A DNA stretch of 64,000 nucleotides from Clostridia bacterium (GTDB lineage Bacteria > Bacillota > Peptococcia > DRI-13 > SM3-B62). This document shows, one piece after another, positions 1-64,000 of the stretch (position 1 is its first letter; each line of letters opens with the position of its first letter). Position numbers and translations under genes: made by a program. The notes under the pieces are model-generated. The model worked only from the letters and a program-made list of their open reading frames with translations. It was not told where the DNA came from and did no database searches. The stretch spans positions 1 through 64,000 of the forward strand of contig JAHDSQ010000011.1 of the NCBI GenBank assembly GCA_018432615.1. The letters are read 5' to 3'.

Positions 1-289
1 ACATTTTTACCACCCCTGACAATGTTGTTATGTGCAAGCTTTTTTAGCCATATCGTGCATTTCCTTTGCACTTAATTATATCATTTTTCAGGGGAAAAGT
101 CTTATTTCATGCGGTTTTGCGGGTTATTCATTAGCCCCTAAATTAGACTCGAAAATAAACTTTAGAATAGCTAGCCTATCAATGCTTTGACATTAAAAAT
201 AATATGTTGGATTACATCTTTGCAATTTGGCATCATCTTATGAAAAACTGAATCTGATTTTAGTCTAATACAATACTCCTAAAACGATA

Positions 290-1582
290 CTATATTAAAT
301 TCATTTTTTTTGCTTTTGCCTTAAGTTCTAATCGGAAATCCGGATGAGATATTGCTATTAATTCATTCGTTCGCTGTTTGGCTGATTTTCCTCGTAATTG
401 TGCCACTCCATACTCAGTGACAATATAATTTACCTCATTTTTTCCGGTAGTAACATGAGCACCTAGTGCCAGTGTTGGAACAATTCTTGAAATCGTACCA
501 TTTTTAGCTGTGGATGGAAGCATTATAAAGGACTTGCCATCTTTTGAAATATTGGCAGCCCTTACGAAATCTAATTGTCCTCCTGAACCACTGTAAGGAA
601 TATAACCTAAACTTTCAGAACAACATTGTCCTAAAAAATCAACTTGTAAAGAACTATTTATACTAATTAATCTATTATTTTTACCAGCAATATATGGGTT
701 ATTGACAAAATCAACTGGATGCATTTCTACTATATTATTACGATGTATAAATTCATATAATTTCTTACTACCCAGTGCAAATGTAGAAATTATCTTACCT
801 GGCATGAAGTTTTTTTTTGTATTGGTTACAACTCCCGCTTCAACCAATGTTAAAATTCCGTCGCCTAGCATTTCACTATGCACACCTAATTCTCTTTTAT
901 TAACAAGTTTTGTCACTACCGCATTAGGAATAGCCCCAAATCCTACTTGAATTGTAGAACCATCCTCAATAAATTCGGATACATAATTAGCCATCTCCTC
1001 CTCAATCCTTCCAACTTTTGGAGGTTTTATTTCATACAATGGCCTATCATCTTCCACAACAGCTGTTACCTGCGAAACGTGGAGTAAATTATTCCCATAT
1101 GCATATGGGACGTTAGGATTAATCTCCAATATCACAGTTTTAGCTTTCTCGGCAGCCGCTAACGCATAATCTGTTCCTAAACTCACTGAAAAATATCCTT
1201 TTTTATCCATAGTAGAGGCTAACGTTGTGAAAACATCACACGAAATATAATCCCTTCGAATCAATTCCGGTATTTCACTGAGGTTAGTAGGAATAAAATC
1301 CATCCACCCTTCCTGTCCACCTTTACGAGTAGCAGAACCATAGTATAATGACATTTGTTGAATATTACCAACTGTTTCGTGATCATAATAATCAAAATGA
1401 AGTTGGGCTAAAATCTGACTGACTTTTACATTATTATAATTTCGGCGATATTTAGATAAAGTTTCTAAGATCGTTGGTGGTTCGCCAATCGACACAATTA
1501 TACTGTCCCCATTTTTAATTAATTTAACAGCTTGATCAGCAGAAATTAGTTTTCGTTTATATATTTCTTTATATATATTTAT
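290..1582 (-). CDS. Acetyl-CoA hydrolase/transferase family CoA-transferase (4-hydroxybutyrate/acetate type), start codon disrupted
   Basis: Family I CoA-transferase that moves CoA between acetyl- or succinyl-CoA and a carboxylic acid. The C-terminal half shows the family's GSGGQLDF motif, the VTEYGVAQLRGKS block with its glutamate, and the closing SHPDFR segment. Reading from the GTG at 1495 gives 401 residues and loses the N-terminal family block. Extending upstream recovers KEIYKRKLISADQAVKLIKNG in frame, and about 430 residues in total match the family's usual length. No ATG, GTG or TTG exists in that extension: the frame opens at an ATA (1582). A perfect AGGAGG (1599-1594) precedes an ATG at 1589 that is one base out of frame and meets TAA at once. 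It is the last gene of the HMG-CoA reductase/TRAP run. It may activate an imported acid or acetoacetate, which is inference. Confidence 0.85.
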   Translation of the reverse strand: MNIYKEIYKRKLISADQAVKLIKNGDSIIVSIGEPPTILETLSKYRRNYNNVKVSQILAQLHFDYYDHETVGNIQQMSLYYGSATRKGGQEGWMDFIPTNLSEIPELIRRDYISCDVFTTLASTMDKKGYFSVSLGTDYALAAAEKAKTVILEINPNVPYAYGNNLLHVSQVTAVVEDDRPLYEIKPPKVGRIEEEMANYVSEFIEDGSTIQVGFGAIPNAVVTKLVNKRELGVHSEMLGDGILTLVEAGVVTNTKKNFMPGKIISTFALGSKKLYEFIHRNNIVEMHPVDFVNNPYIAGKNNRLISINSSLQVDFLGQCCSESLGYIPYSGSGGQLDFVRAANISKDGKSFIMLPSTAKNGTISRIVPTLALGAHVTTGKNEVNYIVTEYGVAQLRGKSAKQRTNELIAISHPDFRLELKAKAKKMNLI

Positions 1583-1589
1583 TTTACAT

Positions 1590-2041
1590 GTCCCCTCCTG
1601 CCCTACTAAATTATAATTGTATATCCCGATATGAAATTTTCAAACCAGCGAATTGAACACTTTTTCTACAAATACTCTCCCATTGACAGTTAAAAGACCA
1701 CATGATAGCTTAAAAATTTGTTCGTAGACAAGACTGTGTAACACCGAGAGGTGACCCGTTTTCCGGAGAAAATTATGCTATTAACATCAAGTCCTCTGGA
1801 AAACCGAGCGATAAACTTCTAGAGTTTGAGGGCAGAACCTTCTATAGCCATAAAACTGTTTCGGATTATCCGTCAACAATACAACACCCTCTTTCATAGA
1901 GTATTTATCGTCGTAAATAATATTAGGATTCATACACAGTACGATATGAGATAGTATCCTATCTATGCAGGTCACCCCGGTTTTATAATGTCAAACATCT
2001 TCATATCTAATATTAATCCACGGAAGATAATCAGAATATAT
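1590..2041. other. Intergenic region without a convincing gene
   Basis: A 452-base AT-rich gap between two CoA-transferase genes on the same strand. It contains a Shine-Dalgarno sequence for the downstream gene (1594-1599) and a 62-codon minus-strand frame (1787-1975) with a GTG start, no clear ribosome binding site and no recognisable domain. I saw neither a sigma-54 -24/-12 match nor a strong sigma-A promoter here. It could hold a remnant of a lost gene. Confidence 0.4.
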
Positions 2042-3241
2042 TTATATGACACCTCTATCTCGAAGATCTTTTAATTCCTTAGGACCAATGCCTAAATATT
2101 TTTTATAAACTGTTTCATTGTGCTCCCCAATGTATGGTGCCGGCCCTATTGGCTCCGCTGGTGTTTCACTCATCTTAATTGGCTGCCCAATCATGCCAAT
2201 TTTGCCAACTGGGTACTCATATTCAAGAACCATTTCCCTTGCATTTACATGAGGATCTTTCACTACCTTTGATACATCATTAATCGGAGCTATTGGCAGT
2301 TTTTCTGCTAATCCTTCCATGAGTTCATTAATAGTATATTGTTTAATCCAATTTTCAAGTTTAGGTTTTACTCTTTTTTCATAAACATCTTTGACATTGC
2401 GTTTTTGCATTGTCTCAATCCCAGGTTCATTTGCAAATTCAGGTTCGCCAAAATATTCACATGCAATTTTCCATAATTTGTCCGTGTAACCCCCAAAAAA
2501 GATATATCCATCTTTTGCTTTGAAAGAACCATATGGCATTACAAATGGATGTTCATTACCCATCGGTTTTTGTATCGTACCTTCCATTATATAATTCGTA
2601 ACCATCGTTTCTGTTATCGCAAGAGTAGTATCAACCTGAGCGATATCAACGAATTGTCCTTTTCCAGTTTTCTTTACATGATGTAGAGCAGTAAGTAAAC
2701 CAATAGAAGCAAAAAGCGAAGCTGATAAGTCTCCAATAATTGTTCCTACACGAACAGGTGGTCTGTCTGGATATCCATTTATTGACCAAATACCACTTAT
2801 CGCTTGAGCTGAATTATCAAATGCCGGACGACTTGAATAGGGACTTTTATGTCCATATCCTGAAATTGCAACATATACTATTTTCGGATTAATAACTTTA
2901 AGCACTTCATAATCTAATCCTAATTTTTTCATTACACCCGGCCTATAGTTTTCTATTACAACGTCAGCTTTTTTTACTAATTTTTTAAATATATCTTTGC
3001 CTTCCGGTTCTTTTAGATTTAATGTAATCCCTTTTTTATTGCGATTATATTGAGCAAAATATCCACACATTTTCGACTCGCCTTCTCCGACATATGGAGT
3101 AAAGTTTCTTGCTTCATCTGGTGAATTTAATGACTCAACCTTAATGACCTCAGCCCCTAAATCAGCAAATATCATTGTACAAAAAGGACCAGCTGCATAT
3201 TTTGATAAATCAATAATGGTGATATCATTTAAAGGTTTCAT
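2042..3241 (-). CDS. CaiB/BaiF (class III) CoA-transferase
   Basis: The 399-residue product has the class III fold signature: N-terminal LNDITIIDLSKYAAGPFCTM, GAEVIKVE, YNRNKKGITLNLK, and VRVGTIIGDLSASLFA, whose aspartate is in the position of the catalytic Asp of formyl-CoA transferase. The C-terminal part has the usual VKDPHVNAREMV segment. These enzymes move CoA between carboxylates (formate/oxalate, carnitine, succinate/itaconate and others). The substrate cannot be read from sequence. Its place in the TRAP/MaoC/HMG-CoA reductase cluster suggests that it activates the imported acid. It starts at ATG behind a weak GGGAG and has 243 bases of AT-rich DNA upstream without a clear promoter. 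Confidence 0.93.
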   Translation of the reverse strand: MKPLNDITIIDLSKYAAGPFCTMIFADLGAEVIKVESLNSPDEARNFTPYVGEGESKMCGYFAQYNRNKKGITLNLKEPEGKDIFKKLVKKADVVIENYRPGVMKKLGLDYEVLKVINPKIVYVAISGYGHKSPYSSRPAFDNSAQAISGIWSINGYPDRPPVRVGTIIGDLSASLFASIGLLTALHHVKKTGKGQFVDIAQVDTTLAITETMVTNYIMEGTIQKPMGNEHPFVMPYGSFKAKDGYIFFGGYTDKLWKIACEYFGEPEFANEPGIETMQKRNVKDVYEKRVKPKLENWIKQYTINELMEGLAEKLPIAPINDVSKVVKDPHVNAREMVLEYEYPVGKIGMIGQPIKMSETPAEPIGPAPYIGEHNETVYKKYLGIGPKELKDLRDRGVI

Positions 3242-3484
3242 ATTTTACATCTCCCATTCATATTATTTTTATTTGTTAAGACCAATTTTTCTAACCTAAT
3301 AATAGCTTTCAAGCGTTTTCTTTTTTTCTCAACCCCAAAATGATTTTCCAAACAGGCTTTAGGCTATATCTGCCTATATATTTAAAAAAATCTTTTCGAC
3401 AAAATGAAAATACGTGACCTCTATTTTAGCACTTAAATATAAATTGTTGTTTTTATTAAATACTAAGACATTCTTCTTAACTCT

Positions 3485-4261
3485 TTACCTGTTTTTTATC
3501 GTATAGCTTTTTTGAAGTCCTTCCCTAACATCTACTTGTACACTATAAGGTGGTATCGGATAACGCAACCCATTTTTGCTTAAACTCTCCATTCCATCAA
3601 TAGCTTTTAATAAATCTTCTGGCGTAACTGTCATTAGCATCTCATCATCATTAACCCCAGAATATCTTCTTTCTCCAAAACACGGAAGTGACATGCTCGG
3701 TTTCCCAGTGGCAATAGCTCTTCCCCACGCGTCAGAACAAGTAGATTCTCCAACCACACTCCATTCAAATTTTTGAAAACCTGAATATTGTAAACCTGCA
3801 ATGAATATAAACATTTGACCAGGCGTTGCATAAAAAAGACAAACATCTGGTGGATTTAACCGATTTGAAGTAAGTGGAGAAACAACCATCGCTTCATATT
3901 TACCATAAGGAACATGATAATGAGCTCTTTGATGAGCTGCTGAATCTTCGTCTTTATCATACCAAACACCTGTATACATTTTCCCTCCAAGCCATTCCTC
4001 ATTTCGCGGAACTAGACCTAGGATTCCTGCGCACTGATTATCTGGAAAATTTTCTGGTGATACTCCAACTGTCCACCCCTGCCGAACAGCTTGCCCCACC
4101 GCTTGACAGGCAAGTATAATATTTTGGGGTATACGTATTTTTGGTATATTAATTAAATCCTCTTTTTTCTCTAATAACTTCATTCCTATTGGTACGTTTC
4201 TTAATTTCAATAACTTATTAAGCCTTCCTGTTATTTCCTTCCAATCGTATGAATTGTTCAT
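3485..4261 (-). CDS. DUF169 family protein
   Basis: A 258-residue soluble protein of the DUF169 (COG2043) family. Recognisable parts are the N-terminal NVPIGMKL stretch, the ACQAVGQAVRQGWTVG block, a central GKYEAMVVSPL segment, and a C-terminal half with several cysteines (ESTCSDAW, SLPCFGERR). The biochemical role of the family is not established. Members occur beside catabolic and metal- or redox-linked genes in anaerobes. Here it lies between the TRAP large permease and the CaiB gene with a good ribosome binding site (GGGGAGGAG), so it probably belongs to the same transcript. I assign no function. Confidence 0.85.
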   Translation of the reverse strand: MNNSYDWKEITGRLNKLLKLRNVPIGMKLLEKKEDLINIPKIRIPQNIILACQAVGQAVRQGWTVGVSPENFPDNQCAGILGLVPRNEEWLGGKMYTGVWYDKDEDSAAHQRAHYHVPYGKYEAMVVSPLTSNRLNPPDVCLFYATPGQMFIFIAGLQYSGFQKFEWSVVGESTCSDAWGRAIATGKPSMSLPCFGERRYSGVNDDEMLMTVTPEDLLKAIDGMESLSKNGLRYPIPPYSVQVDVREGLQKSYTIKNR

Positions 4262-4433
4262 AATTTCTCCTCCCCTATTTATAATTTTTGCGTCTCCTCT
4301 AAAATCAGGATGTTTTTATCCAGTTACCAAACCCACGTAAGCTTAAGAAACCAACTATTCATCATAGTTCTATTGATTCACATGTCTAAATACCCATTTA
4401 TATTGCCGCTCTATATAAAATTAGTGCTTTTCA

Positions 4434-5714
4434 TCATTTCAGCGCATACGGTAAAAATGTGCTGATCTTTGGAATTAAAATAAATATTACCAGAGCTACA
4501 ATATATGAAATAAGATAAGGAACAACTTCTCTAGTCACTTCGTCCACCGGTGCATTGCAAACTCCTGATGCAATATATATGGATAACCCAAATGGTGGTG
4601 TTATTTGTCCTATTTGCATACATAGAATAAGCACTACGTTAAAATGTAGCAAATCCACTCCTGATGCTATTAACGCAGGATAAACGATAGGTACAGTTAA
4701 ATAAAGTATCGGTAGCGAATCCATGAAACAACCTAAAACTAAGAATAACAAAGAAACAACAAAAATTAACATTGTCTTACTTAATCCCAGGCTAAGAATC
4801 CATGCGCTTACATTTTGCGGAATCTTTGCATATGTAATAGGATTAGCAAAAAGCATCGCGCTAGCCACCAAAATAAAAATCATAGCATTAGTATTAACAG
4901 TATTAAATAGTGATTGTTTGAATTTCCCCCAGTCCAAGGTCCTATATATTAACCCACTTATAAGAAAAGCATATGCTACGCCCAGTGCTGCTGCCTCTGT
5001 TGGTGTAACAAAACCAGAATATATCCCCCCCAAAACTGCAACTGGCATTAATAAAGCAGGAATACTCATTAAAAAGGCCTTTTTCTTGTATTCTGAGGTT
5101 TGCATATGATCAGATATCTTAACTGTAATACCTTTAGGACTATTTCTATAACTTACAACAATTAGAAGCAATCCTAGCAAAATTCCAGGTACTATCCCGG
5201 AAATAAACAGTTCACCAACATCCCTTTGCACTAACGAACCGTAGACTATCATATATATACTTGGCGGTATCATCTGTCCTAATGTTGAGGATGCGGCTAA
5301 TAGTCCTGCACAAAATCTATTGCTGTAACCTGCTTTCCTCATTTCAGGAACCGAGAGTTCGGCTACCCCTGCTAAAGTTGCAGCAGAAGAACCTGTTATC
5401 GCTGCATAAACCATACTAACTACCACTGCAGTTATAGGTAAACCTGCCCTTTTTTTCCCGAAAATAGAATTTACAAAATTATAAATGTATTCGGATGGCC
5501 CACAAGAAGCCATAATATTGCCTGCCAACAAAAAGAATGTTACGGCTGTTAAAGTAAAACTATCAATACCTCCAAAAAAAGTAGTTGGTATATTAATTGT
5601 TGTGGACCCTATTGATAACAACAAAAGGAAAATAGCACCTGTAGACAGTGCAACCCATATTGGAATACCTATCACAAACAATACTAGTGTTCCTATCAAT
5701 CCTATAATTAACAT
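4434..5714 (-). CDS. dctM: TRAP transporter large permease (DctM-like)
   Basis: A 426-residue hydrophobic protein with about 12 predicted membrane segments. It shows DctM hallmarks: AAITGSSAATLAGVAELSVPEM near residue 110, LGQMIPPSIYMIVYG near 150, VTPTEAAALGVAYAF near 235 and ITPPFGLSIYIASGV near 375. This is the ion-coupled transport subunit of a tripartite ATP-independent periplasmic transporter working with the DctQ and DctP proteins encoded just upstream. The spacing to dctQ is 34 bases. TRAP systems import organic acids; with HMG-CoA reductase in the same run, mevalonate or a related hydroxy acid is a plausible load, which is inference. Confidence 0.95.
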   Translation of the reverse strand: MLIIGLIGTLVLFVIGIPIWVALSTGAIFLLLLSIGSTTINIPTTFFGGIDSFTLTAVTFFLLAGNIMASCGPSEYIYNFVNSIFGKKRAGLPITAVVVSMVYAAITGSSAATLAGVAELSVPEMRKAGYSNRFCAGLLAASSTLGQMIPPSIYMIVYGSLVQRDVGELFISGIVPGILLGLLLIVVSYRNSPKGITVKISDHMQTSEYKKKAFLMSIPALLMPVAVLGGIYSGFVTPTEAAALGVAYAFLISGLIYRTLDWGKFKQSLFNTVNTNAMIFILVASAMLFANPITYAKIPQNVSAWILSLGLSKTMLIFVVSLLFLVLGCFMDSLPILYLTVPIVYPALIASGVDLLHFNVVLILCMQIGQITPPFGLSIYIASGVCNAPVDEVTREVVPYLISYIVALVIFILIPKISTFLPYALK

Positions 5715-5748
5715 TATCTATCTAACACCTCCTTGTCCTTAAAATAAT

Positions 5749-6243
5749 TTATTTTTTTATCTGTTGTAGTTTTCGTAATAAATCAATAAACCTTAGTATA
5801 CAAAATACAAACATTACAGCCATTGATATTGGGATAGTGGCATAAGGCAAGTAGAGTGGAAACGCTAAGCTAGCTGTTTTTGCGCCAATAGAACTCCTTA
5901 CTAGGTCAATACTATAAAGAAATATTAAAAACGAACATATTGTAGAAAATATGTTTTCAATTAAATAATAATAATACTTGCTTTTAATATTTTTTATCTT
6001 TGAAGGTACTAAATCCATAACAATATGTTTGCCATTAAAAATCATTGGACCGCTTCCTAATAAAGCTGCAAAAATTACTAAGTATCTTATAAGCTCCTCC
6101 CCCCACTCAGGAGAATAACCAATCAAGTAACGCGAAAGTGTTATGAAAAACACAAGGACTGCTGCAAACATTATTTCTATTCCTGCAACAACATTTATAA
6201 CTTTTGATATTTTTTCTACTGCAACACTAGTATTAAAATTCAT
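5749..6243 (-). CDS. dctQ: TRAP transporter small permease (DctQ-like)
   Basis: The 164-residue protein has four predicted membrane helices and the family pattern: an arginine/tyrosine-rich loop after helix 2 (TLSRYLIGYSPEWGEELIRY) and NGKHIVMDLVP before helix 3. DctQ is the small membrane subunit that pairs with DctM. The gene sits between dctP and dctM, as is usual. It is separated from dctP by 176 bases that contain a 13-bp inverted repeat. Confidence 0.93.
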   Translation of the reverse strand: MNFNTSVAVEKISKVINVVAGIEIMFAAVLVFFITLSRYLIGYSPEWGEELIRYLVIFAALLGSGPMIFNGKHIVMDLVPSKIKNIKSKYYYYLIENIFSTICSFLIFLYSIDLVRSSIGAKTASLAFPLYLPYATIPISMAVMFVFCILRFIDLLRKLQQIKK

Positions 6244-6309
6244 GTTTAGTGTACACCCCCCTCTTATTTTTAATAATCAAAATGTACTTTTGCAAATATA
6301 AGCATTACA

Positions 6310-6399
6310 TCACATGACGAGGTTTAACGCAATCATAAACATAATTAAATTTCAGCTGTTTTTATCTCAACATTCTTCCGTTTTCCCCTCGTCATGTGA
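6310..6399. repeat. 13-bp perfect inverted repeat with a 64-base loop between dctP and dctQ
   Basis: TCACATGACGAGG (6310-6322) is the exact reverse complement of CCTCGTCATGTGA (6387-6399). In the minus-strand transcript it lies just after the dctP stop. No good U-tract follows, so it is more likely a stability or processing element that keeps the solute-binding protein mRNA abundant relative to the permease mRNA than a full terminator. A protein-binding site is the alternative. Confidence 0.6.
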
Positions 6400-6419
6400 C
6401 ACATTAAGAAATTATTTTT

Positions 6420-7496
6420 TTATTTTTTTAATTCGTCACCCACCCTAATGACCTCATCAACTAATTTCTGAGCTTCTGACCCTGCTGCTTCTACGTACAT
6501 CTTAATCGCATCTTCGCGAATGTTGTTGTAATTGGCCCAATCTTCTAATTCATCATCCGGAATTAAATAAACTTTTACACCATACTCACTTTGAAGTTTT
6601 TCTAACGCTTCTTTCTCTAATTTTGCAGTTTCCGTATTAGCGTACTCTATTGCCTTGGGCATTACCTTTGTTTGAATTATATCCTGCAGGTCTTCAGGCA
6701 AAGAATCCCACCAGTCAAGATTAACAATCAAAGGAATATCGTAACATCTGACATTTGTAGCTGTTAAATAATCTGTAATCCATTTTGCATCGTAGGAATG
6801 TAAAGTCGCACTTTGAAGACCATCTACAATTCCTTGAGTTAATGCCACAGGCACTTCTGGACCAGCAACAGTCACAGCGTTTGCACTTAATTTATCCAGT
6901 ACAAGTTTGCCGAACATGCCACCCGGATGCCTAACTTTCAATCCAGCCATATCCTCAGGTTTTTTAATTTCACGTGCATTGTTTCCTAATATATAGTGCC
7001 CGTATTGAGTATTTAAAACCCCTAGCCTGTATATGCCTTTTTCTATTAATTTTTCCCTTAATGTTGTTTCAATCAGACTATCCCATTGGTTTAAAATGTC
7101 ATATTGCTCTGAATCTCCCGGTTTGGTGTTCCAGAGAAAGGGCAAAGTGTATATTGCCGCTAAAGGTTCAATTGCCTCCACCATTCCTTCTATACTCAAA
7201 GCAGCTTCAACTGTTCCGCTCTGAACCATGCCCACTTCCTTATCTATTGTACCCAACTGGGAATTAGGATAAATATCTACAATCACTCGGCCATTTGTTT
7301 CCTTCTCAACTAATTCCTTGAAATATATTGAATTGCGGCCATGTTGTGTTGTGTCAGGATAGGAGTGCGCAAGCTTCATTGTATATACCTTTTCCTCATT
7401 AGGCGACGTTTCTGCAACCTCTTTTGAACATCCCGGGAGAACTAACGCAACAACACATAAAAACACTAGTAGAGTAAATAATACTTTTTTCTTCAT
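6420..7496 (-). CDS. dctP: TRAP transporter solute-binding lipoprotein (DctP-like)
   Basis: The 358-residue protein has a lipoprotein signal (MKKKVLFTLLVFL..., lipobox LPGC, Cys about residue 23) and a DctP core: YTMKLAHSYPDTTQHG, NSQLGTIDKEVGMVQSG, and a central GLKVRHPGG in which the conserved arginine that pairs with the ligand carboxylate is present. EVPVALTQGIVDGLQSA marks the second lobe. It captures the substrate outside the membrane for DctQM. The ATG follows a clear GGAGGG. An 86-base gap separates it from the upstream MaoC gene. Confidence 0.95.
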   Translation of the reverse strand: MKKKVLFTLLVFLCVVALVLPGCSKEVAETSPNEEKVYTMKLAHSYPDTTQHGRNSIYFKELVEKETNGRVIVDIYPNSQLGTIDKEVGMVQSGTVEAALSIEGMVEAIEPLAAIYTLPFLWNTKPGDSEQYDILNQWDSLIETTLREKLIEKGIYRLGVLNTQYGHYILGNNAREIKKPEDMAGLKVRHPGGMFGKLVLDKLSANAVTVAGPEVPVALTQGIVDGLQSATLHSYDAKWITDYLTATNVRCYDIPLIVNLDWWDSLPEDLQDIIQTKVMPKAIEYANTETAKLEKEALEKLQSEYGVKVYLIPDDELEDWANYNNIREDAIKMYVEAAGSEAQKLVDEVIRVGDELKK

Positions 7497-7582
7497 TAAC
7501 TTCCCTCCTGTTTTTTAATAATATTGTATTATTTAGTTAAGTAATACTCATGATTCCTATTATCACCCTCCTTATAAGTTTT

Positions 7583-8005
7583 TTATTTTTCGCGGGCAGG
7601 CATAGTAACCGCAGTCCCCGTTATTACCACTTTCCCATCCTGGTTTGTACATGTAGTTTTTAAGGTCAATCTGTTTTTTTCTTCGTTCTTTTCAATAACT
7701 TCTACCTCTGCAGTAATTACGTTACCTATAAATACCGGATATTTAAATTCTATATCTTGACTTACATAAATTGAGCCTGCTCCAGGCAGTTCACTTCCTA
7801 AAAGTCCTGCCATTAGGCTCACCCCGAATAGCCCCTGAGCGATACGTCTTCCAAATCTTGTATTTCGCGCATATTCTTCGTTAATATGAATAGGATTCAT
7901 ATCACCTGTATTGCCAGCGAAAACCAGGAGTGCACCTTCAGTTATTTCACGTGATATCGAAGCTTTTTGCCCTATCTTGATATCTCGCATCGTTAAACAT
8001 TTCAT
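7583..8005 (-). CDS. MaoC-like (R)-specific enoyl-CoA hydratase
   Basis: A single hot-dog domain of 140 residues. It carries the hydratase motif FAGNTGDMNPIHINEEYA, with the Asp and His of the active site, followed by RFGRRIAQGLFG. Enzymes with this motif add water to, or remove it from, CoA-bound 2-enoyl/3-hydroxyacyl substrates. I chose the ATG at 8005 because AAGGAGTG lies directly upstream; a longer frame opens at a TTG (8050) without such a site. In context it could hydrate 3-methylglutaconyl-CoA to HMG-CoA or dehydrate a 3-hydroxyacyl-CoA. That assignment is inference. Confidence 0.88.
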   Translation of the reverse strand: MKCLTMRDIKIGQKASISREITEGALLVFAGNTGDMNPIHINEEYARNTRFGRRIAQGLFGVSLMAGLLGSELPGAGSIYVSQDIEFKYPVFIGNVITAEVEVIEKNEEKNRLTLKTTCTNQDGKVVITGTAVTMPAREK

Positions 8006-8050
8006 AATATCACTCCTTAAACATATTTTATTAAAGCACCACAAACCCAA

Positions 8051-9316
8051 TTATTTCTTTGTTAATTCTTTTATCAATTCCTGTGCGTAATCCATTCTGA
8101 CTTTTTTCTCTTTAACCATAACCTCTACTACCTGATCGAGAATATCGGCGGTGGCACCGGCCATAATCGCCACATTTCTAGCATGCAACGACATATGTCC
8201 TCTCTGGATGCCTTCGGTTGCCAGAGCGCGCATGGCAGCAAGGTTCTGTGCCAATCCCACGGCGGCAATCACTTCTCCCAATTCAGCGGCGGATTTAACC
8301 CCGAGTATTTTTACAGCAATCTTTGCTATTGGATGCACCTTGGTTGCCCCTCCTACCAAACCAACGGCCATGGGTATTTCAATCGAACCAACCAAATTGC
8401 CTTCCTCATTCTTTTCCCAAGTTGTTAAAGGACGGTAAACCCCGGTCCTGGCAGCATAACAGTGAGCGCCGGACTCAATGGCCCTTGTATCATTGCCTGT
8501 TGCAGTGACTATTGGAGTAATCCCGTTCATAATGCCCTTATTATGAGTAACCGCCCGATATGGATCAGCATCAGCAAAGGCATAGGCCGCTAACACCCCA
8601 TCCACGACCTCCTCGCCTCCCAGCGCATTCTTTGTTATTTCTGCACGAGCCCGAACCAGTCTTTTGTCCGCCAAATTAGAAAGAATGCGAAGATAAACAC
8701 GCCCTCCGGTGATTCTTTCCACATACGGTGCAACGGCTTCTGCCATTGTATTTACAGTGTTTGCTCCCATTGCATCTAATGTATTGACAACTAAATGTAA
8801 AACCACCATTGGTCCAACAAGAGAATCAAGAACCCTAACCTCCAGATCCTTCATGCCTCCACCCAAAGAAATAAGCATGGGGTCTTTTTCATTAGCAATC
8901 TTAATAATCTCTTCTTTGTTCTCCAATATTTTCAGTTTTGTATTAAATGGATCTTTAACATTAACCACTTGTACTTGAGCCATCATAATAGAACCGGTAT
9001 TGCTCGCAAAGAAACCTCCCGCTTCCCGGGCCATTTTGGCGGCATTACTGGCTGCAGCAACCACTGAAGGTTCTTCTATAGCCATGGGAATTAAGTATTC
9101 TTTCCCGTTAATCATGAAGTTAAGAGCCACACCCACGGGTAATTGAAATGCACCAACTACGTTTTCGATCATATGGTCTGCTTGGGAAATATTAAGTCCT
9201 CCTGTATCCAACATAGACTTTTGTTCTTCTGCTGTTAGATTGGCAAACTCTGCTACTTCCTTCAGTCTCTCCTCGACCGTTAACTTATAAAACCCCGAGA
9301 AACTACTTGTTTTCAT
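8051..9316 (-). CDS. mvaA: Class II hydroxymethylglutaryl-CoA reductase (degradative type)
   Basis: The 421-residue enzyme interconverts mevalonate and HMG-CoA. Its whole layout fits class II reductases such as the catabolic one of Pseudomonas mevalonii: ENVVGAFQLPVGVALNF (51-67), IEEPSVVAAAS with the catalytic Glu (about 81), DAMGANTVNTMAEAVAP (181-197), HNKGIMNGITP with catalytic Lys260, GNDTRAIESGAH with Asp276, and GHMSLHARN with the catalytic His near 378. It is the first gene behind a sigma-54 promoter. Neighbours include a TRAP importer, two CoA-transferases and HMG-CoA lyase, and no HMG-CoA synthase or mevalonate kinase is nearby, which favours oxidation of mevalonate over isoprenoid synthesis. 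Its base composition looks richer in G+C than the transporter genes downstream. Confidence 0.96.
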   Translation of the reverse strand: MKTSSFSGFYKLTVEERLKEVAEFANLTAEEQKSMLDTGGLNISQADHMIENVVGAFQLPVGVALNFMINGKEYLIPMAIEEPSVVAAASNAAKMAREAGGFFASNTGSIMMAQVQVVNVKDPFNTKLKILENKEEIIKIANEKDPMLISLGGGMKDLEVRVLDSLVGPMVVLHLVVNTLDAMGANTVNTMAEAVAPYVERITGGRVYLRILSNLADKRLVRARAEITKNALGGEEVVDGVLAAYAFADADPYRAVTHNKGIMNGITPIVTATGNDTRAIESGAHCYAARTGVYRPLTTWEKNEEGNLVGSIEIPMAVGLVGGATKVHPIAKIAVKILGVKSAAELGEVIAAVGLAQNLAAMRALATEGIQRGHMSLHARNVAIMAGATADILDQVVEVMVKEKKVRMDYAQELIKELTKK

Positions 9317-9398
9317 AAATTAATCCTTCCCTTCTTTAATAATTTAAAAAAGCCCTTTCTCTTGAAGATATCCTAGCAATAACATTCACCCACATAAC

Positions 9399-9416
9399 TT
9401 GCAATTCACATGCCAA
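9399..9416 (-). promoter_or_regulatory. Sigma-54 (-24/-12) promoter for the HMG-CoA reductase operon
   Basis: On the minus strand the site reads TTGGCATGTGAATTGCAA: TGGCA and TTGC with exactly ten bases between the invariant GG and GC. The predicted start is near 9389, giving a leader of about 70 bases before the ATG at 9316. The nearby sigma-54 activator gene supports it. Confidence 0.82.
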
Positions 9417-9497
9417 GATAGCAAAAAAACGATATTTAGACAGGGCACTGCGTTTTTGATAAAAAACCTTTTTTCAAAAAAGGCTTTTGTTTACCTT

Positions 9498-9620
9498 TGT
9501 ATACTAGACCCGGTATTGTTTTATATTGTTTTGTTCTGTAACACCTCATATTCAGCAATACTTTCAGCTATATTGCATGTGTATACAAGTTTTGATTCTA
9601 TTTGTTTACATTTATATACA
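9498..9620. promoter_or_regulatory. Candidate upstream activator sites (TRTATACA repeats)
   Basis: TGTATAC at 9498-9504, the full palindrome TGTATACA at 9580-9587 and TATATACA at 9613-9620. They lie between the two sigma-54 promoters, about 110-230 bases from each start, where bacterial enhancer-binding proteins usually bind. Short AT-rich sites recur by chance, so binding by the adjacent activator is inference. Confidence 0.35.
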
Positions 9621-9721
9621 CTATTATCGGGCGTATTATTATTAGTAAATATATTAGAGTTTCATATCACCGATCTTTTACTTTTTCCTTCTGAAACCTA
9701 AGCCCATAATCTATCAACTCC

Positions 9722-9789
9722 ATAGTATTGAGCAAATCAATAAATTCCTTTGGCATAAATGTTGCAATACAAACTTCTCACAATACTAT
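9722..9789. repeat. 9-bp inverted repeat flanking the plus-strand sigma-54 promoter
   Basis: ATAGTATTG (9722-9730) and its exact reverse complement CAATACTAT (9781-9789) bracket the -24/-12 element, with 50 bases between them. It could be an operator pair or a hairpin in DNA; the second arm falls inside the short 5' leader. Confidence 0.35.
9750..9767 (+). promoter_or_regulatory. Sigma-54 (-24/-12) promoter for the DRE-TIM lyase gene
   Basis: TTGGCATAAATGTTGCAA has TGGCA and TTGC with ten bases between GG (9752-9753) and GC (9764-9765). Transcription should start near 9777, 36 bases before the ATG at 9813 and just upstream of the TGGAGGTGA ribosome site. It shares the TTGGCAT...TTGCAA pattern with the divergent promoter. 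Confidence 0.85.
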
Positions 9790-9812
9790 TTTGGAGGTGA
9801 ATACAAACTCTT

Positions 9813-10895
9813 ATGTTCAAAAAACCAGAAAAAGTCTACATTGGAGATGTTACTATCCGTGACGGTTTCCAACATGAAGAAAAATACGTTTCTTTAGATG
9901 CCAAAACTACTTACGCTGAATTGCTAATACTGGCGGGTGTAAAGCGCTTGGAATTGACAAATTTCGGTAATCCCTATAGTATGCCGCAGTTTAAGGATAG
10001 GCATGAATTAATGAAACGCGTACGTAACAGTAAACATCTAAAAAAAGCAAATGTTAATTGGGATGAAATTGAGCTTACTGTTGTAACAATTCGCGAACGG
10101 GCTGTGGATATAGCTATTGAGGCAAAAAAAGAAGGCTATGGCCCGGATCGTATACTAATGATGGTCTCAACAGATGAAGAACACCATTATGCTAACTCCG
10201 GAACAACACTGCCGGAATATTGGAAAGAGGCAGAACGCTGTATAAAAAAAGCCCGGGATGTAGGAATCAACATAAACGGTACCGTGAGCACAATTTGGGG
10301 TAGTCCTATCTCCGGTCCTACAAAATTAGAAGACGCGGTTTTATTCGCCAAGCATTGGCTAGAAATCGGAGCACACGACGTCGAACACGCCGACCACGAC
10401 GGTTCCTCCACTCCTGATGATGTTTACAGGTATTTTTCAATGCTTCTGGATGCAATTCCTGATCCAATGAAACACATTGCCCATTTCCACACAACTCGTG
10501 GCTGGGGCTTAGCTAATGTTTATTCGGCCTTGCAAGCAGGAGTGGTTTGCTTTGAAAGCACAATAGGCGGAATTGGCGGACAGCCGGCCAATTTCCTGGA
10601 CGATTGCCCTGTTGCAGGAACAGGGGAATATTATTATAAAAATCCTAATGAGGTAGGTCTTGTTTGCACAGAGGATATGGTCCTAATGATGGAAGAAATG
10701 GGTATTGATACTGGTATTGATTTCGAAAATATTTTTCGAATCGGTATTCTTATAGAAAAAACTTTAAACCGCAGACTCCGTTCAGAATCCATCCGTTCCG
10801 GACCAATCCCCAAAGAACCTAATGAATCCTTTAAAAGGATAGGATTAAAAGAACGCAAACTGGAACAAGGGGAACAACTAAACCAGCGTTTTTAG
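9813..10895 (+). CDS. DRE-TIM metallolyase-like protein (HMG-CoA lyase/isopropylmalate synthase superfamily), atypical active-site loop
   Basis: A 360-residue TIM-barrel protein. The metal and substrate signature is kept: DVTIRDGFQHE (Arg16, Asp17), and HFH (His224, His226) followed by TRGWGLANVYSALQAG. Where HMG-CoA lyases have GGLGGCP with the catalytic cysteine, this protein has GGIGGQPANFLDDCPVAG: Gln257 replaces Cys and a longer loop follows, with a cysteine eight residues later (Cys265). It therefore belongs to a distinct subfamily and may cleave or condense another acyl substrate. The gene has its own sigma-54 promoter and is followed by a hairpin. Database names such as pyruvate carboxyltransferase-like are possible; the reaction is unknown. 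Confidence 0.85.
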   Translation: MFKKPEKVYIGDVTIRDGFQHEEKYVSLDAKTTYAELLILAGVKRLELTNFGNPYSMPQFKDRHELMKRVRNSKHLKKANVNWDEIELTVVTIRERAVDIAIEAKKEGYGPDRILMMVSTDEEHHYANSGTTLPEYWKEAERCIKKARDVGININGTVSTIWGSPISGPTKLEDAVLFAKHWLEIGAHDVEHADHDGSSTPDDVYRYFSMLLDAIPDPMKHIAHFHTTRGWGLANVYSALQAGVVCFESTIGGIGGQPANFLDDCPVAGTGEYYYKNPNEVGLVCTEDMVLMMEEMGIDTGIDFENIFRIGILIEKTLNRRLRSESIRSGPIPKEPNESFKRIGLKERKLEQGEQLNQRF

Positions 10896-10922
10896 TTTTC
10901 TTAACTTCTTTATCCCATATTT

Positions 10923-10959
10923 AAGACTAGATTGTGTAGACAAAACACGCTCTAGTCTT
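10923..10959. terminator. Hairpin between the convergent lyase and activator genes
   Basis: AAGACTAGA (10923-10931) pairs perfectly with TCTAGTCTT (10951-10959), and GTGT/ACAC extends the stem inside. The plus-strand side is followed by CTTTGTATT, a weak U-tract. It may serve both converging transcripts. Confidence 0.55.
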
Positions 10960-10994
10960 CTTTGTATTAATGCCATCTACTCGTAAGTATATGA

Positions 10995-12746
10995 TTATAA
11001 GTTTAGTTCTTTCAGTTTTTTATAAAATGTTCTCCTGCTGATACCTAAAATCTTCATTGCTTCACTTTTGTTGTTATTTGTTTGTATTAAAGCTTCCAGT
11101 ATCGCCCTTTTTTCCGCATCTTTCACTCTACCCACCAGTGGCTTTGTTTGAGGGCTTTCCGTCCGCCCCTCATTACAGTTATCATCATTTGCCTTTAGAT
11201 ATTCAGGAAGTATCTTAATTGTAATAATATCATTAGCCATCACGACAAGATGTTCTATGACATTTTTCAGCTCACGAACATTCCCCGGCCAATGATAATT
11301 CAGCAAAAATCGCAAACATTCGGGAGAAATGTTCACTTGCTTTTTATACTTATTTTCATAGTATGTTTTATAATTTTCGACCAAATTAAACACATCAATT
11401 CTTCTCTCTCTTAGTGGAGGCAAAGTTATTGTAAATACATTTATCCTGTAAAACAAATCTTCTCTGAATTCCTTCATTTCGATCATCTGAGAAAGGTTTT
11501 TATTAGTAGCGGAAATGAATCTGACATCAATTTTTTTCGACTTCATTCCTCCCACTCTATTTAACTCTTTATCCTGTAAAAACCGTAATAGTTTTGTTTG
11601 CATAGTAAGAGGCATATCGCCAATTTCATCTAAAAACAATGTGCCCTCATTAGCCTGTTCAAATTTCCCAATTTTACCGCCTTTTCTTGCACCGGTAAAA
11701 GCCCCTTCTTCATACCCGAATAATTCGCTTTCCAACAGATTATCTGGAACAGCAGCACAATTAAGTGAAACAAAAGGTCCATCCTTACGGAAACTAGCAT
11801 CATGAATTGCTTTTGCCAAAAGTTCTTTACCGGTACCGCTTTCTCCAAGAATCAAGACGGGAGATTCTATTGAAGCCACCTTAGCAGCCAAATTGAGCTG
11901 TTTGCGAAGTTTAACACTAGTACCGATTATACTCTTGAAGGAACCCGGAAGTTCATAGCTAGATTTCATTTCATGCGCAAGTAACTTATTAATTAAGTTC
12001 ATTTTTTCAAGTTCAGTCGCAATGTTAGTTATTTTGGTTATATCTGAAAAAGCTGAAATGGCCGCTACTACTTCATCATTGAATTTTATAGGTGTAATAT
12101 TCGCCATTATTAAGATTCCCAAACTCCTGATGTTAATTATTTTACCAACAACAGGCTCTTTTGTTTTTAAAACGTCTAATATTTTTGCCTCTGGCTCTAT
12201 TTTACTTAGTTGACGACCGATTATTTTTTGTATATCTACTCCTAATATATTGCTATAAGCTTTATTAGCATATAAAATCGTACTGCTTTTATCAACAAGA
12301 ATAACTGCGTCGTTTAAATCATCCAGAATACATCTGGCTAAAGAAGTAGGCAGCAAAATCTGGTTCAAAAACTGCTCATCATTCATTATTTCATTTCTCA
12401 ATATTCTATTTTTGACAAATTGCAACATATTTATCACATCAATCAGTTTGCCATCATAATCTGTAATGAATATTTCCGTGTATTGCTCTTTTGTTGAATA
12501 ATATATTTTTATAATGTCATCACTCGTTGTAGGCCTCTGAATGCTAATATAATACTCTGAAATATAAGGCTTTATGTTTTGTTCAGTTTTGTCTGTAAAT
12601 AATATATCCCTAATTCTGACTACTCCTATTAGCTTTTTATCAGGCCCCAAAACAGGTAAGCAAAAATAATTGGTCTCCGTAAACAGTTTTTTAGCCTCAA
12701 TTATATTACTGTCTAAACTTAAGGCCTGGTTAAAAGGATACTGCAA
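10995..12746 (-). CDS. Sigma-54-dependent transcriptional activator with CBS and PAS sensory domains
   Basis: Bacterial enhancer-binding protein of about 583 residues. Order: an N-terminal CBS pair (about 1-125), a PAS domain (about 140-255), an AAA+ domain with Walker A GESGTGKE, the sigma-54 contact loop GAFTGA, Walker [10 protein letters not shown] and the arginine-finger region, then a Fis-type helix-turn-helix at the C-terminus ([20 protein letters not shown]). The TTG at 12746 has GGGGGTGA upstream; a TTG at 12773 would add nine residues. With two sigma-54 promoters 1.5-3.4 kb away it is the obvious regulator of the HMG-CoA cluster. CBS pairs often bind adenine nucleotides or CoA-like ligands, so energy or metabolite sensing is possible. 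Confidence 0.93.
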
Positions 12747-12781
12747 GAAAATCACCCCCCATTGAATTATCAATGAACTTC

Positions 12782-12810
12782 ATTATATCAAAACAAATTC
12801 TAACTGTCGA
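12782..12810 (-). promoter_or_regulatory. Sigma-A promoter for the sigma-54 activator
   Basis: On the minus strand TCGACA (12810-12805) and TATAAT (12787-12782) are spaced by 17 bases, about 35 bases upstream of the TTG start. The perfect -10 and ideal spacing suggest constitutive expression of the regulator. Confidence 0.55.
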
Positions 12811-12828
12811 TGACAAGGTTACCACCTG

Positions 12829-13728
12829 TTATCGGTTGTCAATATTCGTTCCCTCAATATTCATTTGATTAATCTTATTCTTTACAAGTTCTGATGCCTT
12901 CAAAAGTTGAGATAGATCAACCCCTGTCTTTATTTTCATTTGTTCCAGCATATTGATCAAATCCTCCGTGGCAATATTACCGACCGCACCGGGAGCAAAA
13001 GGGCACCCCCCTAATCCTCCTATCGCAGTTTCAATATAATTAAACCCTTGCTGTAAAGCAACCAGTACATTGGCTAAGCCCATACCCTGGGCATCATGCA
13101 GATGTAATATAAAACCAATGTCCTGGTATCTTTTTTTGAGTACACTAAGCACTTCTGTAATTTGCTTAGGATTAGCCGTACCGATAGTATCGGCTAAAGA
13201 TATTTCATCAACGCGGGACTCAAGGCCCGCGTCTATCATTTTAATGACTTGCGCAAGCGGTACATCACCCAGGAAAGGACAGCCAAAGGCCGTAGCAATT
13301 GCCAGCTTTATTTTTAATTTCGGATATTGGTTTCTTATGGCCTCTAAATCAGCAAAGGATTCCTTAATCGTCCTCTTTACATTCTCCCTATTATGCCTCC
13401 AGCTGACCGAAATAACATAAGTTATCTTCCTTATCCCCGCCTCCCAGGCCAGTCCCGCTCCCTTCAGATTCGGAACAAGGGCTGAAAACTCTACATCTTT
13501 ATACTCCCGGCACTCCCGGAGTATCCAATCCACAATTTCACCGGCATCTTTCATTTGTGGTATATCTTTGGGATTTACAAAAGAGGTTAACTCAATCTCT
13601 TTAATACCGGCTTTAAGCAGAGAGGAAATTACCGTAATTTTTGTCTCAGTAGGAATCCAGGTGTTTATGTTCTGAAAACCATCCCGCGGTCCTACCTCTA
13701 TGATATGCACCGTATCCGGCAATTTCAT
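12829..13728 (-). CDS. Hydroxymethylglutaryl-CoA lyase
   Basis: The 299-residue enzyme splits HMG-CoA into acetyl-CoA and acetoacetate. All active-site elements are present: VGPRDGFQN (Arg15, Asp16), the metal histidines in ILHLHDAQGMGLAN, and the cysteine loop GGLGGCPFAPGAVGN. I chose the ATG at 13728 because AAGGAG precedes it at proper distance; the longer frame to 13812 would overlap birA. It follows birA by 28 bases with no visible promoter between, so it may be read from the birA promoter. Together with the HMG-CoA reductase it forms a complete route from mevalonate to acetoacetate. Confidence 0.94.
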   Translation of the reverse strand: MKLPDTVHIIEVGPRDGFQNINTWIPTETKITVISSLLKAGIKEIELTSFVNPKDIPQMKDAGEIVDWILRECREYKDVEFSALVPNLKGAGLAWEAGIRKITYVISVSWRHNRENVKRTIKESFADLEAIRNQYPKLKIKLAIATAFGCPFLGDVPLAQVIKMIDAGLESRVDEISLADTIGTANPKQITEVLSVLKKRYQDIGFILHLHDAQGMGLANVLVALQQGFNYIETAIGGLGGCPFAPGAVGNIATEDLINMLEQMKIKTGVDLSQLLKASELVKNKINQMNIEGTNIDNR

Positions 13729-13756
13729 TTCTTTGGTCTCCTTCCTAAACACTAAA

Positions 13757-14764
13757 TCAATCCTCTTGAAAATATCCCCCTCGTTCATCCCGCAAGGACA
13801 CATCACCGGCAATGATACTCTCTATCTTTCCATTTTCGGTCTCGACCAAAAGACACCCGTCTTCCGCTATATCCCTGGCCAATCCCCCGAAAGTCCTTTC
13901 CTTAGTAATGACCGTCACCTTTTTCCCCAGTACACAATTCAACCTACGCCATTTCTTAAGGACTGCCGAAAATCCTTCTTTTAAATAAGACGTATATTCT
14001 TCTTCATAATGTTTTGCTATCTCCTGGAATAATTCTGCACGCCTGATAGGCCCCTTAAGTTCTGTCGGGAACTGAGCCAAAGATGTGGCAATATCCCTGA
14101 TTTCCTCCGGGAATTGTTCTCTTGTTTGATGGACGTTGATGCCGATACCCATAACTATATAATTGATTTTTTCTACCTCTGCACTCAACTCCGTCAGTAT
14201 TCCACACACCTTTTTCCCTTTCAGCAATATATCATTGGGCCACTTGATACTGACCGGCAAGCCGGTATACTCGCGAATTGCGGAACAAACGGCTACGGCA
14301 CCGACAAAGGTTATTTGTGAGGCGTACAGCGGCTCGTACTCCGGTCGCAGGATCAGTGAAAAGCAAAGACTTAAACCGTAATGAGATTCCCATCTGCGTC
14401 CCATCCTTCCTTTGCCGCCTTTTTGTACTTCGGCTAACACCACTGTTCCTTCCGGTTCCCCTTTTTCGGCAAGTTTTTTAGCTTCCTCATTTGTCGATGA
14501 AACTTCCTGGTAAACAAAAAGATTTCTGCCCATAAAGTTAGTCGTAAGTCCCAACCTAATTTCCTCCGGAGAAATGATATCGGGACGCTCCAACAAACGG
14601 TAGCCCAGCCGGGGTTTTGATTCAAATACATATCCTTCCTTTTTCAAGCTTTTGATATGCTTCCAAACAGAGGTACGAGTCACCCCTAATTTATCGCTTA
14701 TTTCTTCCCCTGAAAGATATCGGCCCTTTTCTTTTAAAAGCAATCCTAAAATAGCTTCTTTCAT
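13757..14764 (-). CDS. birA: Bifunctional biotin-protein ligase / biotin operon repressor
   Basis: The 335-residue protein joins biotin to carboxylase biotin-carrier domains. The N-terminal winged helix (residues 1-60, ISDKLGVTRTSVWKHIKSLK) marks the repressor-type BirA. The catalytic part has the biotinyl-AMP loop GGKGRMGRRWES, IKWPNDILLKGKKVCGILTE and a C-terminal SH3-like domain ending in GDVSLR. A bio operator was not found in the window. It starts the minus-strand gene pair birA-HMG-CoA lyase and is divergent to rpmB. Confidence 0.97.
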   Translation of the reverse strand: MKEAILGLLLKEKGRYLSGEEISDKLGVTRTSVWKHIKSLKKEGYVFESKPRLGYRLLERPDIISPEEIRLGLTTNFMGRNLFVYQEVSSTNEEAKKLAEKGEPEGTVVLAEVQKGGKGRMGRRWESHYGLSLCFSLILRPEYEPLYASQITFVGAVAVCSAIREYTGLPVSIKWPNDILLKGKKVCGILTELSAEVEKINYIVMGIGINVHQTREQFPEEIRDIATSLAQFPTELKGPIRRAELFQEIAKHYEEEYTSYLKEGFSAVLKKWRRLNCVLGKKVTVITKERTFGGLARDIAEDGCLLVETENGKIESIIAGDVSLRDERGGYFQED

Positions 14765-14826
14765 GCTAATTTAACCTCCGTTTTGGGATTTATTGCGTAT
14801 TTGACCTAACCGTACGTGTAAATCTG

Positions 14827-14855
14827 TTGCATTGCTATGTAAATTTTGATAAAAT
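14827..14855 (+). promoter_or_regulatory. Probable sigma-A promoter of rpmB
   Basis: TTGCAT (14827-14832) and TAAAAT (14850-14855) with a 17-base spacer, about 65 bases upstream of the rpmB start, which has an AAGGAGGTG ribosome site. Confidence 0.45.
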
Positions 14856-14919
14856 ACTCTAGTGGATTGAACATACTTGATATACCGTTCTCTTCATCGT
14901 ACTTAAGGAGGTGTATTAA

Positions 14920-15111
14920 ATGTCTTATAAATGTGATATATGCGGAAAAGGCAGAAGTGTGGGCATGAAAGTCAGTCACTCCCATATCAGGACTAAGAGG
15001 GTTCTGCGCCCCAATCTGCAAAATGTTAGAACAGTTATAGACGGTAGGCCGGTTAAATTAAAGGTTTGTACACGCTGCTTGCGTTCCGGCAAAGTGCAAA
15101 GGATTGGATAG
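14920..15111 (+). CDS. rpmB: 50S ribosomal protein L28
   Basis: The 63-residue ribosomal protein begins MSYKCDICGKGRSVG and has the family's SHSHIRTKR and RPNLQNVR blocks. CDIC and the later CTRC make two CxxC pairs, so this is the zinc-binding form of L28. It stands alone on the plus strand between divergent birA and convergent thiN, and its stop codon abuts the thiN stop. Confidence 0.97.
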   Translation: MSYKCDICGKGRSVGMKVSHSHIRTKRVLRPNLQNVRTVIDGRPVKLKVCTRCLRSGKVQRIG

Positions 15112-15759
15112 TTACGGTTTTTTTACCCTGATGGCCAAAAGGAGCCCTTCTTCCACAACAATTTCAGCCTCATCCTCACAAAATACGTTACTGACACCAT
15201 TGGAAATTCCCATAATAAATTGGCCTTTTGGGACCTGATAGTTTAAACCACTTGTGCTGATACCCCGTACCTTTTCACTCAACGGTAAAAGAGAGATAAT
15301 ATCTCCCTTTTTACCGTTGAGTTTTTCTTTTCCTCGAATCAAAGATATTTCCTGGATACTGTCAATTATTCTGATCCTGGCCCCTTTCGCCTCCGGCAAC
15401 AGTAAAAGCATGACATTGGCCAAAGTGTGATCGAACCTATTACCTAAAGCCGCAACCAGTATAATATCACGATAACCCATCTCCAAAGCCTTTAAGACTG
15501 CCAAATGGGTATCCGTATAGTCTTTGTTTGGCGGGTGTCTCTCGATTGCCACGCCTTTTCTTTCCAGTTCCTCTACTTCCTGAGGAGTCAGAGTATCAAA
15601 ATCACCTATTGCCAGGTGTGGAACTGTCCCTAGCTTTGCGGCATATCTGGCACCGCCGTCAACAGCAATTATGAAGTCGGCATTCTTGACACGGTCTGTA
15701 ATGCTCTCATCACTACTTAAATCCCCACCGGTAATGATTACACACTTCTTTTTTTCCAT
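15112..15759 (-). CDS. thiN: Thiamine pyrophosphokinase
   Basis: The 215-residue enzyme transfers pyrophosphate from ATP to thiamine to form thiamine diphosphate. The catalytic N-terminal domain shows IAVDGGARYA, HLAIGDFDTL and HPPNKDYTDTHLA, plus ALGNRFDHTLANVMLL; the smaller C-terminal domain binds thiamine. It follows rpe in the rpe-thiN order that is common in Firmicutes, with about 50 bases between. Confidence 0.95.
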   Translation of the reverse strand: MEKKKCVIITGGDLSSDESITDRVKNADFIIAVDGGARYAAKLGTVPHLAIGDFDTLTPQEVEELERKGVAIERHPPNKDYTDTHLAVLKALEMGYRDIILVAALGNRFDHTLANVMLLLLPEAKGARIRIIDSIQEISLIRGKEKLNGKKGDIISLLPLSEKVRGISTSGLNYQVPKGQFIMGISNGVSNVFCEDEAEIVVEEGLLLAIRVKKP

Positions 15760-15810
15760 GCCCTGTCAACACCCCCACCTGCTTTACCGGACGACATCTT
15801 CTTTAAATCC

Positions 15811-16473
15811 TTAATCAATTGTTTGGTAAGACTCCATCAATTGGGCTACAGCCTGGGCCGGATTAGGATGATTAAACACCGCCGAACCTGCCACCAGAAC
15901 ATTTGCCCCTGCCTCAACAACAAGGGGTGCCGTATCACGGTTGATTCCACCGTCAACCTGAATATACAGATCCGGATTCTTCTCCAGAGCCCAGTCTCGT
16001 AATTTCTTTATTTTAGGAATAACCGAGGGTATGAATCTCTGTCCGCCAAATCCGGGATTAACGCTCATCAACAGTACCAAATCCACATCCTCCAATACAT
16101 ATTCAATGCTATTAAGAGGGGTATGGGGATTAAGGGACACACCTGCCTTGGCTCCTGTCTCCTTAATCATTTGTATCGTTCTATGTAAGTGAGTACAAGC
16201 CTCTACATGTACCGTGATTAAATCTGCTCCCGCCTTACGAAAATCATGAACGTACATTTCCGGTTTTTCTATCATCAAATGAACATCAAAAAAGAGCCTG
16301 CTTTTTGCCCTCAAATCCTTAATCACCACAGGTCCAATGGTTAAATTGGGCACAAAATGCCCGTCCATAACATCGATATGCAACCAATGGGCCCCGGCTT
16401 TTTCCACATACTCAACCTCACTGCCCAGTTTACTGAAATTAGCTGAAAGAATTGAAGTTGCCAACAATACCAT
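15811..16473 (-). CDS. rpe: Ribulose-phosphate 3-epimerase
   Basis: The 220-residue TIM barrel interconverts ribulose 5-phosphate and xylulose 5-phosphate in the pentose phosphate pathway. The active-site series is intact: [46 protein letters not shown] and VDGGIN. It overlaps none of its neighbours and follows rsgA by three bases, so the two are co-transcribed. Confidence 0.97.
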
Positions 16474-16476
16474 AAA

Positions 16477-17364
16477 CTAATACCTCCTTTCATTCTCTGC
16501 CACCTCGTTTAGTATTTGCAAATACCTCTGATAACGTTCAAAATCTATTTCCCCGCCCTCCGCCGCCTCTCTCACCGCACAAGCCGGTTCGCCCTTATGA
16601 AGGCAAGAACTAAACCTGCACTGACTGCTAAATTTAAGAAAATCCGGATAAAAAGCTGTCAAATCCTGCTGTTTCAATGTCGGGGGCAGAATAAGTCTGC
16701 TGAAACCGGGGGTATCTGCTAATAATCCTCCACAGGACAACCTTATTAACTCAACATGCCGGGTTGTATGTTTTCCCCGTAGCAATTTTCCGCTTACCTC
16801 TTGGGTTTTTAGAGATAAGCCGAACTCCAAAGCATTTAAAAGGCTTGATTTTCCCACACCTGAGGGACCGGCAAAAACTGATACTTTTCCTTTCAACGCC
16901 TCTTTTAACTCTTCTATCCCCAGCCCCTCAAGGCTACTCGTAACTATCACAAAAAAGCCGGCTTTTTCATATTTCTCTGCAATACTTAAGTTATATTCCG
17001 GCGGCGTCAAGTCTGCCTTGTTAAAGCAGATTATGGGCCTTACCCCCTGGGTCTGAGCCATTATCAATAACCGATCCAAAAGTATGAAGTCCGTTTTTGG
17101 TTCGCTCAAGGCCAAAACGATTATCACCTGTTCAACATTTGCTACAGTCGGTCGATATAACTCGGTTTTACGGGGCCCTACACTTTCAATGACCGCCTTT
17201 TTTTTATCAATATCTACCGTCGAAACTACTACCCTGTCCCCCGGCAAGAAGTTCTGTTTTTTTGTTCTGTATTTTCCCCGCAGAGAACACTCCCAGAGAC
17301 TCTGTCCGTCCCAGACATAATAAAACCCGCTGTAACCTTTAATTATGATGCCTTCAAATGTCAA
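16477..17364 (-). CDS. rsgA: Ribosome small subunit-dependent GTPase A
   Basis: The 295-residue circularly permuted GTPase helps in 30S maturation. An N-terminal OB domain is followed by the permuted G motifs NKADLT (G4), SSLEG (G5), GPSGVGKSSLLN (G1) and DTPGF (G3), and a C-terminal zinc knuckle with Cys/His in QCRFSSCLHKGEPACAV. In Bacillus this gene also follows prkC, so the order prpC-prkC-rsgA-rpe-thiN is conserved. Confidence 0.97.
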   Translation of the reverse strand: MTFEGIIIKGYSGFYYVWDGQSLWECSLRGKYRTKKQNFLPGDRVVVSTVDIDKKKAVIESVGPRKTELYRPTVANVEQVIIVLALSEPKTDFILLDRLLIMAQTQGVRPIICFNKADLTPPEYNLSIAEKYEKAGFFVIVTSSLEGLGIEELKEALKGKVSVFAGPSGVGKSSLLNALEFGLSLKTQEVSGKLLRGKHTTRHVELIRLSCGGLLADTPGFSRLILPPTLKQQDLTAFYPDFLKFSSQCRFSSCLHKGEPACAVREAAEGGEIDFERYQRYLQILNEVAENERRY

Positions 17365-17374
17365 TATCTCTCCT

Positions 17375-19228
17375 CTATTCTATGGGGAACTCTTCTATCA
17401 GCTGATTATCAATATATACCTCTATCATGCCGCTTCCGGCATATCTGATATACCGCTCCACAGATTCCCCGTTGTAATGATAACTTTCATAATCAACATA
17501 CCTTCCACTCACATCATCAACAATTATTTTCAGTTTACCGCTTTGGGGCATCATCACTTTAACAGGTATAGGCCTGCTCACCGGACCCGGTCCTGTACTG
17601 ACGACAAAGTTGACAGTAGAACCCGCCAGCATTTCACTCTCGGGCTGAGGATCCTGTCTGATAACATACCCTGCAGGATACTCCATGCTTCCTTCCTCTT
17701 GCACTACCCCCATCGTTAATTCCAAATCCTGAATAGCCGCTTTAGCTTGATCTGCTGTTTGTCCCACCAGGTTCGGGATCCTAACCCAAGCCGGCTCCGG
17801 TCCCTTGCTGATAATAAGCTTAACTTGGGAGCCTTGGACTACTTCCCTTTCGGCATCCGGCTCCTGGTGTATCACATAGCCTGCCTTAATCTGGCTATGA
17901 TAAGCACGGCTTATTTCACCCAGTTCAAGCCCTTCCTCATCCAAAACGGCCTTGGCAAAAATCAACAAATGCCTGGTTACATTAGGCATCTTTACATATT
18001 TAGGACCGCTACTTACACTTACCTTTACCTCACTGCCCTTTTTTACAATCTCCTCGGACTCCGGCTCCTGCGTGATAACACTTCCGGCCCTAGCAGAGGG
18101 ATGGTGGATCTCTTTTTCCTTGACAATATCCAAACCTAAGGCCGCAAGCTCCTTGTCAGCTTCTTCCACTGTTTTGCCTACGACATTGGGAACCGTAACC
18201 TTATTATACATCAAGGCCATCGAAGACAGATATATCCCGGCTAAAAAACCTACTATGACGATGGCGGAAATAATTATTTTCCCCTGCAGAGACATTCTTG
18301 CTCTTATCTTTTTTTTCTTCCTTTTCCCGTCTGCCACCGGCAACATTACCGTATCTTCACTAGTTTTACTTTCTACGGCCGGTTCTTCTTCCGGCAAGGT
18401 TTTAAAGGAACCATCAAGAGTAACGGAAAATAAATCTTCTTTCAAAGCCTTGACCGACTGATACCTGGCTTCAGGTTTTTGGTTAATAGCCTTGAGAATA
18501 ACCTTTTCCATGGCTTCACTGATGTCAGGATTAAGTTTTCTGGGCGAAACCGGATCCTCATGCAGCTTTTTCATAGCAACACTTATTGTTGATTCCCCAT
18601 CAAAAGGCAGCTTTCCGGTCAGCATTTCATATATTACCACACCAAGGGAATAAATGTCCGATCTTTCGTCGGCTATATGTCCTCTGGCCTGTTCCGGAGA
18701 AAAGTAATGCACCGAACCGAGCACGCTTCCCGTGTGGATCACTGTCGCAGTTGAAACGGCTCGTGCTATTCCAAAATCCGTTACCTTAGCCCGCCCGCTG
18801 TCGGTAATGATAATATTATGAGGCTTGATGTCCCTATGAATGATTTGGTGTTCATGTGCATGCTCCAACGCATCGCAAATTTGCCCAATTATGCTTGCAG
18901 TCTCCTCCAGGCTGAAGGTTCCTCTTTCTTTGATCAGCTTTTTCAGGTTCTTACCCTCAACCAGCTCCATAACCAAATAGTGAATATCTTCTTCCCAACC
19001 TACATCATATATATTGACAATATTTACATGGGAGAGGCTTGCAACCGCCTGAGCCTCATGGCGAAAGCGCGTCAAAAAATCTTCGTCACTGGAAAATTGC
19101 TCCCTTAGTACCTTTACGGCGACAGTCCTATACAAGTAAATGTCCTTAGCACGATATACCAGAGCCATTCCGCCTCCGCCGATAAGCTCCAGAACCTCAT
19201 AACGCTTTCCTAACAACCGACCAATCAC
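17375..19228 (-). CDS. prkC: PASTA-domain Ser/Thr protein kinase
   Basis: A 617-residue membrane kinase. The kinase domain (about 10-270) has GGGGMALVYRA, AVKVL with the ATP lysine, HRDIKPHNI and DFGIARA. A basic juxtamembrane stretch and one membrane helix (about 330-350) lead to three extracellular PASTA repeats (about 355-560), which bind muropeptides in this family. A C-terminal tail of about 60 residues beyond the PASTA repeats ends in a small beta-rich segment (DNQLIEEFPIE) of unknown role. It starts at GTG. The paired phosphatase gene is 26 bases upstream. Confidence 0.97.
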   Translation of the reverse strand: MIGRLLGKRYEVLELIGGGGMALVYRAKDIYLYRTVAVKVLREQFSSDEDFLTRFRHEAQAVASLSHVNIVNIYDVGWEEDIHYLVMELVEGKNLKKLIKERGTFSLEETASIIGQICDALEHAHEHQIIHRDIKPHNIIITDSGRAKVTDFGIARAVSTATVIHTGSVLGSVHYFSPEQARGHIADERSDIYSLGVVIYEMLTGKLPFDGESTISVAMKKLHEDPVSPRKLNPDISEAMEKVILKAINQKPEARYQSVKALKEDLFSVTLDGSFKTLPEEEPAVESKTSEDTVMLPVADGKRKKKKIRARMSLQGKIIISAIVIVGFLAGIYLSSMALMYNKVTVPNVVGKTVEEADKELAALGLDIVKEKEIHHPSARAGSVITQEPESEEIVKKGSEVKVSVSSGPKYVKMPNVTRHLLIFAKAVLDEEGLELGEISRAYHSQIKAGYVIHQEPDAEREVVQGSQVKLIISKGPEPAWVRIPNLVGQTADQAKAAIQDLELTMGVVQEEGSMEYPAGYVIRQDPQPESEMLAGSTVNFVVSTGPGPVSRPIPVKVMMPQSGKLKIIVDDVSGRYVDYESYHYNGESVERYIRYAGSGMIEVYIDNQLIEEFPIE

Positions 19229-19254
19229 AGCCTCACCCCCTAACCTTTTTATCT

Positions 19255-19965
19255 CTACTCATATTGTACCAAGACAACAGTCACGTTATCAGTCCCACCT
19301 TTTTGAAGGGCCTGCTCAACCATCATTTTTACCTTATCCTGCAAACCAACGGTTTGTCTGATTATCATCATCATACTTTCTTCACTGACATGATTATATA
19401 GCCCGTCCGTACACAACAACAAATAGTCATGCACCTGCAAGTCGATTGTCAGCAAGTCGATTTGCGGCGCAATTCCGGTTCCTAAAGCCCTGGTCAAGAC
19501 ATTACGCTGCGGATGGTTTTTCGCTTCTTCCCTGGTCAGGCTTCCGCTTTGATAAAGCTCATTCACCAGAGAATGGTCTTGTGTCAACTGATTCAACTCA
19601 CCATGACGAAAAAGGTAAGCCCTGCTGTCCCCGATATGGGCCAAGTGCAAGAAGCCTCCATCCACCAAAGCCGCCGTGACGGTAGTTCCCATTCCCTTGA
19701 ATCGCTCATCACAGCTTTTTTCGTAAATAACCGCATTGGCCTTGTTCAAGGCACTTTGCAAATTTATTGCAGTAGCCCCGCCTTTTTTTGAAAAGCAAAA
19801 TTCACTGTCTATGACTTCAATTGCTAGCCTGCTGGCTGTTCCTCCTCCGTGATGCCCTCCCATACCGTCGGCCACCACAAAAAGACCGCGTTCTAAGGAA
19901 AGCAGGTATTTGTCCTCATTTTCTTTTCTAACCAAACCTACATCAGTAAGAGCATTACCAAGCAA
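19255..19965 (-). CDS. prpC: PP2C-type protein phosphatase (PrpC/Stp)
   Basis: The 236-residue phosphatase reverses phosphorylation by PrkC. The metal-binding aspartates lie in VRKENED, VADGMGGHHGG and LLLCTDGLYNHV, with LAHIGDSRAYLFR and TDNVTVV completing the PP2C motifs. It starts at TTG behind AGGAAGTG. It is the first half of the kinase/phosphatase pair and follows rlmN. Confidence 0.96.
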   Translation of the reverse strand: MLGNALTDVGLVRKENEDKYLLSLERGLFVVADGMGGHHGGGTASRLAIEVIDSEFCFSKKGGATAINLQSALNKANAVIYEKSCDERFKGMGTTVTAALVDGGFLHLAHIGDSRAYLFRHGELNQLTQDHSLVNELYQSGSLTREEAKNHPQRNVLTRALGTGIAPQIDLLTIDLQVHDYLLLCTDGLYNHVSEESMMMIIRQTVGLQDKVKMMVEQALQKGGTDNVTVVLVQYE

Positions 19966-19996
19966 GTAACTTCACTTCCTTTTATCACTGCAAGCA

Positions 19997-21058
19997 TTAA
20001 CTTTCTCTGGCAGCCAATTGCCCACAGGCGGCATCTATATCGCTTCCCTTTTCCTCTCTCAGCACCGCGTTTATCCCCAAATGACGTAAATGTTCCAGAA
20101 ATCTCCGCGCGTTTATACGCCCGGGAGTTTTAAACCCTTCTCCTTCTACCTTGTTCAGCGGAATAACGTTAACATTGGCCGCTACCCTGCTGATCAGGCG
20201 CGCAAGCTTATCTGCCTGCTCTTGGCTGTCATTAAAACCCTTCACCAGTACATATTCAAAGGTTATCCTGCGCCCTGTCTTCTCCTGATAATATTGACAG
20301 GCTCCCAGCAATTCTTCCAGGGGGTATTGCCTGTTTACCGGCATAATCTCATTTCGCAGGTTATTGTCCGCAGCGTGCAGAGACACCGCCAAAACAATAT
20401 CCAGGTTTTCCTCGGCCAGCTCCCGAATTTGCGGAACAAGCCCGCAGGTAGATAAGGTTATCCGACGCATCCCAATTCTTTGACCATTCTCATGGTTCAA
20501 TATCCTAATGCTTTTCAGCACTGCCGGCAGGTTCAATAAGGGCTCGCCCATTCCCATATAAACCAGATTGTCCACTTTGAAATCAGGCTCTTCCTCCCTC
20601 ATACAGCGGGTTATATCCAAAACCTGTCCCAGTATTTCTCCCGCCGTCATGTTTCTGACCAAACCTAATTTACCGGTTGCACAAAACACACACCCCATCG
20701 GACAGCCAATTTGGGTAGAAAGGCAAACCGTGTTTCTATTTCTGGTTATATCACCGTCATGTCTTAACAACACGCTTTCCACACGGTTCTTATCAGCCAG
20801 TTCCCACAAAAACTTATTTGTTCCGTCACGGCTTATTTGTCTTTTTAACAAATTACCAATCATGAGCTGATAGTTTTCCGCCATAAAGCCTTGGCAACTC
20901 TTCCCGATATTAGTCATTTCATTCCAATTTGACACAGCCTTAGCTTGGACCCAATTGAAAATCTGCTGGGCCCTAAACCCCTTCTCACCAGCCGCAACCA
21001 ATAAATCCTGCAGCTCCTCTTGTTTTAAACACCTGATATCCGGCTTCAGATTATTCAT
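19997..21058 (-). CDS. rlmN: 23S rRNA (adenine2503-C2)-methyltransferase
   Basis: The radical SAM methyltransferase acts on A2503 of 23S rRNA and A37 of some tRNAs. The cluster motif is CPMGCVFCATG. GEPLLN binds SAM, and the methyl-accepting Cys lies near the C-terminus (DIDAACGQLA). The chosen ATG at 21058 gives 353 residues; a TTG seven codons upstream is possible. Co-transcribed with rsmB, 23 bases upstream. Confidence 0.96.
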   Translation of the reverse strand: MNNLKPDIRCLKQEELQDLLVAAGEKGFRAQQIFNWVQAKAVSNWNEMTNIGKSCQGFMAENYQLMIGNLLKRQISRDGTNKFLWELADKNRVESVLLRHDGDITRNRNTVCLSTQIGCPMGCVFCATGKLGLVRNMTAGEILGQVLDITRCMREEEPDFKVDNLVYMGMGEPLLNLPAVLKSIRILNHENGQRIGMRRITLSTCGLVPQIRELAEENLDIVLAVSLHAADNNLRNEIMPVNRQYPLEELLGACQYYQEKTGRRITFEYVLVKGFNDSQEQADKLARLISRVAANVNVIPLNKVEGEGFKTPGRINARRFLEHLRHLGINAVLREEKGSDIDAACGQLAARES

Positions 21059-21081
21059 ACCCTTGATCCCTCTACTCAAAT

Positions 21082-22422
21082 CTAAACCCTAGCCAATCCG
21101 GCAATAAAGAAACCCTCCATTTGATCTGCAAAAGGTAAAAGCTGCAGCATACCTGCATCTTCAGTCCCCTCTTCAGGCTTCTTCCTATAGGGCAGCGACT
21201 CATAAATATTATAGCTTTTTATTTCCGGTAACTCCGCCCTCAACCAGTTAATGTTCTCCTGGTTTTCCTCCGGCTCTGTGGTGCAAGTGCTGTAAACCAG
21301 CCTGCCACCTTTTTTTAATCTCTTGGCGACACTCCTTAATATTTCTCTCTGGAGCGAAACCAACTCGATAATATCGGCTTCGCTTCTGCGCCAGCGCAAA
21401 TCAGGCCTTCTTCTAATAACCCCTAATCCTGAACATGGGGCGTCAACTAATATATAATCAAAGTCTTCATCCATTTGCTCGGCAATTTTTGCCGCATCCT
21501 GCAATACCGTTTTGATGATTACAATGCCTAGCCTCTTGGCAGTTTCTTCAATCAACTTAAGCCTGTGCTGATGGACATCACAAGAAATTATTGCCCCTTT
21601 GTTATTCATGAACTGAGCCAAGTGTGTTGCCTTGCCCCCCGGCCCGGAACAGGCATCGAGCACCTTCTTTCCCGGTTGCGGGTCCAAAACGTGGGAAACA
21701 AGCATCGAACTCTCGTCCTGCACCGTAAAAAACCCGCTCTTGAAAGCAGCTAAACTACCGATTGGCGGCCCTTTTTTGATGATTATACCTTCGGGGACTT
21801 TGCTGCTTTTTTCTACTTTGCAGCCTTCCTCTTCCAAAAGCTTCAACAGCTTGTCCGGAGTGCACCTGAGGGTATTGGTCCTAACCCAAAGCTCAGCAGG
21901 GGAATTGTTAAACTCACAAAACTTTAAGGTGTTTTGAAAGCCATACCTCTTCAACCAACGCTTAATCATCCACGAGGGATGCGAATAGACGACCTCAAGA
22001 TATTTTCCCGGCTCTTTTTTACTATCAGGCCATTTAATTTGCTGCGGATCGCGCAGATAGCTTCGCAAAACACCGTTAACCAACCCGGCAACACCTGAAT
22101 GAAAATACTTGCGCGCCAGCTTGACGGCCTCATTAGTGACCGCCGAAGACGGGACCCTATCCAAATAAAGCAACTGGTAAAAAGCCATTCTCAATAATAT
22201 GACGGCCCCGTTTTCTAACTTATCAGGTTTTTTAACCATCCGGTTGATAATCCAATCCAAAGTCAACTTATGTTTCACCGTACCGTATACCAATTCGGTA
22301 CAAAAGCTTCTCTCCAAGCGAGGCAATTCATATTTGTTTAAAATCTCATCAACAACAATATTGGCATATGCCCCTTCGTTGATGGCCATCAGGGCACAAT
22401 AAGCAGCCTCTCGCGCTTTCAT
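21082..22422 (-). CDS. rsmB: 16S rRNA (cytosine967-C5)-methyltransferase
   Basis: The 446-residue protein has an N-terminal NusB-like RNA-binding domain (about 1-130) and a C-terminal SAM domain with LDACSGPGGKATHLAQ, VDAPCSGLGVIRRRPDLRW (catalytic Cys) and YSTCTTEPEENQENI (second Cys). Its start lies directly after the stop of the upstream peptidase gene. Confidence 0.96.
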   Translation of the reverse strand: MKAREAAYCALMAINEGAYANIVVDEILNKYELPRLERSFCTELVYGTVKHKLTLDWIINRMVKKPDKLENGAVILLRMAFYQLLYLDRVPSSAVTNEAVKLARKYFHSGVAGLVNGVLRSYLRDPQQIKWPDSKKEPGKYLEVVYSHPSWMIKRWLKRYGFQNTLKFCEFNNSPAELWVRTNTLRCTPDKLLKLLEEEGCKVEKSSKVPEGIIIKKGPPIGSLAAFKSGFFTVQDESSMLVSHVLDPQPGKKVLDACSGPGGKATHLAQFMNNKGAIISCDVHQHRLKLIEETAKRLGIVIIKTVLQDAAKIAEQMDEDFDYILVDAPCSGLGVIRRRPDLRWRRSEADIIELVSLQREILRSVAKRLKKGGRLVYSTCTTEPEENQENINWLRAELPEIKSYNIYESLPYRKKPEEGTEDAGMLQLLPFADQMEGFFIAGLARV

Positions 22423-23139
22423 CTAATCGTTCCGTCTCCCACCTAAGACTCCGGAAATCAGAAGCAGCCTCACCAGGTTCAAAATACCCATCAATGCTGA
22501 AGCAACATAGGTCATAGCCGCCGCATCCAAGACGGATTTCGTTTTCGGCAGTTCATCAGATGTTATATAGCTGCCATTATGCAAAATAGCCATGGCCCGG
22601 CTTGAGGCATTAAATTCAACGGGTAGCGTAACCAACTGAAAAAGCACTACCGCCGCAAACAAATATATTCCTAAGTAGACTAGATTCGTCCCCATACTCC
22701 CCGACAGAAACAGACCAATAAAGAGCAAAGGAAAAGCTAGATTAGATCCAAAATTCGCCACGGGCACCAGCCCGTTTCTGATGTTCAAGGGCACATAGCC
22801 TACGGCATGCTGAATAGCGTGCCCCGTCTCGTGTGCAGCCACACCCAGGGAAGCCAGAGAATTGCCCTGATAGACCTGTTGTGACAAACGCACCATCTTG
22901 ACCCTGGGGTCATAATGGTCACTTAAATTACCGCCGATCATTTCCACACCGACATGATCTAAACCTTGTGACCTCAAAATCGCCCTGGCAACGTCCGCAC
23001 CTGTCAATCCTTTGGAGGATGCCACCTTTGAATAACGGGCAAAGGTCGACTTAACCTTGGCCTGTGCGTACATAGCCAGTATTATTCCGGGAATCAGTAT
23101 TATCATGCTTGAATAAAAAGACAAGGGATAAAAGTACAT
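22423..23139 (-). CDS. Membrane zinc metallopeptidase, YugP type
   Basis: A 238-residue neutral zinc metallopeptidase-family protein. The N-terminal helix anchors it, AAHETGHAIQHAVGY carries the HExxH zinc motif, and three more membrane segments follow. The substrate is not known. It lies between DUF116 and rsmB, an arrangement typical of Clostridia, and has very short intergenic spacing on both sides. Confidence 0.92.
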   Translation of the reverse strand: MYFYPLSFYSSMIILIPGIILAMYAQAKVKSTFARYSKVASSKGLTGADVARAILRSQGLDHVGVEMIGGNLSDHYDPRVKMVRLSQQVYQGNSLASLGVAAHETGHAIQHAVGYVPLNIRNGLVPVANFGSNLAFPLLFIGLFLSGSMGTNLVYLGIYLFAAVVLFQLVTLPVEFNASSRAMAILHNGSYITSDELPKTKSVLDAAAMTYVASALMGILNLVRLLLISGVLGGRRND

Positions 23140-23141
23140 CT

Positions 23142-23924
23142 TTATTCAGCCTCCTGTCTAAAATATTTTATCGCCCCTTCGACCTTTTGTAAATCCACAC
23201 GCGTATTGCAGCAAGGACCTTCAGGGCGTTCATTCACAATACCGATAACCGGTATCTGCGTTACATCCTGCAGCCCGCTGGTCAAATCCCTTTCGCAAGC
23301 AATAGCCACTATGGCCTGGGGTTTCCTCTCCTTGACCGCTTTCCTGGCAAAGGTCCCGCCGGAAGCAATGCAAAGATCAGCCTGATATTCTTTTGCTATT
23401 CTCCGCAAATCCGCTATTTGACATTTACCGCAATCCCTGCAATTATTCACGTCCATAGTAATTTTATGAGGACATTTCACCCACTGCAAACAATGAGGAG
23501 CAAGAATCATTATCCTTTGATAGTATTGTTGGTTATTACTTATTCTAGTCATATGATTGGATACCTGGACAAAGGAGTTTTTTATCTTCATTTCATCAAA
23601 ACCTAAAAGTTTGCCTAGTTGAAGTGCCACAGGAAAAAGGAAATTTGTTGCGGAATAAATAATATTATTCATAAACTTAAAGGTCTTTCTGCGCCACACA
23701 CTCACTACCAATGCAACAATACCCAGTGAAAACAAAGATAGGACTAAAAGTATTGCAGCGATAAATGCAGTGAGAATAACCTGATTAATAATTATTGAGC
23801 GCCTGCTCACAATATACCAAGCTAAAACAAACACCGCAAAAATAAAAACAATACTAATAACCAAAAGACCGATAAATAACCTTTTTCGCATCACGTTTTC
23901 TGCTCTATTATCCGTCAAAGACAT
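23142..23924 (-). CDS. DUF116 membrane protein
   Basis: About 260 residues: two N-terminal membrane helices (about 12-35 and 50-75), then a soluble DUF116 domain with many cysteines (CPHKITMDVNNCRDCGKC, VAIACERDLTSG and EGPCCNTRVD), which suggest a metal or Fe-S site. The family is widespread in Clostridia and has no established function. GGAGAAGGG precedes the ATG at 23924, which overlaps the end of fmt by 17 bases, so translation may be coupled. The longer frame runs into fmt and is unlikely. Confidence 0.88.
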   Translation of the reverse strand: MSLTDNRAENVMRKRLFIGLLVISIVFIFAVFVLAWYIVSRRSIIINQVILTAFIAAILLVLSLFSLGIVALVVSVWRRKTFKFMNNIIYSATNFLFPVALQLGKLLGFDEMKIKNSFVQVSNHMTRISNNQQYYQRIMILAPHCLQWVKCPHKITMDVNNCRDCGKCQIADLRRIAKEYQADLCIASGGTFARKAVKERKPQAIVAIACERDLTSGLQDVTQIPVIGIVNERPEGPCCNTRVDLQKVEGAIKYFRQEAE

Positions 23925-24852
23925 ATCCCTTCTCCAATTGATAACCGTTAACAAAACTCGTCGCCGGCATATTTTTTTTCCCAAAGGGCTGAACATCGGT
24001 TATTAAGATGCTACCCATGCCTGTTTGCACAATAAATCCTTTTCCTTTAATGATATCTAAGACTGTCCCGGCCTTTTCATCAGAACCCTTTTCCTGATAA
24101 ACTTGAGACCCCCTAATCTTCAGCGGCTTGTCCAAACAGACGGCATAAGCCCCCGGCCACGGATCCAGTCCTCTGACCTGATTGTGAATCTCTTCAGCCG
24201 TTTTGTCCCAGATTATTCTCTCGTGCTCCCTCAAAAGTCTCGGTGCATAACTGGCATCCTCTTCCTTCTGCTTCTCGGGAACAATCTTTCCTTCACCATA
24301 TAGTTTGATGGTCTCAATAAGCTGGTCGGCCCCGATAAGAGAAATTATATCATGAAGCCGACCATATGTCATTTCAGGGGTAATAGCTATTTCCCTCTTT
24401 AACAGAATATCCCCCGTATCCAGCCCACTGTTCATCAGCATCGTAGTCACTCCGGTCTGTTTTTCTCCGTTTAAGATAGCCCAGTGTAGCGGTGCCGCAC
24501 CCCTGTATTGCGGAAGCAAGGAGGCATGGACATTGATACAACCCAACGTGGGTACAGCTAAGATGCTCTCGGGAAGGATCTGCCCAAAAGCTGCCACCGC
24601 AATGACATCCGGCTCCATTTCCCGCAGCATTCCTACAATTTTTTCATCCCTTACCTTTTGCGGCTGAATGATATCCAAGCCCAATCCGACAGCGGTTTCC
24701 TTCACAGGCGAGGCCTGCAGCTTTTTCCCACGTCCTTTCGGACGGTCAGGCTGTGTTACAACGGCCAACAAATCATGACCGGCTTTCTTTAAAGCAAGAA
24801 GTGAAGGAACAGCAAATTCGGGAGTCCCCATAAATATAATTCTCTTCTTCAT
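23908..24852 (-). CDS. fmt: Methionyl-tRNA formyltransferase
   Basis: The 314-residue enzyme formylates initiator Met-tRNA. FMGTPEFAVPSLLAL opens the Rossmann part. HASLLPQYRGAAPLHWAI and MNSGLDTGDIL form the formyl-folate active site, and the C-terminal OB domain binds tRNA. The ATG at 24852 matches the family start; a longer frame would run into def. def, for removal of the formyl group, is directly upstream. Confidence 0.97.
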   Translation of the reverse strand: MKKRIIFMGTPEFAVPSLLALKKAGHDLLAVVTQPDRPKGRGKKLQASPVKETAVGLGLDIIQPQKVRDEKIVGMLREMEPDVIAVAAFGQILPESILAVPTLGCINVHASLLPQYRGAAPLHWAILNGEKQTGVTTMLMNSGLDTGDILLKREIAITPEMTYGRLHDIISLIGADQLIETIKLYGEGKIVPEKQKEEDASYAPRLLREHERIIWDKTAEEIHNQVRGLDPWPGAYAVCLDKPLKIRGSQVYQEKGSDEKAGTVLDIIKGKGFIVQTGMGSILITDVQPFGKKNMPATSFVNGYQLEKGYVFDG

Positions 24853-24856
24853 TTTC

Positions 24857-25312
24857 TTACTCCACACGTCTGATATTTTTCGCTTTATCAATATACAAGA
24901 TACCGTCCAAGTGGTCGATTTCATGCTGAAGGGCTCTGGCCATCAAGCCCTCTCCCACATATTCCACCTTTTCGCCGTTCCTATTGAGCCCTGTAACCTT
25001 CACAATATTATATCTCGTAACCTCACCCGTAAAACCGGGTACGCTTAAACAGCCCTCATAGTCGGTCTGTTCACCTTCGCCGCTTAGTAGCACCGGGTTG
25101 ATAAGCTCTAATTCCTCATCATACACATCAACGACAATAGCGCGTTTAGAAATACCTATCTGCGGTGCTGCCAGTCCTGCCCCTTGCGCGGCACGCATGG
25201 TATCCTTCATATTATCCAAAAGTTTATGGATATTGTTATTTATTTCTTTAATCTCCTTGGCTTTTTCTCTCAACACCTGATCTTCATCAGTAACTATTTG
25301 ATATACCGACAT
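24857..25312 (-). CDS. def: Peptide deformylase
   Basis: The 151-residue metalloenzyme removes N-formyl groups from new proteins. The three motifs are present: GAGLAAPQIG, EGCLSVPG (metal Cys) and HEIDHLDG (metal histidines and catalytic Glu). It lies in the usual priA-def-fmt order and is separated from fmt by four bases. Confidence 0.98.
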   Translation of the reverse strand: MSVYQIVTDEDQVLREKAKEIKEINNNIHKLLDNMKDTMRAAQGAGLAAPQIGISKRAIVVDVYDEELELINPVLLSGEGEQTDYEGCLSVPGFTGEVTRYNIVKVTGLNRNGEKVEYVGEGLMARALQHEIDHLDGILYIDKAKNIRRVE

Positions 25313-25324
25313 TCCCTGTCCTCC

Positions 25325-27775
25325 TTATAACAGTGTCTGGGGTTCCACGTCAATTATGATGCGGGGAGCCCCTTCCTCATTACCGACCTTCGCGGCAGTT
25401 TCGCGCACAAGATGAGCCAACATCTGTACGTCCTTAAGGCTGCTGCCTTTTAGAATAAAGTGATAACGAAAGCGTCTTTTAAGATATTGTAGAGGGGCCG
25501 GTCCCGGACCCACCACCTCAATAGAAAGATTATTTTCCTCTATTTCTATTTTAAGCATTTTTGCCAAATAATCTACCCTGTCGCTCACTTTTTTCTCCAT
25601 AAACCCACTTACCAAAACACGAACAAGATAAACAAAAGGCGGATAATTCATCATTTGCCGAACTTCGATCTCTTTATGGTAGAACTGTTTATAATCCTGC
25701 CTAATCAACGGCACAAAAATATGGTTATCCGGATTGTAGGTCTGAACGATTACCTCTCCCGGTTTATCTCCTCGGCCTGCGCGCCCCGACACCTGCGCAG
25801 TTAATTGATATGCCCTCTCGGCAGCACGGTAATCCGGCATGTTTAATATCGCATCGGTATTAATGATTCCTACCAAAGTCACAGCGGGAAAATCCAAACC
25901 CTTGGCAATCATTTGTGTTCCAATCAACACCTGGGCCTTGCCCATCTGAAACTCCTTTAAAATATTAGTATGACTCCCTTTATTCCGAGTAGTATCTGCA
26001 TCCATCCGCAGGTATTTTACCTGTGGCATCACTCTTTGCAGTTCATTGGCCACCCTTTCCGTACCGGAACCGGAATAGCGTAAATAGTGGCTGCCACAAT
26101 AGGGGCAGCTTTGCTGAGGTTTTGCTCTGTAATTACAGTAATGGCACACCATTTGCCCTGTATTCTGATGATAGGTCAATGTTATGGCACAATGGGGGCA
26201 GGTCAGTGCCTCTCCGCATTCCGGGCAAAGAACAAAGGTGTGAAAGCCCCTTCTGTTTAAGAACAGGATAACCTGTTCGTTCTTTTTAATAACGTTCTCC
26301 ATGGCTGCCAAAAGCTTTCTGCTGAAAATACTCTTATTACCTTCCTTCATCTCAGGTTTCATATCCACCACCGTAACTATCGGCATCGGTCGCGAGGCTA
26401 CTCGATGGGGCAGGCTAAGTAGCTTGATATCACCCTGTAAAGCGCTGTAATACCTTTCTAAGGAAGGTGTTGCCGAACCATAGACCAAAGTTGCCTGGTA
26501 AATCTCAGCCATTTTTTCTGCAGCGCTTCGCGTATCATAGCGAGGATCCGGTTCGTTCTGTTTATAAGTGTTCTCATGCTCCTCATCAATAATAATCAAC
26601 CCCAAGGCGGTAAAAGGAGCAAAAAGAGCAGAACGAGGCCCTAAAACGACCTGGGCTTCCCCCCCTTTTATCCGGCACCATTCGTCGTATCTCTCACCCG
26701 CGGATAAAGAACTATGCAACACAGCGGTCTTGGAACCGAAAGTCTCCACCAACAGCGTCGTTACCTGCGGAGTAAGGGCGATTTCCGGAACAAGATAAAG
26801 AACCTGCTTCCCGCGCCGCAAAGCCGTTTCGATGGCCTTTAAATAAACCTCGGTCTTGCCGCTACCTGTGACACCATGTAACAGCCAGCGGTTGCTCTTT
26901 TCTTGCCCTATCCCCTCACAGATCGCCTCAGTTGCCTCCTCTTGATAAGGATTCAACACCTGGGGCCTTGTCCCTTCCAGCAGTTCACTATGAGGATCCC
27001 GAAAAAGTGTTTCCTCGTACAGACTGATCCAGCCTTTTTGTTGCAGCGTCTTCAGCACCTGATAGACACTACCGCTATCCGAATCGCAATCTTTCTTCAA
27101 TTCTTCCAGGGCCACAGGTCCTTCTTGCAAGGCTTTAAGTATTTCCCGCTGACGGTGGGCTCTGGCATTGACGCTTCCCCACGTAGGGGCAGCTTCCGAC
27201 AATTTTACATATTTTCTTTTTTTGTGAACCATTGCCGGATAAAACTCTGTACCAAGGGAAACAAAACCATTCGCGGCCAGTGAATCAATAGTATTCCTTT
27301 TTACCTGAGGATTTTTCTTTAAAATTTCACTAAGAGAGGCCTTTTGCTCCTCACTGTTTTTTAGGTAATCAATAACCATTTTCTCAACATCACTGAACAA
27401 CAGACATAACTTGGTTTTTTCCGTATTAAGCGACACGACCTGCTTTTCCTTCAACCTGACAGGAGGAGGAAAAAAAAGATGTATGGCTCGGTTAAGGGAA
27501 CAGACATAATAGTCGCTGATCCAACGAGCCATTAAAAGAGCCTCGGGGTTTAGTAAAGGTTCCGTCCCTAAGAATCTTTTGATTGGCTTAATCTCACCTT
27601 TAATATCCGGTGCTTTGGCAAGAATCTCGATAACTATTCCTTTTTCCTCATGGAATCTGACCGGTACAATAACAAGAAAGCCATGCAGCGGCCTTTTTGT
27701 GTCTTCCGGAACATAATATGTCAGCACTTGATCATAATTGCTTTCCTGTCGCAGAATAAGGACATTAACAAACAT
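25325..27775 (-). CDS. priA: Primosomal protein N' (replication restart helicase)
   Basis: A superfamily 2 helicase of about 816 residues that reloads the replisome at stalled forks. It has an N-terminal 3'-OH binding domain, Walker A GVTGSGKTEVYLKAI, DEEH in IIIDEEHENTYKQ, and a zinc region with four CxxC pairs (CPECGEALTCPHC and CHYCNYRAKPQQSCPYC). GQGRAGR-like motif VI reads QVSGRAGRGDKPGEV. GGCGGAG supports the ATG at 27775. Confidence 0.97.
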   Translation of the reverse strand: MFVNVLILRQESNYDQVLTYYVPEDTKRPLHGFLVIVPVRFHEEKGIVIEILAKAPDIKGEIKPIKRFLGTEPLLNPEALLMARWISDYYVCSLNRAIHLFFPPPVRLKEKQVVSLNTEKTKLCLLFSDVEKMVIDYLKNSEEQKASLSEILKKNPQVKRNTIDSLAANGFVSLGTEFYPAMVHKKRKYVKLSEAAPTWGSVNARAHRQREILKALQEGPVALEELKKDCDSDSGSVYQVLKTLQQKGWISLYEETLFRDPHSELLEGTRPQVLNPYQEEATEAICEGIGQEKSNRWLLHGVTGSGKTEVYLKAIETALRRGKQVLYLVPEIALTPQVTTLLVETFGSKTAVLHSSLSAGERYDEWCRIKGGEAQVVLGPRSALFAPFTALGLIIIDEEHENTYKQNEPDPRYDTRSAAEKMAEIYQATLVYGSATPSLERYYSALQGDIKLLSLPHRVASRPMPIVTVVDMKPEMKEGNKSIFSRKLLAAMENVIKKNEQVILFLNRRGFHTFVLCPECGEALTCPHCAITLTYHQNTGQMVCHYCNYRAKPQQSCPYCGSHYLRYSGSGTERVANELQRVMPQVKYLRMDADTTRNKGSHTNILKEFQMGKAQVLIGTQMIAKGLDFPAVTLVGIINTDAILNMPDYRAAERAYQLTAQVSGRAGRGDKPGEVIVQTYNPDNHIFVPLIRQDYKQFYHKEIEVRQMMNYPPFVYLVRVLVSGFMEKKVSDRVDYLAKMLKIEIEENNLSIEVVGPGPAPLQYLKRRFRYHFILKGSSLKDVQMLAHLVRETAAKVGNEEGAPRIIIDVEPQTLL

Positions 27776-27802
27776 AAGCAACAAACTCCGCCTCTAAGAT
27801 TT

Positions 27803-27839
27803 AAATGATGCCGGCTTTATATTGTAACCGGCATCATTT
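27803..27839. terminator. 12-bp hairpin between metK and priA
   Basis: AAATGATGCCGG (27803-27814) pairs with CCGGCATCATTT (27828-27839) over a 13-base loop. In the minus-strand transcript, which runs metK to priA, the stem is followed by only a short T run, so it may terminate partially or act as a stability element. The strong T run is on the plus strand, where no gene reads into it. Confidence 0.55.
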
Positions 27840-27853
27840 TTGTTTCTTTTTCT

Positions 27854-29047
27854 TTATTTTAGATTGAAAAATACTTTAAGTTCACCCACCTTGTCCAGAC
27901 GCTCCCAAGGAAGGTCAAGGTCATTACGGCCAAAATGACCGTACGCCGCAACCTGCTGATATATGGGCCTTCGCAGGTTAAGGCTGCGGATTATTCCTGC
28001 CGGGCGCAGATCAAAAACGTTATTGATCGCGTCAACTATTCTTTCTTCGTCAACCCTTCCCGTTCCGAAAGTATCCGCCATGATGCTTACCGGACGTGCA
28101 ACCCCAATCGCATAAGCTACCTGTATTTCGCATTTTTCGGCCAATCCTGCCGCCACAATGTTTTTCGCTACGTGCCGTGCCGCATAACACGCCGACCTAT
28201 CGACCTTAGTGGGATCCTTGCCGGAAAAGGCACCCCCGCCATGACGGGCCATACCGCCATATGTATCAACGATTATTTTCCTGCCCGTCAACCCGGAATC
28301 CCCTAATGGGCCTCCCACCACAAAACGCCCGGTAGGATTTACCAGATAGCGGGTCTGGGCATCAATCAGACCGGAAGGGATAACCGGCAGTATTATCTTC
28401 TCAATAACATCTTCCCTTATTTGTCCCGCCTCGGCAGACGGATCATGCTGAGTCGATATTACGATGGTGCTCACTCTCACCGGTTTGCCCTTATCATATT
28501 CCACTGTAACCTGGGATTTGCCGTCGGGACGAAGATAATCGATTATTCCTTCTTTTCTCGCCTTGGCCAGCCTTCTTGTCAACTGATGAGCCATGCTGAT
28601 AGGTAACGGCATATATTCTTCTGTTTCATTAGTTGCATAACCAAACATCATTCCCTGATCCCCAGCACCGATGGCCTCGATGGCACTATCTGCCATTTCT
28701 CCTGTTTTGGCCTCCAGCGCCTTATCGACCCCCATGGCAATATCTGGGGATTGCTCATCGATTGCCGACAAGACCGCACAAGTGCTGTAATCAAAACCAT
28801 ACTTCGCCCGGGTATAGCCTATATCCTCTACCGTTTTTCTCACAATCTTAGGTATATCCACGTAGCATTTCGTGGATATTTCCCCCATCACTAGAACCAT
28901 TCCGGTGGTAATAGACGTTTCACATGCTACCCGGCCTTCTGGGTCTTCAGCCATTACCGAATCCAAAACACCATCGGATATCTGATCTGCTATCTTATCC
29001 GGATGGCCTTCCGTAACAGATTCGGAGGTGAACAGCTTCCTGGTCAA
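27854..29047 (-). CDS. metK: S-adenosylmethionine synthetase
   Basis: The 397-residue enzyme makes SAM from methionine and ATP. The signatures are [15 protein letters not shown] near the N-terminus, [12 protein letters not shown] and [19 protein letters not shown]. The gene is directly after coaBC with no gap (stop at 29048), so there is no room for a SAM riboswitch in front of it. Confidence 0.98.
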
Positions 29048-30259
29048 TTAACCCACACTTCCTCTCATCTTAATGATTTTAATAATATTTTGCCATATTT
29101 CAACGGCGACGGCATCCTTGCTCATTTGAGGAAGCCTTTTTACCGTGGCGTTCGGAAAAACAAGTGAAACCGTATTAGTATCATGCTTAAACCCTGCGCC
29201 CTCTTGCAGCAAATCGTTTGCAACAATAAAATCGAGATTCTTCCTTTTAATTTTTTCCGAGGCATTGGCGACGACATCCTCCGTCTCCGCAGCAAAACCG
29301 ACCAAAACACGGTCTTCTTTGATCTTCCCGAGCTCAGCCAGGATATCCTTGTTTCTGGCCAGCTCAAGATATATATCTGAATTTTGTTTCTTAATCTTGT
29401 TTTCATTTTTCTGTTTAGGGCGGTAATCTGCCACCGCCGCGGCCTTAATTACAACATCACATTCCGTAAAGACAGTCAGAACTGCCTGATACATTTCCTC
29501 TGCAGTCTGCACATCCACACGCTTTATACCTTTGGGCACATTCAGATCAATGGGCCCACACACCAACGTTACCTCTGCACCCATTAACTGTGCACACCTG
29601 GCCAGGGAATACCCCATCTTGCCTGAGCTGTGATTTGTTAGATACCGTACCGGGTCTAGCGGCTCCTGAGTTGGACCTGCAGTTATGAGCACCTTGTATC
29701 CTTGCAATGGCTTGTCCCCGGCAAGCAGTTCCTCAATAGCAAACATAATCTCTTCAATATCTGCCAGCCTTCCCTCACCTTGGTATCCACATGCCAAATC
29801 GCCATGGCCGGTTGCCATGACATGGTGTCCGAAGCCCTCAAGCCTCTTGATATTATCTTGTGTCACCCGATTGTTAAGCATATTGACATTCATAGCGGGA
29901 GCAAAAAGAACAGGAGAATTGGTGGCAAGTATTGTGGTCGACAAAAAATCGTCGGCTATACCGCAAGCCGCCTTAGCCAGAATATTGGCTGTGGCAGGCG
30001 CTACCACGATAAGATCTGCCTTGTCGGCAAGCCCCACATGTTCAACGTCCCAAACCCGCGGCTCATCGAACATCTTTGTGTAAACGGGATTACCCGACAG
30101 CGTTCTTAATGTCAGCGGCGTGATAAATTGACAAGCTGAAGCAGTCATTACGCAGTAGACCTCGGCACCCCTTTTAACCAGAGCTCTCACCAACTCTGCA
30201 CTTTTATATGCCGCTATCCCCCCGGTCACACCAACAACAACAACTTTGCCTTTAATCAT
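29048..30259 (-). CDS. coaBC: Phosphopantothenoylcysteine decarboxylase/synthetase
   Basis: A 403-residue fused CoA-biosynthesis enzyme. The CoaC flavoprotein half has GVTGGIAAYKSAEL, PAMNVNMLNN and the catalytic Cys in GDLACGYQGEGRL. The CoaB half has ITAGPTQEPLDPVRYLTN, SSGKMGYSLA and KAAAVADYRPK. It follows rpoZ by nine bases. Confidence 0.97.
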   Translation of the reverse strand: MIKGKVVVVGVTGGIAAYKSAELVRALVKRGAEVYCVMTASACQFITPLTLRTLSGNPVYTKMFDEPRVWDVEHVGLADKADLIVVAPATANILAKAACGIADDFLSTTILATNSPVLFAPAMNVNMLNNRVTQDNIKRLEGFGHHVMATGHGDLACGYQGEGRLADIEEIMFAIEELLAGDKPLQGYKVLITAGPTQEPLDPVRYLTNHSSGKMGYSLARCAQLMGAEVTLVCGPIDLNVPKGIKRVDVQTAEEMYQAVLTVFTECDVVIKAAAVADYRPKQKNENKIKKQNSDIYLELARNKDILAELGKIKEDRVLVGFAAETEDVVANASEKIKRKNLDFIVANDLLQEGAGFKHDTNTVSLVFPNATVKRLPQMSKDAVAVEIWQNIIKIIKMRGSVG

Positions 30260-30268
30260 TTTCCTAAC

Positions 30269-30484
30269 CTACTTTATTCCATGCTTGGGATGCTCGATCC
30301 CAAACATATCCTGGGCAATCTCTTCCAAAGCAATACTGACCGGTTTGCTCATTTTTTGCTTTTCCGCATTAATAAAGGGCTTGGCCCCGTCTGTGAGCAT
30401 GCGTGCTCTTTTAGCCGCAGCTGCCACCAGCGCATACTTCGATTCGAACTTACTCATCAAAAGATCGATTGAAGGCTGCTTCAC
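30269..30484 (-). CDS. rpoZ: RNA polymerase omega subunit
   Basis: The 71-residue subunit helps fold beta-prime. It begins KQPSIDLLMSKFESKYALVAAAAKRAR, close to the family's N-terminal helix pattern. The start codon is GTG, fixed by GAGGAGG eight bases upstream. It lies in the common remA-gmk-rpoZ-coaBC order. Confidence 0.95.
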   Translation of the reverse strand: MKQPSIDLLMSKFESKYALVAAAAKRARMLTDGAKPFINAEKQKMSKPVSIALEEIAQDMFGIEHPKHGIK

Positions 30485-30497
30485 TGTTCATACCTCC

Positions 30498-31133
30498 TCA
30501 ACAGCTTCTATTATCAGCCGAACAGGAAATTTCCCCTGCCACTCGGCCTTTTTCCACTGAAATTATCTTTTTAATTTCCTCTGCAGCTGTGTTAATCATA
30601 TCATTAACCACAACATAATCATAGTTGCCGGCCTGCTCGAGTTCCCATTCCACTTTATTCATCCGTACCTTAATCTGTTCTGCCTTTTCGGTACCTCTGC
30701 CTTTTATTCTTCTTAGTAATTCTTCTTTAGAAGGCGGCATGATGAAAATGAAAACACCCAGGGGCTCTTTTTTCTTAACCTGCAACGCACCTTGAACATC
30801 AATTTCAAGAATACAATCCTGCCCGTGCCGTAATGTTGCATCAACAAAATCCTTCGGCGTTCCATAATAGTTGTCGAACACTTTAGCCCATTCCAGAAAA
30901 GCATCCTTGGCAATCAAATCCTTAAACTTTTCCTCGGTATAGAAAAAATAGTCCCGTCCGTTTACCTCTCCCGGCCTTGGGCTCCTCGTCGTGGCTGAAA
31001 CCGAATAAACGACATCAGGATATATTCGCTTTAATTCCCGGCATATCGTGCCCTTCCCGACCCCCGAAGGTCCTGAAATAACCAAAAGGACACCTCTGTG
31101 CCGCTTTTCTCCTCTCTCCCGACCGTTCATCAT
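30498..31133 (-). CDS. gmk: Guanylate kinase
   Basis: The enzyme phosphorylates GMP to GDP. The P-loop is SGPSGVGKGTICREL, and GMP-binding residues lie in SATTRSPRPGEVNGRDYFF. The ATG at 31133 has GAGGAG upstream and gives 211 residues; a frame open to 31286 would overlap remA and adds no family sequence. The C-terminal tail ends with two cysteines. Confidence 0.97.
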   Translation of the reverse strand: MMNGRERGEKRHRGVLLVISGPSGVGKGTICRELKRIYPDVVYSVSATTRSPRPGEVNGRDYFFYTEEKFKDLIAKDAFLEWAKVFDNYYGTPKDFVDATLRHGQDCILEIDVQGALQVKKKEPLGVFIFIMPPSKEELLRRIKGRGTEKAEQIKVRMNKVEWELEQAGNYDYVVVNDMINTAAEEIKKIISVEKGRVAGEISCSADNRSC

Positions 31134-31146
31134 AAGAATCTCCTCT

Positions 31147-31416
31147 TTACTCCGTTTCCTCGCTGTGCGAAGCTTCTTTGGCCCAGAGACGATTGGCAAC
31201 CGTCTCCGGTTGAACCGCCGAAAGCACAATATGCTCGCTGTCCATAATAACAACAGCTCTTGTTCTGCGGCCATAGGTAGCATCAATAAGCATCCCGTTT
31301 TCCCTGGCCTCCTGAATGATTCTTTTTATCGGCGCCGACTCAGGGCTGACAATAGCAACGATCCTACTTGCCGAAACAATGTTGCCAAAACCGATATTTA
31401 TGAGTTTTATATCCAT
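31147..31416 (-). CDS. remA: Extracellular matrix regulatory protein RemA (DUF370)
   Basis: A small DNA-binding protein of 89 residues. [22 protein letters not shown] and the conserved APIKR and DATYGRRTR stretches are typical of RemA, which in Bacillus activates biofilm and osmoprotection genes. Its place between yicC and gmk is the conserved one. The C-terminus (EASHSEETE) is longer than the core. A frame four codons longer is possible. Confidence 0.94.
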
Positions 31417-31437
31417 AGCAAAACCCATCCTTCCCGC

Positions 31438-32316
31438 TTATTCGATGTTCTGCACTTGTTCCCTTAATTTCTCCAATTCACTTTTCATAGATACTACTCC
31501 CTGGGTTATTTCCAGGTTGTTAGCCTTAGAGCCAATGGTATTTACTTCCCTGTTCATTTCCTGCAAAAGGAAGTCCAACTTTCGACCGACAGCGCCGTCC
31601 TCCTCTAAAATCTGCTCAAACTGGCCGAGATGACTTTGTAATCTCACCAGTTCCTCATCAATGCAGGCCCTATCCGCAAAAACGGCTACTTCCATAGCCA
31701 ATCGTCCTTCATCCACAACGTCTTTGCCTATCAACTCCGCCAAACGGTTGTTCAACTTTTCTCGATAGTATTCAACAACCTGACCGCTTTTTTCGGCAAT
31801 CCCACGGTGCTCTTCTTTTATAACCTGTAAGTGCTCAGCTAAATCCACACTGAGCTTTTCCCCTTCTTTACTCCTCATCTCCAGCAAAAGCTCTACCGCC
31901 ATCTGCAAAGCAGGCTCAATTTCAGACCAGACCTTTGCAAAATCATCCTCTTTTTCTTCAACCTGGAGTACCTCAGGCATCTGAGCCAACCGACAGACAT
32001 CAACTTTTGCCTCTGATTCGGTTATATTTGCCAATTCCTTCAATGCTTTATGATACGCCAAGGCCAAGTCTTTGTCAACTCGCACCTCTAACGGCTTACT
32101 GCCCAAGTCTTCCATTTTAATAAATATTTCAACTCTCCCGCGCAGTACTCTTTCCAAAATACAACTCTTAATCGCATCCTCCAACAGCATATACTTGCGT
32201 GGAAGCTTAACCGCCACCTCGACGTAACGATGATTAACAGATTTTGCCTCAACAGTAACACGCTTGCTCGCACCAGTATGCTCGCCTCTTCCAAAGCCTG
32301 TCATGCTTTTTATCAA
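31438..32316 (-). CDS. yicC: YicC/YloC family endoribonuclease-like protein
   Basis: The 292-residue protein begins IKSMTGFGRGE and ends with EMNREVNTIGSKANN and a coiled C-terminal helix, the two diagnostic ends of the family. YicC is reported to cleave RNA or to promote small-RNA decay in Escherichia coli. It heads the yicC-remA-gmk-rpoZ run. Confidence 0.94.
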   Translation of the reverse strand: MIKSMTGFGRGEHTGASKRVTVEAKSVNHRYVEVAVKLPRKYMLLEDAIKSCILERVLRGRVEIFIKMEDLGSKPLEVRVDKDLALAYHKALKELANITESEAKVDVCRLAQMPEVLQVEEKEDDFAKVWSEIEPALQMAVELLLEMRSKEGEKLSVDLAEHLQVIKEEHRGIAEKSGQVVEYYREKLNNRLAELIGKDVVDEGRLAMEVAVFADRACIDEELVRLQSHLGQFEQILEEDGAVGRKLDFLLQEMNREVNTIGSKANNLEITQGVVSMKSELEKLREQVQNIE

Positions 32317-32329
32317 TAGCTGTTCCTCC

Positions 32330-33499
32330 CTAAAACTCTACTTTTCCCAAATGCTCTTTTAGCCTCTTTAAGCCCTCGTCAATCCTTTCGTCGGCAAGGG
32401 TTATAGAAATCCTAAAATATCCTTCTCCGTATTCACCGTAACCGTTGCCCGGCGTAATAATTACTCCGGCCTTGTCCAACACGTACTCAGCAAAAGAAGC
32501 CGAAGTAAACCCTTTCGGCACAGGAGCCCAAACATAGAAGGTGGCTTTGGGAATAGGCAGGTTCCAGCCCATACCGTTTAAGCCCTTGATTACCTTCTCC
32601 ATTCTCCTGCGGTAAAGACTTCTCAGCTCGATAACACTGTCTTTTGATCCGGTAAGTCCTTTGATAGCCGCATATTGAATGGCCTGGAACTGACCGGAAT
32701 CCAAATTAGACTTGAGCCTGGTCAAAGCATCAATGACATCAGAACGTCCGACAGCCCAAGCAATCCTCCAGCCTGTCATATTGAAGGGCTTTGATAAGGA
32801 GCCGAATTCAATGCATACCTCTTTTGCTCCCGGCACCTCCAAAATACTTGTCGGTTCATAGCCTTCAAAAGCTAATTCCGTATAGGCCGCATCATGGCAA
32901 ATGATAATATCATACTTCTTGGCAAAGGCTACAGCCTCTGCAAAAAAATCTTTTCCGGCCACAGCTCCGGTGGGATTGTTAGGATAGTTCAAAAACATTA
33001 GCTTAGCCTTTTTGGCGATATCCTCCGGTATTTTCGTAAAATCAGGCAAGAAGCCGTTTTCGGCCAAAAGCGGCATAAGATATGAATCACCACCGGCCAA
33101 AAGTGTCCCGATACTATAAACAGGATATCCCGGATCCGGCACCAGATTAATATCTCCGGGATCAACATAGCAGAAGTTGATATGCCCTACTCCCTCTTTA
33201 GAGCCAATTAAGGTCACAACCTCATTTTTGGGATCTAATTCGACGCCGTGGGTGTCTTGATAGTAGTCACACACCGCTTGGCGGAAGGACAGCATTCCGG
33301 CAGAAGAAGGATACTGATGGTTTTCTGCGTTTTGGGCCTCTTTGCACAATTCATCAATTATGTATTGTGGAGTTGGGCTATCCGGATCACCTATTCCAAA
33401 ACTGATGATATCAATTCCCTTTTCCTTAGCTTCCTCTATCTTCTTCTCAATACGTGCAAACAAATACGGCGGTAGTTTCTTGATTCTTTTTGCTTCCAT
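32330..33499 (-). CDS. dapL: LL-diaminopimelate aminotransferase
   Basis: A 389-residue class I/II PLP aminotransferase. The PLP lysine is in [20 protein letters not shown], with NYPNNPTGA and [10 protein letters not shown] earlier. The sequence and position directly after dapF point to DapL, which makes LL-DAP from tetrahydrodipicolinate in one step and is typical of Desulfitobacterium/Moorella-type Clostridia. A general aspartate aminotransferase is a less likely alternative. Confidence 0.88.
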
Positions 33500-33523
33500 G
33501 GCTCATACTCCTTTCTTAATATA

Positions 33524-34360
33524 TTAATAGTCTTTCAGTTCCCCGCAAAACACTTCCCGGGCCGGCCCAGTCATATATACGCGTCCGTTTTCCGCCCATT
33601 CAATCTCCAGTGTCCCTCCGGGAAGCCTGACCAGTGCTTTTTTAGCAGTTTTTTCATTCAGGACGGAAGCTACCAACGAAGCACAGGCTCCCGTTCCGCA
33701 AGCCAGTGTTATACCTGCCCCCCTTTCCCAAACCCTCATCTTTAATTCACCCTCGTTGATTACTTGAACAAAATGCACATTAGTTTTCCTGGGAAATATT
33801 GGGTGCTTTTCTAGCTCCGGACCGTATTTACCGATATCGACCTTGTCCACATCATCAGTAAAAATAACGCAATGGGGCACCCCCATCAACAAAGCGGTCA
33901 CATTAAAGGTCTTATCTAAAACAACCAACGGCTCATTAACTGCCTTTTCTTTTTCTCCCAGCATGGGTATATCCTCTCTTGCCAAAGAAGGAACCCCCAT
34001 GTCCACCGTAATCCCCTTGATTTTACCGTCCTCAAGCACCAAAAGGGGAGTCATTATCCCTGCCAAAGTTTCCACAGTAAACTCTATATTCTTCACATAA
34101 CCGGCTTCATAAACGTACTTGGCAAAACAGCGAATACCGTTTCCGCACATTTCCGCCTCGCTACCGTCCGAATTGATTATCTCCATTTTAATGTCGGCTT
34201 TTTTTGAAGGCAGCACCAGCAATATACCGTCCGCACCAATGCCAAAATGCCTGTCGCACAATTTCTGGGCCATTATACCCTTATCCTCAGGTAATTTCTC
34301 CTTTATACCATCAATAACCACAAAGTCGTTGCCTATTCCATGAAGTTTGGAAAATCTCAA
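33524..34360 (-). CDS. dapF: Diaminopimelate epimerase
   Basis: The 278-residue PLP-independent epimerase turns LL-DAP into meso-DAP for lysine and peptidoglycan. The catalytic cysteine pair lies in AEMCGNGIRCFAKY and LACGTGACAS. It forms a pair with dapL, 24 bases downstream. Confidence 0.97.
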   Translation of the reverse strand: MRFSKLHGIGNDFVVIDGIKEKLPEDKGIMAQKLCDRHFGIGADGILLVLPSKKADIKMEIINSDGSEAEMCGNGIRCFAKYVYEAGYVKNIEFTVETLAGIMTPLLVLEDGKIKGITVDMGVPSLAREDIPMLGEKEKAVNEPLVVLDKTFNVTALLMGVPHCVIFTDDVDKVDIGKYGPELEKHPIFPRKTNVHFVQVINEGELKMRVWERGAGITLACGTGACASLVASVLNEKTAKKALVRLPGGTLEIEWAENGRVYMTGPAREVFCGELKDY

Positions 34361-34378
34361 GGCAGCTCACCTCCTCTG

Positions 34379-37141
34379 TCATATTTTTACATATATCACT
34401 CTTCTCTTTCTCCTGATTTTAACAGTTCTATACAAGCCCTGCAAGAGGAAAGTCCCCATAGCAAAGCCAATTATCACAAACCAATGCCCTAAACCAAGGG
34501 GCACAGTCCCAAATACCCTCTGAAAAAAAGGAGTATAAATCACTACTAATTGCATCAGAATCGAGGAAATTACCGCGGCTACCAAGAACGGATTGCTAAA
34601 AAGCCCTAATTCAAAAACCGAGTACCTCTCAGAGCGACATTCAAAAACATAAAACAACTGCGCAAAAACAAGGGTCGTAAAAGCCATAGTCCTGGATAAC
34701 TCCATTATACCACCTGAAAAATAGTAAACTGCTGTGTACGCGAGCAACACAGTGGCTGCTATGGCTGCCCCTCTGCCTATGATTTTGGCAGGTAAGCCAT
34801 GAGCAAAAATACTCTCCTGAGGCTTCCTCGGTCTTTTCTTCATCACATCCGGCTCACCGGGATCAAGTCCAAGGGCTATAGCAGGCAAGCCATCCGTCAC
34901 CAGATTCATCCATAGAATTTGTATCGGTATCAAGGGCAGGGGAAACCCCAACAGTACCGCCACAAACATCGTCATGACCTCTCCCATATTGCAGGAAAGC
35001 AAATACCGAATAAATTTCCTGATGTTATCGTATATCACCCTTCCCTCTTCGATAGCTGCCACAATAGTCGAGAAATCATCATCACCCAAGATCAAAGACG
35101 AAGCCTCTTTCGTTACATCCGTCCCGGTAATACCCATACAGATACCGATGTCAGCCTCCTTGACGGCAGGTGCGTCGTTTACCCCGTCTCCCGTCATAGC
35201 CACAACGTGGCCCGCTTTCTTTAAAGCTCGTACAATCCTTATTTTGTGCTGCGGTGTAACCCTGGCATACACGGCAACAGAATTGACTACCCGTTGTAAA
35301 TAGGAATCGCTCATCTCATCCATCTCCACACCTGTTAAGACTTCCTGCCCCGCTCCCGTCATTATCTTAAGTTCTTTGGCCACCGCCTCCGCCGTATTCC
35401 GATGATCGCCCGTAATCATTACAATCTTGATGCCTGCCCCGCGGCAAGCACTGATGGCTTTTTTTGCCGCCGTGCGAGGGGGATCAATCATTCCGGCCAT
35501 CCCCAAAAAGGTCAGTTCTCTTTCCAGCTCATCCTCTTTTTCCGGCCTAAATCCGCCTGTAATCTCCCGACAAGCCATACCCAGCACCCGCAAAGCCTGT
35601 GAAGCCATGTTGTCTGTGGCCTTCAGCACATCTTTCCTGATTTCAGCCGTCAGCGCTACAACCCTTCCCCGCCAATAGATCTTACTGCACCTGTCGAGAA
35701 CCGCAGCCGGGGCCCCTTTACAATACACCATATACCCTTTCTCGTCTTTTCCGGCATAGACTACACTCATGATTTTCCTTTCAGATGAGAAAGGTATCTC
35801 CCAAACACGTTTTTCTTTTTTCTCCAGCACCTCTTTCCAGATCCCGGCCTTGGCTGCAAAAACCAAAAACGCTCCTTCGGTGGGGTCACCGCAGATGCCC
35901 CACGGACTCCTGCCGTTTTTTCTAAACAATCCTCCCACTTTTACCGTATCCTTTTGCAGCACCGCATTATTGCATAAGGCCGCGACCTTAGAAACCCTTT
36001 CCAGTATTTCCTTGTTTTCCGTCAGCCAACCCTTTTTATTAGGATATATTATTCTTCCGTGGGGCTCATAACCTTCCCCCTCAACCTTAATGTTTTCACC
36101 GGCTAAATATAGGCTACGAATAGTCATTTCGTTCTGGGTCAACGTACCTGTCTTATCGGAACAGATAACAGTAGCACAGCCCAGGGTTTCAACCGCAGGC
36201 AGTTCCCTGACTATAGCCTCCCTTTTAACCATCCTTTGCACACCGACAGCCAAAGCCACAGTGACTATGGCCGGCAACCCTTCCGGTATAGCGGCAACAG
36301 CCAGACTTACTCCCGTCAATACCATTTTATATGTCTCTTCACCATGTAGGATCCCTACGGCTACTACTGCCCCTACTATACCTAAACAAAATAAAACCAA
36401 ACAGCGTCCCAACTGTCCGAGGCGTTTTTGCAATGGAGTATCCTCCTGCTTTATATCCTGCATGTACCCGGCAATCTGCCCCATTTCCGTTTGCATACCC
36501 GTTGCTACCACAACTCCTTGACCTTTGCCGCCGGTAACAACGGTTCCCATATAGCAGATATTCATTCTATCTCCTAATGTTGTCTTTTCCCGATAAGTCT
36601 CATCGGCTCTCTTTTCAACCGGAAAAGATTCTCCCGTCAAAGCCGCTTCACTTATCTTGAGCCTGTTGCACTGCAAAACCCTCAAATCTGCCGGAACAAT
36701 ATCTCCCGATTCCAAAACCACAACATCACCTGGAACTATCTCCTCCGCAGGAATCTTGCTGAGCTTTCCCTCTCTGACTACTTTTCCCTCGGGGGCAACC
36801 ATCTTTTTTAAAGCTGCCAGGGATCTTTCGGCCCTGTATTCCTGAAAAAAACCTAAAAAAGCATTAATAATGATAATAGCGATAATCGTCGCGGCATCGG
36901 CGTATTCGCCCATCAGTCCGGAAAGCAGAGTTGCCGCAATTAAAACCAAGACCATAAAATCTGTAAACTGGGAAAAGAAAAGGGCTAAAGGTGTTATCCT
37001 TTTCTGTTCTGCTAACCGGTTAGGCCCGACCAACTCGTACCTGCGACGGGCCTCCCGCTGTGTTAAGCCTTTTTCATAGTCAACAGCCAAGGTAGAGACC
37101 GTCTCTTCCTTGGTCAGCATATGCCAATTTCCTCTCACCAT
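34379..37141 (-). CDS. P-type (type II) cation-transporting ATPase, probably calcium
   Basis: About 920 residues. The N-terminal cytosolic part opens with LTKEETVSTLAVDYEKGLT. AALTGESFPVEK is the actuator motif, AIPEGLPAIVTVALAVG the M4 ion-site helix, CSDKTGTLTQNEM carries the phosphorylated Asp, and TGDGVNDAPAVKEADIGI is the hinge; NLVTDGLPAIALGLDP lies in M6. These features fit SERCA/PMCA-like Ca2+ (or Mn2+) exporters. AAGGGGG supports the ATG at 37141; a GTG nine codons earlier lacks a ribosome site. Confidence 0.92.
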   Translation of the reverse strand: MVRGNWHMLTKEETVSTLAVDYEKGLTQREARRRYELVGPNRLAEQKRITPLALFFSQFTDFMVLVLIAATLLSGLMGEYADAATIIAIIIINAFLGFFQEYRAERSLAALKKMVAPEGKVVREGKLSKIPAEEIVPGDVVVLESGDIVPADLRVLQCNRLKISEAALTGESFPVEKRADETYREKTTLGDRMNICYMGTVVTGGKGQGVVVATGMQTEMGQIAGYMQDIKQEDTPLQKRLGQLGRCLVLFCLGIVGAVVAVGILHGEETYKMVLTGVSLAVAAIPEGLPAIVTVALAVGVQRMVKREAIVRELPAVETLGCATVICSDKTGTLTQNEMTIRSLYLAGENIKVEGEGYEPHGRIIYPNKKGWLTENKEILERVSKVAALCNNAVLQKDTVKVGGLFRKNGRSPWGICGDPTEGAFLVFAAKAGIWKEVLEKKEKRVWEIPFSSERKIMSVVYAGKDEKGYMVYCKGAPAAVLDRCSKIYWRGRVVALTAEIRKDVLKATDNMASQALRVLGMACREITGGFRPEKEDELERELTFLGMAGMIDPPRTAAKKAISACRGAGIKIVMITGDHRNTAEAVAKELKIMTGAGQEVLTGVEMDEMSDSYLQRVVNSVAVYARVTPQHKIRIVRALKKAGHVVAMTGDGVNDAPAVKEADIGICMGITGTDVTKEASSLILGDDDFSTIVAAIEEGRVIYDNIRKFIRYLLSCNMGEVMTMFVAVLLGFPLPLIPIQILWMNLVTDGLPAIALGLDPGEPDVMKKRPRKPQESIFAHGLPAKIIGRGAAIAATVLLAYTAVYYFSGGIMELSRTMAFTTLVFAQLFYVFECRSERYSVFELGLFSNPFLVAAVISSILMQLVVIYTPFFQRVFGTVPLGLGHWFVIIGFAMGTFLLQGLYRTVKIRRKRRVIYVKI

Positions 37142-37239
37142 TACGCCCCCTTGTATCTCGGTATTCACTTTTCATTTCTATTCTGTTATTACCGTAAAAA
37201 TTACAGGTTCGGACAAAAAGAGGAAATCAATAATACCTG

Positions 37240-37267
37240 TTGCAGTGAACCGCAAAACAGATACAAT
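37240..37267 (+). promoter_or_regulatory. Probable sigma-A promoter of rqcH
   Basis: TTGCAG (37240-37245) and TACAAT (37262-37267) with a 16-base spacer, about 38 bases before the rqcH ATG. Confidence 0.45.
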
Positions 37268-37304
37268 AGAATAGTGAAACGGAATACGGAAGGGAGAAAC
37301 AATC

Positions 37305-39086
37305 ATGTCATACGACGGTGTACTGTTAAGGGCCGTAGCCTTAGACCTCAATCATAACCTACCGGGGGCGCGGGTCGATAAGATATATCAACCGACAAAA
37401 AACGAAGTCCTCCTTGTTCTGCGTAAAACAGGAGGCAATTGCAGGCTGTTGCTGTCGGCAAATGCCCGGGAATGCGGTATTTACCTGACCACCCAAACCC
37501 TTCCTAACCCTCAGCAGCCGCCGCTTTTTTGCATGGTGCTTCGCAAGCATTTAGAAGGAAGCAGAATAATCTCCGTAACACAGCTGGGGCTCGAGCGAGT
37601 CGTGGAAATATCCTTCGATACCTTTGACGAACTGGGTGTTCGGGCCGTTAAAAAAATCATTGTGGAAATAATGGGTAAACACAGCAACGTCATTCTTGTT
37701 AACCCTTCAAACAATAAAATTATTGATGCCGTCCACAGAGTAACACCCGTTCTCAGCCGCTACCGACTGGTTTTACCGGGTCATGACTACCAAACTCCTC
37801 CTCCCCAGAATAAAATAATACCCTGGGAGGCTACAGAGGAATCCTTCTATCAAACAATGCTCTCCTACCCTCTTTCCCAAACCATTGATAAGGTCATACT
37901 TTCCTCCTTCAGCGGTCTGGGACCTCAAACCGTCAGTGAGATTATCTACAGAGCCGGGCTTTCCTCTACTCTCAGTCTTGATTACTGCGGCGAGTATGAA
38001 TTAAGCAAGCTCTGGCAAGCCTTTACCGCCCTAATCCAAAGGGTCAAGAACGGGAGTTTTCAACCGGAAGTCGTGGTGCAAAACAAGAAACCCCTCGCCT
38101 TTGCGGCTCTCCCCTTGGAGCAATACCCCTCTGAAATGCGGCTTTCCTTTGAAGACATCAATAAAGCCCTGGATTTTTTCCATTATCACAAAAAAACACG
38201 CGACACCATTAAGCAAAAGACAAACGACCTGGCGCAAATCATCAAAAAAGAAATCGCCCGCTGTGAAAAGAAAGCCGGATTGCAGCTTTCTACCATCCAG
38301 GACGCGAAAGACTCAGAAAAATACCGTCTCTGGGGCGAACTTCTTACCGCAAACATCTATGCCCTTTCCCCCGGCAAATCCGCCGAAGTAAGTAATTTTT
38401 ACAGCCCTGAGGGGGAAACCCTTGTCATCCCTCTCAAAGAAAACCTCTCCATCGGTGACAATGCCCAGCGGTATTTCAATAAATATCGGAAAGCGAAGAA
38501 TGCTTCCCAAAAGGCTCAGATCCAATACGATGAAACGAAAGCAGAGCTTGACTACCTATACAGCCTGCTAAATTCCCTTGAGCTGGTAACCGAAACCACC
38601 GAATTAGCGGAAATACGCGACGAATTAAGGTCTGCCGGATATGTAAAAGCTTCTCCCGACAAAAAAGGGAAAAGTCAAAAACAGCCAACAGAAAAGAGCA
38701 CTCCCCGTAAAGTGCTCTTGGATTCTTATGAAATATATATCGGAAAAAACAACAAGCAAAACGACCTTATCGTGACAAAAATAGCCAAGCCGGATGACAT
38801 CTGGCTTCACACCAAAGATATTCCGGGCTCCCATGTCTTGATCAAAAGCCCCTCGAACCAGCCCGTCCCTGATCACGTCTTGGAAACCGCCGCATTGCTG
38901 GCTGCTTACCACTCAAAATCCCGGCTCTCAACGAACGTCCCGGTGGACTACACCCAAAAAAAGCATGTCTGGAAGTTAAAAGGCGCTAAACCGGGGATGG
39001 TTCACTACGACCATCAACAGACAATCAACGTCACGCCGGACGAAAACCGGATAAATGATATACTGGCACAAGACACGTTAAAATAG
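37305..39086 (+). CDS. rqcH: Rqc2 homolog RqcH (NFACT, fibronectin-binding-like)
   Basis: A 593-residue NFACT protein that, with stalled 50S subunits, adds C-terminal alanine tails for degradation in Bacillus. NFACT-N/FbpA begins MSYDGVLLRAVALDLNHNL; a coiled-coil middle (about 280-430) is rich in Lys/Glu; the NFACT-R domain near 480-560 has YIGKNNKQNDLIV and DIWLHTKDIPGSHV. A Gly/Lys/Ser-rich insert lies before the R domain. It is divergent to the P-ATPase gene. Confidence 0.95.
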   Translation: MSYDGVLLRAVALDLNHNLPGARVDKIYQPTKNEVLLVLRKTGGNCRLLLSANARECGIYLTTQTLPNPQQPPLFCMVLRKHLEGSRIISVTQLGLERVVEISFDTFDELGVRAVKKIIVEIMGKHSNVILVNPSNNKIIDAVHRVTPVLSRYRLVLPGHDYQTPPPQNKIIPWEATEESFYQTMLSYPLSQTIDKVILSSFSGLGPQTVSEIIYRAGLSSTLSLDYCGEYELSKLWQAFTALIQRVKNGSFQPEVVVQNKKPLAFAALPLEQYPSEMRLSFEDINKALDFFHYHKKTRDTIKQKTNDLAQIIKKEIARCEKKAGLQLSTIQDAKDSEKYRLWGELLTANIYALSPGKSAEVSNFYSPEGETLVIPLKENLSIGDNAQRYFNKYRKAKNASQKAQIQYDETKAELDYLYSLLNSLELVTETTELAEIRDELRSAGYVKASPDKKGKSQKQPTEKSTPRKVLLDSYEIYIGKNNKQNDLIVTKIAKPDDIWLHTKDIPGSHVLIKSPSNQPVPDHVLETAALLAAYHSKSRLSTNVPVDYTQKKHVWKLKGAKPGMVHYDHQQTINVTPDENRINDILAQDTLK

Positions 39087-39116
39087 CCGGTAAATTAATA
39101 TTAAGAAGGTGAACGT

Positions 39117-41213
<2,097 letters not shown>

Positions 41214-41238
41214 TTATTCTACCCATCCCTATCCGATT

Positions 41239-41682
41239 CTACTTGAACTCCGTCCTTAATAGATACCAAGCCATAAATATCACCCCTACTACAATTGCCG
41301 CATCGGCGATATTAAAAATGTATGGCCAAATCCCGCGAAAATCTAGAAAATCCACCACATATCCCATCCTGAGCCTGTCGACAAAATTGCCCACAGCTCC
41401 CCCCGTTATCATGCCTAAGGCCAAGAGCAGCATTTTGTTTCGGCTTCCCATCGTCCTGGCATAATAGATAAGAACAGCCAGCACCAGCACAGTAGCTATC
41501 ACAAAAAACCACCTCTTGTTAGCCAACATTCCGAAAGCTGCCCCGGGATTGTTCACATAGGTAAGATGCAGCCAATTATGTATGACCGGAATCGATTGTC
41601 CGAGAACCATTTCTTTAACCACAAAATATTTCGTGATCCGATCCGCTAAAAATGTAATAAACGCAATAAAATAAAATAACAT
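41239..41682 (-). CDS. lspA: Lipoprotein signal peptidase
   Basis: The 147-residue four-helix membrane protease removes signal peptides from prolipoproteins. The catalytic Asp pair lies in GNFVDRLRMGYVVDFLDF and FNIADAAIVVGV. NNPGAAFGML is also conserved. It is followed by rluD. Confidence 0.96.
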   Translation of the reverse strand: MLFYFIAFITFLADRITKYFVVKEMVLGQSIPVIHNWLHLTYVNNPGAAFGMLANKRWFFVIATVLVLAVLIYYARTMGSRNKMLLLALGMITGGAVGNFVDRLRMGYVVDFLDFRGIWPYIFNIADAAIVVGVIFMAWYLLRTEFK

Positions 41683-41774
41683 CGTCTCCTTGCCTCGTTT
41701 CCCGGTGCTTCATTCCTCGCAACCTGTCTTCTGGGTGATATCATCATTCTAGCATAGGATTTCAACCCGGTAAA

Positions 41775-42092
41775 TCAGGGAGACTTTTTAATGCTGAAAT
41801 TAACCAATTGAATGATCTGGGCAATAAAATTGCTGATGCCCGGTAAATTCAACAAAACCAGCTTTTGCAGCAAATAAATTACTAAGGCCCCCAAGAGGGT
41901 AAACCCTACCGCCATTCCCAGTCCCCGAGCAAGCCCGGCAATGAAATTGATATACAACATGCGCGGTGTGTTGCTCAAGTATTCAACGTATTCCGCTATT
42001 TTCATTTTTTCCATCGACTGTGCCAAGTTGTCGATCTTTTCACTGATAGTACCCTTTGAATCCCTTGTTTCCATCCACATCACCTTCCCCAT
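41775..42092 (-). CDS. DUF5665 family membrane protein
   Basis: A 105-residue protein with an N-terminal helix (KIDNLAQSMEKMKIAEYVEYLS) and two membrane segments around LARGLGMAVGFTLLGALVIYLLQKL. It matches the DUF5665 pattern common in Clostridia beside lspA. Function unknown. The ATG at 42074 (METRDSK) is an alternative start six codons downstream. Confidence 0.8.
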   Translation of the reverse strand: MGKVMWMETRDSKGTISEKIDNLAQSMEKMKIAEYVEYLSNTPRMLYINFIAGLARGLGMAVGFTLLGALVIYLLQKLVLLNLPGISNFIAQIIQLVNFSIKKSP

Positions 42093-42114
42093 GTTCTCTT
42101 ATTAAAACATATAA

Positions 42115-42143
42115 TTGACGCACATATCACAAATTTATATCAA
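42115..42143 (+). promoter_or_regulatory. Possible sigma-A promoter for the secreted protein gene at 42248
   Basis: TTGACG (42115-42120) and TATCAA (42138-42143) with a 17-base spacer. It would give a leader of about 100 bases. Confidence 0.3.
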
Positions 42144-42247
42144 ATATTTCTTCAAAAGTAGCCTCCTGCCTATATTTTCCACAGGAGAACACCTCTTTAT
42201 CTTGAATAATCAATATTAAGAATAGAAAAAGGAGGCTTCTGTAATAC

Positions 42248-42886
42248 ATGAAACTAACAACACCCAAAGCGACCCTTGTATTATTAATACTCTTATCCTT
42301 AATAATTATGCCCTTTACTGCCTACGGCAAACCGGTACAATCTGACCCTCTACAAAAATCACTTGAGAACCAGCGTTTTCAAAACCCAGGACAAGGCGGA
42401 TTTGACGAATACGGCTATCATGAGAAAGCCCGCATCTTCTCCGGAACCTTCGACAACTGGGAAGCCTTGATGTACGGAGAACCTCCCCTGCCCCCCGTCT
42501 CCCCCGACGAAACAGACGTGATTTTTCTTGCCAGGAGATGGGATAAGGCTTTTGACAACGGTATGTTCAAGAACGAACCACTTAAAGACGGGGCTTGGTG
42601 CGCTTCATACTTCTATGAGAACCTTTCCGGCGAACAACTAGGTTGGACCTGGCACTGGTATTTCTACTACACCTATTCCTCTCAACCGATAGAAGGCGGC
42701 ATTCCTATTCCGGATATGCCCGGTTTTTACTATACCGTTGACAGGGAATGGCTTGTAGCGCCTGACGGCACAGAAGTCGTGACATCTGAATTTTATGCCG
42801 ACTCCTTCTATCATAAAACCAGTAGCCATATTTGGAAAAAAATCAACAATTCCCGCCTACCCCAGGTCCTCTTTAAAACAAAGTAA
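42248..42886 (+). CDS. Predicted secreted protein of unknown function
   Basis: A 212-residue protein with a clean signal peptide (hydrophobic LVLLILLSLIIMPFT, cleavage after the AYG near 26). The mature part is rich in Trp, Tyr and Phe: WHWYFYYTYSS and PGFYYTVDREW suggest a compact beta-rich fold. I do not recognise the family. AAAGGAGG stands 12 bases before the ATG. A hairpin terminator follows, so it is a single-gene unit. Confidence 0.72.
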   Translation: MKLTTPKATLVLLILLSLIIMPFTAYGKPVQSDPLQKSLENQRFQNPGQGGFDEYGYHEKARIFSGTFDNWEALMYGEPPLPPVSPDETDVIFLARRWDKAFDNGMFKNEPLKDGAWCASYFYENLSGEQLGWTWHWYFYYTYSSQPIEGGIPIPDMPGFYYTVDREWLVAPDGTEVVTSEFYADSFYHKTSSHIWKKINNSRLPQVLFKTK

Positions 42887-42916
42887 TCCATAAAATTATC
42901 GCTCTGATATCTTTTA

Positions 42917-42946
42917 AAACCTGCCGTTACAATGAACGGCAGGTTT
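42917..42946. terminator. Bidirectional intrinsic terminator
   Basis: AAACCTGCCGTT (42917-42928) and AACGGCAGGTTT (42935-42946), 12 perfect pairs over a six-base loop, between the convergent secreted-protein gene and the PFL gene. Confidence 0.85.
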
Positions 42947-42969
42947 CTTTATGCAATACTTCAACTGCT

Positions 42970-44343
42970 TTAATTATTCAAAGCATGAATAGGAGCGGGG
43001 ATACGTCCGCCTCTTTTGATAAATTTTTCAGCCGAATACGTATGGAGAGGCATCACAGGTGCTTGTCCCAGCAGACCTCCGTATTCGATCTTGTCCCCTA
43101 CCTTGCTGCCTGGTACCGGTATGATCCGCACAGCGGTAGTTTTTCTGTTAATCATCCCAATGGCCGCTTCATCAGCAATAATAGCAGCTATGGTTTCAGC
43201 GGTGGTCTCTCCGGGTACAGCTATCATATCAAGACCCACCGAACATACACAGGTCATGGCTTCAAGCTTATCAAGGCACAAACTGCCTTCCTCCACGCCC
43301 CGTATCATCCCCGCGTCCTCACTGACCGGTATAAAGGCCCCGCTCAGTCCTCCTACATATGAGGAAGCCATCGCCCCGCCCTTCTTCACCGCATCATTCA
43401 AGAGGGCTAAGGCCGCGGTAGTTCCATGTCCTCCTACCTTTTCCAAACCCATGGCTTCCAGAATATCGGCCACACTGTCTCCTACCGCCGGTGTGGGAGC
43501 AAGAGAAAGATCCACAATCCCAAAGGGAATATGAAGCCTTTTTGCCGCTTCTCTCCCTGCCAATTCGCCCATTCTGGTAATCTTAAAGGCCGTCTGTTTA
43601 ATCAGGGTGGCCAACGAACCGAAATCCAATCCGGGGTTATTTTTAATCGCATGCAAAACTACTCCGGGACCGCTGACCCCTACGTTAATCACGACCTCCG
43701 GCTCTCCGATACCATGAAAAGCTCCGGCCATAAAAGGATTATCCTCCGGAACATTACAGAACACCACCAGCTTGGCGCATCCTATCGCGCCTTGCTCTTT
43801 CGTCTTTTCGGCCGTTTCCTTGATGATTCTGCCCATGCGATAAACGGCATCCATATTGATACCGGCCTTGGTCGAAGCGATATTGACCGAGGAACAAACC
43901 CTTTCCGTAATAGCCAGACTCTCGGAAATGGAATCAAGCAATATCTCGTCTCCTTTGGTGAAGCCTTTTTGCACCAGGGCAGAGAACCCCCCTATAAAAT
44001 TGACCCCGACTTGATGGGCCGCCTGATCCAAGGCTTGGGCAAGCGCAACATAACTGTCGGTCAGACAGCTTTCTCCCACCAGAGAAATAGGGGTAACCGC
44101 TATTCTCTTATTAATAATCGGAATCCCGTACTCTTTGGAAATATCTTCTCCGACCTTAACGAGATTCTCCGCATTTTTTGTCACCTTATCATAGACCTTT
44201 TGCGCCGTCTTCTTAATATCGGTATCTGCACAATCCCGGAGGCTTATTCCCATCGTAATTGTACGAATATCGAGATTTTCGGTTTCAATCATTTTGATTG
44301 TCTCCATGATTTCCGCCGCGCTGTATCCAACAGGCATTCTCAA
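42970..44343 (-). CDS. PFL family protein (UPF0210/DUF711)
   Basis: The 457-residue protein is of the UPF0210 family, related in fold to glycyl-radical enzymes but lacking a radical-Gly cassette. Typical blocks are [16 protein letters not shown] near the start, [19 protein letters not shown]-like [15 protein letters not shown] and [21 protein letters not shown]. The family's reaction is unknown. It is almost always next to an ACT-domain gene, as here (six bases upstream). Confidence 0.93.
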
Positions 44344-44349
44344 GCCCCC

Positions 44350-44658
44350 TTATATTCTGTGCATGTATTTAAAGATATCTTCATGCTGCGCATTGATTCT
44401 TACCCCGATCTTTTCACCCTTTTCAGTCAGTATTTCCTGCAACCTTTGCAGGCTTACCGTCATCCCGGAAATATCAGTGACCATAATCATCGTTAAAAAA
44501 TCCTGCATAATAGTCTGACTTATATCCAAAATGTTAACATTGTTCTCAGATAAAAGCCCTGTAACCCCGGCGATGATTCCCACCTTGTCCTTTCCCACAA
44601 CCGTGATAATAACCCGTTCCAGTTCACCTTCCTGCGACGTTTGCCGTCCTGTATTCAT
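44350..44658 (-). CDS. ACT domain protein (UPF0237)
   Basis: A 102-residue protein with one ACT domain (ERVIITVVGKDKVGIIAGVTGLL) resembling the glycine-cleavage-repressor GcvR-type ACT fold. It pairs with the PFL gene and probably binds a small ligand such as an amino acid. Confidence 0.92.
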   Translation of the reverse strand: MNTGRQTSQEGELERVIITVVGKDKVGIIAGVTGLLSENNVNILDISQTIMQDFLTMIMVTDISGMTVSLQRLQEILTEKGEKIGVRINAQHEDIFKYMHRI

Positions 44659-44760
44659 CTCCTCAACCCCTTCGTATAAAGCCGCCTGCTACTCAAGTGC
44701 GTACGTAAAACATTATACCAGTATGGCTTGTAAAATACCATGCTGCCTTTTTCTCCATTA

Positions 44761-45231
44761 TCATCCTTCCGGCACCGCACAAAACGCCGCAGCATAAATA
44801 TCCTTGCAAATATCATAAAAACAACAACCGTTGTTTTTATCCTCCCCCTCCAGGGTTAAAAGCCCCCTACCCGTCAAAACCAGAATAACCTTACAGCCCG
44901 CTCTAAAAAAACTGCCCGCATAAGGACCATCGGTAGCACAAAAGCTTTTTTCCGCTACTATGCCCATTCTTGCCAGCATACGGCGATAATCCACACTGTT
45001 GCTATCCCAGTAATAAACCGGGAATGTCTTGTCTTTGAGAGCTGAACAAAATGCTTTGTATTCATGATAAAAAGGGGTAACAAGAAACATTGTAAAACCT
45101 CGCCTACTCAAAAACCTTAAGGCCGGTATCGTCCCCGGGTATAATTCCATGCCTTCCTTTCTTTTCCCGTTATAAAAAAATGATGTTCCGGATCCAAGGA
45201 AAAAAAACGCCTTGTGCATCCCCTTCTTCAC
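44761..45231 (-). CDS. HAD-like protein lacking catalytic aspartates
   Basis: 156 residues with the outline of a histidinol-phosphate/heptose-bisphosphate phosphatase: ELYPGTIPALRFLSRRGFTMFLVT resembles the family's substrate-cap region, and RAGCKVILVLTGRGLL its last strand. The nucleophile motif that should be DxDGT reads FLGSGTSFF, and the motif IV acidic site reads ATDGPYAGSFF, so the nucleophile and the usual metal ligands appear to be missing. An intact frame suggests selection for a non-catalytic role or a recent loss. ATG behind AAGAAGGGG. Confidence 0.7.
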   Translation of the reverse strand: MKKGMHKAFFFLGSGTSFFYNGKRKEGMELYPGTIPALRFLSRRGFTMFLVTPFYHEYKAFCSALKDKTFPVYYWDSNSVDYRRMLARMGIVAEKSFCATDGPYAGSFFRAGCKVILVLTGRGLLTLEGEDKNNGCCFYDICKDIYAAAFCAVPEG

Positions 45232-45346
45232 CCCCCGTCCCTTTACTATATGAAGAAAACGATGAGGAAGTGCCGTCCGGCTAACATTTTAAACCGGGTG
45301 ACGAATAGAATATATTATTACGCCTTACCCAGAAAACGAGGAGAAA

Positions 45347-46351
45347 ATGTTAAGGAAACTATCAACCAGATTATTTATCTTATTTCTTTTATTCTTCACC
45401 TGGTATAATGCACCCCGTCCGCAGATTCAAAGCACCTCTTCCCTCATCTGCAACGATGTGCCTGTTTTCCCTGCCATCCAAATAGAACTTCTCAAGTCCA
45501 CTAACACTGAAATAGCCGATGACGCCCTATCTGAGACTACGAAGGAACTTTTAGCTTTTTTGTCCCCTTATCTTCTCGATGAATCATGGCAAGCGGAATG
45601 CCTTTTTTTAAATCTGATACCGGAGCAAGAACCACAAGTAGTAATAGTAATATCGGCGCCACCTGATGATGGCCTGCTGGTCGTCTTACAAAAACAGAAT
45701 AATCAATATATCCTGGTTTCTGCTCTCGATGATTTGCTACCGGTTGCAAAGCTTTCGAAACTGCAATTTCAAGAAACATCCGAACTATTGATTACCAGAG
45801 AAGATTATCGTGAAATGCTGGGCTCCTACAGCGAGGCCAGGCAAATAAAAATATGGGGTTGGTCTACCAAAGGCCTTTACCTCCTCTGGAGCGATTTCGT
45901 CTTTAGTGAGGTCAGCTGGCTGTCTACTCATGAAGAAGCAGGTGCCTCCGTTAACTACTGGAACAAATTGAGACATGATGCCGCAATTACCTATTCTCCA
46001 TCACCATTGCCGGTGCTTACCGTCAACTGCCAGCAATCTTATCACCGCGCTCACACAAAAAACAGCGCCTTTCCCGGCCCCCACGATCTCCCTTTGATAG
46101 CAGCCCGTGATTTAACACTGCACTATCGCTGGGATGAGGAATGGAAGAGATTTATATTGAATACCGGAATGTTGGTCACTGCAGACGGACAAAAAAAAGA
46201 AAAGGTCGCCATCCTCTACGACCAAAATAACCACTGCGACTCCCTGGCTGCCGGCACGATCGCCAGCACTGTTAAAACCGATAAATATCAGGTATTGAAC
46301 TCACAAGGAGAAATATTCTTTGCGGAAAGAAACAATATCATCCCTGATTAA
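45347..46351 (+). CDS. Predicted exported protein of unknown function
   Basis: A 334-residue protein with a signal-anchor-like N-terminus (LFILFLLFFTWYNA). GAGGAGAAA supports the ATG. The rest is soluble; no named domain was recognised. Its 3' end overlaps the convergent flavoprotein gene by 14 bases. A periplasmic-side or spore-related role is possible, but nothing shows it. Confidence 0.7.
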   Translation: MLRKLSTRLFILFLLFFTWYNAPRPQIQSTSSLICNDVPVFPAIQIELLKSTNTEIADDALSETTKELLAFLSPYLLDESWQAECLFLNLIPEQEPQVVIVISAPPDDGLLVVLQKQNNQYILVSALDDLLPVAKLSKLQFQETSELLITREDYREMLGSYSEARQIKIWGWSTKGLYLLWSDFVFSEVSWLSTHEEAGASVNYWNKLRHDAAITYSPSPLPVLTVNCQQSYHRAHTKNSAFPGPHDLPLIAARDLTLHYRWDEEWKRFILNTGMLVTADGQKKEKVAILYDQNNHCDSLAAGTIASTVKTDKYQVLNSQGEIFFAERNNIIPD

Positions 46352-47606
46352 AAAGCAAGGTTTCTGCCGCATGCTCACCGGCAGCATACCCCATGGAAAA
46401 AGCGGCCTGCAAATTGTATCCACCTGTGTATCCATCGATATTCAGCACCTCTCCGACAAAATATAAACCGCTGATTATCTTGGATTCCATGGTTTGTGGA
46501 TTGATTTCATTGAGAGCTATCCCTCCTGCGGTTACAATGGCTTCACTTAAAGGCCGCGGTCCCTCTATGGTCATACTCATTGCCGCCAGCGTCTTACATA
46601 ATGAATCTATCTCCGCTCTATTAATATGAGCGACCGGTTTTTCGGGATCGATCCCGCTTAAGCTTATCAAGGGTGATATCAGTCTTTGAGGCAAGAGGTC
46701 ATCAAGGGCGTTTTTCAACTGCCGCTTTCTGTATTTCTCAAGATCCCTTCTGACCCGCCTTTCCAACTGCTCCGCACTTAAGGCGGGTTTTAGATTAATA
46801 ACCAAGAGAAGTTCGCCCTTGTCTCTGCCCGCCTTGGAAATCTTGGCAACCTCACCGCTTAGGGTCAGAATAACGGGGCCGGATACGCCAAAGTGAGTAA
46901 ACAGCAACTCGCCAAACTCACTGCCTAATAACTTTCCATTATAAAAGACAGTGGCTGAGATATTCTTTAGTGACAACCCCTGCAGTTCTTTCACCCACTC
47001 CTCTTTAATATTCAAAGGCACAAGGGCCGGCCTCAGCGGAATAATTGTATGCCCCATCTCCTTAGCCCAGGCATAACCGTCCCCGGTCGAACCGGTCTTG
47101 GGATAAGATTTACCTCCTGTTGCCACAATGACCCTATCGCCCCTCAACTCAACCCCTTCGCACAGCACACCCCTGACAACTCCACCGCTTTGGAGTATCC
47201 CTTCGACCTTTCTTTCTGTAAGCACCTTTACCCCGGCCTTCTCTAAATACTTCTCAAAACACTCGACCACATCTGCCGCCCTATCCGAGACAGGAAAGAC
47301 CCGCCCACCCCTTTCGACCTTCAGCTTGACACCGTGAGCTTCTAAAAAAGCGTATAAATCATCGTTGGAAAACCTGTTGAACGCACTGTAAAGAAACCGG
47401 CCATTGACCGGGTAGTTGTCAATAAATTCTTTGATCGGACGTACATTCGTAACATTACAGCGTCCCTTTCCTGCTATGCCTATTTTGCGACCAATCGTTC
47501 TGTTTTTCTCCAGCAAAATGACGCGAGCACCCTTTTCGGCCGCCCTGCCAGCTGCCATTAAGCCTGCCGCACCACCGCCTACAACAATGACCTTTTCTGT
47601 TTGCAT
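46338..47606 (-). CDS. BaiN-like (HI0933 family) FAD-dependent oxidoreductase
   Basis: A 422-residue flavoprotein of the HI0933/BaiN/RdsA family. The FAD fold is VVGGGAAGLMAAGRAAEKG; IGRKIGIAGKGRCNVTN follows, and FGVSGPVILTLSG sits in the middle domain. GYTGGYNLQAAFSMGYAAGEHAA closes the FAD site. BaiN reduces bile-acid intermediates in gut Clostridia, but most family members have no known substrate. Confidence 0.93.
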   Translation of the reverse strand: MQTEKVIVVGGGAAGLMAAGRAAEKGARVILLEKNRTIGRKIGIAGKGRCNVTNVRPIKEFIDNYPVNGRFLYSAFNRFSNDDLYAFLEAHGVKLKVERGGRVFPVSDRAADVVECFEKYLEKAGVKVLTERKVEGILQSGGVVRGVLCEGVELRGDRVIVATGGKSYPKTGSTGDGYAWAKEMGHTIIPLRPALVPLNIKEEWVKELQGLSLKNISATVFYNGKLLGSEFGELLFTHFGVSGPVILTLSGEVAKISKAGRDKGELLLVINLKPALSAEQLERRVRRDLEKYRKRQLKNALDDLLPQRLISPLISLSGIDPEKPVAHINRAEIDSLCKTLAAMSMTIEGPRPLSEAIVTAGGIALNEINPQTMESKIISGLYFVGEVLNIDGYTGGYNLQAAFSMGYAAGEHAAETLLFNQG

Positions 47607-47685
47607 ACATCCGCTACCTTCCTTGCTATTTTTATAGCCGTATATTTACTAATATACCACACATCACCTCTTTTCAGTTAAGACT

Positions 47686-48732
47686 CTATCCTTCAGGAAT
47701 AAGAATAACCTTGCAGGCCTCCCCGTTTTCAATCAGGTTAAAGCCTTCGGCAAAATCGGCAAGAGAAATAATATGGGTAATAACTTCTCTGACCTTCAAC
47801 ACCTCATTTTCCAGCATGTTTTCCATCCTTGTCCAGGTTTCAAACATCTTCCGCCCATGAATGCCCTTGATCGTAGCCTCCTTGAAAATAACGTCCGGCC
47901 CTAGGTCTATTTCCATTAAGTTAGAAGGAAGCCCAATCAGAGCTGCTTGCCCTCCTTTTCTTAAATAGCGAAAGCCCTCACGAATAGCCGCCGTATTCCC
48001 CGAAGCATCAATAATACTATCAGCGCCTACACCTTTGGTTATCTTCATAATATCTTCCGCAACCTTCTCCTTTTGGGGGTTACAAACATGATCTGCTCCC
48101 ATTTCCAAAGCCTTCTCCAGCCTTTGGGGAAGCACGTCAACAGCCGTGATATACGCTGCTCCTAAGGCTTTGGCCGAGGCAACCGCCAATAGCCCGATAG
48201 GTCCCGCCCCGATAACCACCACATTTTCTCCGCCGACCTGTAATTCCAAACAAGACCTTAATGATGTCCCCAAGGGCTCCAGAATAGCCCCTACCTCCGG
48301 CGAGATACTCTCCGGAATTTTCTTTGCACATATCTCCGGTATTTTTGCATATTCAGCAAAGCATCCGTCTGTATTCACACCATAAATAACCATGTTTCCG
48401 CAGATATGCTGAAGCCCGTTTTTACACTGATAACACGTCCCGCATGGAATATGGGTCTCACCGACAACATAATCACCTCTTTTTACGGTGGATACCCCTT
48501 CACCCACTTCCACCACTTCTCCGGAAAACTCGTGTCCCATGATCATTGGCGTCTTCACTCCTGCTTGTTTAGCCCAGCTGTTCCATTGATAGACATGCAG
48601 GTCAGTGCCGCATAGTGCCGCTGCTTTGACCTTCACCAGCACCTCTCCCGCACCGGGGCACGGAACAGCCACTTTTGATAACGTAGCTCCTTTTACCGGT
48701 TCTTTCTTTACTACAGCCCACATTTCTTTCAT
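47686..48732 (-). CDS. tdh: Zinc-dependent alcohol dehydrogenase, L-threonine 3-dehydrogenase-like
   Basis: Medium-chain dehydrogenase of about 348 residues. Catalytic Zn ligands lie in ALCGTDLHVYQWNSW and MGHEFSGEVVEVG; the structural zinc loop is CGTCYQCKNGLQHIC; the NAD fold has VIGAGPIGLLAV. The CGTDLHVYxWxxW stretch and HIPCGTCYQC fit L-threonine dehydrogenase better than generic ADH. AGGAGGG fixes the ATG at 48732. It is divergent to the second TRAP operon. Sorbitol- or butanediol-type dehydrogenase is the alternative. Confidence 0.82.
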   Translation of the reverse strand: MKEMWAVVKKEPVKGATLSKVAVPCPGAGEVLVKVKAAALCGTDLHVYQWNSWAKQAGVKTPMIMGHEFSGEVVEVGEGVSTVKRGDYVVGETHIPCGTCYQCKNGLQHICGNMVIYGVNTDGCFAEYAKIPEICAKKIPESISPEVGAILEPLGTSLRSCLELQVGGENVVVIGAGPIGLLAVASAKALGAAYITAVDVLPQRLEKALEMGADHVCNPQKEKVAEDIMKITKGVGADSIIDASGNTAAIREGFRYLRKGGQAALIGLPSNLMEIDLGPDVIFKEATIKGIHGRKMFETWTRMENMLENEVLKVREVITHIISLADFAEGFNLIENGEACKVILIPEG

Positions 48733-48892
48733 TTTATCCCTCCTCACAATTCTTGATTTTTCTCCGCCTTATCTTTAACATAACTCTTTCCTCTGTATTT
48801 GAATTTTTTTATTTTATTACTATTCTTGTTTTATTCTCCCTTTTCGTTCAATTTCCTTCGAGTGATACTTAGTAAAATATATAAAAACTCCC

Positions 48893-48921
48893 TTGACATC
48901 ACAGAATTATTAAGATAGAAT
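48893..48921 (+). promoter_or_regulatory. Strong sigma-A promoter of the second TRAP operon
   Basis: A perfect TTGACA (48893-48898) and TAGAAT (48916-48921) with a 17-base spacer. Start near 48928, leaving a leader of about 238 bases. Confidence 0.78.
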
Positions 48922-48927
48922 TTTTCT

Positions 48928-49124
48928 AATAGTTGATACTCCAGGAATTATGTATCACCTCAAAACGGCTTCTTTTGCAAAGTAGTGCCGTAGTATGGTA
49001 GGAAGATGTAGGGTAGAAAGAAACAAGTAAAACGGTAGGAAGGTTAGGACGGTAGGAATAAGCCTTATGGCGCATGTTTGATTGTGTAGCCATAGCTTAC
49101 AAACTCCTATTAGGGGTTTTTTTT
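48928..49124 (+). promoter_or_regulatory. Structured 5' leader with terminator (unassigned attenuator or riboswitch candidate)
   Basis: The leader holds a small stem CGGC-TT-CTTT-TGC-AAAG-TAGT-GCCG near 48965-48990, three GGTAGGA direct repeats (near 48999, 49033 and 49052), a TATGGC...GCCATA stem (about 49067-49095) and an intrinsic terminator at 49101-49124. I recognise none of the common riboswitch cores or a T-box. An 11-codon frame (MYHLKTASFAK, from about 48949) could be a leader peptide. Confidence 0.4.
49101..49124 (+). terminator. Intrinsic terminator within the TRAP leader
   Basis: AAACTCCT-ATT-AGGGGTTT followed by eight T in total: an 8-bp stem with one G-U pair. It lies 42 bases before the dctP start and inside the transcript from the promoter at 48893, so it must be bypassed for expression. 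Confidence 0.75.
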
Positions 49125-49165
49125 ATTTACCTAAAGGAGCAAAACAACAAAGGAGCTGATTTGAA

Positions 49166-50212
49166 ATGAAAGGTCAAAAATTACTAACGTTTATTATGAC
49201 AGTATTACTACTCTTCACGGTATGCGGATGCACAGGGACAGAGCAAGGCGAACAGGATGTTCAGGATGTTATTGAATTAAGCGTCGCCCATTTCTTTCCC
49301 GCTACTCATCCCGCTGATACCGACTTGTTACAACCGTGGGCCCAGGCTATTGAAGAAGCCACCGACGGTAAAGTGCAAATAACCATTTTCCCCGGGGAAG
49401 GCTTGCTGCCTGCCGCGCAAATCTATGACGGAGTAGTTGACGGTATAGCCGATATAGGGCTTTCCTGTTTCTCATATACCCGCGGTCGCTTCCCGGTACT
49501 CGAAGCCTTTGAACTACCCGGAATCATCTACCCTAATTCCGAAATTGCCAGTAAGGTGGCTTGGGAGGGGATTCAAACCCTTAATCCCAAAGAAGTACAG
49601 GATACAAAACTTATGATGGTTTTAACAACCGGACCCGGAGACCTTTACACCAAAACTCCCGTTCGTACCCTTGAGGATCTCCAAGGGATGGAAATACGCG
49701 CCACTGGTTTGAGCGCCAAGACCCTGCAAGCTTTGGGAGCAGTACCGGTTGCTATGCCTCAATCAGAAGCTTATGAGTCCCTGTCAAAGGGTATCGTTAA
49801 AGGGAATCTCGGTCCCGTCGAAGTTCTGAAGGGTTGGAGACAAGCGGAGGTTACCGAGCATCTGACAAGGACGCCTTTCCTTTATAACACCTTGTTTTTC
49901 ATCACCATGAACCTGGATAAGTGGAATTCCTTAGATTCCGAAACGCAGCAAATTATTGAAGGAATTAATGAAAAATTCTTCGAAGAAGTAGCAGCCGGTT
50001 TATGGGATAAACAAAACGAGGATGCAATGAAGTTCGCTATTGATGAAGAAGGAATGACTGAAATAGTACTTAGCCCCGAAGAAAGTGATAAGTGGATTGG
50101 ACTTGTGGAAGGAATCCAGGAAGAATTTGTTGTCGAAATGAACAAACAAGGTTTTGCCGGACAAGAGATTTTGGATACTGTCAAGGCACTGGCCGACAAA
50201 CATAACCAATAA
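49166..50212 (+). CDS. dctP: TRAP transporter solute-binding lipoprotein (second system)
   Basis: A 348-residue DctP protein. The lipobox is TVCGC (Cys about 22). ELSVAHFFPATHPADTDLLQPW marks the first lobe, VQITIFPGEGLLPAAQIYDGVV its motif, and MEIRATGLSAKTLQALGAV carries the conserved carboxylate-binding Arg. The sequence differs widely from the solute-binding protein at 6420, so a different ligand is expected. First gene of a dctPQM operon, divergent to a threonine-dehydrogenase-like gene. Confidence 0.94.
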   Translation: MKGQKLLTFIMTVLLLFTVCGCTGTEQGEQDVQDVIELSVAHFFPATHPADTDLLQPWAQAIEEATDGKVQITIFPGEGLLPAAQIYDGVVDGIADIGLSCFSYTRGRFPVLEAFELPGIIYPNSEIASKVAWEGIQTLNPKEVQDTKLMMVLTTGPGDLYTKTPVRTLEDLQGMEIRATGLSAKTLQALGAVPVAMPQSEAYESLSKGIVKGNLGPVEVLKGWRQAEVTEHLTRTPFLYNTLFFITMNLDKWNSLDSETQQIIEGINEKFFEEVAAGLWDKQNEDAMKFAIDEEGMTEIVLSPEESDKWIGLVEGIQEEFVVEMNKQGFAGQEILDTVKALADKHNQ

Positions 50213-50248
50213 CCTGGTAATCCGGCGAAAGGAGTTGTCAATAATATT

Positions 50249-50800
50249 ATGGAGAGAATCTTTGCAGCTACAAATAAACTCAGTCATGAATTCGATAGAA
50301 TCGCAGGATTTTTTATAGTGGGAGTTATGGTTCTCGTCGTTTCCAATATCCTCCTGCGTAACATTTTTAAGAATCCTATCCTAGGAACCTACGAACTCGT
50401 CGGTTATCTGACGGCTTTGGCCGTCAGCTTCTCCCTTGCTCAATGTGCTGTAAAAAACGGCCACATCGCCCTGGATTACCTTATTAATAAGTTTCCAAAA
50501 AAGGTTCGTATGAGCGCAGGTATGTTGGTCACAACTCTTTCCTTTGCCTTTTGGAGCCTTGCGACCTGGCATTTCACCGGATACGGTCTACGTTTGCTGG
50601 CAAGTGGAGAGGTCACTCCCACAGCCCAGCTACCTGTATACCCCTTTGTTTTTCTTATCTCTTTAGGTTTTGCCGGGCTGTGTTTTGTCTCATTCTCACA
50701 GGCCCTCGAACGCAGCAAAATTTTTCTTTCAGGTATTGTCATAGCAAAACCGGCTTCTCGCCCGGTACCTGTTGAATATGCAAGGAAGGCAGTAAGATGA
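50249..50800 (+). CDS. dctQ: TRAP transporter small permease (second system)
   Basis: A 183-residue DctQ with four membrane helices. AQCAVKNGHIALDYLINKFP is the loop before helix 3 and the N-terminus has LLRNIFKNPILGTYELVGYL. Its stop overlaps the dctM start by four bases (ATGA), so translation is coupled. Confidence 0.92.
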   Translation: MERIFAATNKLSHEFDRIAGFFIVGVMVLVVSNILLRNIFKNPILGTYELVGYLTALAVSFSLAQCAVKNGHIALDYLINKFPKKVRMSAGMLVTTLSFAFWSLATWHFTGYGLRLLASGEVTPTAQLPVYPFVFLISLGFAGLCFVSFSQALERSKIFLSGIVIAKPASRPVPVEYARKAVR

Positions 50801-52107
50801 GTACTACTGTAATCGGTATTATCGGCATCGCGATTTTCTTTTCCTTGCTGGCTTTAGGAATGCCTATTGCTTACGCCATGGCACTGGTGGGCTTTGCCGG
50901 ATTTAGCTTTATAACTTCATTGCCCGTAGGGTTTAGTATGGTATCGAAAGAAATTCTCAATACCCTCACTTCCTACAGCTTAAGCGTTATTGCTATGTTT
51001 GTCTGGATGGGATTTCTGGCCTATTATTCCGGAATAGGCACAAGACTATATATCTTGGCCTACCGTATCTTCGGGCATCTGCCCGGTGGCCTGGCAGTCG
51101 CAACCCAGCTCGCCTGTGCTGTTTTCGGGACGATCTGCGGGTCCAATACCGCTACTGCGGCTACCATGGGAGCCATTGCCCTACCGGAGATGAAAAAGTA
51201 CCGCTATGACATGTCACTGGCCACGGCTAGTATTGCTGCAGGCGGAGCGCTGGGAGTATTAATACCTCCCAGCGTCATATTTATTGTCTATGGTGTAGCA
51301 ACCGAGCAATCCGTCGGCAAGCTTTTTATGGCTGGGATTATTCCCGGCATACTCTTGATGCTGCTTTATATCCTTACCATCATTCTTTTGATTCGGAAAA
51401 ACCCGGCTCTTGGCCCTGCCGGTTCACGCAGTGAATTGAAAGAGAAAATCCAAGCCCTGCAAGGCGGAATCTTAGAAGTATTGATAGTTTTCTCCCTTTC
51501 CATGGGGGGCCTGTTTATCGGCTGGTTTACGCCTACCGAGGCCGGAGCAGTCGGAGCTGCCGGTGTACTCATAGTAGCCCTGCTGGGGAAACGCATCGAC
51601 AAAGAGGGGCTTAAAAAATCCCTGATTGAAACCACCCGTACTACAGCTATGATTATGCTCATGATCGTCGGCGCCATGATATTTGGTCGCTTCATCGCCA
51701 TCAGTAAGCTTCCCTTTGTCATGGCCGGTTGGGTGGCTAATCTGGATTTGCCCGCATTTGCCATCATGGGCATCATACTCTTGATTTACCTGCTCCTGGG
51801 GTGTTTCATCGATGCCCTGGCTTTGATCTTACTCACCGTACCCATCTTTTACCCGGTAGTAGTCAACACCCTTGGGTACGATCCCATTTGGTTTGGGGTC
51901 ATTGTCGTTTTGGTAGTCGCCATGGGTGTGATAACTCCCCCGGTGGGAATGAACGTTTACATCATCAAGGGGGTTGCACCCGATGTGCCTTTAGAAACCA
52001 TCTTTAAGGGAATCTGGCCTTTTTTAGGGGCCGTCATCGTCTGTATCGCAATTTTGATTGTCTTCCCCGAGATAGTTACGTTTTTGCCAAACATTATCAT
52101 GGACTAA
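50797..52107 (+). CDS. dctM: TRAP transporter large permease (second system)
   Basis: A 436-residue DctM with about 12 membrane helices: AVFGTICGSNTATAATMGAIAL, GALGVLIPPSVIFIVYGVATE, FTPTEAGAVGAAGVL and GVITPPVGMNVYIIKGV mark the family. It ends the operon and runs into a strong shared terminator. Confidence 0.95.
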   Translation: MSTTVIGIIGIAIFFSLLALGMPIAYAMALVGFAGFSFITSLPVGFSMVSKEILNTLTSYSLSVIAMFVWMGFLAYYSGIGTRLYILAYRIFGHLPGGLAVATQLACAVFGTICGSNTATAATMGAIALPEMKKYRYDMSLATASIAAGGALGVLIPPSVIFIVYGVATEQSVGKLFMAGIIPGILLMLLYILTIILLIRKNPALGPAGSRSELKEKIQALQGGILEVLIVFSLSMGGLFIGWFTPTEAGAVGAAGVLIVALLGKRIDKEGLKKSLIETTRTTAMIMLMIVGAMIFGRFIAISKLPFVMAGWVANLDLPAFAIMGIILLIYLLLGCFIDALALILLTVPIFYPVVVNTLGYDPIWFGVIVVLVVAMGVITPPVGMNVYIIKGVAPDVPLETIFKGIWPFLGAVIVCIAILIVFPEIVTFLPNIIMD

Positions 52108-52137
52108 AAAGGCTGGCCCGCGTGGGCCAGCCTTTTT
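52106..52137. terminator. Strong bidirectional terminator
   Basis: A 14-bp perfect stem, AAAAAGGCTGGCCC (52106-52119) with GGGCCAGCCTTTTT (52124-52137), over a GCGT loop between convergent dctM and ileS. Confidence 0.92.
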
Positions 52138-52144
52138 CTTTATA

Positions 52145-54937
52145 CTATTTTGCCATAACAGCGGCACAACGCCGGCAAATGGTTGGATGTTCTTCACTCT
52201 CGCCGACGGTCTCCGAATAGATCCAGCAACGCTCGCATTTAGCTCCCAAGGCCTTTTCAATTTTTACCGCCAGATTCGGCATGTCTTCGCCGGTATAAGC
52301 ATCCGGCGTTTTTTCATCTTCTTGATGAAGGATTGCACCCGATGTTATAAAAAGGATCGGCAGATCTTTTTCAAGACCGGACAGGAATTCATACAAATCT
52401 TCATCAGCGTAAAGATGAACCAAGGCATTTAAGGAGTGTCCGATCAGTTTGTTTCTTCTGGCCTCTTCCAAAGGTTTGGCCACAAAATCTCTGACCTTAA
52501 GGATCCTGTTCCAGCGTTTCTCTAATTCCGGAACAATATACTCTTCCTTGTATTCCGGCCATCCTGCGGTCTGAACGCTAACCCCTTCTCCTCTCTGGGG
52601 CAGGTACTGCCATATTTCCTCCGCAGTAAAGGAAAGGATTGGTGTTATCAATTTGACCAGGGCTTTTATAACCTCGGATAAGACACGCTGTGCACTGCGG
52701 CGCTCCTTAGAATCACTCTTTGTCGTGTATAAGCGGTCTTTGATGATATCCAGATACACCGCACTCATATCCACGGCACAGAAATTATGGATGGCATGAT
52801 ACACCGTATGGAACTCGTAGTTTTCGTAGGCATCTGTAACCTTTTTAATTAGCTTATGCAGTCTCAGCAGGGCCCATTTATCGATCTCAAGCAACTCATC
52901 GTAATTCAAAGCGCCCTTCTCTTCCTCATAATCGTACAGATTCCCCAGGAGAAAGCGACAGGTATTGCGTATCTTGCGGTAAGACTCCGTTATCTGCTTT
53001 AAAATACCCGGGGAGACCGCCACATCCGAACGGTAATCGGCAGAGGACACCCATAAGCGTAGGATATCGGCACCCAACGTATCTATCACCTCAAGTGGGT
53101 CAACCCCGTTACCTAGCGACTTGGACATTTTTCTGCCCTTCTCGTCAACCAGGAATCCGTGGGTTAAAACCTCTCTGTAAGGGGCAACACCGCGAACAGC
53201 CACCGAAGTTAGTAAGGAGGAGTTAAACCAACCTCTATGCTGGTCACTTCCTTCCAAGTACAAATCAGCAGGCCACCTGTGATCGGGACGTGTTTCAAGA
53301 ACTGCAAAATGGCTGGAACCGGAATCAAACCAAACATCCATGATATCGGTTTCCTTGCGGAATTCCTTGCCGCCGCATTTCGGACACTTCAGCCCTTCCG
53401 GTATTAATTCCTCCGCCTCTTTGGCAAACCAGATATCCGAGCCATGTTCGGCAAATAATACTTGCAAATGCTTGATCGTATCATCATTGATAATTTCCTG
53501 ATTACATTCCGTGCAATAGAAAATCGGAATCGGTACGCCCCAAGTGCGTTGCCGTGAAATACACCAATCATCACGGTCGGCGATCATATTATGAATCCTG
53601 TCCTCACCCCAGGCAGGTATCCATTTGACGCTTTCCACAGCCTGCAGGGCAGCCTCGCGAAAACCATCGATAGAGGCAAACCACTGCTCAGTTGCCCTGA
53701 ACATTACCGGCTTCTTACAGCGCCAGCAGTGAGGGTATTGGTGCTTGATAAACCCGAGGGAAAGCAGATAGTTACCTTTTTCCAATTCTTGAGTAACTGC
53801 TTTATTGGCATCTTCAATAAACATGCCCTCGAACTGTCCTGCCTCCGCAGTGAATTTTCCCCTGTCATCAACCGGAGAAAGCACCTCCAGGCCATACTTT
53901 TTCCCCACTTCAAAGTCTTCCACCCCATGCCCCGGAGCCGTATGAACACAACCTGTACCCTGCTCGGTGGTGACGTGTTCACCTAAAATAACCAGGGAAT
54001 CACGCTCAAACAAAGGATGGCGGCAAACCATGCCCTCCATTTTATCCCCCGGTATCGTCTTTTCCAAACTGTAGTCCGGATTATCTAAAACACTCAAAAA
54101 CTGCTCCCGCAAATCACCGGCTATGACATACTTTTCCCCACCGATTGCCAGCAGATTGTATTCCAGTTCCGGATGCAGACAGATACCCATATTAGCAGGT
54201 ATAGTCCAAGGGGTCGTCGTCCAAATGACGAAATACGTGTCCTTTTCGTCTAAAATGCCTTTACCGTCCGTCAGCGGGAACTTCACATAAATTGAAGCGG
54301 ATCTTTTTTCACCATACTCGATCTCTGCTTCCGCCAAGGCAGTTTCACAATGAGGGCACCAGTAAACAGGCTTCAACCCTTTATAGATATACCCCTTCTT
54401 GGCCATCTCACCGAAAACCCCGATTTGAATGGCTTCAAACTCCGGATGCAGAGTCAAATAGGGGTTTTCCCAATCTCCTCTGACACCCAATCTTTTAAAC
54501 TGTTCCCTCTGGATACCCACATACTTCAAGGCATATTCCTGACAGCGTTTCCTAAACTCAACCGTACTGGTGGCATGTCTGTTCAACCCCAAGGCCTTGA
54601 TGGCCTGCTGCTCAATCGGCAGACCATGAGTGTCCCAACCGGGAATATAGGGGGAGTCATATCCGTTCTGGCTTCTGTATTTCACAATAATATCCTTTAA
54701 GACCTTATTAAGCGTATGACCCATGTGTATATCGCCGTTGGCATAAGGTGGTCCGTCATGCAAGATGTATTGCGGCCTTCCTTTTGTTGCCTCCTGGACT
54801 ACACGATAAATGTCCATTTCCTCCCATTTCTCCAGTATTTCCGGTTCGCGTTGCGGCAAATTACCTCTCATTGGAAAGTCTGTTTTTGGTAAATTTAATG
54901 TTTCATTGTACGTTTTATCATTTTTCATTTCCATCAC
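52145..54937 (-). CDS. ileS: Isoleucyl-tRNA synthetase
   Basis: The 930-residue class I synthetase has the HIGH motif as HMGHT (in YANGDIHMGHTLNK), KMSKS near 600 and an editing domain between. The C-terminal zinc finger has CERCW and CRRC. The bacterial type 1 form, with the C-terminal zinc region, fits sensitivity to pseudomonic acid. It is controlled by a T-box leader. Confidence 0.98.
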   Translation of the reverse strand: MMEMKNDKTYNETLNLPKTDFPMRGNLPQREPEILEKWEEMDIYRVVQEATKGRPQYILHDGPPYANGDIHMGHTLNKVLKDIIVKYRSQNGYDSPYIPGWDTHGLPIEQQAIKALGLNRHATSTVEFRKRCQEYALKYVGIQREQFKRLGVRGDWENPYLTLHPEFEAIQIGVFGEMAKKGYIYKGLKPVYWCPHCETALAEAEIEYGEKRSASIYVKFPLTDGKGILDEKDTYFVIWTTTPWTIPANMGICLHPELEYNLLAIGGEKYVIAGDLREQFLSVLDNPDYSLEKTIPGDKMEGMVCRHPLFERDSLVILGEHVTTEQGTGCVHTAPGHGVEDFEVGKKYGLEVLSPVDDRGKFTAEAGQFEGMFIEDANKAVTQELEKGNYLLSLGFIKHQYPHCWRCKKPVMFRATEQWFASIDGFREAALQAVESVKWIPAWGEDRIHNMIADRDDWCISRQRTWGVPIPIFYCTECNQEIINDDTIKHLQVLFAEHGSDIWFAKEAEELIPEGLKCPKCGGKEFRKETDIMDVWFDSGSSHFAVLETRPDHRWPADLYLEGSDQHRGWFNSSLLTSVAVRGVAPYREVLTHGFLVDEKGRKMSKSLGNGVDPLEVIDTLGADILRLWVSSADYRSDVAVSPGILKQITESYRKIRNTCRFLLGNLYDYEEEKGALNYDELLEIDKWALLRLHKLIKKVTDAYENYEFHTVYHAIHNFCAVDMSAVYLDIIKDRLYTTKSDSKERRSAQRVLSEVIKALVKLITPILSFTAEEIWQYLPQRGEGVSVQTAGWPEYKEEYIVPELEKRWNRILKVRDFVAKPLEEARRNKLIGHSLNALVHLYADEDLYEFLSGLEKDLPILFITSGAILHQEDEKTPDAYTGEDMPNLAVKIEKALGAKCERCWIYSETVGESEEHPTICRRCAAVMAK

Positions 54938-54981
54938 CTCATAAGTGAAAACTTTGCTTCTTCTTTCAAGACAATAACTAC

Positions 54982-55013
54982 AAAGAACCCCTCCCCGAAG
55001 GGGACGAGTTCTT
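54982..55013 (-). terminator. T-box leader terminator of ileS
   Basis: AAGAAC and GTTCTT close the outer stem and CCCC-GAA-GGGG the inner one; the minus-strand transcript then has TTCTTTG. It competes with the antiterminator formed by the T-box motif just upstream. Confidence 0.8.
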
Positions 55014-55224
55014 CCCGTGGTACCACCCCACTGGCAGCACCCTTAAACACGACAGTACGCTACCGCTTTACCTCCTGATAACCGGTTTCTCCCGGTAAAC
55101 CGCTCAAAAGTGATCTATCCCAGTCCTTTCACCCTGCTTTCACCGTCCAAGGGTTCGCTGTAGAAATCAAAATCCGGAATACCTTCTTTTTCATCGCGGC
55201 TTATCTTCTCTTTTATCCACTTCC
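54982..55224 (-). promoter_or_regulatory. T-box riboswitch for ileS, specifier ATC (Ile)
   Basis: On the minus strand the antiterminator motif GGTGGTACCACGGG (near 55014-55027) matches the T-box core. Upstream, AGCGAACCCTTGGACGGTGAA forms the stem I distal loop, and GATAGATCACTTTTGAGC follows, where ATC (55114-55112) lies in the specifier position before a purine, as in known glycine T-boxes. An ATC specifier agrees with the isoleucine synthetase downstream. Uncharged tRNA-Ile would favour antitermination. Confidence 0.85.
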
Positions 55225-55230
55225 TGCACC

Positions 55231-55260
55231 AGTATAATGCATTGACGCTATAAAAGTCAA
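55231..55260 (-). promoter_or_regulatory. Sigma-A promoter of the ileS T-box transcript
   Basis: TTGACT (55260-55255) and TATACT (55236-55231) on the minus strand with an 18-base spacer, ending right at the stop of the upstream gene. Confidence 0.6.
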
Positions 55261-55565
55261 ATCTCATAACCCGCATTTTCAAGCACTTGCCTTACCTTTT
55301 CTTTGTCCATCCCTTCCACGCGAATCAGTTTATGTTGGCTGGTCTGACCCGCCATGATTGTCACCGCACTCTTGGACACACTAAACAGGCGGGCAAAATA
55401 CTTGATACAAGCGGCATTAGCTTCACCGTCAACAGGAGGAGCCGTTAAACGAAGCTTCAAAGCATCCCCTTGAAAACCGCTTATCTCATTTTTTTTTGCC
55501 CTCGGTTGCACCTTAATCTTGAATTGGACGGCGTTTTCAATCTCTTTCAGTTCCCAAGGACTCAC
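55257..55565 (-). CDS. DUF167 (YggU) family protein
   Basis: A protein of about 102 residues with the DUF167 core (VQFKIKVQPRAKKNEISG, LKLRLTAPPVDGEANAACIKYFA). Function unknown. The GTG at 55565 with AAGGAG ten bases before overlaps the divIVA end by 29 bases; the longer frame from 55625 lies wholly within divIVA. Confidence 0.85.
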   Translation of the reverse strand: MSPWELKEIENAVQFKIKVQPRAKKNEISGFQGDALKLRLTAPPVDGEANAACIKYFARLFSVSKSAVTIMAGQTSQHKLIRVEGMDKEKVRQVLENAGYEI

Positions 55566-56139
55566 CTTCAAAAATCTCCTTTGTGGCGGACATTTCATTA
55601 ACTTCCTCCATGCCTGCTTCTTCAATGCCTTCTGATATGTCTTCTTTCACGCCTTCATCCCTGATAATTTCCGCTCCATCTTTCTCAACACCGTCTAAAT
55701 AATAATCATCATCCATCATCTGCAACTGAGTCGTCAGAAAGCCTTTTAACCTTAACTTAATCTGTTTTTCGTAAGCCTTCAGTTCTTGTACCCTGCTGAG
55801 GCATTCCGTAACTCTGTTATGAGAGCCGCTTACTATCCCTTCTGCCTTTTGTCTTGCTTCAGCAATAAGTAATTCCGCTTCCTTTTCCGAATTAATTATT
55901 GCCTCCTCGGCTGTTTTTTGGGCTAAGACCATGGTGCTTTGCAGGGTATCCTCAATTGTCTTATACCTGTCAATATCATCCTGCTGTTTCATCAACTGTT
56001 CTTTTAGCTCTAAATTCTCCTTGTACAGTGATTCAAAATCCCTGATTATTTCGTCCAGAAACTCATCAACATCATTGACATCATACCCTCGCAGTCCCTT
56101 TTTAAATTCCTTGTTATGAATATCCAAGGGGGTTAACAT
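55537..56139 (-). CDS. divIVA: DivIVA-family cell-division protein
   Basis: 200 residues. MLTPLDIHNKEFKKGLRGYDVNDVDEFLDEI is the membrane-curvature-binding N-terminal domain, followed by a coiled coil (about 30-140) and an acidic, disordered tail. It lies just before ileS, as in Bacillus. Confidence 0.96.
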   Translation of the reverse strand: MLTPLDIHNKEFKKGLRGYDVNDVDEFLDEIIRDFESLYKENLELKEQLMKQQDDIDRYKTIEDTLQSTMVLAQKTAEEAIINSEKEAELLIAEARQKAEGIVSGSHNRVTECLSRVQELKAYEKQIKLRLKGFLTTQLQMMDDDYYLDGVEKDGAEIIRDEGVKEDISEGIEEAGMEEVNEMSATKEIFEGESLGTERD

Positions 56140-56209
56140 AGCCTACGCACCTCCAGTCAATTTAAGACGGTCACTCCGCCTTGGTAAATTTCAACGGTTC
56201 TTCTCTACT

Positions 56210-56482
56210 TTAAATCATAAACAGTAGTCTTAACAGCATTCTTTCAACAATGTACAAGGCAATAAGCGCAAAAAAAGGCGCAAAATCTATCCCCATGTTC
56301 CTTCCCAACCTTAACCTGCGAAACGGAGCTAATGCAGGTTCTGTCACCTCGTAAATAAAACGAAAAACGGGTTTGTACGGGTCATGGGGCATCCACGACA
56401 GGACAACCCTGATAATTATTAACCAGCTATAAACCTCAAATGCTGTCTGTACCATCGGTATTAATCGACTCAAATTTCTCAC
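56210..56482 (-). CDS. YggT family membrane protein
   Basis: 90 residues with two membrane helices and the family's RVVLSWMPHDPYKPVFRFIYEVTEPALAPFR core, shown here in part as WMPHDPYKPVFRFIY. It corresponds to YlmG of the Bacillus cluster, implicated in division or osmotic adaptation. Positioned between proC and divIVA. Confidence 0.93.
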   Translation of the reverse strand: MRNLSRLIPMVQTAFEVYSWLIIIRVVLSWMPHDPYKPVFRFIYEVTEPALAPFRRLRLGRNMGIDFAPFFALIALYIVERMLLRLLFMI

Positions 56483-56500
56483 TCCTACGCTAGCATCATG

Positions 56501-57295
56501 TTATAGTTTTTCAGCCCTGCGGGCAGCTGCCAATACTGTTTCCATGAGCGTACCCCTCACACCCGCTTTTTCCATTTCCAAAAGACCATATATGGTAGTA
56601 CCGCCCGGCGAGGTAACCTTATCCTTCAATTCTCCCGGATGCATGCCGGTCTGGGTAACCATACTTGCCGCTCCCTTGACTGTATCAGCCGCCAGCTTAT
56701 ATGCCACATCCCTAGGCAAACCGGCCATGACGCCTCCGTCGGCCAAGGCCTCGATCATAAGATAGACAAAGGCCGGACCGCTACCGCTCAGACCTGTTAC
56801 CGCATTTAAAAGCGGTTCGGGTAAAACGATAACGTCCCCCACGGATTTAAATATCTCCTGGACCAGCGCCATATCTTCATCTTCTACCGACAGGCTCCCT
56901 GCCAACACTGTAGTACCCATGCCAATCAAGGCCGGTGTGTTCGGAACGACTCTCACGACCTTTGTGTTCCTGGGAAGCAGTGTCTCGAGCCGCGCGATGT
57001 TGACACCTGCCAAAATAGAAACTAATAATTTTTCACCTCTGATGGTATTGGCAAAAGCAGCAATCGCTTCCATCATGTTCTGAGGTTTAACGGCTAAAAT
57101 AACACAGTCACTTTTTACCGCAGTTTCGCCATTACTGGAAATAGGAATTACCCCATACGTATTTTTTAAATAATCCAACCTCGAGGTTGCCGGATCGCTG
57201 ACCATAATTGTTTCTGCCGGTCTGCCGGCACCTATCATTCCTTTAATGATAGCTTCGGCCATTGCACCTCCACCAATAAACCCAATTGTTTCCAT
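56501..57295 (-). CDS. proC: Pyrroline-5-carboxylate reductase
   Basis: About 264 residues. IGFIGGGAMAEAIIKG binds NAD(P)H; CVILAVKPQNM, VVRVVPNTPALIG and GLSGSGPAFVYLMIEALADG complete the signature. It makes proline from pyrroline-5-carboxylate. GGGGAGG supports the ATG at 57295. Confidence 0.96.
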   Translation of the reverse strand: METIGFIGGGAMAEAIIKGMIGAGRPAETIMVSDPATSRLDYLKNTYGVIPISSNGETAVKSDCVILAVKPQNMMEAIAAFANTIRGEKLLVSILAGVNIARLETLLPRNTKVVRVVPNTPALIGMGTTVLAGSLSVEDEDMALVQEIFKSVGDVIVLPEPLLNAVTGLSGSGPAFVYLMIEALADGGVMAGLPRDVAYKLAADTVKGAASMVTQTGMHPGELKDKVTSPGGTTIYGLLEMEKAGVRGTLMETVLAAARRAEKL

Positions 57296-57312
57296 CTTAA
57301 AACCTCCCCGTA

Positions 57313-57765
57313 TCAAAACCCTTGATTTAATTTATTGATCCATGCAAATATCTCCTTAGGCTGAGTCATGTTTTTAATATCCCCCGAGATATCAACATTG
57401 CTTGGAACAGCAATAACTATTCCCGAACCAACCTTTTGCAGCGCCCCACCAAGGGCATAGGCCGTACCACCAACGAAATCAATGACTCGCCGCGCAAGAT
57501 TATAGTCGAGGTTCTCCAAATTAATAATAACCGTCCTGTTGTTTTTAAGATTATCAGCTATCATCTGGCATTCGTCAAAGGTCTCCGGTTCCAGTAAAAC
57601 AACCTTTAAACCAGTTTTGTTAGCATTCAATGGAACAATCTGACCCTTGGACTTACGCGGACGAATTTCTTGTATACCCTCAAACGGGGTGTTCTCTTCA
57701 GTCACAACCTCTTCACTGATTTCTGTAAAACCCATAATATCAAAAATTTTATCGATAACCTTCAA
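57313..57765 (-). CDS. sepF: Cell division protein SepF
   Basis: A 150-residue FtsZ-ring protein. The core has VVLLEPETFDECQMIADNL, VIINLENLDYNLARRVIDFV and GGALQKVGSGIVIAVPSNV. The N-terminal membrane-targeting helix is MKVIDKIFDIMGF. Confidence 0.97.
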   Translation of the reverse strand: MKVIDKIFDIMGFTEISEEVVTEENTPFEGIQEIRPRKSKGQIVPLNANKTGLKVVLLEPETFDECQMIADNLKNNRTVIINLENLDYNLARRVIDFVGGTAYALGGALQKVGSGIVIAVPSNVDISGDIKNMTQPKEIFAWINKLNQGF

Positions 57766-57790
57766 AAATCATCCCTCCCATCTCCGTAAT

Positions 57791-58495
57791 TCAATAATTC
57801 CTTGCCCCAAAAACCCTGCTACCTATTCTCACAATAGTCGCGCCCTCTTCCACGGCTATCTTAAAATCATCGCTCATACCCATCGAAAGCTCATCCATTT
57901 CTATACCCGGCAAGGCGAGGTCTCTTATTCTTTCCGACAATGATTTCAGTTCTCTGAACACATACCGCACTTTTTCCGGATCATCCGCAATAGGAGCCAT
58001 AGTCATTAGTCCTTTAATCTTAATTCCTCGGATACAGGAAAAATCCTTGATTTCTCTCAGTATTTCCTCCGTGTCAAAACCATGCTTTGTTCCCTCACCG
58101 GCAACATTCACCTGCAGAAGCACCGGTACGACAACACCCTTTTTAACGGCCTGTCTGCTTATTTCACTCAGCAAGGACGCAGAATCAACCGAATGAATCA
58201 ACGCCACCTTGCCAACAACATACTTTACCTTGTTTTTCTGCAGGGTACCTATCAAATGCCATTTAATATCCTGCGGAAGGAGCGGCATCTTACCTGTTAG
58301 TTCCTGCACCTTGTTTTCACCAAACACTCTTTGTCCTGTCTCATATGCACTTTGTACAATTTCAACCGGAAACATCTTGGAAACTGCAACTAGTTTGACC
58401 TCCTGTGGTTTTCTGCCGACCCTGTCACAAGCAACCTTAATCTCTCCAAAGATATTCTCGATGTTTTTTTTAATAGTACCGGTAGTTACATCCAT
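57791..58495 (-). CDS. YggS family PLP-binding protein
   Basis: About 234 residues, a PLP homeostasis (PLPBP) protein. The PLP lysine lies in LVAVSKMFPVEIV, and GENKVQEL, WHLIGTLQKNK and MGMSDDFKIAVEEGATIVRIGS complete the family. The ATG at 58495 has GGAGG; the longer frame would overlap the preceding gene. Confidence 0.95.
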   Translation of the reverse strand: MDVTTGTIKKNIENIFGEIKVACDRVGRKPQEVKLVAVSKMFPVEIVQSAYETGQRVFGENKVQELTGKMPLLPQDIKWHLIGTLQKNKVKYVVGKVALIHSVDSASLLSEISRQAVKKGVVVPVLLQVNVAGEGTKHGFDTEEILREIKDFSCIRGIKIKGLMTMAPIADDPEKVRYVFRELKSLSERIRDLALPGIEMDELSMGMSDDFKIAVEEGATIVRIGSRVFGARNY

Positions 58496-58529
58496 TGCCA
58501 TCCTCCGTGATCGTTTTCGGTACAGGCAT

Positions 58530-59543
58530 TCATTCATACAAGGAAAAGATTGCCTGTCCTTCCTCCACAAGACTGGGTGTCAAAATGAGCATTTCACCTG
58601 CGGCCACCCCTCTTATTACCACATCATTGTCTACATCTGCCAAAACCTCTACTTTTCTATATGACACCTTCCCTTTATCCACCAAAAACACCCCGTAGCC
58701 TTCATCGCCGATAAGCAAGGTATCCTTCTTAATAACCACTCCGTTATGCATATCCAGCAATATCTCTCCGTCTGTCCTGCGTATTAGATTGTGTTCCTGG
58801 CAGTAAGGAAGGGATACCAATATCCTATACACATCTTCGCTTTGATAAACATCCTCAATCTTACCGTAGCGAAGCTCCCCATTGTTCCTGTCTAAGCGGA
58901 CCTTGATTGCCTTTTTTTTCTGCAATAACTCCTCTTGTGCCTCTGATATTTGGTTTTTCTGGAATTCAGCAAACAGGCATACCGGTTTAAGATTGTCTAC
59001 AACTTTAAACAACGGCCCACCGGCAGCAATAAAGTTTCCTGCCTGAATAACCCCAGCAGGCTTTTTATTCAACGAAACCTCTAATTTATTGAATTCAGGC
59101 ATACTGAGCTGCTGCCAATCATCAGGATTACAAACGCTTTCATATCCGTCTACATAAAACGACAACACACCGGACTGAGGAGAAACAATATCCACCTTTT
59201 CTGTATTCTCCAGGCTTGTACCTGTAGTCTTTTCCACAAATCCCACCACGGTGTTTTTCGCAATCCTTTCCCCTTCCTGGAAAAAAGGTTTCCATACTCC
59301 ACCGAAAGGGATGGTAACGACTTCTTCATATCTAATCAGCAAAAAGTCGGTCGCCAATACCTCTTCAATCGAAGAGACTCGAGCAGGCTCAATTTCCACC
59401 AAGAGACTGACCACAAACCGTTTTGCTATATTTCCTCCCGCAAAGATTAACACCAGCAATAATAGTATTAACGGGAATATCCTCTTTTTCTTTAAAGTCC
59501 TTCTTCTTTTCTTCAATCCTGCACCATTTTTCAAATCTACCAA
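58530..59543 (-). CDS. HlyD-like membrane protein (efflux adaptor-like)
   Basis: A 337-residue protein: short basic cytosolic tail (KKRRRTLKKKRIF), one membrane helix (about 26-46), then an extracellular part with HlyD features: an early barrel-sandwich half (VDIVSPQSGVLSFYVDG), a short middle and a second half (AGNFIAAGGPLFKVVDN) and beta-strand C-terminal part. No cognate ABC or membrane-fusion partners are adjacent. The start is a TTG without an obvious ribosome site; other TTG/GTG starts downstream are possible. Confidence 0.72.
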   Translation of the reverse strand: MVDLKNGAGLKKRRRTLKKKRIFPLILLLLVLIFAGGNIAKRFVVSLLVEIEPARVSSIEEVLATDFLLIRYEEVVTIPFGGVWKPFFQEGERIAKNTVVGFVEKTTGTSLENTEKVDIVSPQSGVLSFYVDGYESVCNPDDWQQLSMPEFNKLEVSLNKKPAGVIQAGNFIAAGGPLFKVVDNLKPVCLFAEFQKNQISEAQEELLQKKKAIKVRLDRNNGELRYGKIEDVYQSEDVYRILVSLPYCQEHNLIRRTDGEILLDMHNGVVIKKDTLLIGDEGYGVFLVDKGKVSYRKVEVLADVDNDVVIRGVAAGEMLILTPSLVEEGQAIFSLYE

Positions 59544-59638
59544 CCCAAGTATATTTTGTTATAGTCTGTTATTACCTTGAAATATAGTAATTCTACATCA
59601 GGTAAACTTATCCTTCAACATAGACAAAAATTATCTCC

Positions 59639-61000
59639 TCAGTTGTTAGGGAGAAACACTGTAAAGGAAGTACCTTTATTAACCTCTGCTTCAACGTGCA
59701 CCTGCCCGCGGTGTCTGTCAACAATATGCTTTACAATCGAAAGCCCCAGTCCCGTTCCTCCCACCTGTCTGGAACGAGCTTTGTCAACCCTATAAAACCT
59801 CTCAAAAATCCTTGTCAGGCTTTCGGCAGGTATACCAATACCCCTATCTTTCACCTGCAAGGCTGTGCCATTTTCATAGGGGTATATTTCCACAGTGACC
59901 ACCCCGCCGCGTTTGGAATACTTGATAGCATTTTCTAACAGGTTAATCATTACCTGCTCCATCATACCTTCATTTCCAAAAAACGTCGGTGACAGCTTAT
60001 GGATAACAATCTCCAAAGCAACTTCCCTGGCATCGGCCAGCGGCTTTAATAGGTTTATTACCTTTTCAAGAAAAGCAGCCGCTTTGATCTCCCGCTTTGC
60101 CACCTCCATACGCCCAGTTTCGAGCTGAGAAAGATACAAAAGGTCGCTGATCAAACGGTTCAATCTGTCAGCTTCGTTATTGATAATATTTAAAAACTTT
60201 AAGGATAATTCGTCATCCCTGACAGCACCGTCCAACAAGGTCTCCACATAACCTTTCACCGAGGTCAAAGGAGTCCTTAATTCGTGAGAAACATTGGCAA
60301 CAAATTCACTGCGCATTTCTTCCAAGATACGCATTTTTGTCACATTAGTTAAAACCATTATTGCTCCCTGATTCTTATCATCAATACTAATGATTGGCGA
60401 AATATATACTTTATAATAATCGGTATTGGCAGAAGAAAGCCTAACTTCAATAACCTGGCTTTTTCCGTCAGCCAACCCCCTTGTCAATAGATCGGCAATC
60501 TGATGATTCCTCAGTATTTCCAAAAAGTAAAGCCCTTCCACCTTGTTAAACTTTATCCCCAGCATTTCCTCTGCGGTTTTATTCATGAGCATCAGTCGAC
60601 CCGTGATATCAAAAGCTAAGACACCTTCAGCCATACTAGCCAGTATTGTCTGGATTCTATCCCTTTCCTGCTCAATTCGTTTCAGATGACTGCTTATCCT
60701 GCCGGCCATCAATTGCAGGGATTCATTTAAGTCCCCAAGTTCGTCGTCATCAGTAATAATTGTATGCGGAGATAAATCGCCTTGGGCAAAAGACTTTGCC
60801 ATCTTATTGATTCTCTCGAGTACCTTACCTTGCTCGTCAATCCAAATATAAAAAACCACCAAACTCAAGGCAATAACCAAAAGGACAATAAGCCAATAAG
60901 CCCAGCCTTCAAAACTGAACGTCAGATATCTTAAGATGAAAATAGTAATACACATCAACAACAGGTATAGCCTGCTTGCTTTAAAAGAAAATTTTCTCAT
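59639..61000 (-). CDS. Sensor histidine kinase (PhoR/WalK type)
   Basis: A 453-residue kinase: two closely spaced membrane helices (about 10-50) with almost no extracellular sensor, a HAMP segment, a PAS domain (about 110-220), HisKA with FVANVSHELRTPLTSVKGY, and a HATPase with NLLENAIKYSKRGG and DRGIGIPAESLTRIFERFYR. This architecture matches PhoR-like kinases that sense from inside or via partners. The response regulator overlaps directly upstream. Confidence 0.95.
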   Translation of the reverse strand: MRKFSFKASRLYLLLMCITIFILRYLTFSFEGWAYWLIVLLVIALSLVVFYIWIDEQGKVLERINKMAKSFAQGDLSPHTIITDDDELGDLNESLQLMAGRISSHLKRIEQERDRIQTILASMAEGVLAFDITGRLMLMNKTAEEMLGIKFNKVEGLYFLEILRNHQIADLLTRGLADGKSQVIEVRLSSANTDYYKVYISPIISIDDKNQGAIMVLTNVTKMRILEEMRSEFVANVSHELRTPLTSVKGYVETLLDGAVRDDELSLKFLNIINNEADRLNRLISDLLYLSQLETGRMEVAKREIKAAAFLEKVINLLKPLADAREVALEIVIHKLSPTFFGNEGMMEQVMINLLENAIKYSKRGGVVTVEIYPYENGTALQVKDRGIGIPAESLTRIFERFYRVDKARSRQVGGTGLGLSIVKHIVDRHRGQVHVEAEVNKGTSFTVFLPNN

Positions 61001-61004
61001 ATCC

Positions 61005-61706
61005 TCAACCCTTAAAACGATAGCCTATCCCTCTGATCGTCTCGATCATCTCAGGCTGACTAGGCTCAATTTCCAGTTTTTGTCGCAGGTGACGGATATG
61101 TACGTCTACCGTTCTCGTATCACCGGCGAATTCATAGCCCCAAATATTCTCTAATAAAAACTCTCTGGTAAACACCTTCCCCGGATTACTTGCTAACTGC
61201 AGCAATAATTGAAATTCTTTAGGAGTAAGTTCCGGTTTCTCACCTTTAATAATAACCTCGAAACGCTCCGGAAAAATTTCCAAATCCCCTCTGAGAATTG
61301 ACTTCTCAATATCGTTCGAGCCTTGTTCCGCTCCTCCCTGGCTTCGCCGCAAGACCGTTTTAACCCTAGCCACCAGTTCTCTGGGACTAAAGGGTTTTGT
61401 TATATAGTCATCGGCACCCATTTCCAGACCGACAACGCGATCCACTTCTTCGCCATAGGCGGTCAGCATAATAACCGGGAGATATTTCGTCTTTTCAAGC
61501 TGCCGTAAATTTCTGCAAACTTCCAGTCCGTCCATGCCGGGAAGCATCAAATCGAGGATAATCAAACCGGGAGGATCTTCAATGATACTATTCAGTGCTT
61601 TCAAGCCGTCATCTAAACAATCCACCTTGAACCCGGCTTTCTCTAAATTGAATTTTACAAGCTCCTGAATCGTAAGTTCATCGTCAACCACCAAAACTCT
61701 TGTCAT
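61005..61706 (-). CDS. Response regulator, PhoB/OmpR family
   Basis: A 233-residue regulator with an N-terminal receiver domain (phospho-Asp in LIILDLMLPGMDG, Lys in ITKPFSPRELVARV) and a C-terminal winged helix (VFTREFLLENIWGYEF, TRTVDVHIRHLRQKL). It pairs with the kinase four bases downstream. No pst or pho gene is in the window to confirm phosphate control. Confidence 0.95.
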   Translation of the reverse strand: MTRVLVVDDELTIQELVKFNLEKAGFKVDCLDDGLKALNSIIEDPPGLIILDLMLPGMDGLEVCRNLRQLEKTKYLPVIMLTAYGEEVDRVVGLEMGADDYITKPFSPRELVARVKTVLRRSQGGAEQGSNDIEKSILRGDLEIFPERFEVIIKGEKPELTPKEFQLLLQLASNPGKVFTREFLLENIWGYEFAGDTRTVDVHIRHLRQKLEIEPSQPEMIETIRGIGYRFKG

Positions 61707-61712
61707 CCTCTC

Positions 61713-62570
61713 TCACCTCTCTTTCAACATGATCATAGCCGCATGCCTTCCCGCCATACCCCGGCGATGAGAAAAAAAGCACTCCGGCCGGCAATACGTA
61801 CATAGACCCGCCACAGTTACGTTTTCCTTTCTTAACCCTGCCTCCAGCAATTGCCAAAGATTAGCCTCCCAAAGATTCAATTGCCCGTGTCCATCTTCCG
61901 TCAAATTACTAAAGAATGATTCCCAATTCAAAGGATGTTTCTCTTTAAACTCAGCAATGACCGGAGCATCAACCTGGTAATGACAAGGTCCGATGCTGGG
62001 ACCGACAGCTGCCAATAAATCCAGGGGATTTGTCCCATATTCATCTATCATATATTTTACGGTTTTCGCGGCAATCCCGGCAACTGTTCCCTTCCATCCC
62101 GCATGGGCTACAGCAATTGCCTTTTTGACCGGATCAAGAAAAAACACAGGAACACAATCGGCAAAAAAAGCCATCAATAAAATACCCGGTTCATTTGTTG
62201 TCAAAGCATCAGTAGCGGGAATAACCGTGTCCGGATCAAATGCACCCAAGCCTTTGTCCTGGACTAAAACCCGATATACCTTGTCTTTGTGCACCTGATG
62301 CGCCCCGACAATTGCCCCTGCCTCCACTCCTAAAGCAGTTACCATTCTTCTCCTGTTTTCCCACACATTACTAAGTTTATCATCAGTTAAAATACTCAAA
62401 TTTAAACTCTCATAGGCTCCCTCACTCACTCCGCCCGTCCTGCCGCTAAAAGCGTGAAGCACAAGCCCCGTCCTTTCAAATACTGGCACAGTGAAATACA
62501 CAAGCCCGTTCTTTTCATTTCTGACAAAAGTTTCTTTCACATCTCTACCCTGCTCTTTCTTCACCAGCAT
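61713..62570 (-). CDS. pgeF: Purine nucleoside phosphorylase / polyphenol oxidase family protein (YfiH/YlmD)
   Basis: A 285-residue protein of the multicopper-oxidase-like PgeF family. The zinc/copper site lies in FADCVPVFF, AHAGWKGTVAGIA and GPSIGPCHYQVD. Family members cleave adenosine phosphorolytically and edit peptidoglycan precursors. AGAGGG precedes the ATG. It heads the ylm-like cluster here. Confidence 0.94.
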   Translation of the reverse strand: MLVKKEQGRDVKETFVRNEKNGLVYFTVPVFERTGLVLHAFSGRTGGVSEGAYESLNLSILTDDKLSNVWENRRRMVTALGVEAGAIVGAHQVHKDKVYRVLVQDKGLGAFDPDTVIPATDALTTNEPGILLMAFFADCVPVFFLDPVKKAIAVAHAGWKGTVAGIAAKTVKYMIDEYGTNPLDLLAAVGPSIGPCHYQVDAPVIAEFKEKHPLNWESFFSNLTEDGHGQLNLWEANLWQLLEAGLRKENVTVAGLCTYCRPECFFSHRRGMAGRHAAMIMLKER

Positions 62571-62626
62571 ATTTTCCCTCTACACCCATTATATTCTTTA
62601 TATTATATCATGAGCTGGAGAAAAGT

Positions 62627-62659
62627 AAAAATGCCACCCGTTTTGCGAGTGGCATTTTT
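62627..62659. terminator. Intrinsic terminator after the cysteine-rich protein gene
   Basis: AAAAATGCCAC (62627-62637) with GTGGCATTTTT (62649-62659), 11 pairs over an 11-base loop, directly after the stop at 62661 on the minus strand and ahead of pgeF. Confidence 0.9.
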
Positions 62660-62660
62660 T

Positions 62661-63437
62661 CTACGGTTGAGGCGGAGGACACTGTCCGCAACGACCTGGC
62701 TCCAAATCTGTTTCTTGACAGAAAGTATCGCATTTTGCTTCTCTCTCAAAAGGCACACACTCTCCGGGTAGAACAGGAAAGGGTAAGTCAATACACTCCT
62801 CGACACAAGTTGGTACGCATACAATGGACTTACCGGATTCCATTGCAAAGAATTCTTTCTCCACCGTAACTTCGACGGCATAGGGCGGAAAAGTGCTGGG
62901 GTACCCCTGCGGACGCGGCACAACAACGGCACGGATACAATCCAGATTAATACGCCTGATACAAAGATCAACCGCCTCCGGTTGACAAAGAACACAACCT
63001 CCGTCAATGTCTGTCACCGGCACGGCCAACTCCCTCTCGAAGAACTGGCTGGCCATTCTCACCTCAAGACAATTTGTACTCGTATCAAAAAACTCATACC
63101 AGACCCTCACCTTGTAAGCCACGTTAAATACTATGCATTCACCCACTCTTCTTGGTGCCTCGATCCCGTCCCGAAGCGGTTCGTTGCCAACCCCGAAAAT
63201 TGTAAAATTGCTCACAACACAATTTATCGGGCAGGAATCGGCGGGAATAGGGCAACCTCTTTCATCCTCAAAGAGATAGTGAATGTCGTGAAAGCATTTT
63301 GTTCCGGATGCACACACTTTTTCTAATATGATAGGTGTGCAATTAAACCTTTTATGGAAGCAACGTGTTGCTAAAGTCTGGATTTCCGGATTTTTCCATG
63401 CTTCCTTGACCTTCGCGACAAATTCAAGATCCTGCAA
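62661..63437 (-). CDS. Cysteine-rich protein of unknown function
   Basis: A 258-residue protein with 21 cysteines (8%), no signal peptide and a Pro-rich end (GQCPPPQP). Several segments resemble beta-sheet repeats (VVSNFTIFGVG, RVWYEFFDTSTN). Rows of Cys near the C-terminus (KCDTFCQE, GRCGQC) suggest disulfide cross-linking, as in spore outer layers, but no named family was recognised. It starts at TTG behind AAGGAGGG. It lies between a CAP-domain protein and pgeF and has its own terminator. Confidence 0.75.
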   Translation of the reverse strand: MQDLEFVAKVKEAWKNPEIQTLATRCFHKRFNCTPIILEKVCASGTKCFHDIHYLFEDERGCPIPADSCPINCVVSNFTIFGVGNEPLRDGIEAPRRVGECIVFNVAYKVRVWYEFFDTSTNCLEVRMASQFFERELAVPVTDIDGGCVLCQPEAVDLCIRRINLDCIRAVVVPRPQGYPSTFPPYAVEVTVEKEFFAMESGKSIVCVPTCVEECIDLPFPVLPGECVPFEREAKCDTFCQETDLEPGRCGQCPPPQP

Positions 63438-63525
63438 AATAATCCCTCCTTCTTATAAACCTTATTACCTACCCTATAATATGAATGGGTACAAGAAGGA
63501 GGTGACTTTACTTTCTTTTTTCCTA

Positions 63526-64000
63526 TTATCCTCCAAAATGCTGAGTAAACATTTTACCGTAAGGCCCACCATCAACAATTCCTATCCCCACATGGGTATA
63601 ATTGGTGTTAAGAATGTTTTTACGGTGCCCGCTGCTGTTCATAAAGTTTTTATGAGCAGTTTCCACACGAGGTGCCCCGGCAATATTTTCGGCCGTATAG
63701 CTATAATCGGGGGCGTATTGCCTGATAAGAGCGGAAAATCCTCCATAAACAGGTGAAGTATGACTAAAATAATTATTGTCGATCATATCACTGCTTTTTG
63801 CCCGTGCGCTTTTAACAAGCCGCATGTCAATTTGCAGCGGAGCCGCATTTACCTTCGCCCTTTCCTTATTAATCAAATCAAGCATTTCTTTCTCATCAGC
63901 ACTCAGACCCTGGATTGCCTGTGGTTCTTCAGGTACTTGTGGTTCCTCAGGCGCAGGCTTTACTTCTTCCTTATCACCCTCTGTTGCTCTTTGCGTATTC
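63526..64000 (-). CDS. CAP-domain (SCP/YkwD-like) protein, N-terminus beyond the window
   Basis: The partial gene is open through the window edge (first complete codon at 63999). From the edge it encodes a Glu/Pro linker (EEVKPAPEEPQVPEEPQA) and then a CAP domain: MLDLINKERAKVNAAPL, DNNYFSHTSPVYGG, YTAENIAGAP and HRKNILNTNYTHVGIGI with the conserved His and Glu. Related YkwD-type proteins are secreted or spore-associated in Clostridia. A signal peptide would lie outside the window. Confidence 0.9.
   Translation of the reverse strand, partial: NTQRATEGDKEEVKPAPEEPQVPEEPQAIQGLSADEKEMLDLINKERAKVNAAPLQIDMRLVKSARAKSSDMIDNNYFSHTSPVYGGFSALIRQYAPDYSYTAENIAGAPRVETAHKNFMNSSGHRKNILNTNYTHVGIGIVDGGPYGKMFTQHFGG

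Follow-up and report, generated by a model that had tools for sequence, protein, structure and literature searches.

A probable sigma-54-controlled gene unit for mevalonate catabolism carrying an HMG-CoA lyase-like protein without the catalytic cysteine

We analysed a 64-kb stretch of DNA (the window) and found near its left end a gene unit that is likely to serve the catabolism of mevalonate under sigma-54 control. This reading draws on the genes present and their genomic context, on promoter sequences that recur in relatives, and on residue changes and gene neighbourhoods. Catabolism of mevalonate by HMG-CoA reductase (HMGR) and HMG-CoA lyase is known from mvaA/mvaB of Pseudomonas mevalonii, and the unit follows this logic with different regulation and transport. 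Its most interesting and most unusual part is HMGL2, a lyase-like protein that we propose to be an alternative HMG-CoA lyase without the catalytic Cys.

The minus strand encodes an acetyl-CoA hydrolase/4-hydroxybutyrate-type CoA-transferase family protein (290–1495; Pfam AcetylCoA_hyd_C, 212.5 bits), a family III (CaiB/BaiF) CoA-transferase (2042–3241), the TRAP large permease DctM (4434–5714; TIGR00786, 369.2 bits, cut-off 268.45), the small permease DctQ (5749–6243; Pfam), the solute-binding protein DctP (6420–7496; profile and Pfam matches, closest PDB relative 97.3 bits, its ligand not given in its name), a MaoC-type (R)-enoyl-CoA hydratase immediately after HMGR (7583–8050; Pfam MaoC_dehydratas, best PDB match 1iq6), class II HMGR itself (8051–9316), a sigma-54-dependent activator (10995–12773; Pfam CBS, PAS, AAA+ and Fis-type HTH, GAFTGA in the ORF) and the canonical HMG-CoA lyase HMGL1 (12829–13728). 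HMGL2, a DRE-TIM protein, lies on the plus strand (9813–10895). The listed frame of HMGL1 extends to a TTG at 13812 and the homologous start is 13728; scored on 12829–13812, it reaches 304.7 bits with PRK05692 (cut-off 246), matches 1ydo with 251 bits and has the canonical-type R, D, E, H, H, C and N residues, with Phe at the position of Tyr167. The genes listed in a first-pass annotation, including the canonical lyase, were all recovered by profile and Pfam matches where it had placed them. A DUF169 gene (3485–4261, minus strand; Pfam) was absent from that list. The N-terminus of the 290–1495 gene is uncertain: no in-frame ATG, GTG or TTG covering the homologous N-terminus was found, and the frame is open upstream. 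Since the window begins at base 1 of its contig, the unit may extend past the left edge.

HMGR scores 510.8 bits with TIGR00532 (cut-off 259.95) and 495.5 bits against 1qax, which we take to be the P. mevalonii enzyme. The catalytic E, K, D and H are kept in 86/86 aligned rows. The window's genome, rated 100% complete, encodes the MEP enzyme Dxr, from which one enzyme the presence of the MEP pathway was judged; no HMG-CoA synthase was found in it, and its best match to mevalonate kinase (28.1 bits) is below the cut-off of 163.05. These three findings indicate that the HMGR is very probably catabolic. The first-pass annotation had read the enzyme in this way and had proposed weighing genes of mevalonate biosynthesis against the MEP pathway, a comparison that bears it out. 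Dxr is likewise present in all four of the related genomes G012, G010, G024 and G310, and HMG-CoA synthase in none of them. That the unit instead makes mevalonate for isoprenoids is highly improbable given this gene complement and the clustering of HMGR with an importer and a lyase; what speaks for it is that archaeal sequences, presumably with a biosynthetic role, are numerous among the closest matches to HMGR. The window's HMGR is placed outside the Pseudomonas clade. An Archaeoglobus sequence has exactly the same 'NADH-type' helix (DPMLISL), while the A. fulgidus HMGR has been reported to prefer NADPH, so that the helix is compatible with either cofactor and either direction.

Two strict −24/−12 promoters occur in the 64 kb, where 0.16 would be expected, and both lie in the 496-bp gap between the divergent HMGR and HMGL2 genes, one for each gene: TGGCATAAATGTTGCA (9751–9766, plus strand) faces HMGL2, and TGGCATGTGAATTGCA (9400–9415, minus strand) faces the HMGR operon. 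When one mismatch is allowed, this looser pattern shows no enrichment across the window, with 6 matches against 8.1 expected. Strict equivalents are present in the related loci L089, L090, L091 and L003, and a one-mismatch site in L110. Between the two promoters are two candidate activator-binding palindromes, TGTTTACCTTTGTATACT (9488–9505, plus strand) and TGTTTACATTTATATACA (9603–9620, plus strand), which recur in L089 and L090 and, in a version with a spacer of 3, in L091 and L110; the palindrome pattern was derived from these same sites, so its enrichment in the window is post hoc. Relatives of the activator are encoded in the units of L089, L090, L091, L110 and L003 (85, 66, 62, 51 and 48%, respectively). 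An AAA+ activator, RpoN in the genome and −24/−12 promoters, the three criteria for sigma-54 control, are all present, and the enhancer-type control anticipated in the first-pass annotation is strongly supported by these sequence features. The CBS-PAS-AAA+ activator is predicted to bind the TGTWTAC-type palindromes between the divergent promoters.

The unit, which the first-pass annotation had thought unusual, is not unique: there are versions of it in four more genomes from this phylum as well as in Clostridium bovifaecis. In G012 (same genus, HMGR 95%), CaiB, TRAP, MaoC, HMGR, HMGL2, activator and HMGL1 genes follow in identical order. G024 (another family of the order, HMGR 79%) has the same set with CaiB relocated beside HMGR, save that HMGL1 was not found in the stretch. 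Conservation of the set in these two genomes indicates that the genes are not clustered by chance. The DUF169 and 290–1495 genes have no match among the ORFs of these two stretches (L089, L090). In G010, G310 and C. bovifaecis, HMGR is accompanied by a lyase, a TctA-type transporter and the activator. Proteobacteria, too, have HMGL and either TctA or TRAP genes in the vicinity of HMGR.

In the proposed pathway, whose substrates and direction we infer, a carboxylate importer (here TRAP) would take up mevalonate or a similar branched acid of six carbons, HMGR would convert mevalonate, CoA and 2 NAD+ to HMG-CoA, and a lyase would cleave HMG-CoA to acetoacetate and acetyl-CoA. Cleavage would be carried by HMGL1, whose gene is upstream of the regulator gene, and, as we propose, also by HMGL2 under its own sigma-54 promoter. 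Acetoacetate would then be activated and thiolysed by the products of CoA-transferase/thiolase genes located elsewhere in the genome. The first-pass annotation had assigned acetoacetate activation to the CoA-transferases of the unit, which probably do not have this role. The best PDB match of the CaiB-type enzyme is 9br7, a succinate–hydroxymethylglutarate CoA-transferase (237.2 bits, with YfdE nearly equal at 235.0), and its best NCBIfam match, below cut-off, is succinyl-CoA:mesaconate CoA-transferase. The CoA_trans pairs that adjoin thiolases elsewhere in the same genome, with a strict sigma-54 match near each, fit better. We propose that the family III enzyme is an HMG or 3-methylglutaconate CoA-transferase, and the side branch suggested in the first-pass annotation, with MaoC as a putative 3-methylglutaconyl-CoA hydratase, is plausible; together the two enzymes would probably channel free HMG and 3-methylglutaconate into the shared HMG-CoA pool. 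CaiB homologues also occur near HMGR in 5 proteobacterial loci.

The CaiB match also fits a different emphasis, in which the main substrates of the unit are branched C6 dicarboxylates (HMG, 3-methylglutaconate), degraded by TRAP import, CoA-ester formation by CaiB, hydration by MaoC and lyase cleavage, with HMGR a side entry for mevalonate or reductive. MaoC and CaiB do accompany TRAP in the window, L089 and L090, and a second G024 cluster (L177) combines TRAP, CoA-ligase-like genes and an HMGL2 at 75%, with no HMGR detected in the 14.3-kb stretch. We nevertheless regard this emphasis as unlikely: HMGR occurs with the activator and a lyase in 5/5 other units, in three of which (L091, L110, L003) neither MaoC nor CaiB was found in the stretch, and in the window HMGR is the first gene after its promoter.

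HMGL2 scores 157.2 bits with the PRK05692 HMG-CoA lyase profile, below the cut-off of 246, and falls in a clade separate from canonical HMG-CoA lyases. Its predicted structure (pLDDT 85.5) nevertheless aligns to HMG-CoA lyases at Z 36.5–40.4, with the same fold as human mHL (2cw6, Z 39.9) and the Bacillus subtilis enzyme (1ydo, Z 40.4). The catalytic and metal-ligand roles of lyase residues were taken from PMC6941031. HMGL2 of the window keeps R, D, E, H and H and differs from HMGL1-type enzymes at 3/8 key positions (Tyr167 to Ile, Cys266 to Gln, Asn275 to Leu). Across the clade, Arg41, Asp42, Glu72, His233 and His235, common to the HMG-CoA lyase family, are present in 22/22 aligned rows, whereas position 266 (GGxGGCP) is Gln in 22/22 rows as against Cys in 20/20 HMGL1-type rows. 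Tyr167 is replaced by Ile or Val in 22/22 rows and Asn275 by Leu in 18/22. Position 167 is a weak criterion, since HMGL1-type rows have Tyr in just 10/20 (Phe in 9, Gly in 1). The clade also has a longer active-site loop than the family, with an invariant GTG and Tyr (19 rows).

Many HMGL2-clade genes adjoin HMGR or leucine-degradation-type genes (among the neighbours of 22 such genes, HMGR at 5 and a crotonase-type hydratase at 10), and HMG-CoA is the intermediate common to the mevalonate and leucine routes. Whether HMGL2 founds a distinct HMG-CoA lyase family seems to us evenly poised; its members would cleave without the catalytic Cys, mostly without the Asn metal ligand and via the longer loop (GGxGGQP...GTGxYY), replacing the canonical enzyme in some mevalonate- or leucine-degrading bacteria and duplicating it in others. 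HMGL2-type matches stand alone in 4 of the 16 HMGL2 genomes searched (G310, G312, G120, G155); in the other 12 and in the window's genome, HMGL2 coexists with an HMGL1-type gene. A substantial, if somewhat less credible, possibility is that HMGL1 cleaves HMG-CoA and that HMGL2 has a different CoA ester or a free acid as its substrate or plays an auxiliary role. The substituted Cys, Tyr and (mostly) Asn and the score below cut-off are consistent with such a role, as are the HMGL1-type gene directly after HMGL2 in 5 loci (L111, L112, L113, L116, L120), the adjoining Gln-type and Cys-type genes in G047 and the distant members within B12-mutase clusters (L122, L123). Against it, at E≤1e-20 the HMGL1 query matches nothing in G310 (one contig, 100% complete) other than the HMGL2 inside the HMGR operon. 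Moreover, the HMGRs of L091 and L110 are sisters (100/100), yet the lyases of these loci belong to different HMGL2 lineages, and the C. bovifaecis unit carries HMGL1, as would be expected of interchangeable enzymes.

The unit shares with P. mevalonii the proposed chemistry, the class II HMGR and a canonical lyase; in Pseudomonas loci L043, L044, L047 and L050, HMGR directly precedes HMGL. It differs in transport, in the additional Cys-less lyase, in its probably anaerobic host and in having a sigma-54 activator in place of a GntR-like gene, a type (labelled by eye) found near HMGR in 18/35 bacterial loci. In leucine-degradation (Liu-type) clusters, relatives of HMGL2 adjoin a crotonase-type hydratase, and Pfam confirmed carboxyl transferase, enoyl-CoA hydratase and acyl-CoA dehydrogenase genes in L111. 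The window unit, in contrast, would form HMG-CoA by HMGR, and MaoC replaces crotonase.

Mevalonate breakdown is classically known from aerobes. If the proposed pathway is correct, mevalonate would be a growth substrate for lineages beyond these, governed by a sigma-54 switch specific to this nutrient, and the promoters and candidate binding sites named here make that switch testable. A Cys-less lyase clade in the same pathway slot would show that the fold can cleave this carbon-carbon bond in a second way, and the HMGL2 clade would sharpen gene naming across many genomes.

The first base of the window is also the first base of its contig, C25, in a genome of 3.16 Mb rated 100% complete with a contamination of 3.36%. 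Every gene that the first-pass annotation listed is present. Encoded on the minus strand are an acetyl-CoA hydrolase/transferase-family protein (290–1495), a family III CoA-transferase of the CaiB type (2042–3241), the TRAP transporter proteins DctM (4434–5714), DctQ (5749–6243) and DctP (6420–7496), a MaoC hydratase (7583–8050), the class II HMG-CoA reductase (HMGR, 8051–9316), a sigma-54-dependent activator (10995–12773) and the canonical HMG-CoA lyase (HMGL1, 12829–13728). The second, lyase-like protein (HMGL2, 9813–10895) is encoded on the plus strand, and its gene diverges from that of HMGR. A DUF169 gene (3485–4261, minus strand) had been overlooked. It and the 290–1495 gene are absent from the unit stretches of G012, a genome of the same genus (L089), and G024, from another family of the order (L090), and are probably not core to the unit. 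Between 290 and 1700 the CoA-transferase-family frame stays open far 5' of its first GTG, and this upstream part is homologous and has no standard start codon; an unusual start, a sequencing error or decay is possible. An Rfam scan of the window gave no matches.

The proposed role of the unit is uptake of mevalonate, its oxidation to HMG-CoA by HMGR, and cleavage by a lyase. A biosynthetic HMGR was considered and rejected. The genome contains a single HMGR match and Dxr (487.9 bits); HMG-CoA synthase was not found in it, and its sole mevalonate kinase match (28.1 bits) falls below the cut-off of 163.05, as the catabolic reading of the first-pass annotation had anticipated for the MEP pathway, judged here by Dxr, and the kinase. 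Four other genomes of the phylum with a version of the unit (G012, G010, G024 and G310) encode Dxr in 4/4 cases and HMG-CoA synthase in 0/4. The catalytic Glu, Lys, Asp and His of HMGR are kept in all 86 aligned HMGRs (91 rows less five duplicates, also the input of the tree). The cofactor helix, by the motif defined in section 7 of PMC13370337, is of the Asp...Leu type in the window HMGR. We abandoned this motif as evidence of direction: the heptad is identical in an Archaeoglobus sequence, yet the A. fulgidus enzyme is reported to be NADPH-preferring (PMC13370337), so the helix says nothing on direction. Judging by its relatives and the kinds of genes it carries, the organism is probably an anaerobe.

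Sigma-54 control, also put forward in the first-pass annotation, is strongly supported at the gap between HMGR and HMGL2. The strict −24/−12 pattern TGGCAYN5TTGCW occurs twice in the 64 kb (0.16 expected; 1 of 100 shuffled windows had at least two matches), once at 9400–9415 on the minus strand, facing HMGR, and once at 9751–9766 on the plus strand, facing HMGL2. Equivalents of both are found in L089 and L090. The G010 unit (L091) has one strict promoter 5' of its TctA-HMGR-HMGL2 genes, and in Clostridium bovifaecis (L003) HMGL1 and HMGR are each preceded by one; the G310 unit (L110) has a one-mismatch site and no strict one. A looser pattern with one mismatch allowed gave 6 sites in the window against 8.1 expected, so the weight rests on the strict matches. 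RpoN is encoded in the genome. Between the two promoters lie two copies of a candidate palindrome, TGTTTAC-N4-RTATACW (9488–9505 and 9603–9620); the count of 2 against 0.10 expected is post hoc, because the pattern was derived from these very sites. Two copies occur in L089 and one in L090, versions with a spacer of 3 lie 5' of the TctA-HMGR-HMGL2 genes in L091 and L110, and the spacer-4 pattern has no match in C. bovifaecis.

Human HMG-CoA lyase, according to PMC6941031, requires Arg41, Glu72, Tyr167 and Cys266 and binds its metal through Asp42, His233, His235 and Asn275. In a 42-protein lyase alignment (43 rows less the over-long L065 row), HMGL1-type and HMGL2-type proteins separate with a support of 100/100. 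R, D, E, H, H, C and N are conserved in each of the 20 HMGL1-type rows, whose residue at position 167 is Tyr (10), Phe (9) or Gly (1). The 22 HMGL2-type rows, without exception, share R, D, E, H and H and have Gln at the Cys266 position; position 167 is Ile (20) or Val (2), and the Asn275 position is Leu (18) or Asn (4). In a 19-row HMGL2 alignment, every sequence has the four residues of GGQP and, further downstream, GTG and a Tyr. The short loci L093–L109 and L125–L170 were left out of the lyase alignment as repeats; they hold four further distinct lyase rows. Two are of the Cys type, from G047 and G167; the Gln-type pair consists of a partial sequence in G120 and one in G047 with no GTG in its loop. 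This last gene (L129, contig C194) lies directly 5' of a Cys-type HMG-CoA lyase gene. A single-sequence fold of HMGL2 (pLDDT 42.2) was discarded in favor of an alignment-based model with a mean pLDDT of 85.5 (<50 in loop 269–276), which matches HMG-CoA lyases with Z-scores of 36.5–40.4 and citramalate and homocitrate synthases with Z-scores of about 30. Together with the residue changes, these scores indicate that HMGL2 has, by model, the fold of HMG-CoA lyase but not its catalytic set.

We think that HMGL2 may still cleave HMG-CoA despite the missing Cys. HMG-CoA is the intermediate common to the mevalonate and leucine routes. HMGL2 is found at E≤1e-60 in 13 of 398 genomes of the phylum. Among 22 HMGL2-type genes with inspected neighborhoods (the contigs of L117 and L118 being 3.5 and 8 kb), five adjoin HMGR and ten have a crotonase-type hydratase gene next to them or one gene away (L111–L116, L120, L121, L176, L178), six of these ten (L111–L116) with a carboxyl-transferase-like gene too; labels come from Pfam for the L111 genes and one L120 CoA-transferase, and are by eye elsewhere. 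In G310, a single contig rated 100% complete, the HMGL1 query matches HMGL2 only, which lies 3' of HMGR. HMGL2-type matches are likewise the only ones in G312 (99% complete), G120 (97%) and G155 (78%), making 4 of 16 genomes in this search; in the remaining 12, matches of the HMGL1 type occur as well. The lyase slot looks interchangeable, since L091 and L110 pair sister HMGRs with lyases from different HMGL2 lineages and the C. bovifaecis unit carries HMGL1. A division of labor with HMGL1, or another substrate, is possible for HMGL2, because the two lyase types are adjacent in five loci (L111, L112, L113, L116, L120) and the window carries both. Three distant members (L122–L124; 34–38%) have other surroundings, clusters with B12-mutase-like genes in two cases or with ketoacid-oxidoreductase-like genes, all labeled by eye; they retain the Asn ligand and lack the Cys.

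The first-pass annotation had the CoA-transferases activate acetoacetate, which the comparisons do not favor. The closest solved structure to the CaiB-type enzyme is succinate–hydroxymethylglutarate CoA-transferase (237.2 bits, a near tie with YfdE at 235.0 bits), its top NCBIfam match, below cut-off, is mesaconate CoA-transferase, and CoA_trans pairs adjoin thiolases elsewhere in the genome, on contigs C48 and C8, each group with a strict sigma-54 match nearby. As a weak lead from sequence, the enzyme would salvage a branched or C5–C6 dicarboxylate such as HMG. The C48 locus (L171, 345–15974), with a sigma-54 activator, a CoA-transferase pair, thiolases, a BKACE-like gene and three strict sigma-54 sites across a 20-kb stretch, is a further sigma-54-type acyl-CoA region of this genome. 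MaoC resembles (R)-specific enoyl-CoA hydratases and could hydrate 3-methylglutaconyl-CoA. In G024, a stretch of contig C24 (L177, 1758–13875) with no HMGR detected holds TRAP genes, MaoC, HMGL2 (75%), a CoA-ligase-like pair and a BKACE-like gene (ligase and BKACE labels by eye), and may serve the use of a branched dicarboxylate. Directly 3' of CaiB in L089 (186–3803) are genes for methylmalonyl-CoA mutase, a B12-binding protein, MeaB and a glyoxalase-fold (epimerase-like) protein.

Of the 46 genomes of the class, 4 carry HMGR, this one included. G012 (HMGR 95% identical) keeps CaiB-TRAP-MaoC-HMGR/HMGL2/activator/HMGL1, and G024 (79%) has the same set with CaiB relocated and HMGL1 (54%) encoded elsewhere in the genome. 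In G010, G310 and C. bovifaecis the transporter is of the TctA family, not TRAP, and the unit stretches contain no MaoC or CaiB. In the HMGR tree the window protein is sister to that of G012, joins G024, L002 and L003 (named Bacillota) at an unresolved fork, and is placed outside the group of Pseudomonas and Chloroflexota rows. A second, long-branched HMGR-like ORF of G012 (L092, contig C22, 9607–10824; 54% to the window) adjoins genes for BKACE, a PanE-like reductase, DUF1097 and SMP-30/gluconolactonase, and is possibly an HMGR shifted to another substrate. In L002 (6610–11263), a Sporomusaceae HMGR (72%) adjoins both parts of aconitase X and AtuA genes, which suggests a different pathway containing HMGR.

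Titles and abstract openings of open-licence PMC papers yielded no anaerobic mevalonate catabolism, mevalonate TRAP transporter or cysteine-less HMG-CoA lyase; the record nearest in topic (PMC4847356) concerns how Thauera metabolizes linalool anaerobically. HMGR loci were named for the best 80 of at least 574 relatives. Neighbors were clustered by single linkage over 37 bacterial loci (32 of the best 80, L089–L092 and L110; archaeal and Chloroflexota loci excluded), less L056 and L065, whose HMGR was lost in the ORF filter. Within 7.5 kb of HMGR in the remaining 35 loci, we found an HMGL-type gene in 13, TctA-like in 11, DctM-like in 8 and CaiB-like in 7; activators of the window type likewise occurred in 7, and GntR-like genes (labeled by eye) in 18. 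Uptake with HMGR and a lyase is therefore a recurring pattern. The pathway is of a known kind, and its sigma-54-controlled form is a variant.

Follow-up and report, generated by a model that had tools for sequence, protein, structure and literature searches.

A DRE-TIM lyase clade without the catalytic-loop cysteine that probably serves as HMG-CoA lyase in anaerobic mevalonate and isovalerate catabolism

Pseudomonas mevalonii catabolizes mevalonate with the products of the mvaA-mvaB operon, a class II HMG-CoA reductase and an HMG-CoA lyase. In the human HMG-CoA lyase (HMGL), Asp42, His233, His235 and Asn275 are the Mg ligands, and Cys266 is listed as critical (PMC6941031). A different kind of protein can fill the same slot, as in the (R)-HMG-CoA lyase route of Mycobacterium tuberculosis, which uses the unrelated Rv2498c, a member of the CitE-like family without similarity to DRE-TIM HMGL (PMC6689899). 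For Desulfococcus multivorans, a published proteomic study locates a gene cluster for isovalerate at 3.20 Mbp and reports that AcsA6, EchA2, Mcc and HmgL are formed exclusively on 3-methylbutanoate (PMC5109826).

Here, we describe an HMGL-like protein that carries glutamine in place of the loop cysteine (Gln type, as opposed to the canonical Cys type). It is encoded in a stretch of 64,000 nucleotides from a Clostridia bacterium, hereafter the window. Since the window starts at a contig end, the cluster may extend further. The relevant features are the following:

290..1495, minus strand: butyryl-CoA:acetate-type CoA-transferase, candidate acetoacetate or acid activator (under the NCBIfam cut-off)
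2042..3241, minus strand: CoA-transferase family III, best PDB match human succinate-hydroxymethylglutarate CoA-transferase
3485-4261, minus strand: DUF169 protein within the reductase/TRAP/CoA-transferase cluster
4434..5714, minus strand: TRAP transporter DctM (profile/Pfam matches)
5749..6243, minus strand: TRAP transporter DctQ (Pfam)
6420..7496, minus strand: TRAP transporter DctP, solute-binding protein (profile/Pfam matches)
7583..8050, minus strand: MaoC-type enoyl-CoA hydratase (profile/Pfam matches)
8051..9316, minus strand: class II (degradative) HMG-CoA reductase (TIGR00532, 511 bits, cut-off 260)
9400..9415, minus strand: predicted sigma-54 -24/-12 site TGGCATGTGAATTGCA upstream of the HMG-CoA reductase operon (perfect consensus match)
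9751..9766, plus strand: predicted sigma-54 -24/-12 site TGGCATAAATGTTGCA upstream of the Gln-type lyase (perfect consensus match)
9813..10895, plus strand: Gln-type (Cys-less) HMG-CoA-lyase-like DRE-TIM lyase, 360 aa (ORF, Pfam, PDB matches)
10566..10673, plus strand: remodelled catalytic loop, residues 252-287, GGIGGQPANFLDDCPVAGTGEYYYKNPNEVGLVCTE, with Gln257 for Cys266 and Leu283 for Asn275 of human HMGL (alignment; loop pLDDT about 50)
10995..12773, minus strand: sigma-54-dependent activator with CBS, PAS, AAA+ and Fis HTH domains (profile/Pfam matches)
12829..13728, minus strand: canonical Cys-type HMG-CoA lyase (GGLGGCP), downstream of birA

The reductase gene is located divergently upstream of the gene for the Gln-type lyase, and the activator gene follows the latter. 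The coupling of reductase and lyase resembles that in P. mevalonii mvaA-mvaB, whereas the Gln-type lyase, the sigma-54 control, a TRAP or TctA transporter and the anaerobic hosts set systems of the window type apart. The canonical lyase, which a preliminary description of this DNA had put about 2 kb away, is indeed found at a distance of 1.9 kb.

The reading frame of the Gln-type lyase starts with ATG, with GGAGG upstream. Its product matches PF00682 with an E value of 1.7e-32 (Pfam) and belongs to the DRE-TIM metallolyase superfamily by its Arg-Asp and HxH motifs and by its fold. HMG-CoA lyases are the best PDB matches at the sequence level and also account for all 14 best structural matches of the AlphaFold model (mean pLDDT 87). 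The score of 157 bits for the NCBIfam HMG-CoA lyase model NF004283 is under the threshold of 246 bits, which some Gln-type relatives with a short loop exceed. An identity as isopropylmalate, homocitrate or citramalate synthase is not supported (at most 46 bits versus NCBIfam cut-offs above 400). With classical HMG-CoA lyase (EC 4.1.3.4; human HMGCL, B. subtilis 1YDO, Acinetobacter 6NDS) the protein shares not only the fold, but also the Arg-Asp pair, the equivalent of Glu72, the HxH motif, the Glu-Asp after the loop and the genomic slot behind HMG-CoA-forming enzymes. On the other hand, identity amounts to 25-30%, the loop is longer by about 16 residues, a C-terminal extension is present, and Cys266 is exchanged for Gln, Asn275 for Leu, Tyr/Phe167 for Ile and a Thr for His195.

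In full agreement with the preliminary description, the arginine/aspartate and HxH motifs are intact (R16/D17, H224/H226), and residues 252-261 read GGIGGQPANF where HMG-CoA lyases have GGLGGCP. Residue 257 is Gln in 31/31 members of the clade, i.e., in 22/22 with a long and 9/9 with a short loop, and Cys in 28 of the 30 other lyases in the alignment; the entire clade thus lacks the loop cysteine of the classical enzyme. While the greater loop length stated earlier stands, the later Cys265 that was pointed out together with it is present but not conserved, with C, T, V, S or R found among relatives. Cys265 was therefore rejected as a displaced catalytic cysteine, and its pairing with the HMGL cysteine by phmmer must be regarded as an alignment artefact, given that residue 265 is variable and Gln257 invariant. 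A second loss had escaped attention before: the position of human Asn275 is occupied by Leu in 22/22 long-loop members (Leu283 here) and by Asn in all remaining alignment rows. Of the classical four-ligand metal site, Asp, His and His are kept and the fourth ligand is lost. In addition, His195 takes the place of Thr in the canonical ADT motif, and Asn260 is present, each in 22/22 long-loop members, and Ile or Val is found at the position of human Tyr167, where almost all Cys types have Tyr or Phe. The Gln/Asn/Leu signature recurs in 40/40 further Desulfobacterales copies and can thus be attributed neither to sequencing error nor to chance. Arg16, Glu47, Asp194, His224, His226 and Glu287 are conserved throughout the clade and Asp17 is replaced, by Glu, in two rows only, which argues against a decayed pseudoenzyme. 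By analogy, Arg16, Asp17, Glu47, His224 and His226 would act as in HMGL, and Asn260, Gln257 or His195 may replace the lost ligand and acid; in the predicted model, the loop has a pLDDT of about 50. Note also an HMGL-like protein from another genome (L087, G406), in whose loop, GGLSGTP, the cysteine is replaced by Thr.

A maximum-likelihood tree of 62 rows that included human and B. subtilis HMGL unites the Gln-type proteins in a single clade (99/99) with the long-loop group nested within it (100/99). The distinct DRE-TIM subfamily that had been postulated is therefore supported. The clade stands apart from every sampled Cys-type HMGL and adjoins Cys-type lyases. The outgroups sit on very long branches and do not fix the root among the Cys-type lyases, so that the tree is compatible with a position inside HMGL as well as with one as its sister. 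The proteins from L052-L054 have a long loop, yet retain Asn. The sequences would fit a stepwise order in which Cys was exchanged for Gln, the loop was then extended, and Asn was finally replaced by Leu and Thr by His. Distant Gln-type lyases, called short-loop (L052:5245-11206, L053, L018), are encoded beside MeaB, MaoC and a B12 acyl-CoA mutase that is closest to 2-hydroxyisobutyryl-CoA mutase. Of 242 Desulfobacterales genomes, 164 encode a member of the Gln clade, which also has a scattered distribution in Firmicutes and Synergistota. In the open-access literature we found no earlier account of an HMGL subfamily that lacks the cysteine, nor one of mevalonate catabolism under anaerobic conditions; the Gln-type relative is widespread and apparently unstudied.

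Within the window, regulation links this protein to the reductase. Perfect sigma-54 sites occur twice in the 64 kb versus 0.05 expected, both inside the 496-bp divergent region, and both predicted sites are conserved in L005 and L006. A scan of the window for the perfect consensus revealed none upstream of the canonical Cys-type lyase gene. This pattern, i.e., paired sites on lyase and reductase and none before the canonical lyase, identifies the Gln type as the partner of the reductase in the regulon and points to a little-described, sigma-54-controlled regulon for anaerobic mevalonate/HMG catabolism. Mevalonate or HMG-type acids would be imported by the TRAP transporter, mevalonate would be oxidized to HMG-CoA by the class II reductase and/or HMG would be activated by the SUGCT-like CoA-transferase, and the resulting HMG-CoA would be cleaved by the sigma-54-controlled Gln-type lyase to acetyl-CoA and acetoacetate.

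The association with the reductase is not confined to the window. A class II HMG-CoA reductase gene is adjacent to or divergent from that for a Gln-type lyase also in L005, L006, L009, L011 and L040. DXR was found in 7/7 host genomes tested, while HMG-CoA synthase was absent from all seven; as these hosts have the MEP route and lack the synthase, the reductase is regarded as catabolic, and a biosynthetic role was rejected for them. In L040 (genome G274) and L009, a sigma-54 activator, a TctA transporter, the reductase and the Gln-type lyase are encoded in one run. G274, a single contig with 100% completeness, contains the Gln-type lyase as its only NF004283 match, and the Gln type is likewise the sole HMGL-like lyase in G276, G592, G455 and G467, as judged from one profile search per genome, most of these genomes being unclosed. 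The reductase occurs in 7 of the 398 genomes of the phylum, too few for co-occurrence with the lyase to carry weight, and we relied on operon adjacency instead. A methylmalonyl-CoA mutase near the L005 cluster was considered as a pathway member and rejected, since a protein resembling methylmalonyl-CoA decarboxylase is encoded next to it and the two look like a methylmalonyl-CoA module of their own. In the complete genome G091, homologues of the activator, the reductase (60% identical) and the TctA protein (61%) are encoded, and an HMGL of normal length occupies the lyase slot. This HMGL (L094:7645-8568) reads GGVGGSP, so that here, too, the enzyme in this slot has lost the catalytic Cys, independently and in favour of Ser.

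A second context is unrelated to the first. In L008, L012, L014, L041-L043, L045, L046, L091, L129 and L132, genes for a carboxyltransferase and a crotonase-type enoyl-CoA hydratase reside beside that for the Gln-type lyase, often accompanied by acyl-CoA dehydrogenases. This is the order expected for isovalerate/leucine degradation, and the Gln type would close this anaerobic pathway after carboxyltransferase and hydratase. The best PDB matches of the carboxyltransferase are propionyl-CoA carboxylase beta chains, and MCC beta chains rank lower. As no biotin carboxylase was found among the ten neighbours scanned, the protein is termed MCC-like from its context, without a family model. In the putative genome of D. 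multivorans DSM 2059 (G416; single contig, 4,455,399 bp), the gene for the Gln-type lyase is located at 3.210 Mbp, flanked by genes for an acyl-CoA synthetase, a carboxyltransferase and a hydratase, and the two Cys-type lyases are encoded at 0.12 and 1.31 Mbp. Because position and gene content match the published isovalerate cluster, HmgL is very probably the Gln-type protein, whose induction on isovalerate would then be supported by the published proteomics. The putative D. multivorans protein reads GGLGGQPANF and is 66-68% identical to close relatives; its partners are the acyl-CoA synthetase, Mcc and EchA2, whereas the Gln type in the window is the partner of HMG-CoA reductase. The passages considered from PMC5109826 do not mention the missing cysteine.

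Taken together, we consider it probable that the Gln type catalyses the same reaction as classical HMG-CoA lyase, but with a remodelled active site that has neither the loop cysteine nor the Asn ligand. This is the most economical explanation because the two routes share HMG-CoA, which we infer to be the substrate, and because genomes with a single lyase rely on the Gln type. Against it stand the critical Cys266 and the metal ligand Asn275 of the human enzyme (PMC6941031). The loss of both, a radical change of the loop, would be easier to understand if the Gln type cleaved another substrate, either a related hydroxyacyl-CoA such as citramalyl-CoA or a branched hydroxy-dicarboxyl-CoA provided by the MaoC hydratase, and left HMG-CoA to the canonical lyase. 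The neighbouring MaoC and mesaconate/HMG-type CoA-transferase genes are compatible with such a role, as is the location of distant short-loop relatives beside a 2-hydroxyisobutyryl-CoA-mutase-like enzyme and MaoC. However, HMG-CoA is the sole intermediate common to the two unrelated routes, the only HMGL-like lyase of G274 is a Gln type encoded beside the reductase, and the cluster in putative D. multivorans is specific for isovalerate, which makes a different substrate unlikely. For related reasons we do not favour the different C-C cleavage or condensation step originally suggested: the Gln type fills the HMG-CoA lyase slot of two unrelated routes ending at HMG-CoA, it is the sole HMGL-like lyase found in some genomes, and it is the Gln type, not the canonical lyase, that is paired with the reductase by sigma-54 sites. 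While loop cysteine and Asn ligand are treated as defining HMG-CoA lyase, a clade devoid of both would thus fill the lyase step. It would permit a direct test of the role of the cysteine, and the annotation of a common anaerobic step would be corrected.

The coexistence of both types in one genome calls for a separate explanation. Genes for Gln-type and Cys-type lyases are adjacent in L041, L042, L043, L046, L055 and L011 and even overlap in L041 and L042. The recurrence of these tandem pairs is odd under plain redundancy, which also speaks against a simply isofunctional enzyme, and it suggests a division of labour by stereochemistry, substrate or condition, or a complex. Division of labour does occur in nature, as M. 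tuberculosis illustrates with its (R)-HMG-CoA route and the unrelated lyase employed there (PMC6689899). Following this example, the Gln type could cleave (R)-HMG-CoA or another isomer and the Cys type (S)-HMG-CoA, in line with the tandem pairs and the MaoC hydratase in the window. Yet most Gln-type contexts contain class II HMG-CoA reductases or crotonase-type hydratases, from both of which (S)-HMG-CoA is expected, and single-lyase genomes exist, so that we regard a stereochemical split as very unlikely. Alternatively, both proteins could form a heteromeric lyase, each supplying residues that the other has lost. Adjacent or overlapping genes could be read in this way, as could changes in the conserved ED motif that follows the loop in the Cys-type partners of L041, L043 and L046. 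HMGL is a homodimer, however, several genomes contain the Gln type only, and in the window the two genes are under different control; a joint enzyme is thus very unlikely. More tentatively, and with slightly less than even chances, the Gln type may constitute another class of HMG-CoA lyase with a chemistry of its own that is standard in anaerobic isovalerate/mevalonate catabolism and has either a new fourth metal ligand, for which Asn260, Gln257 and His195 are candidates, combined with thiol-free protonation of the acetyl-CoA enolate, or a different stereoisomer as substrate, or a heteromeric organization with the Cys type. Multiple copies of the Gln type itself also occur: Desulfosarcina alkanivorans (L013, L012) has two near-identical Gln-type lyase copies about 19 kb apart and a third, more distant one.
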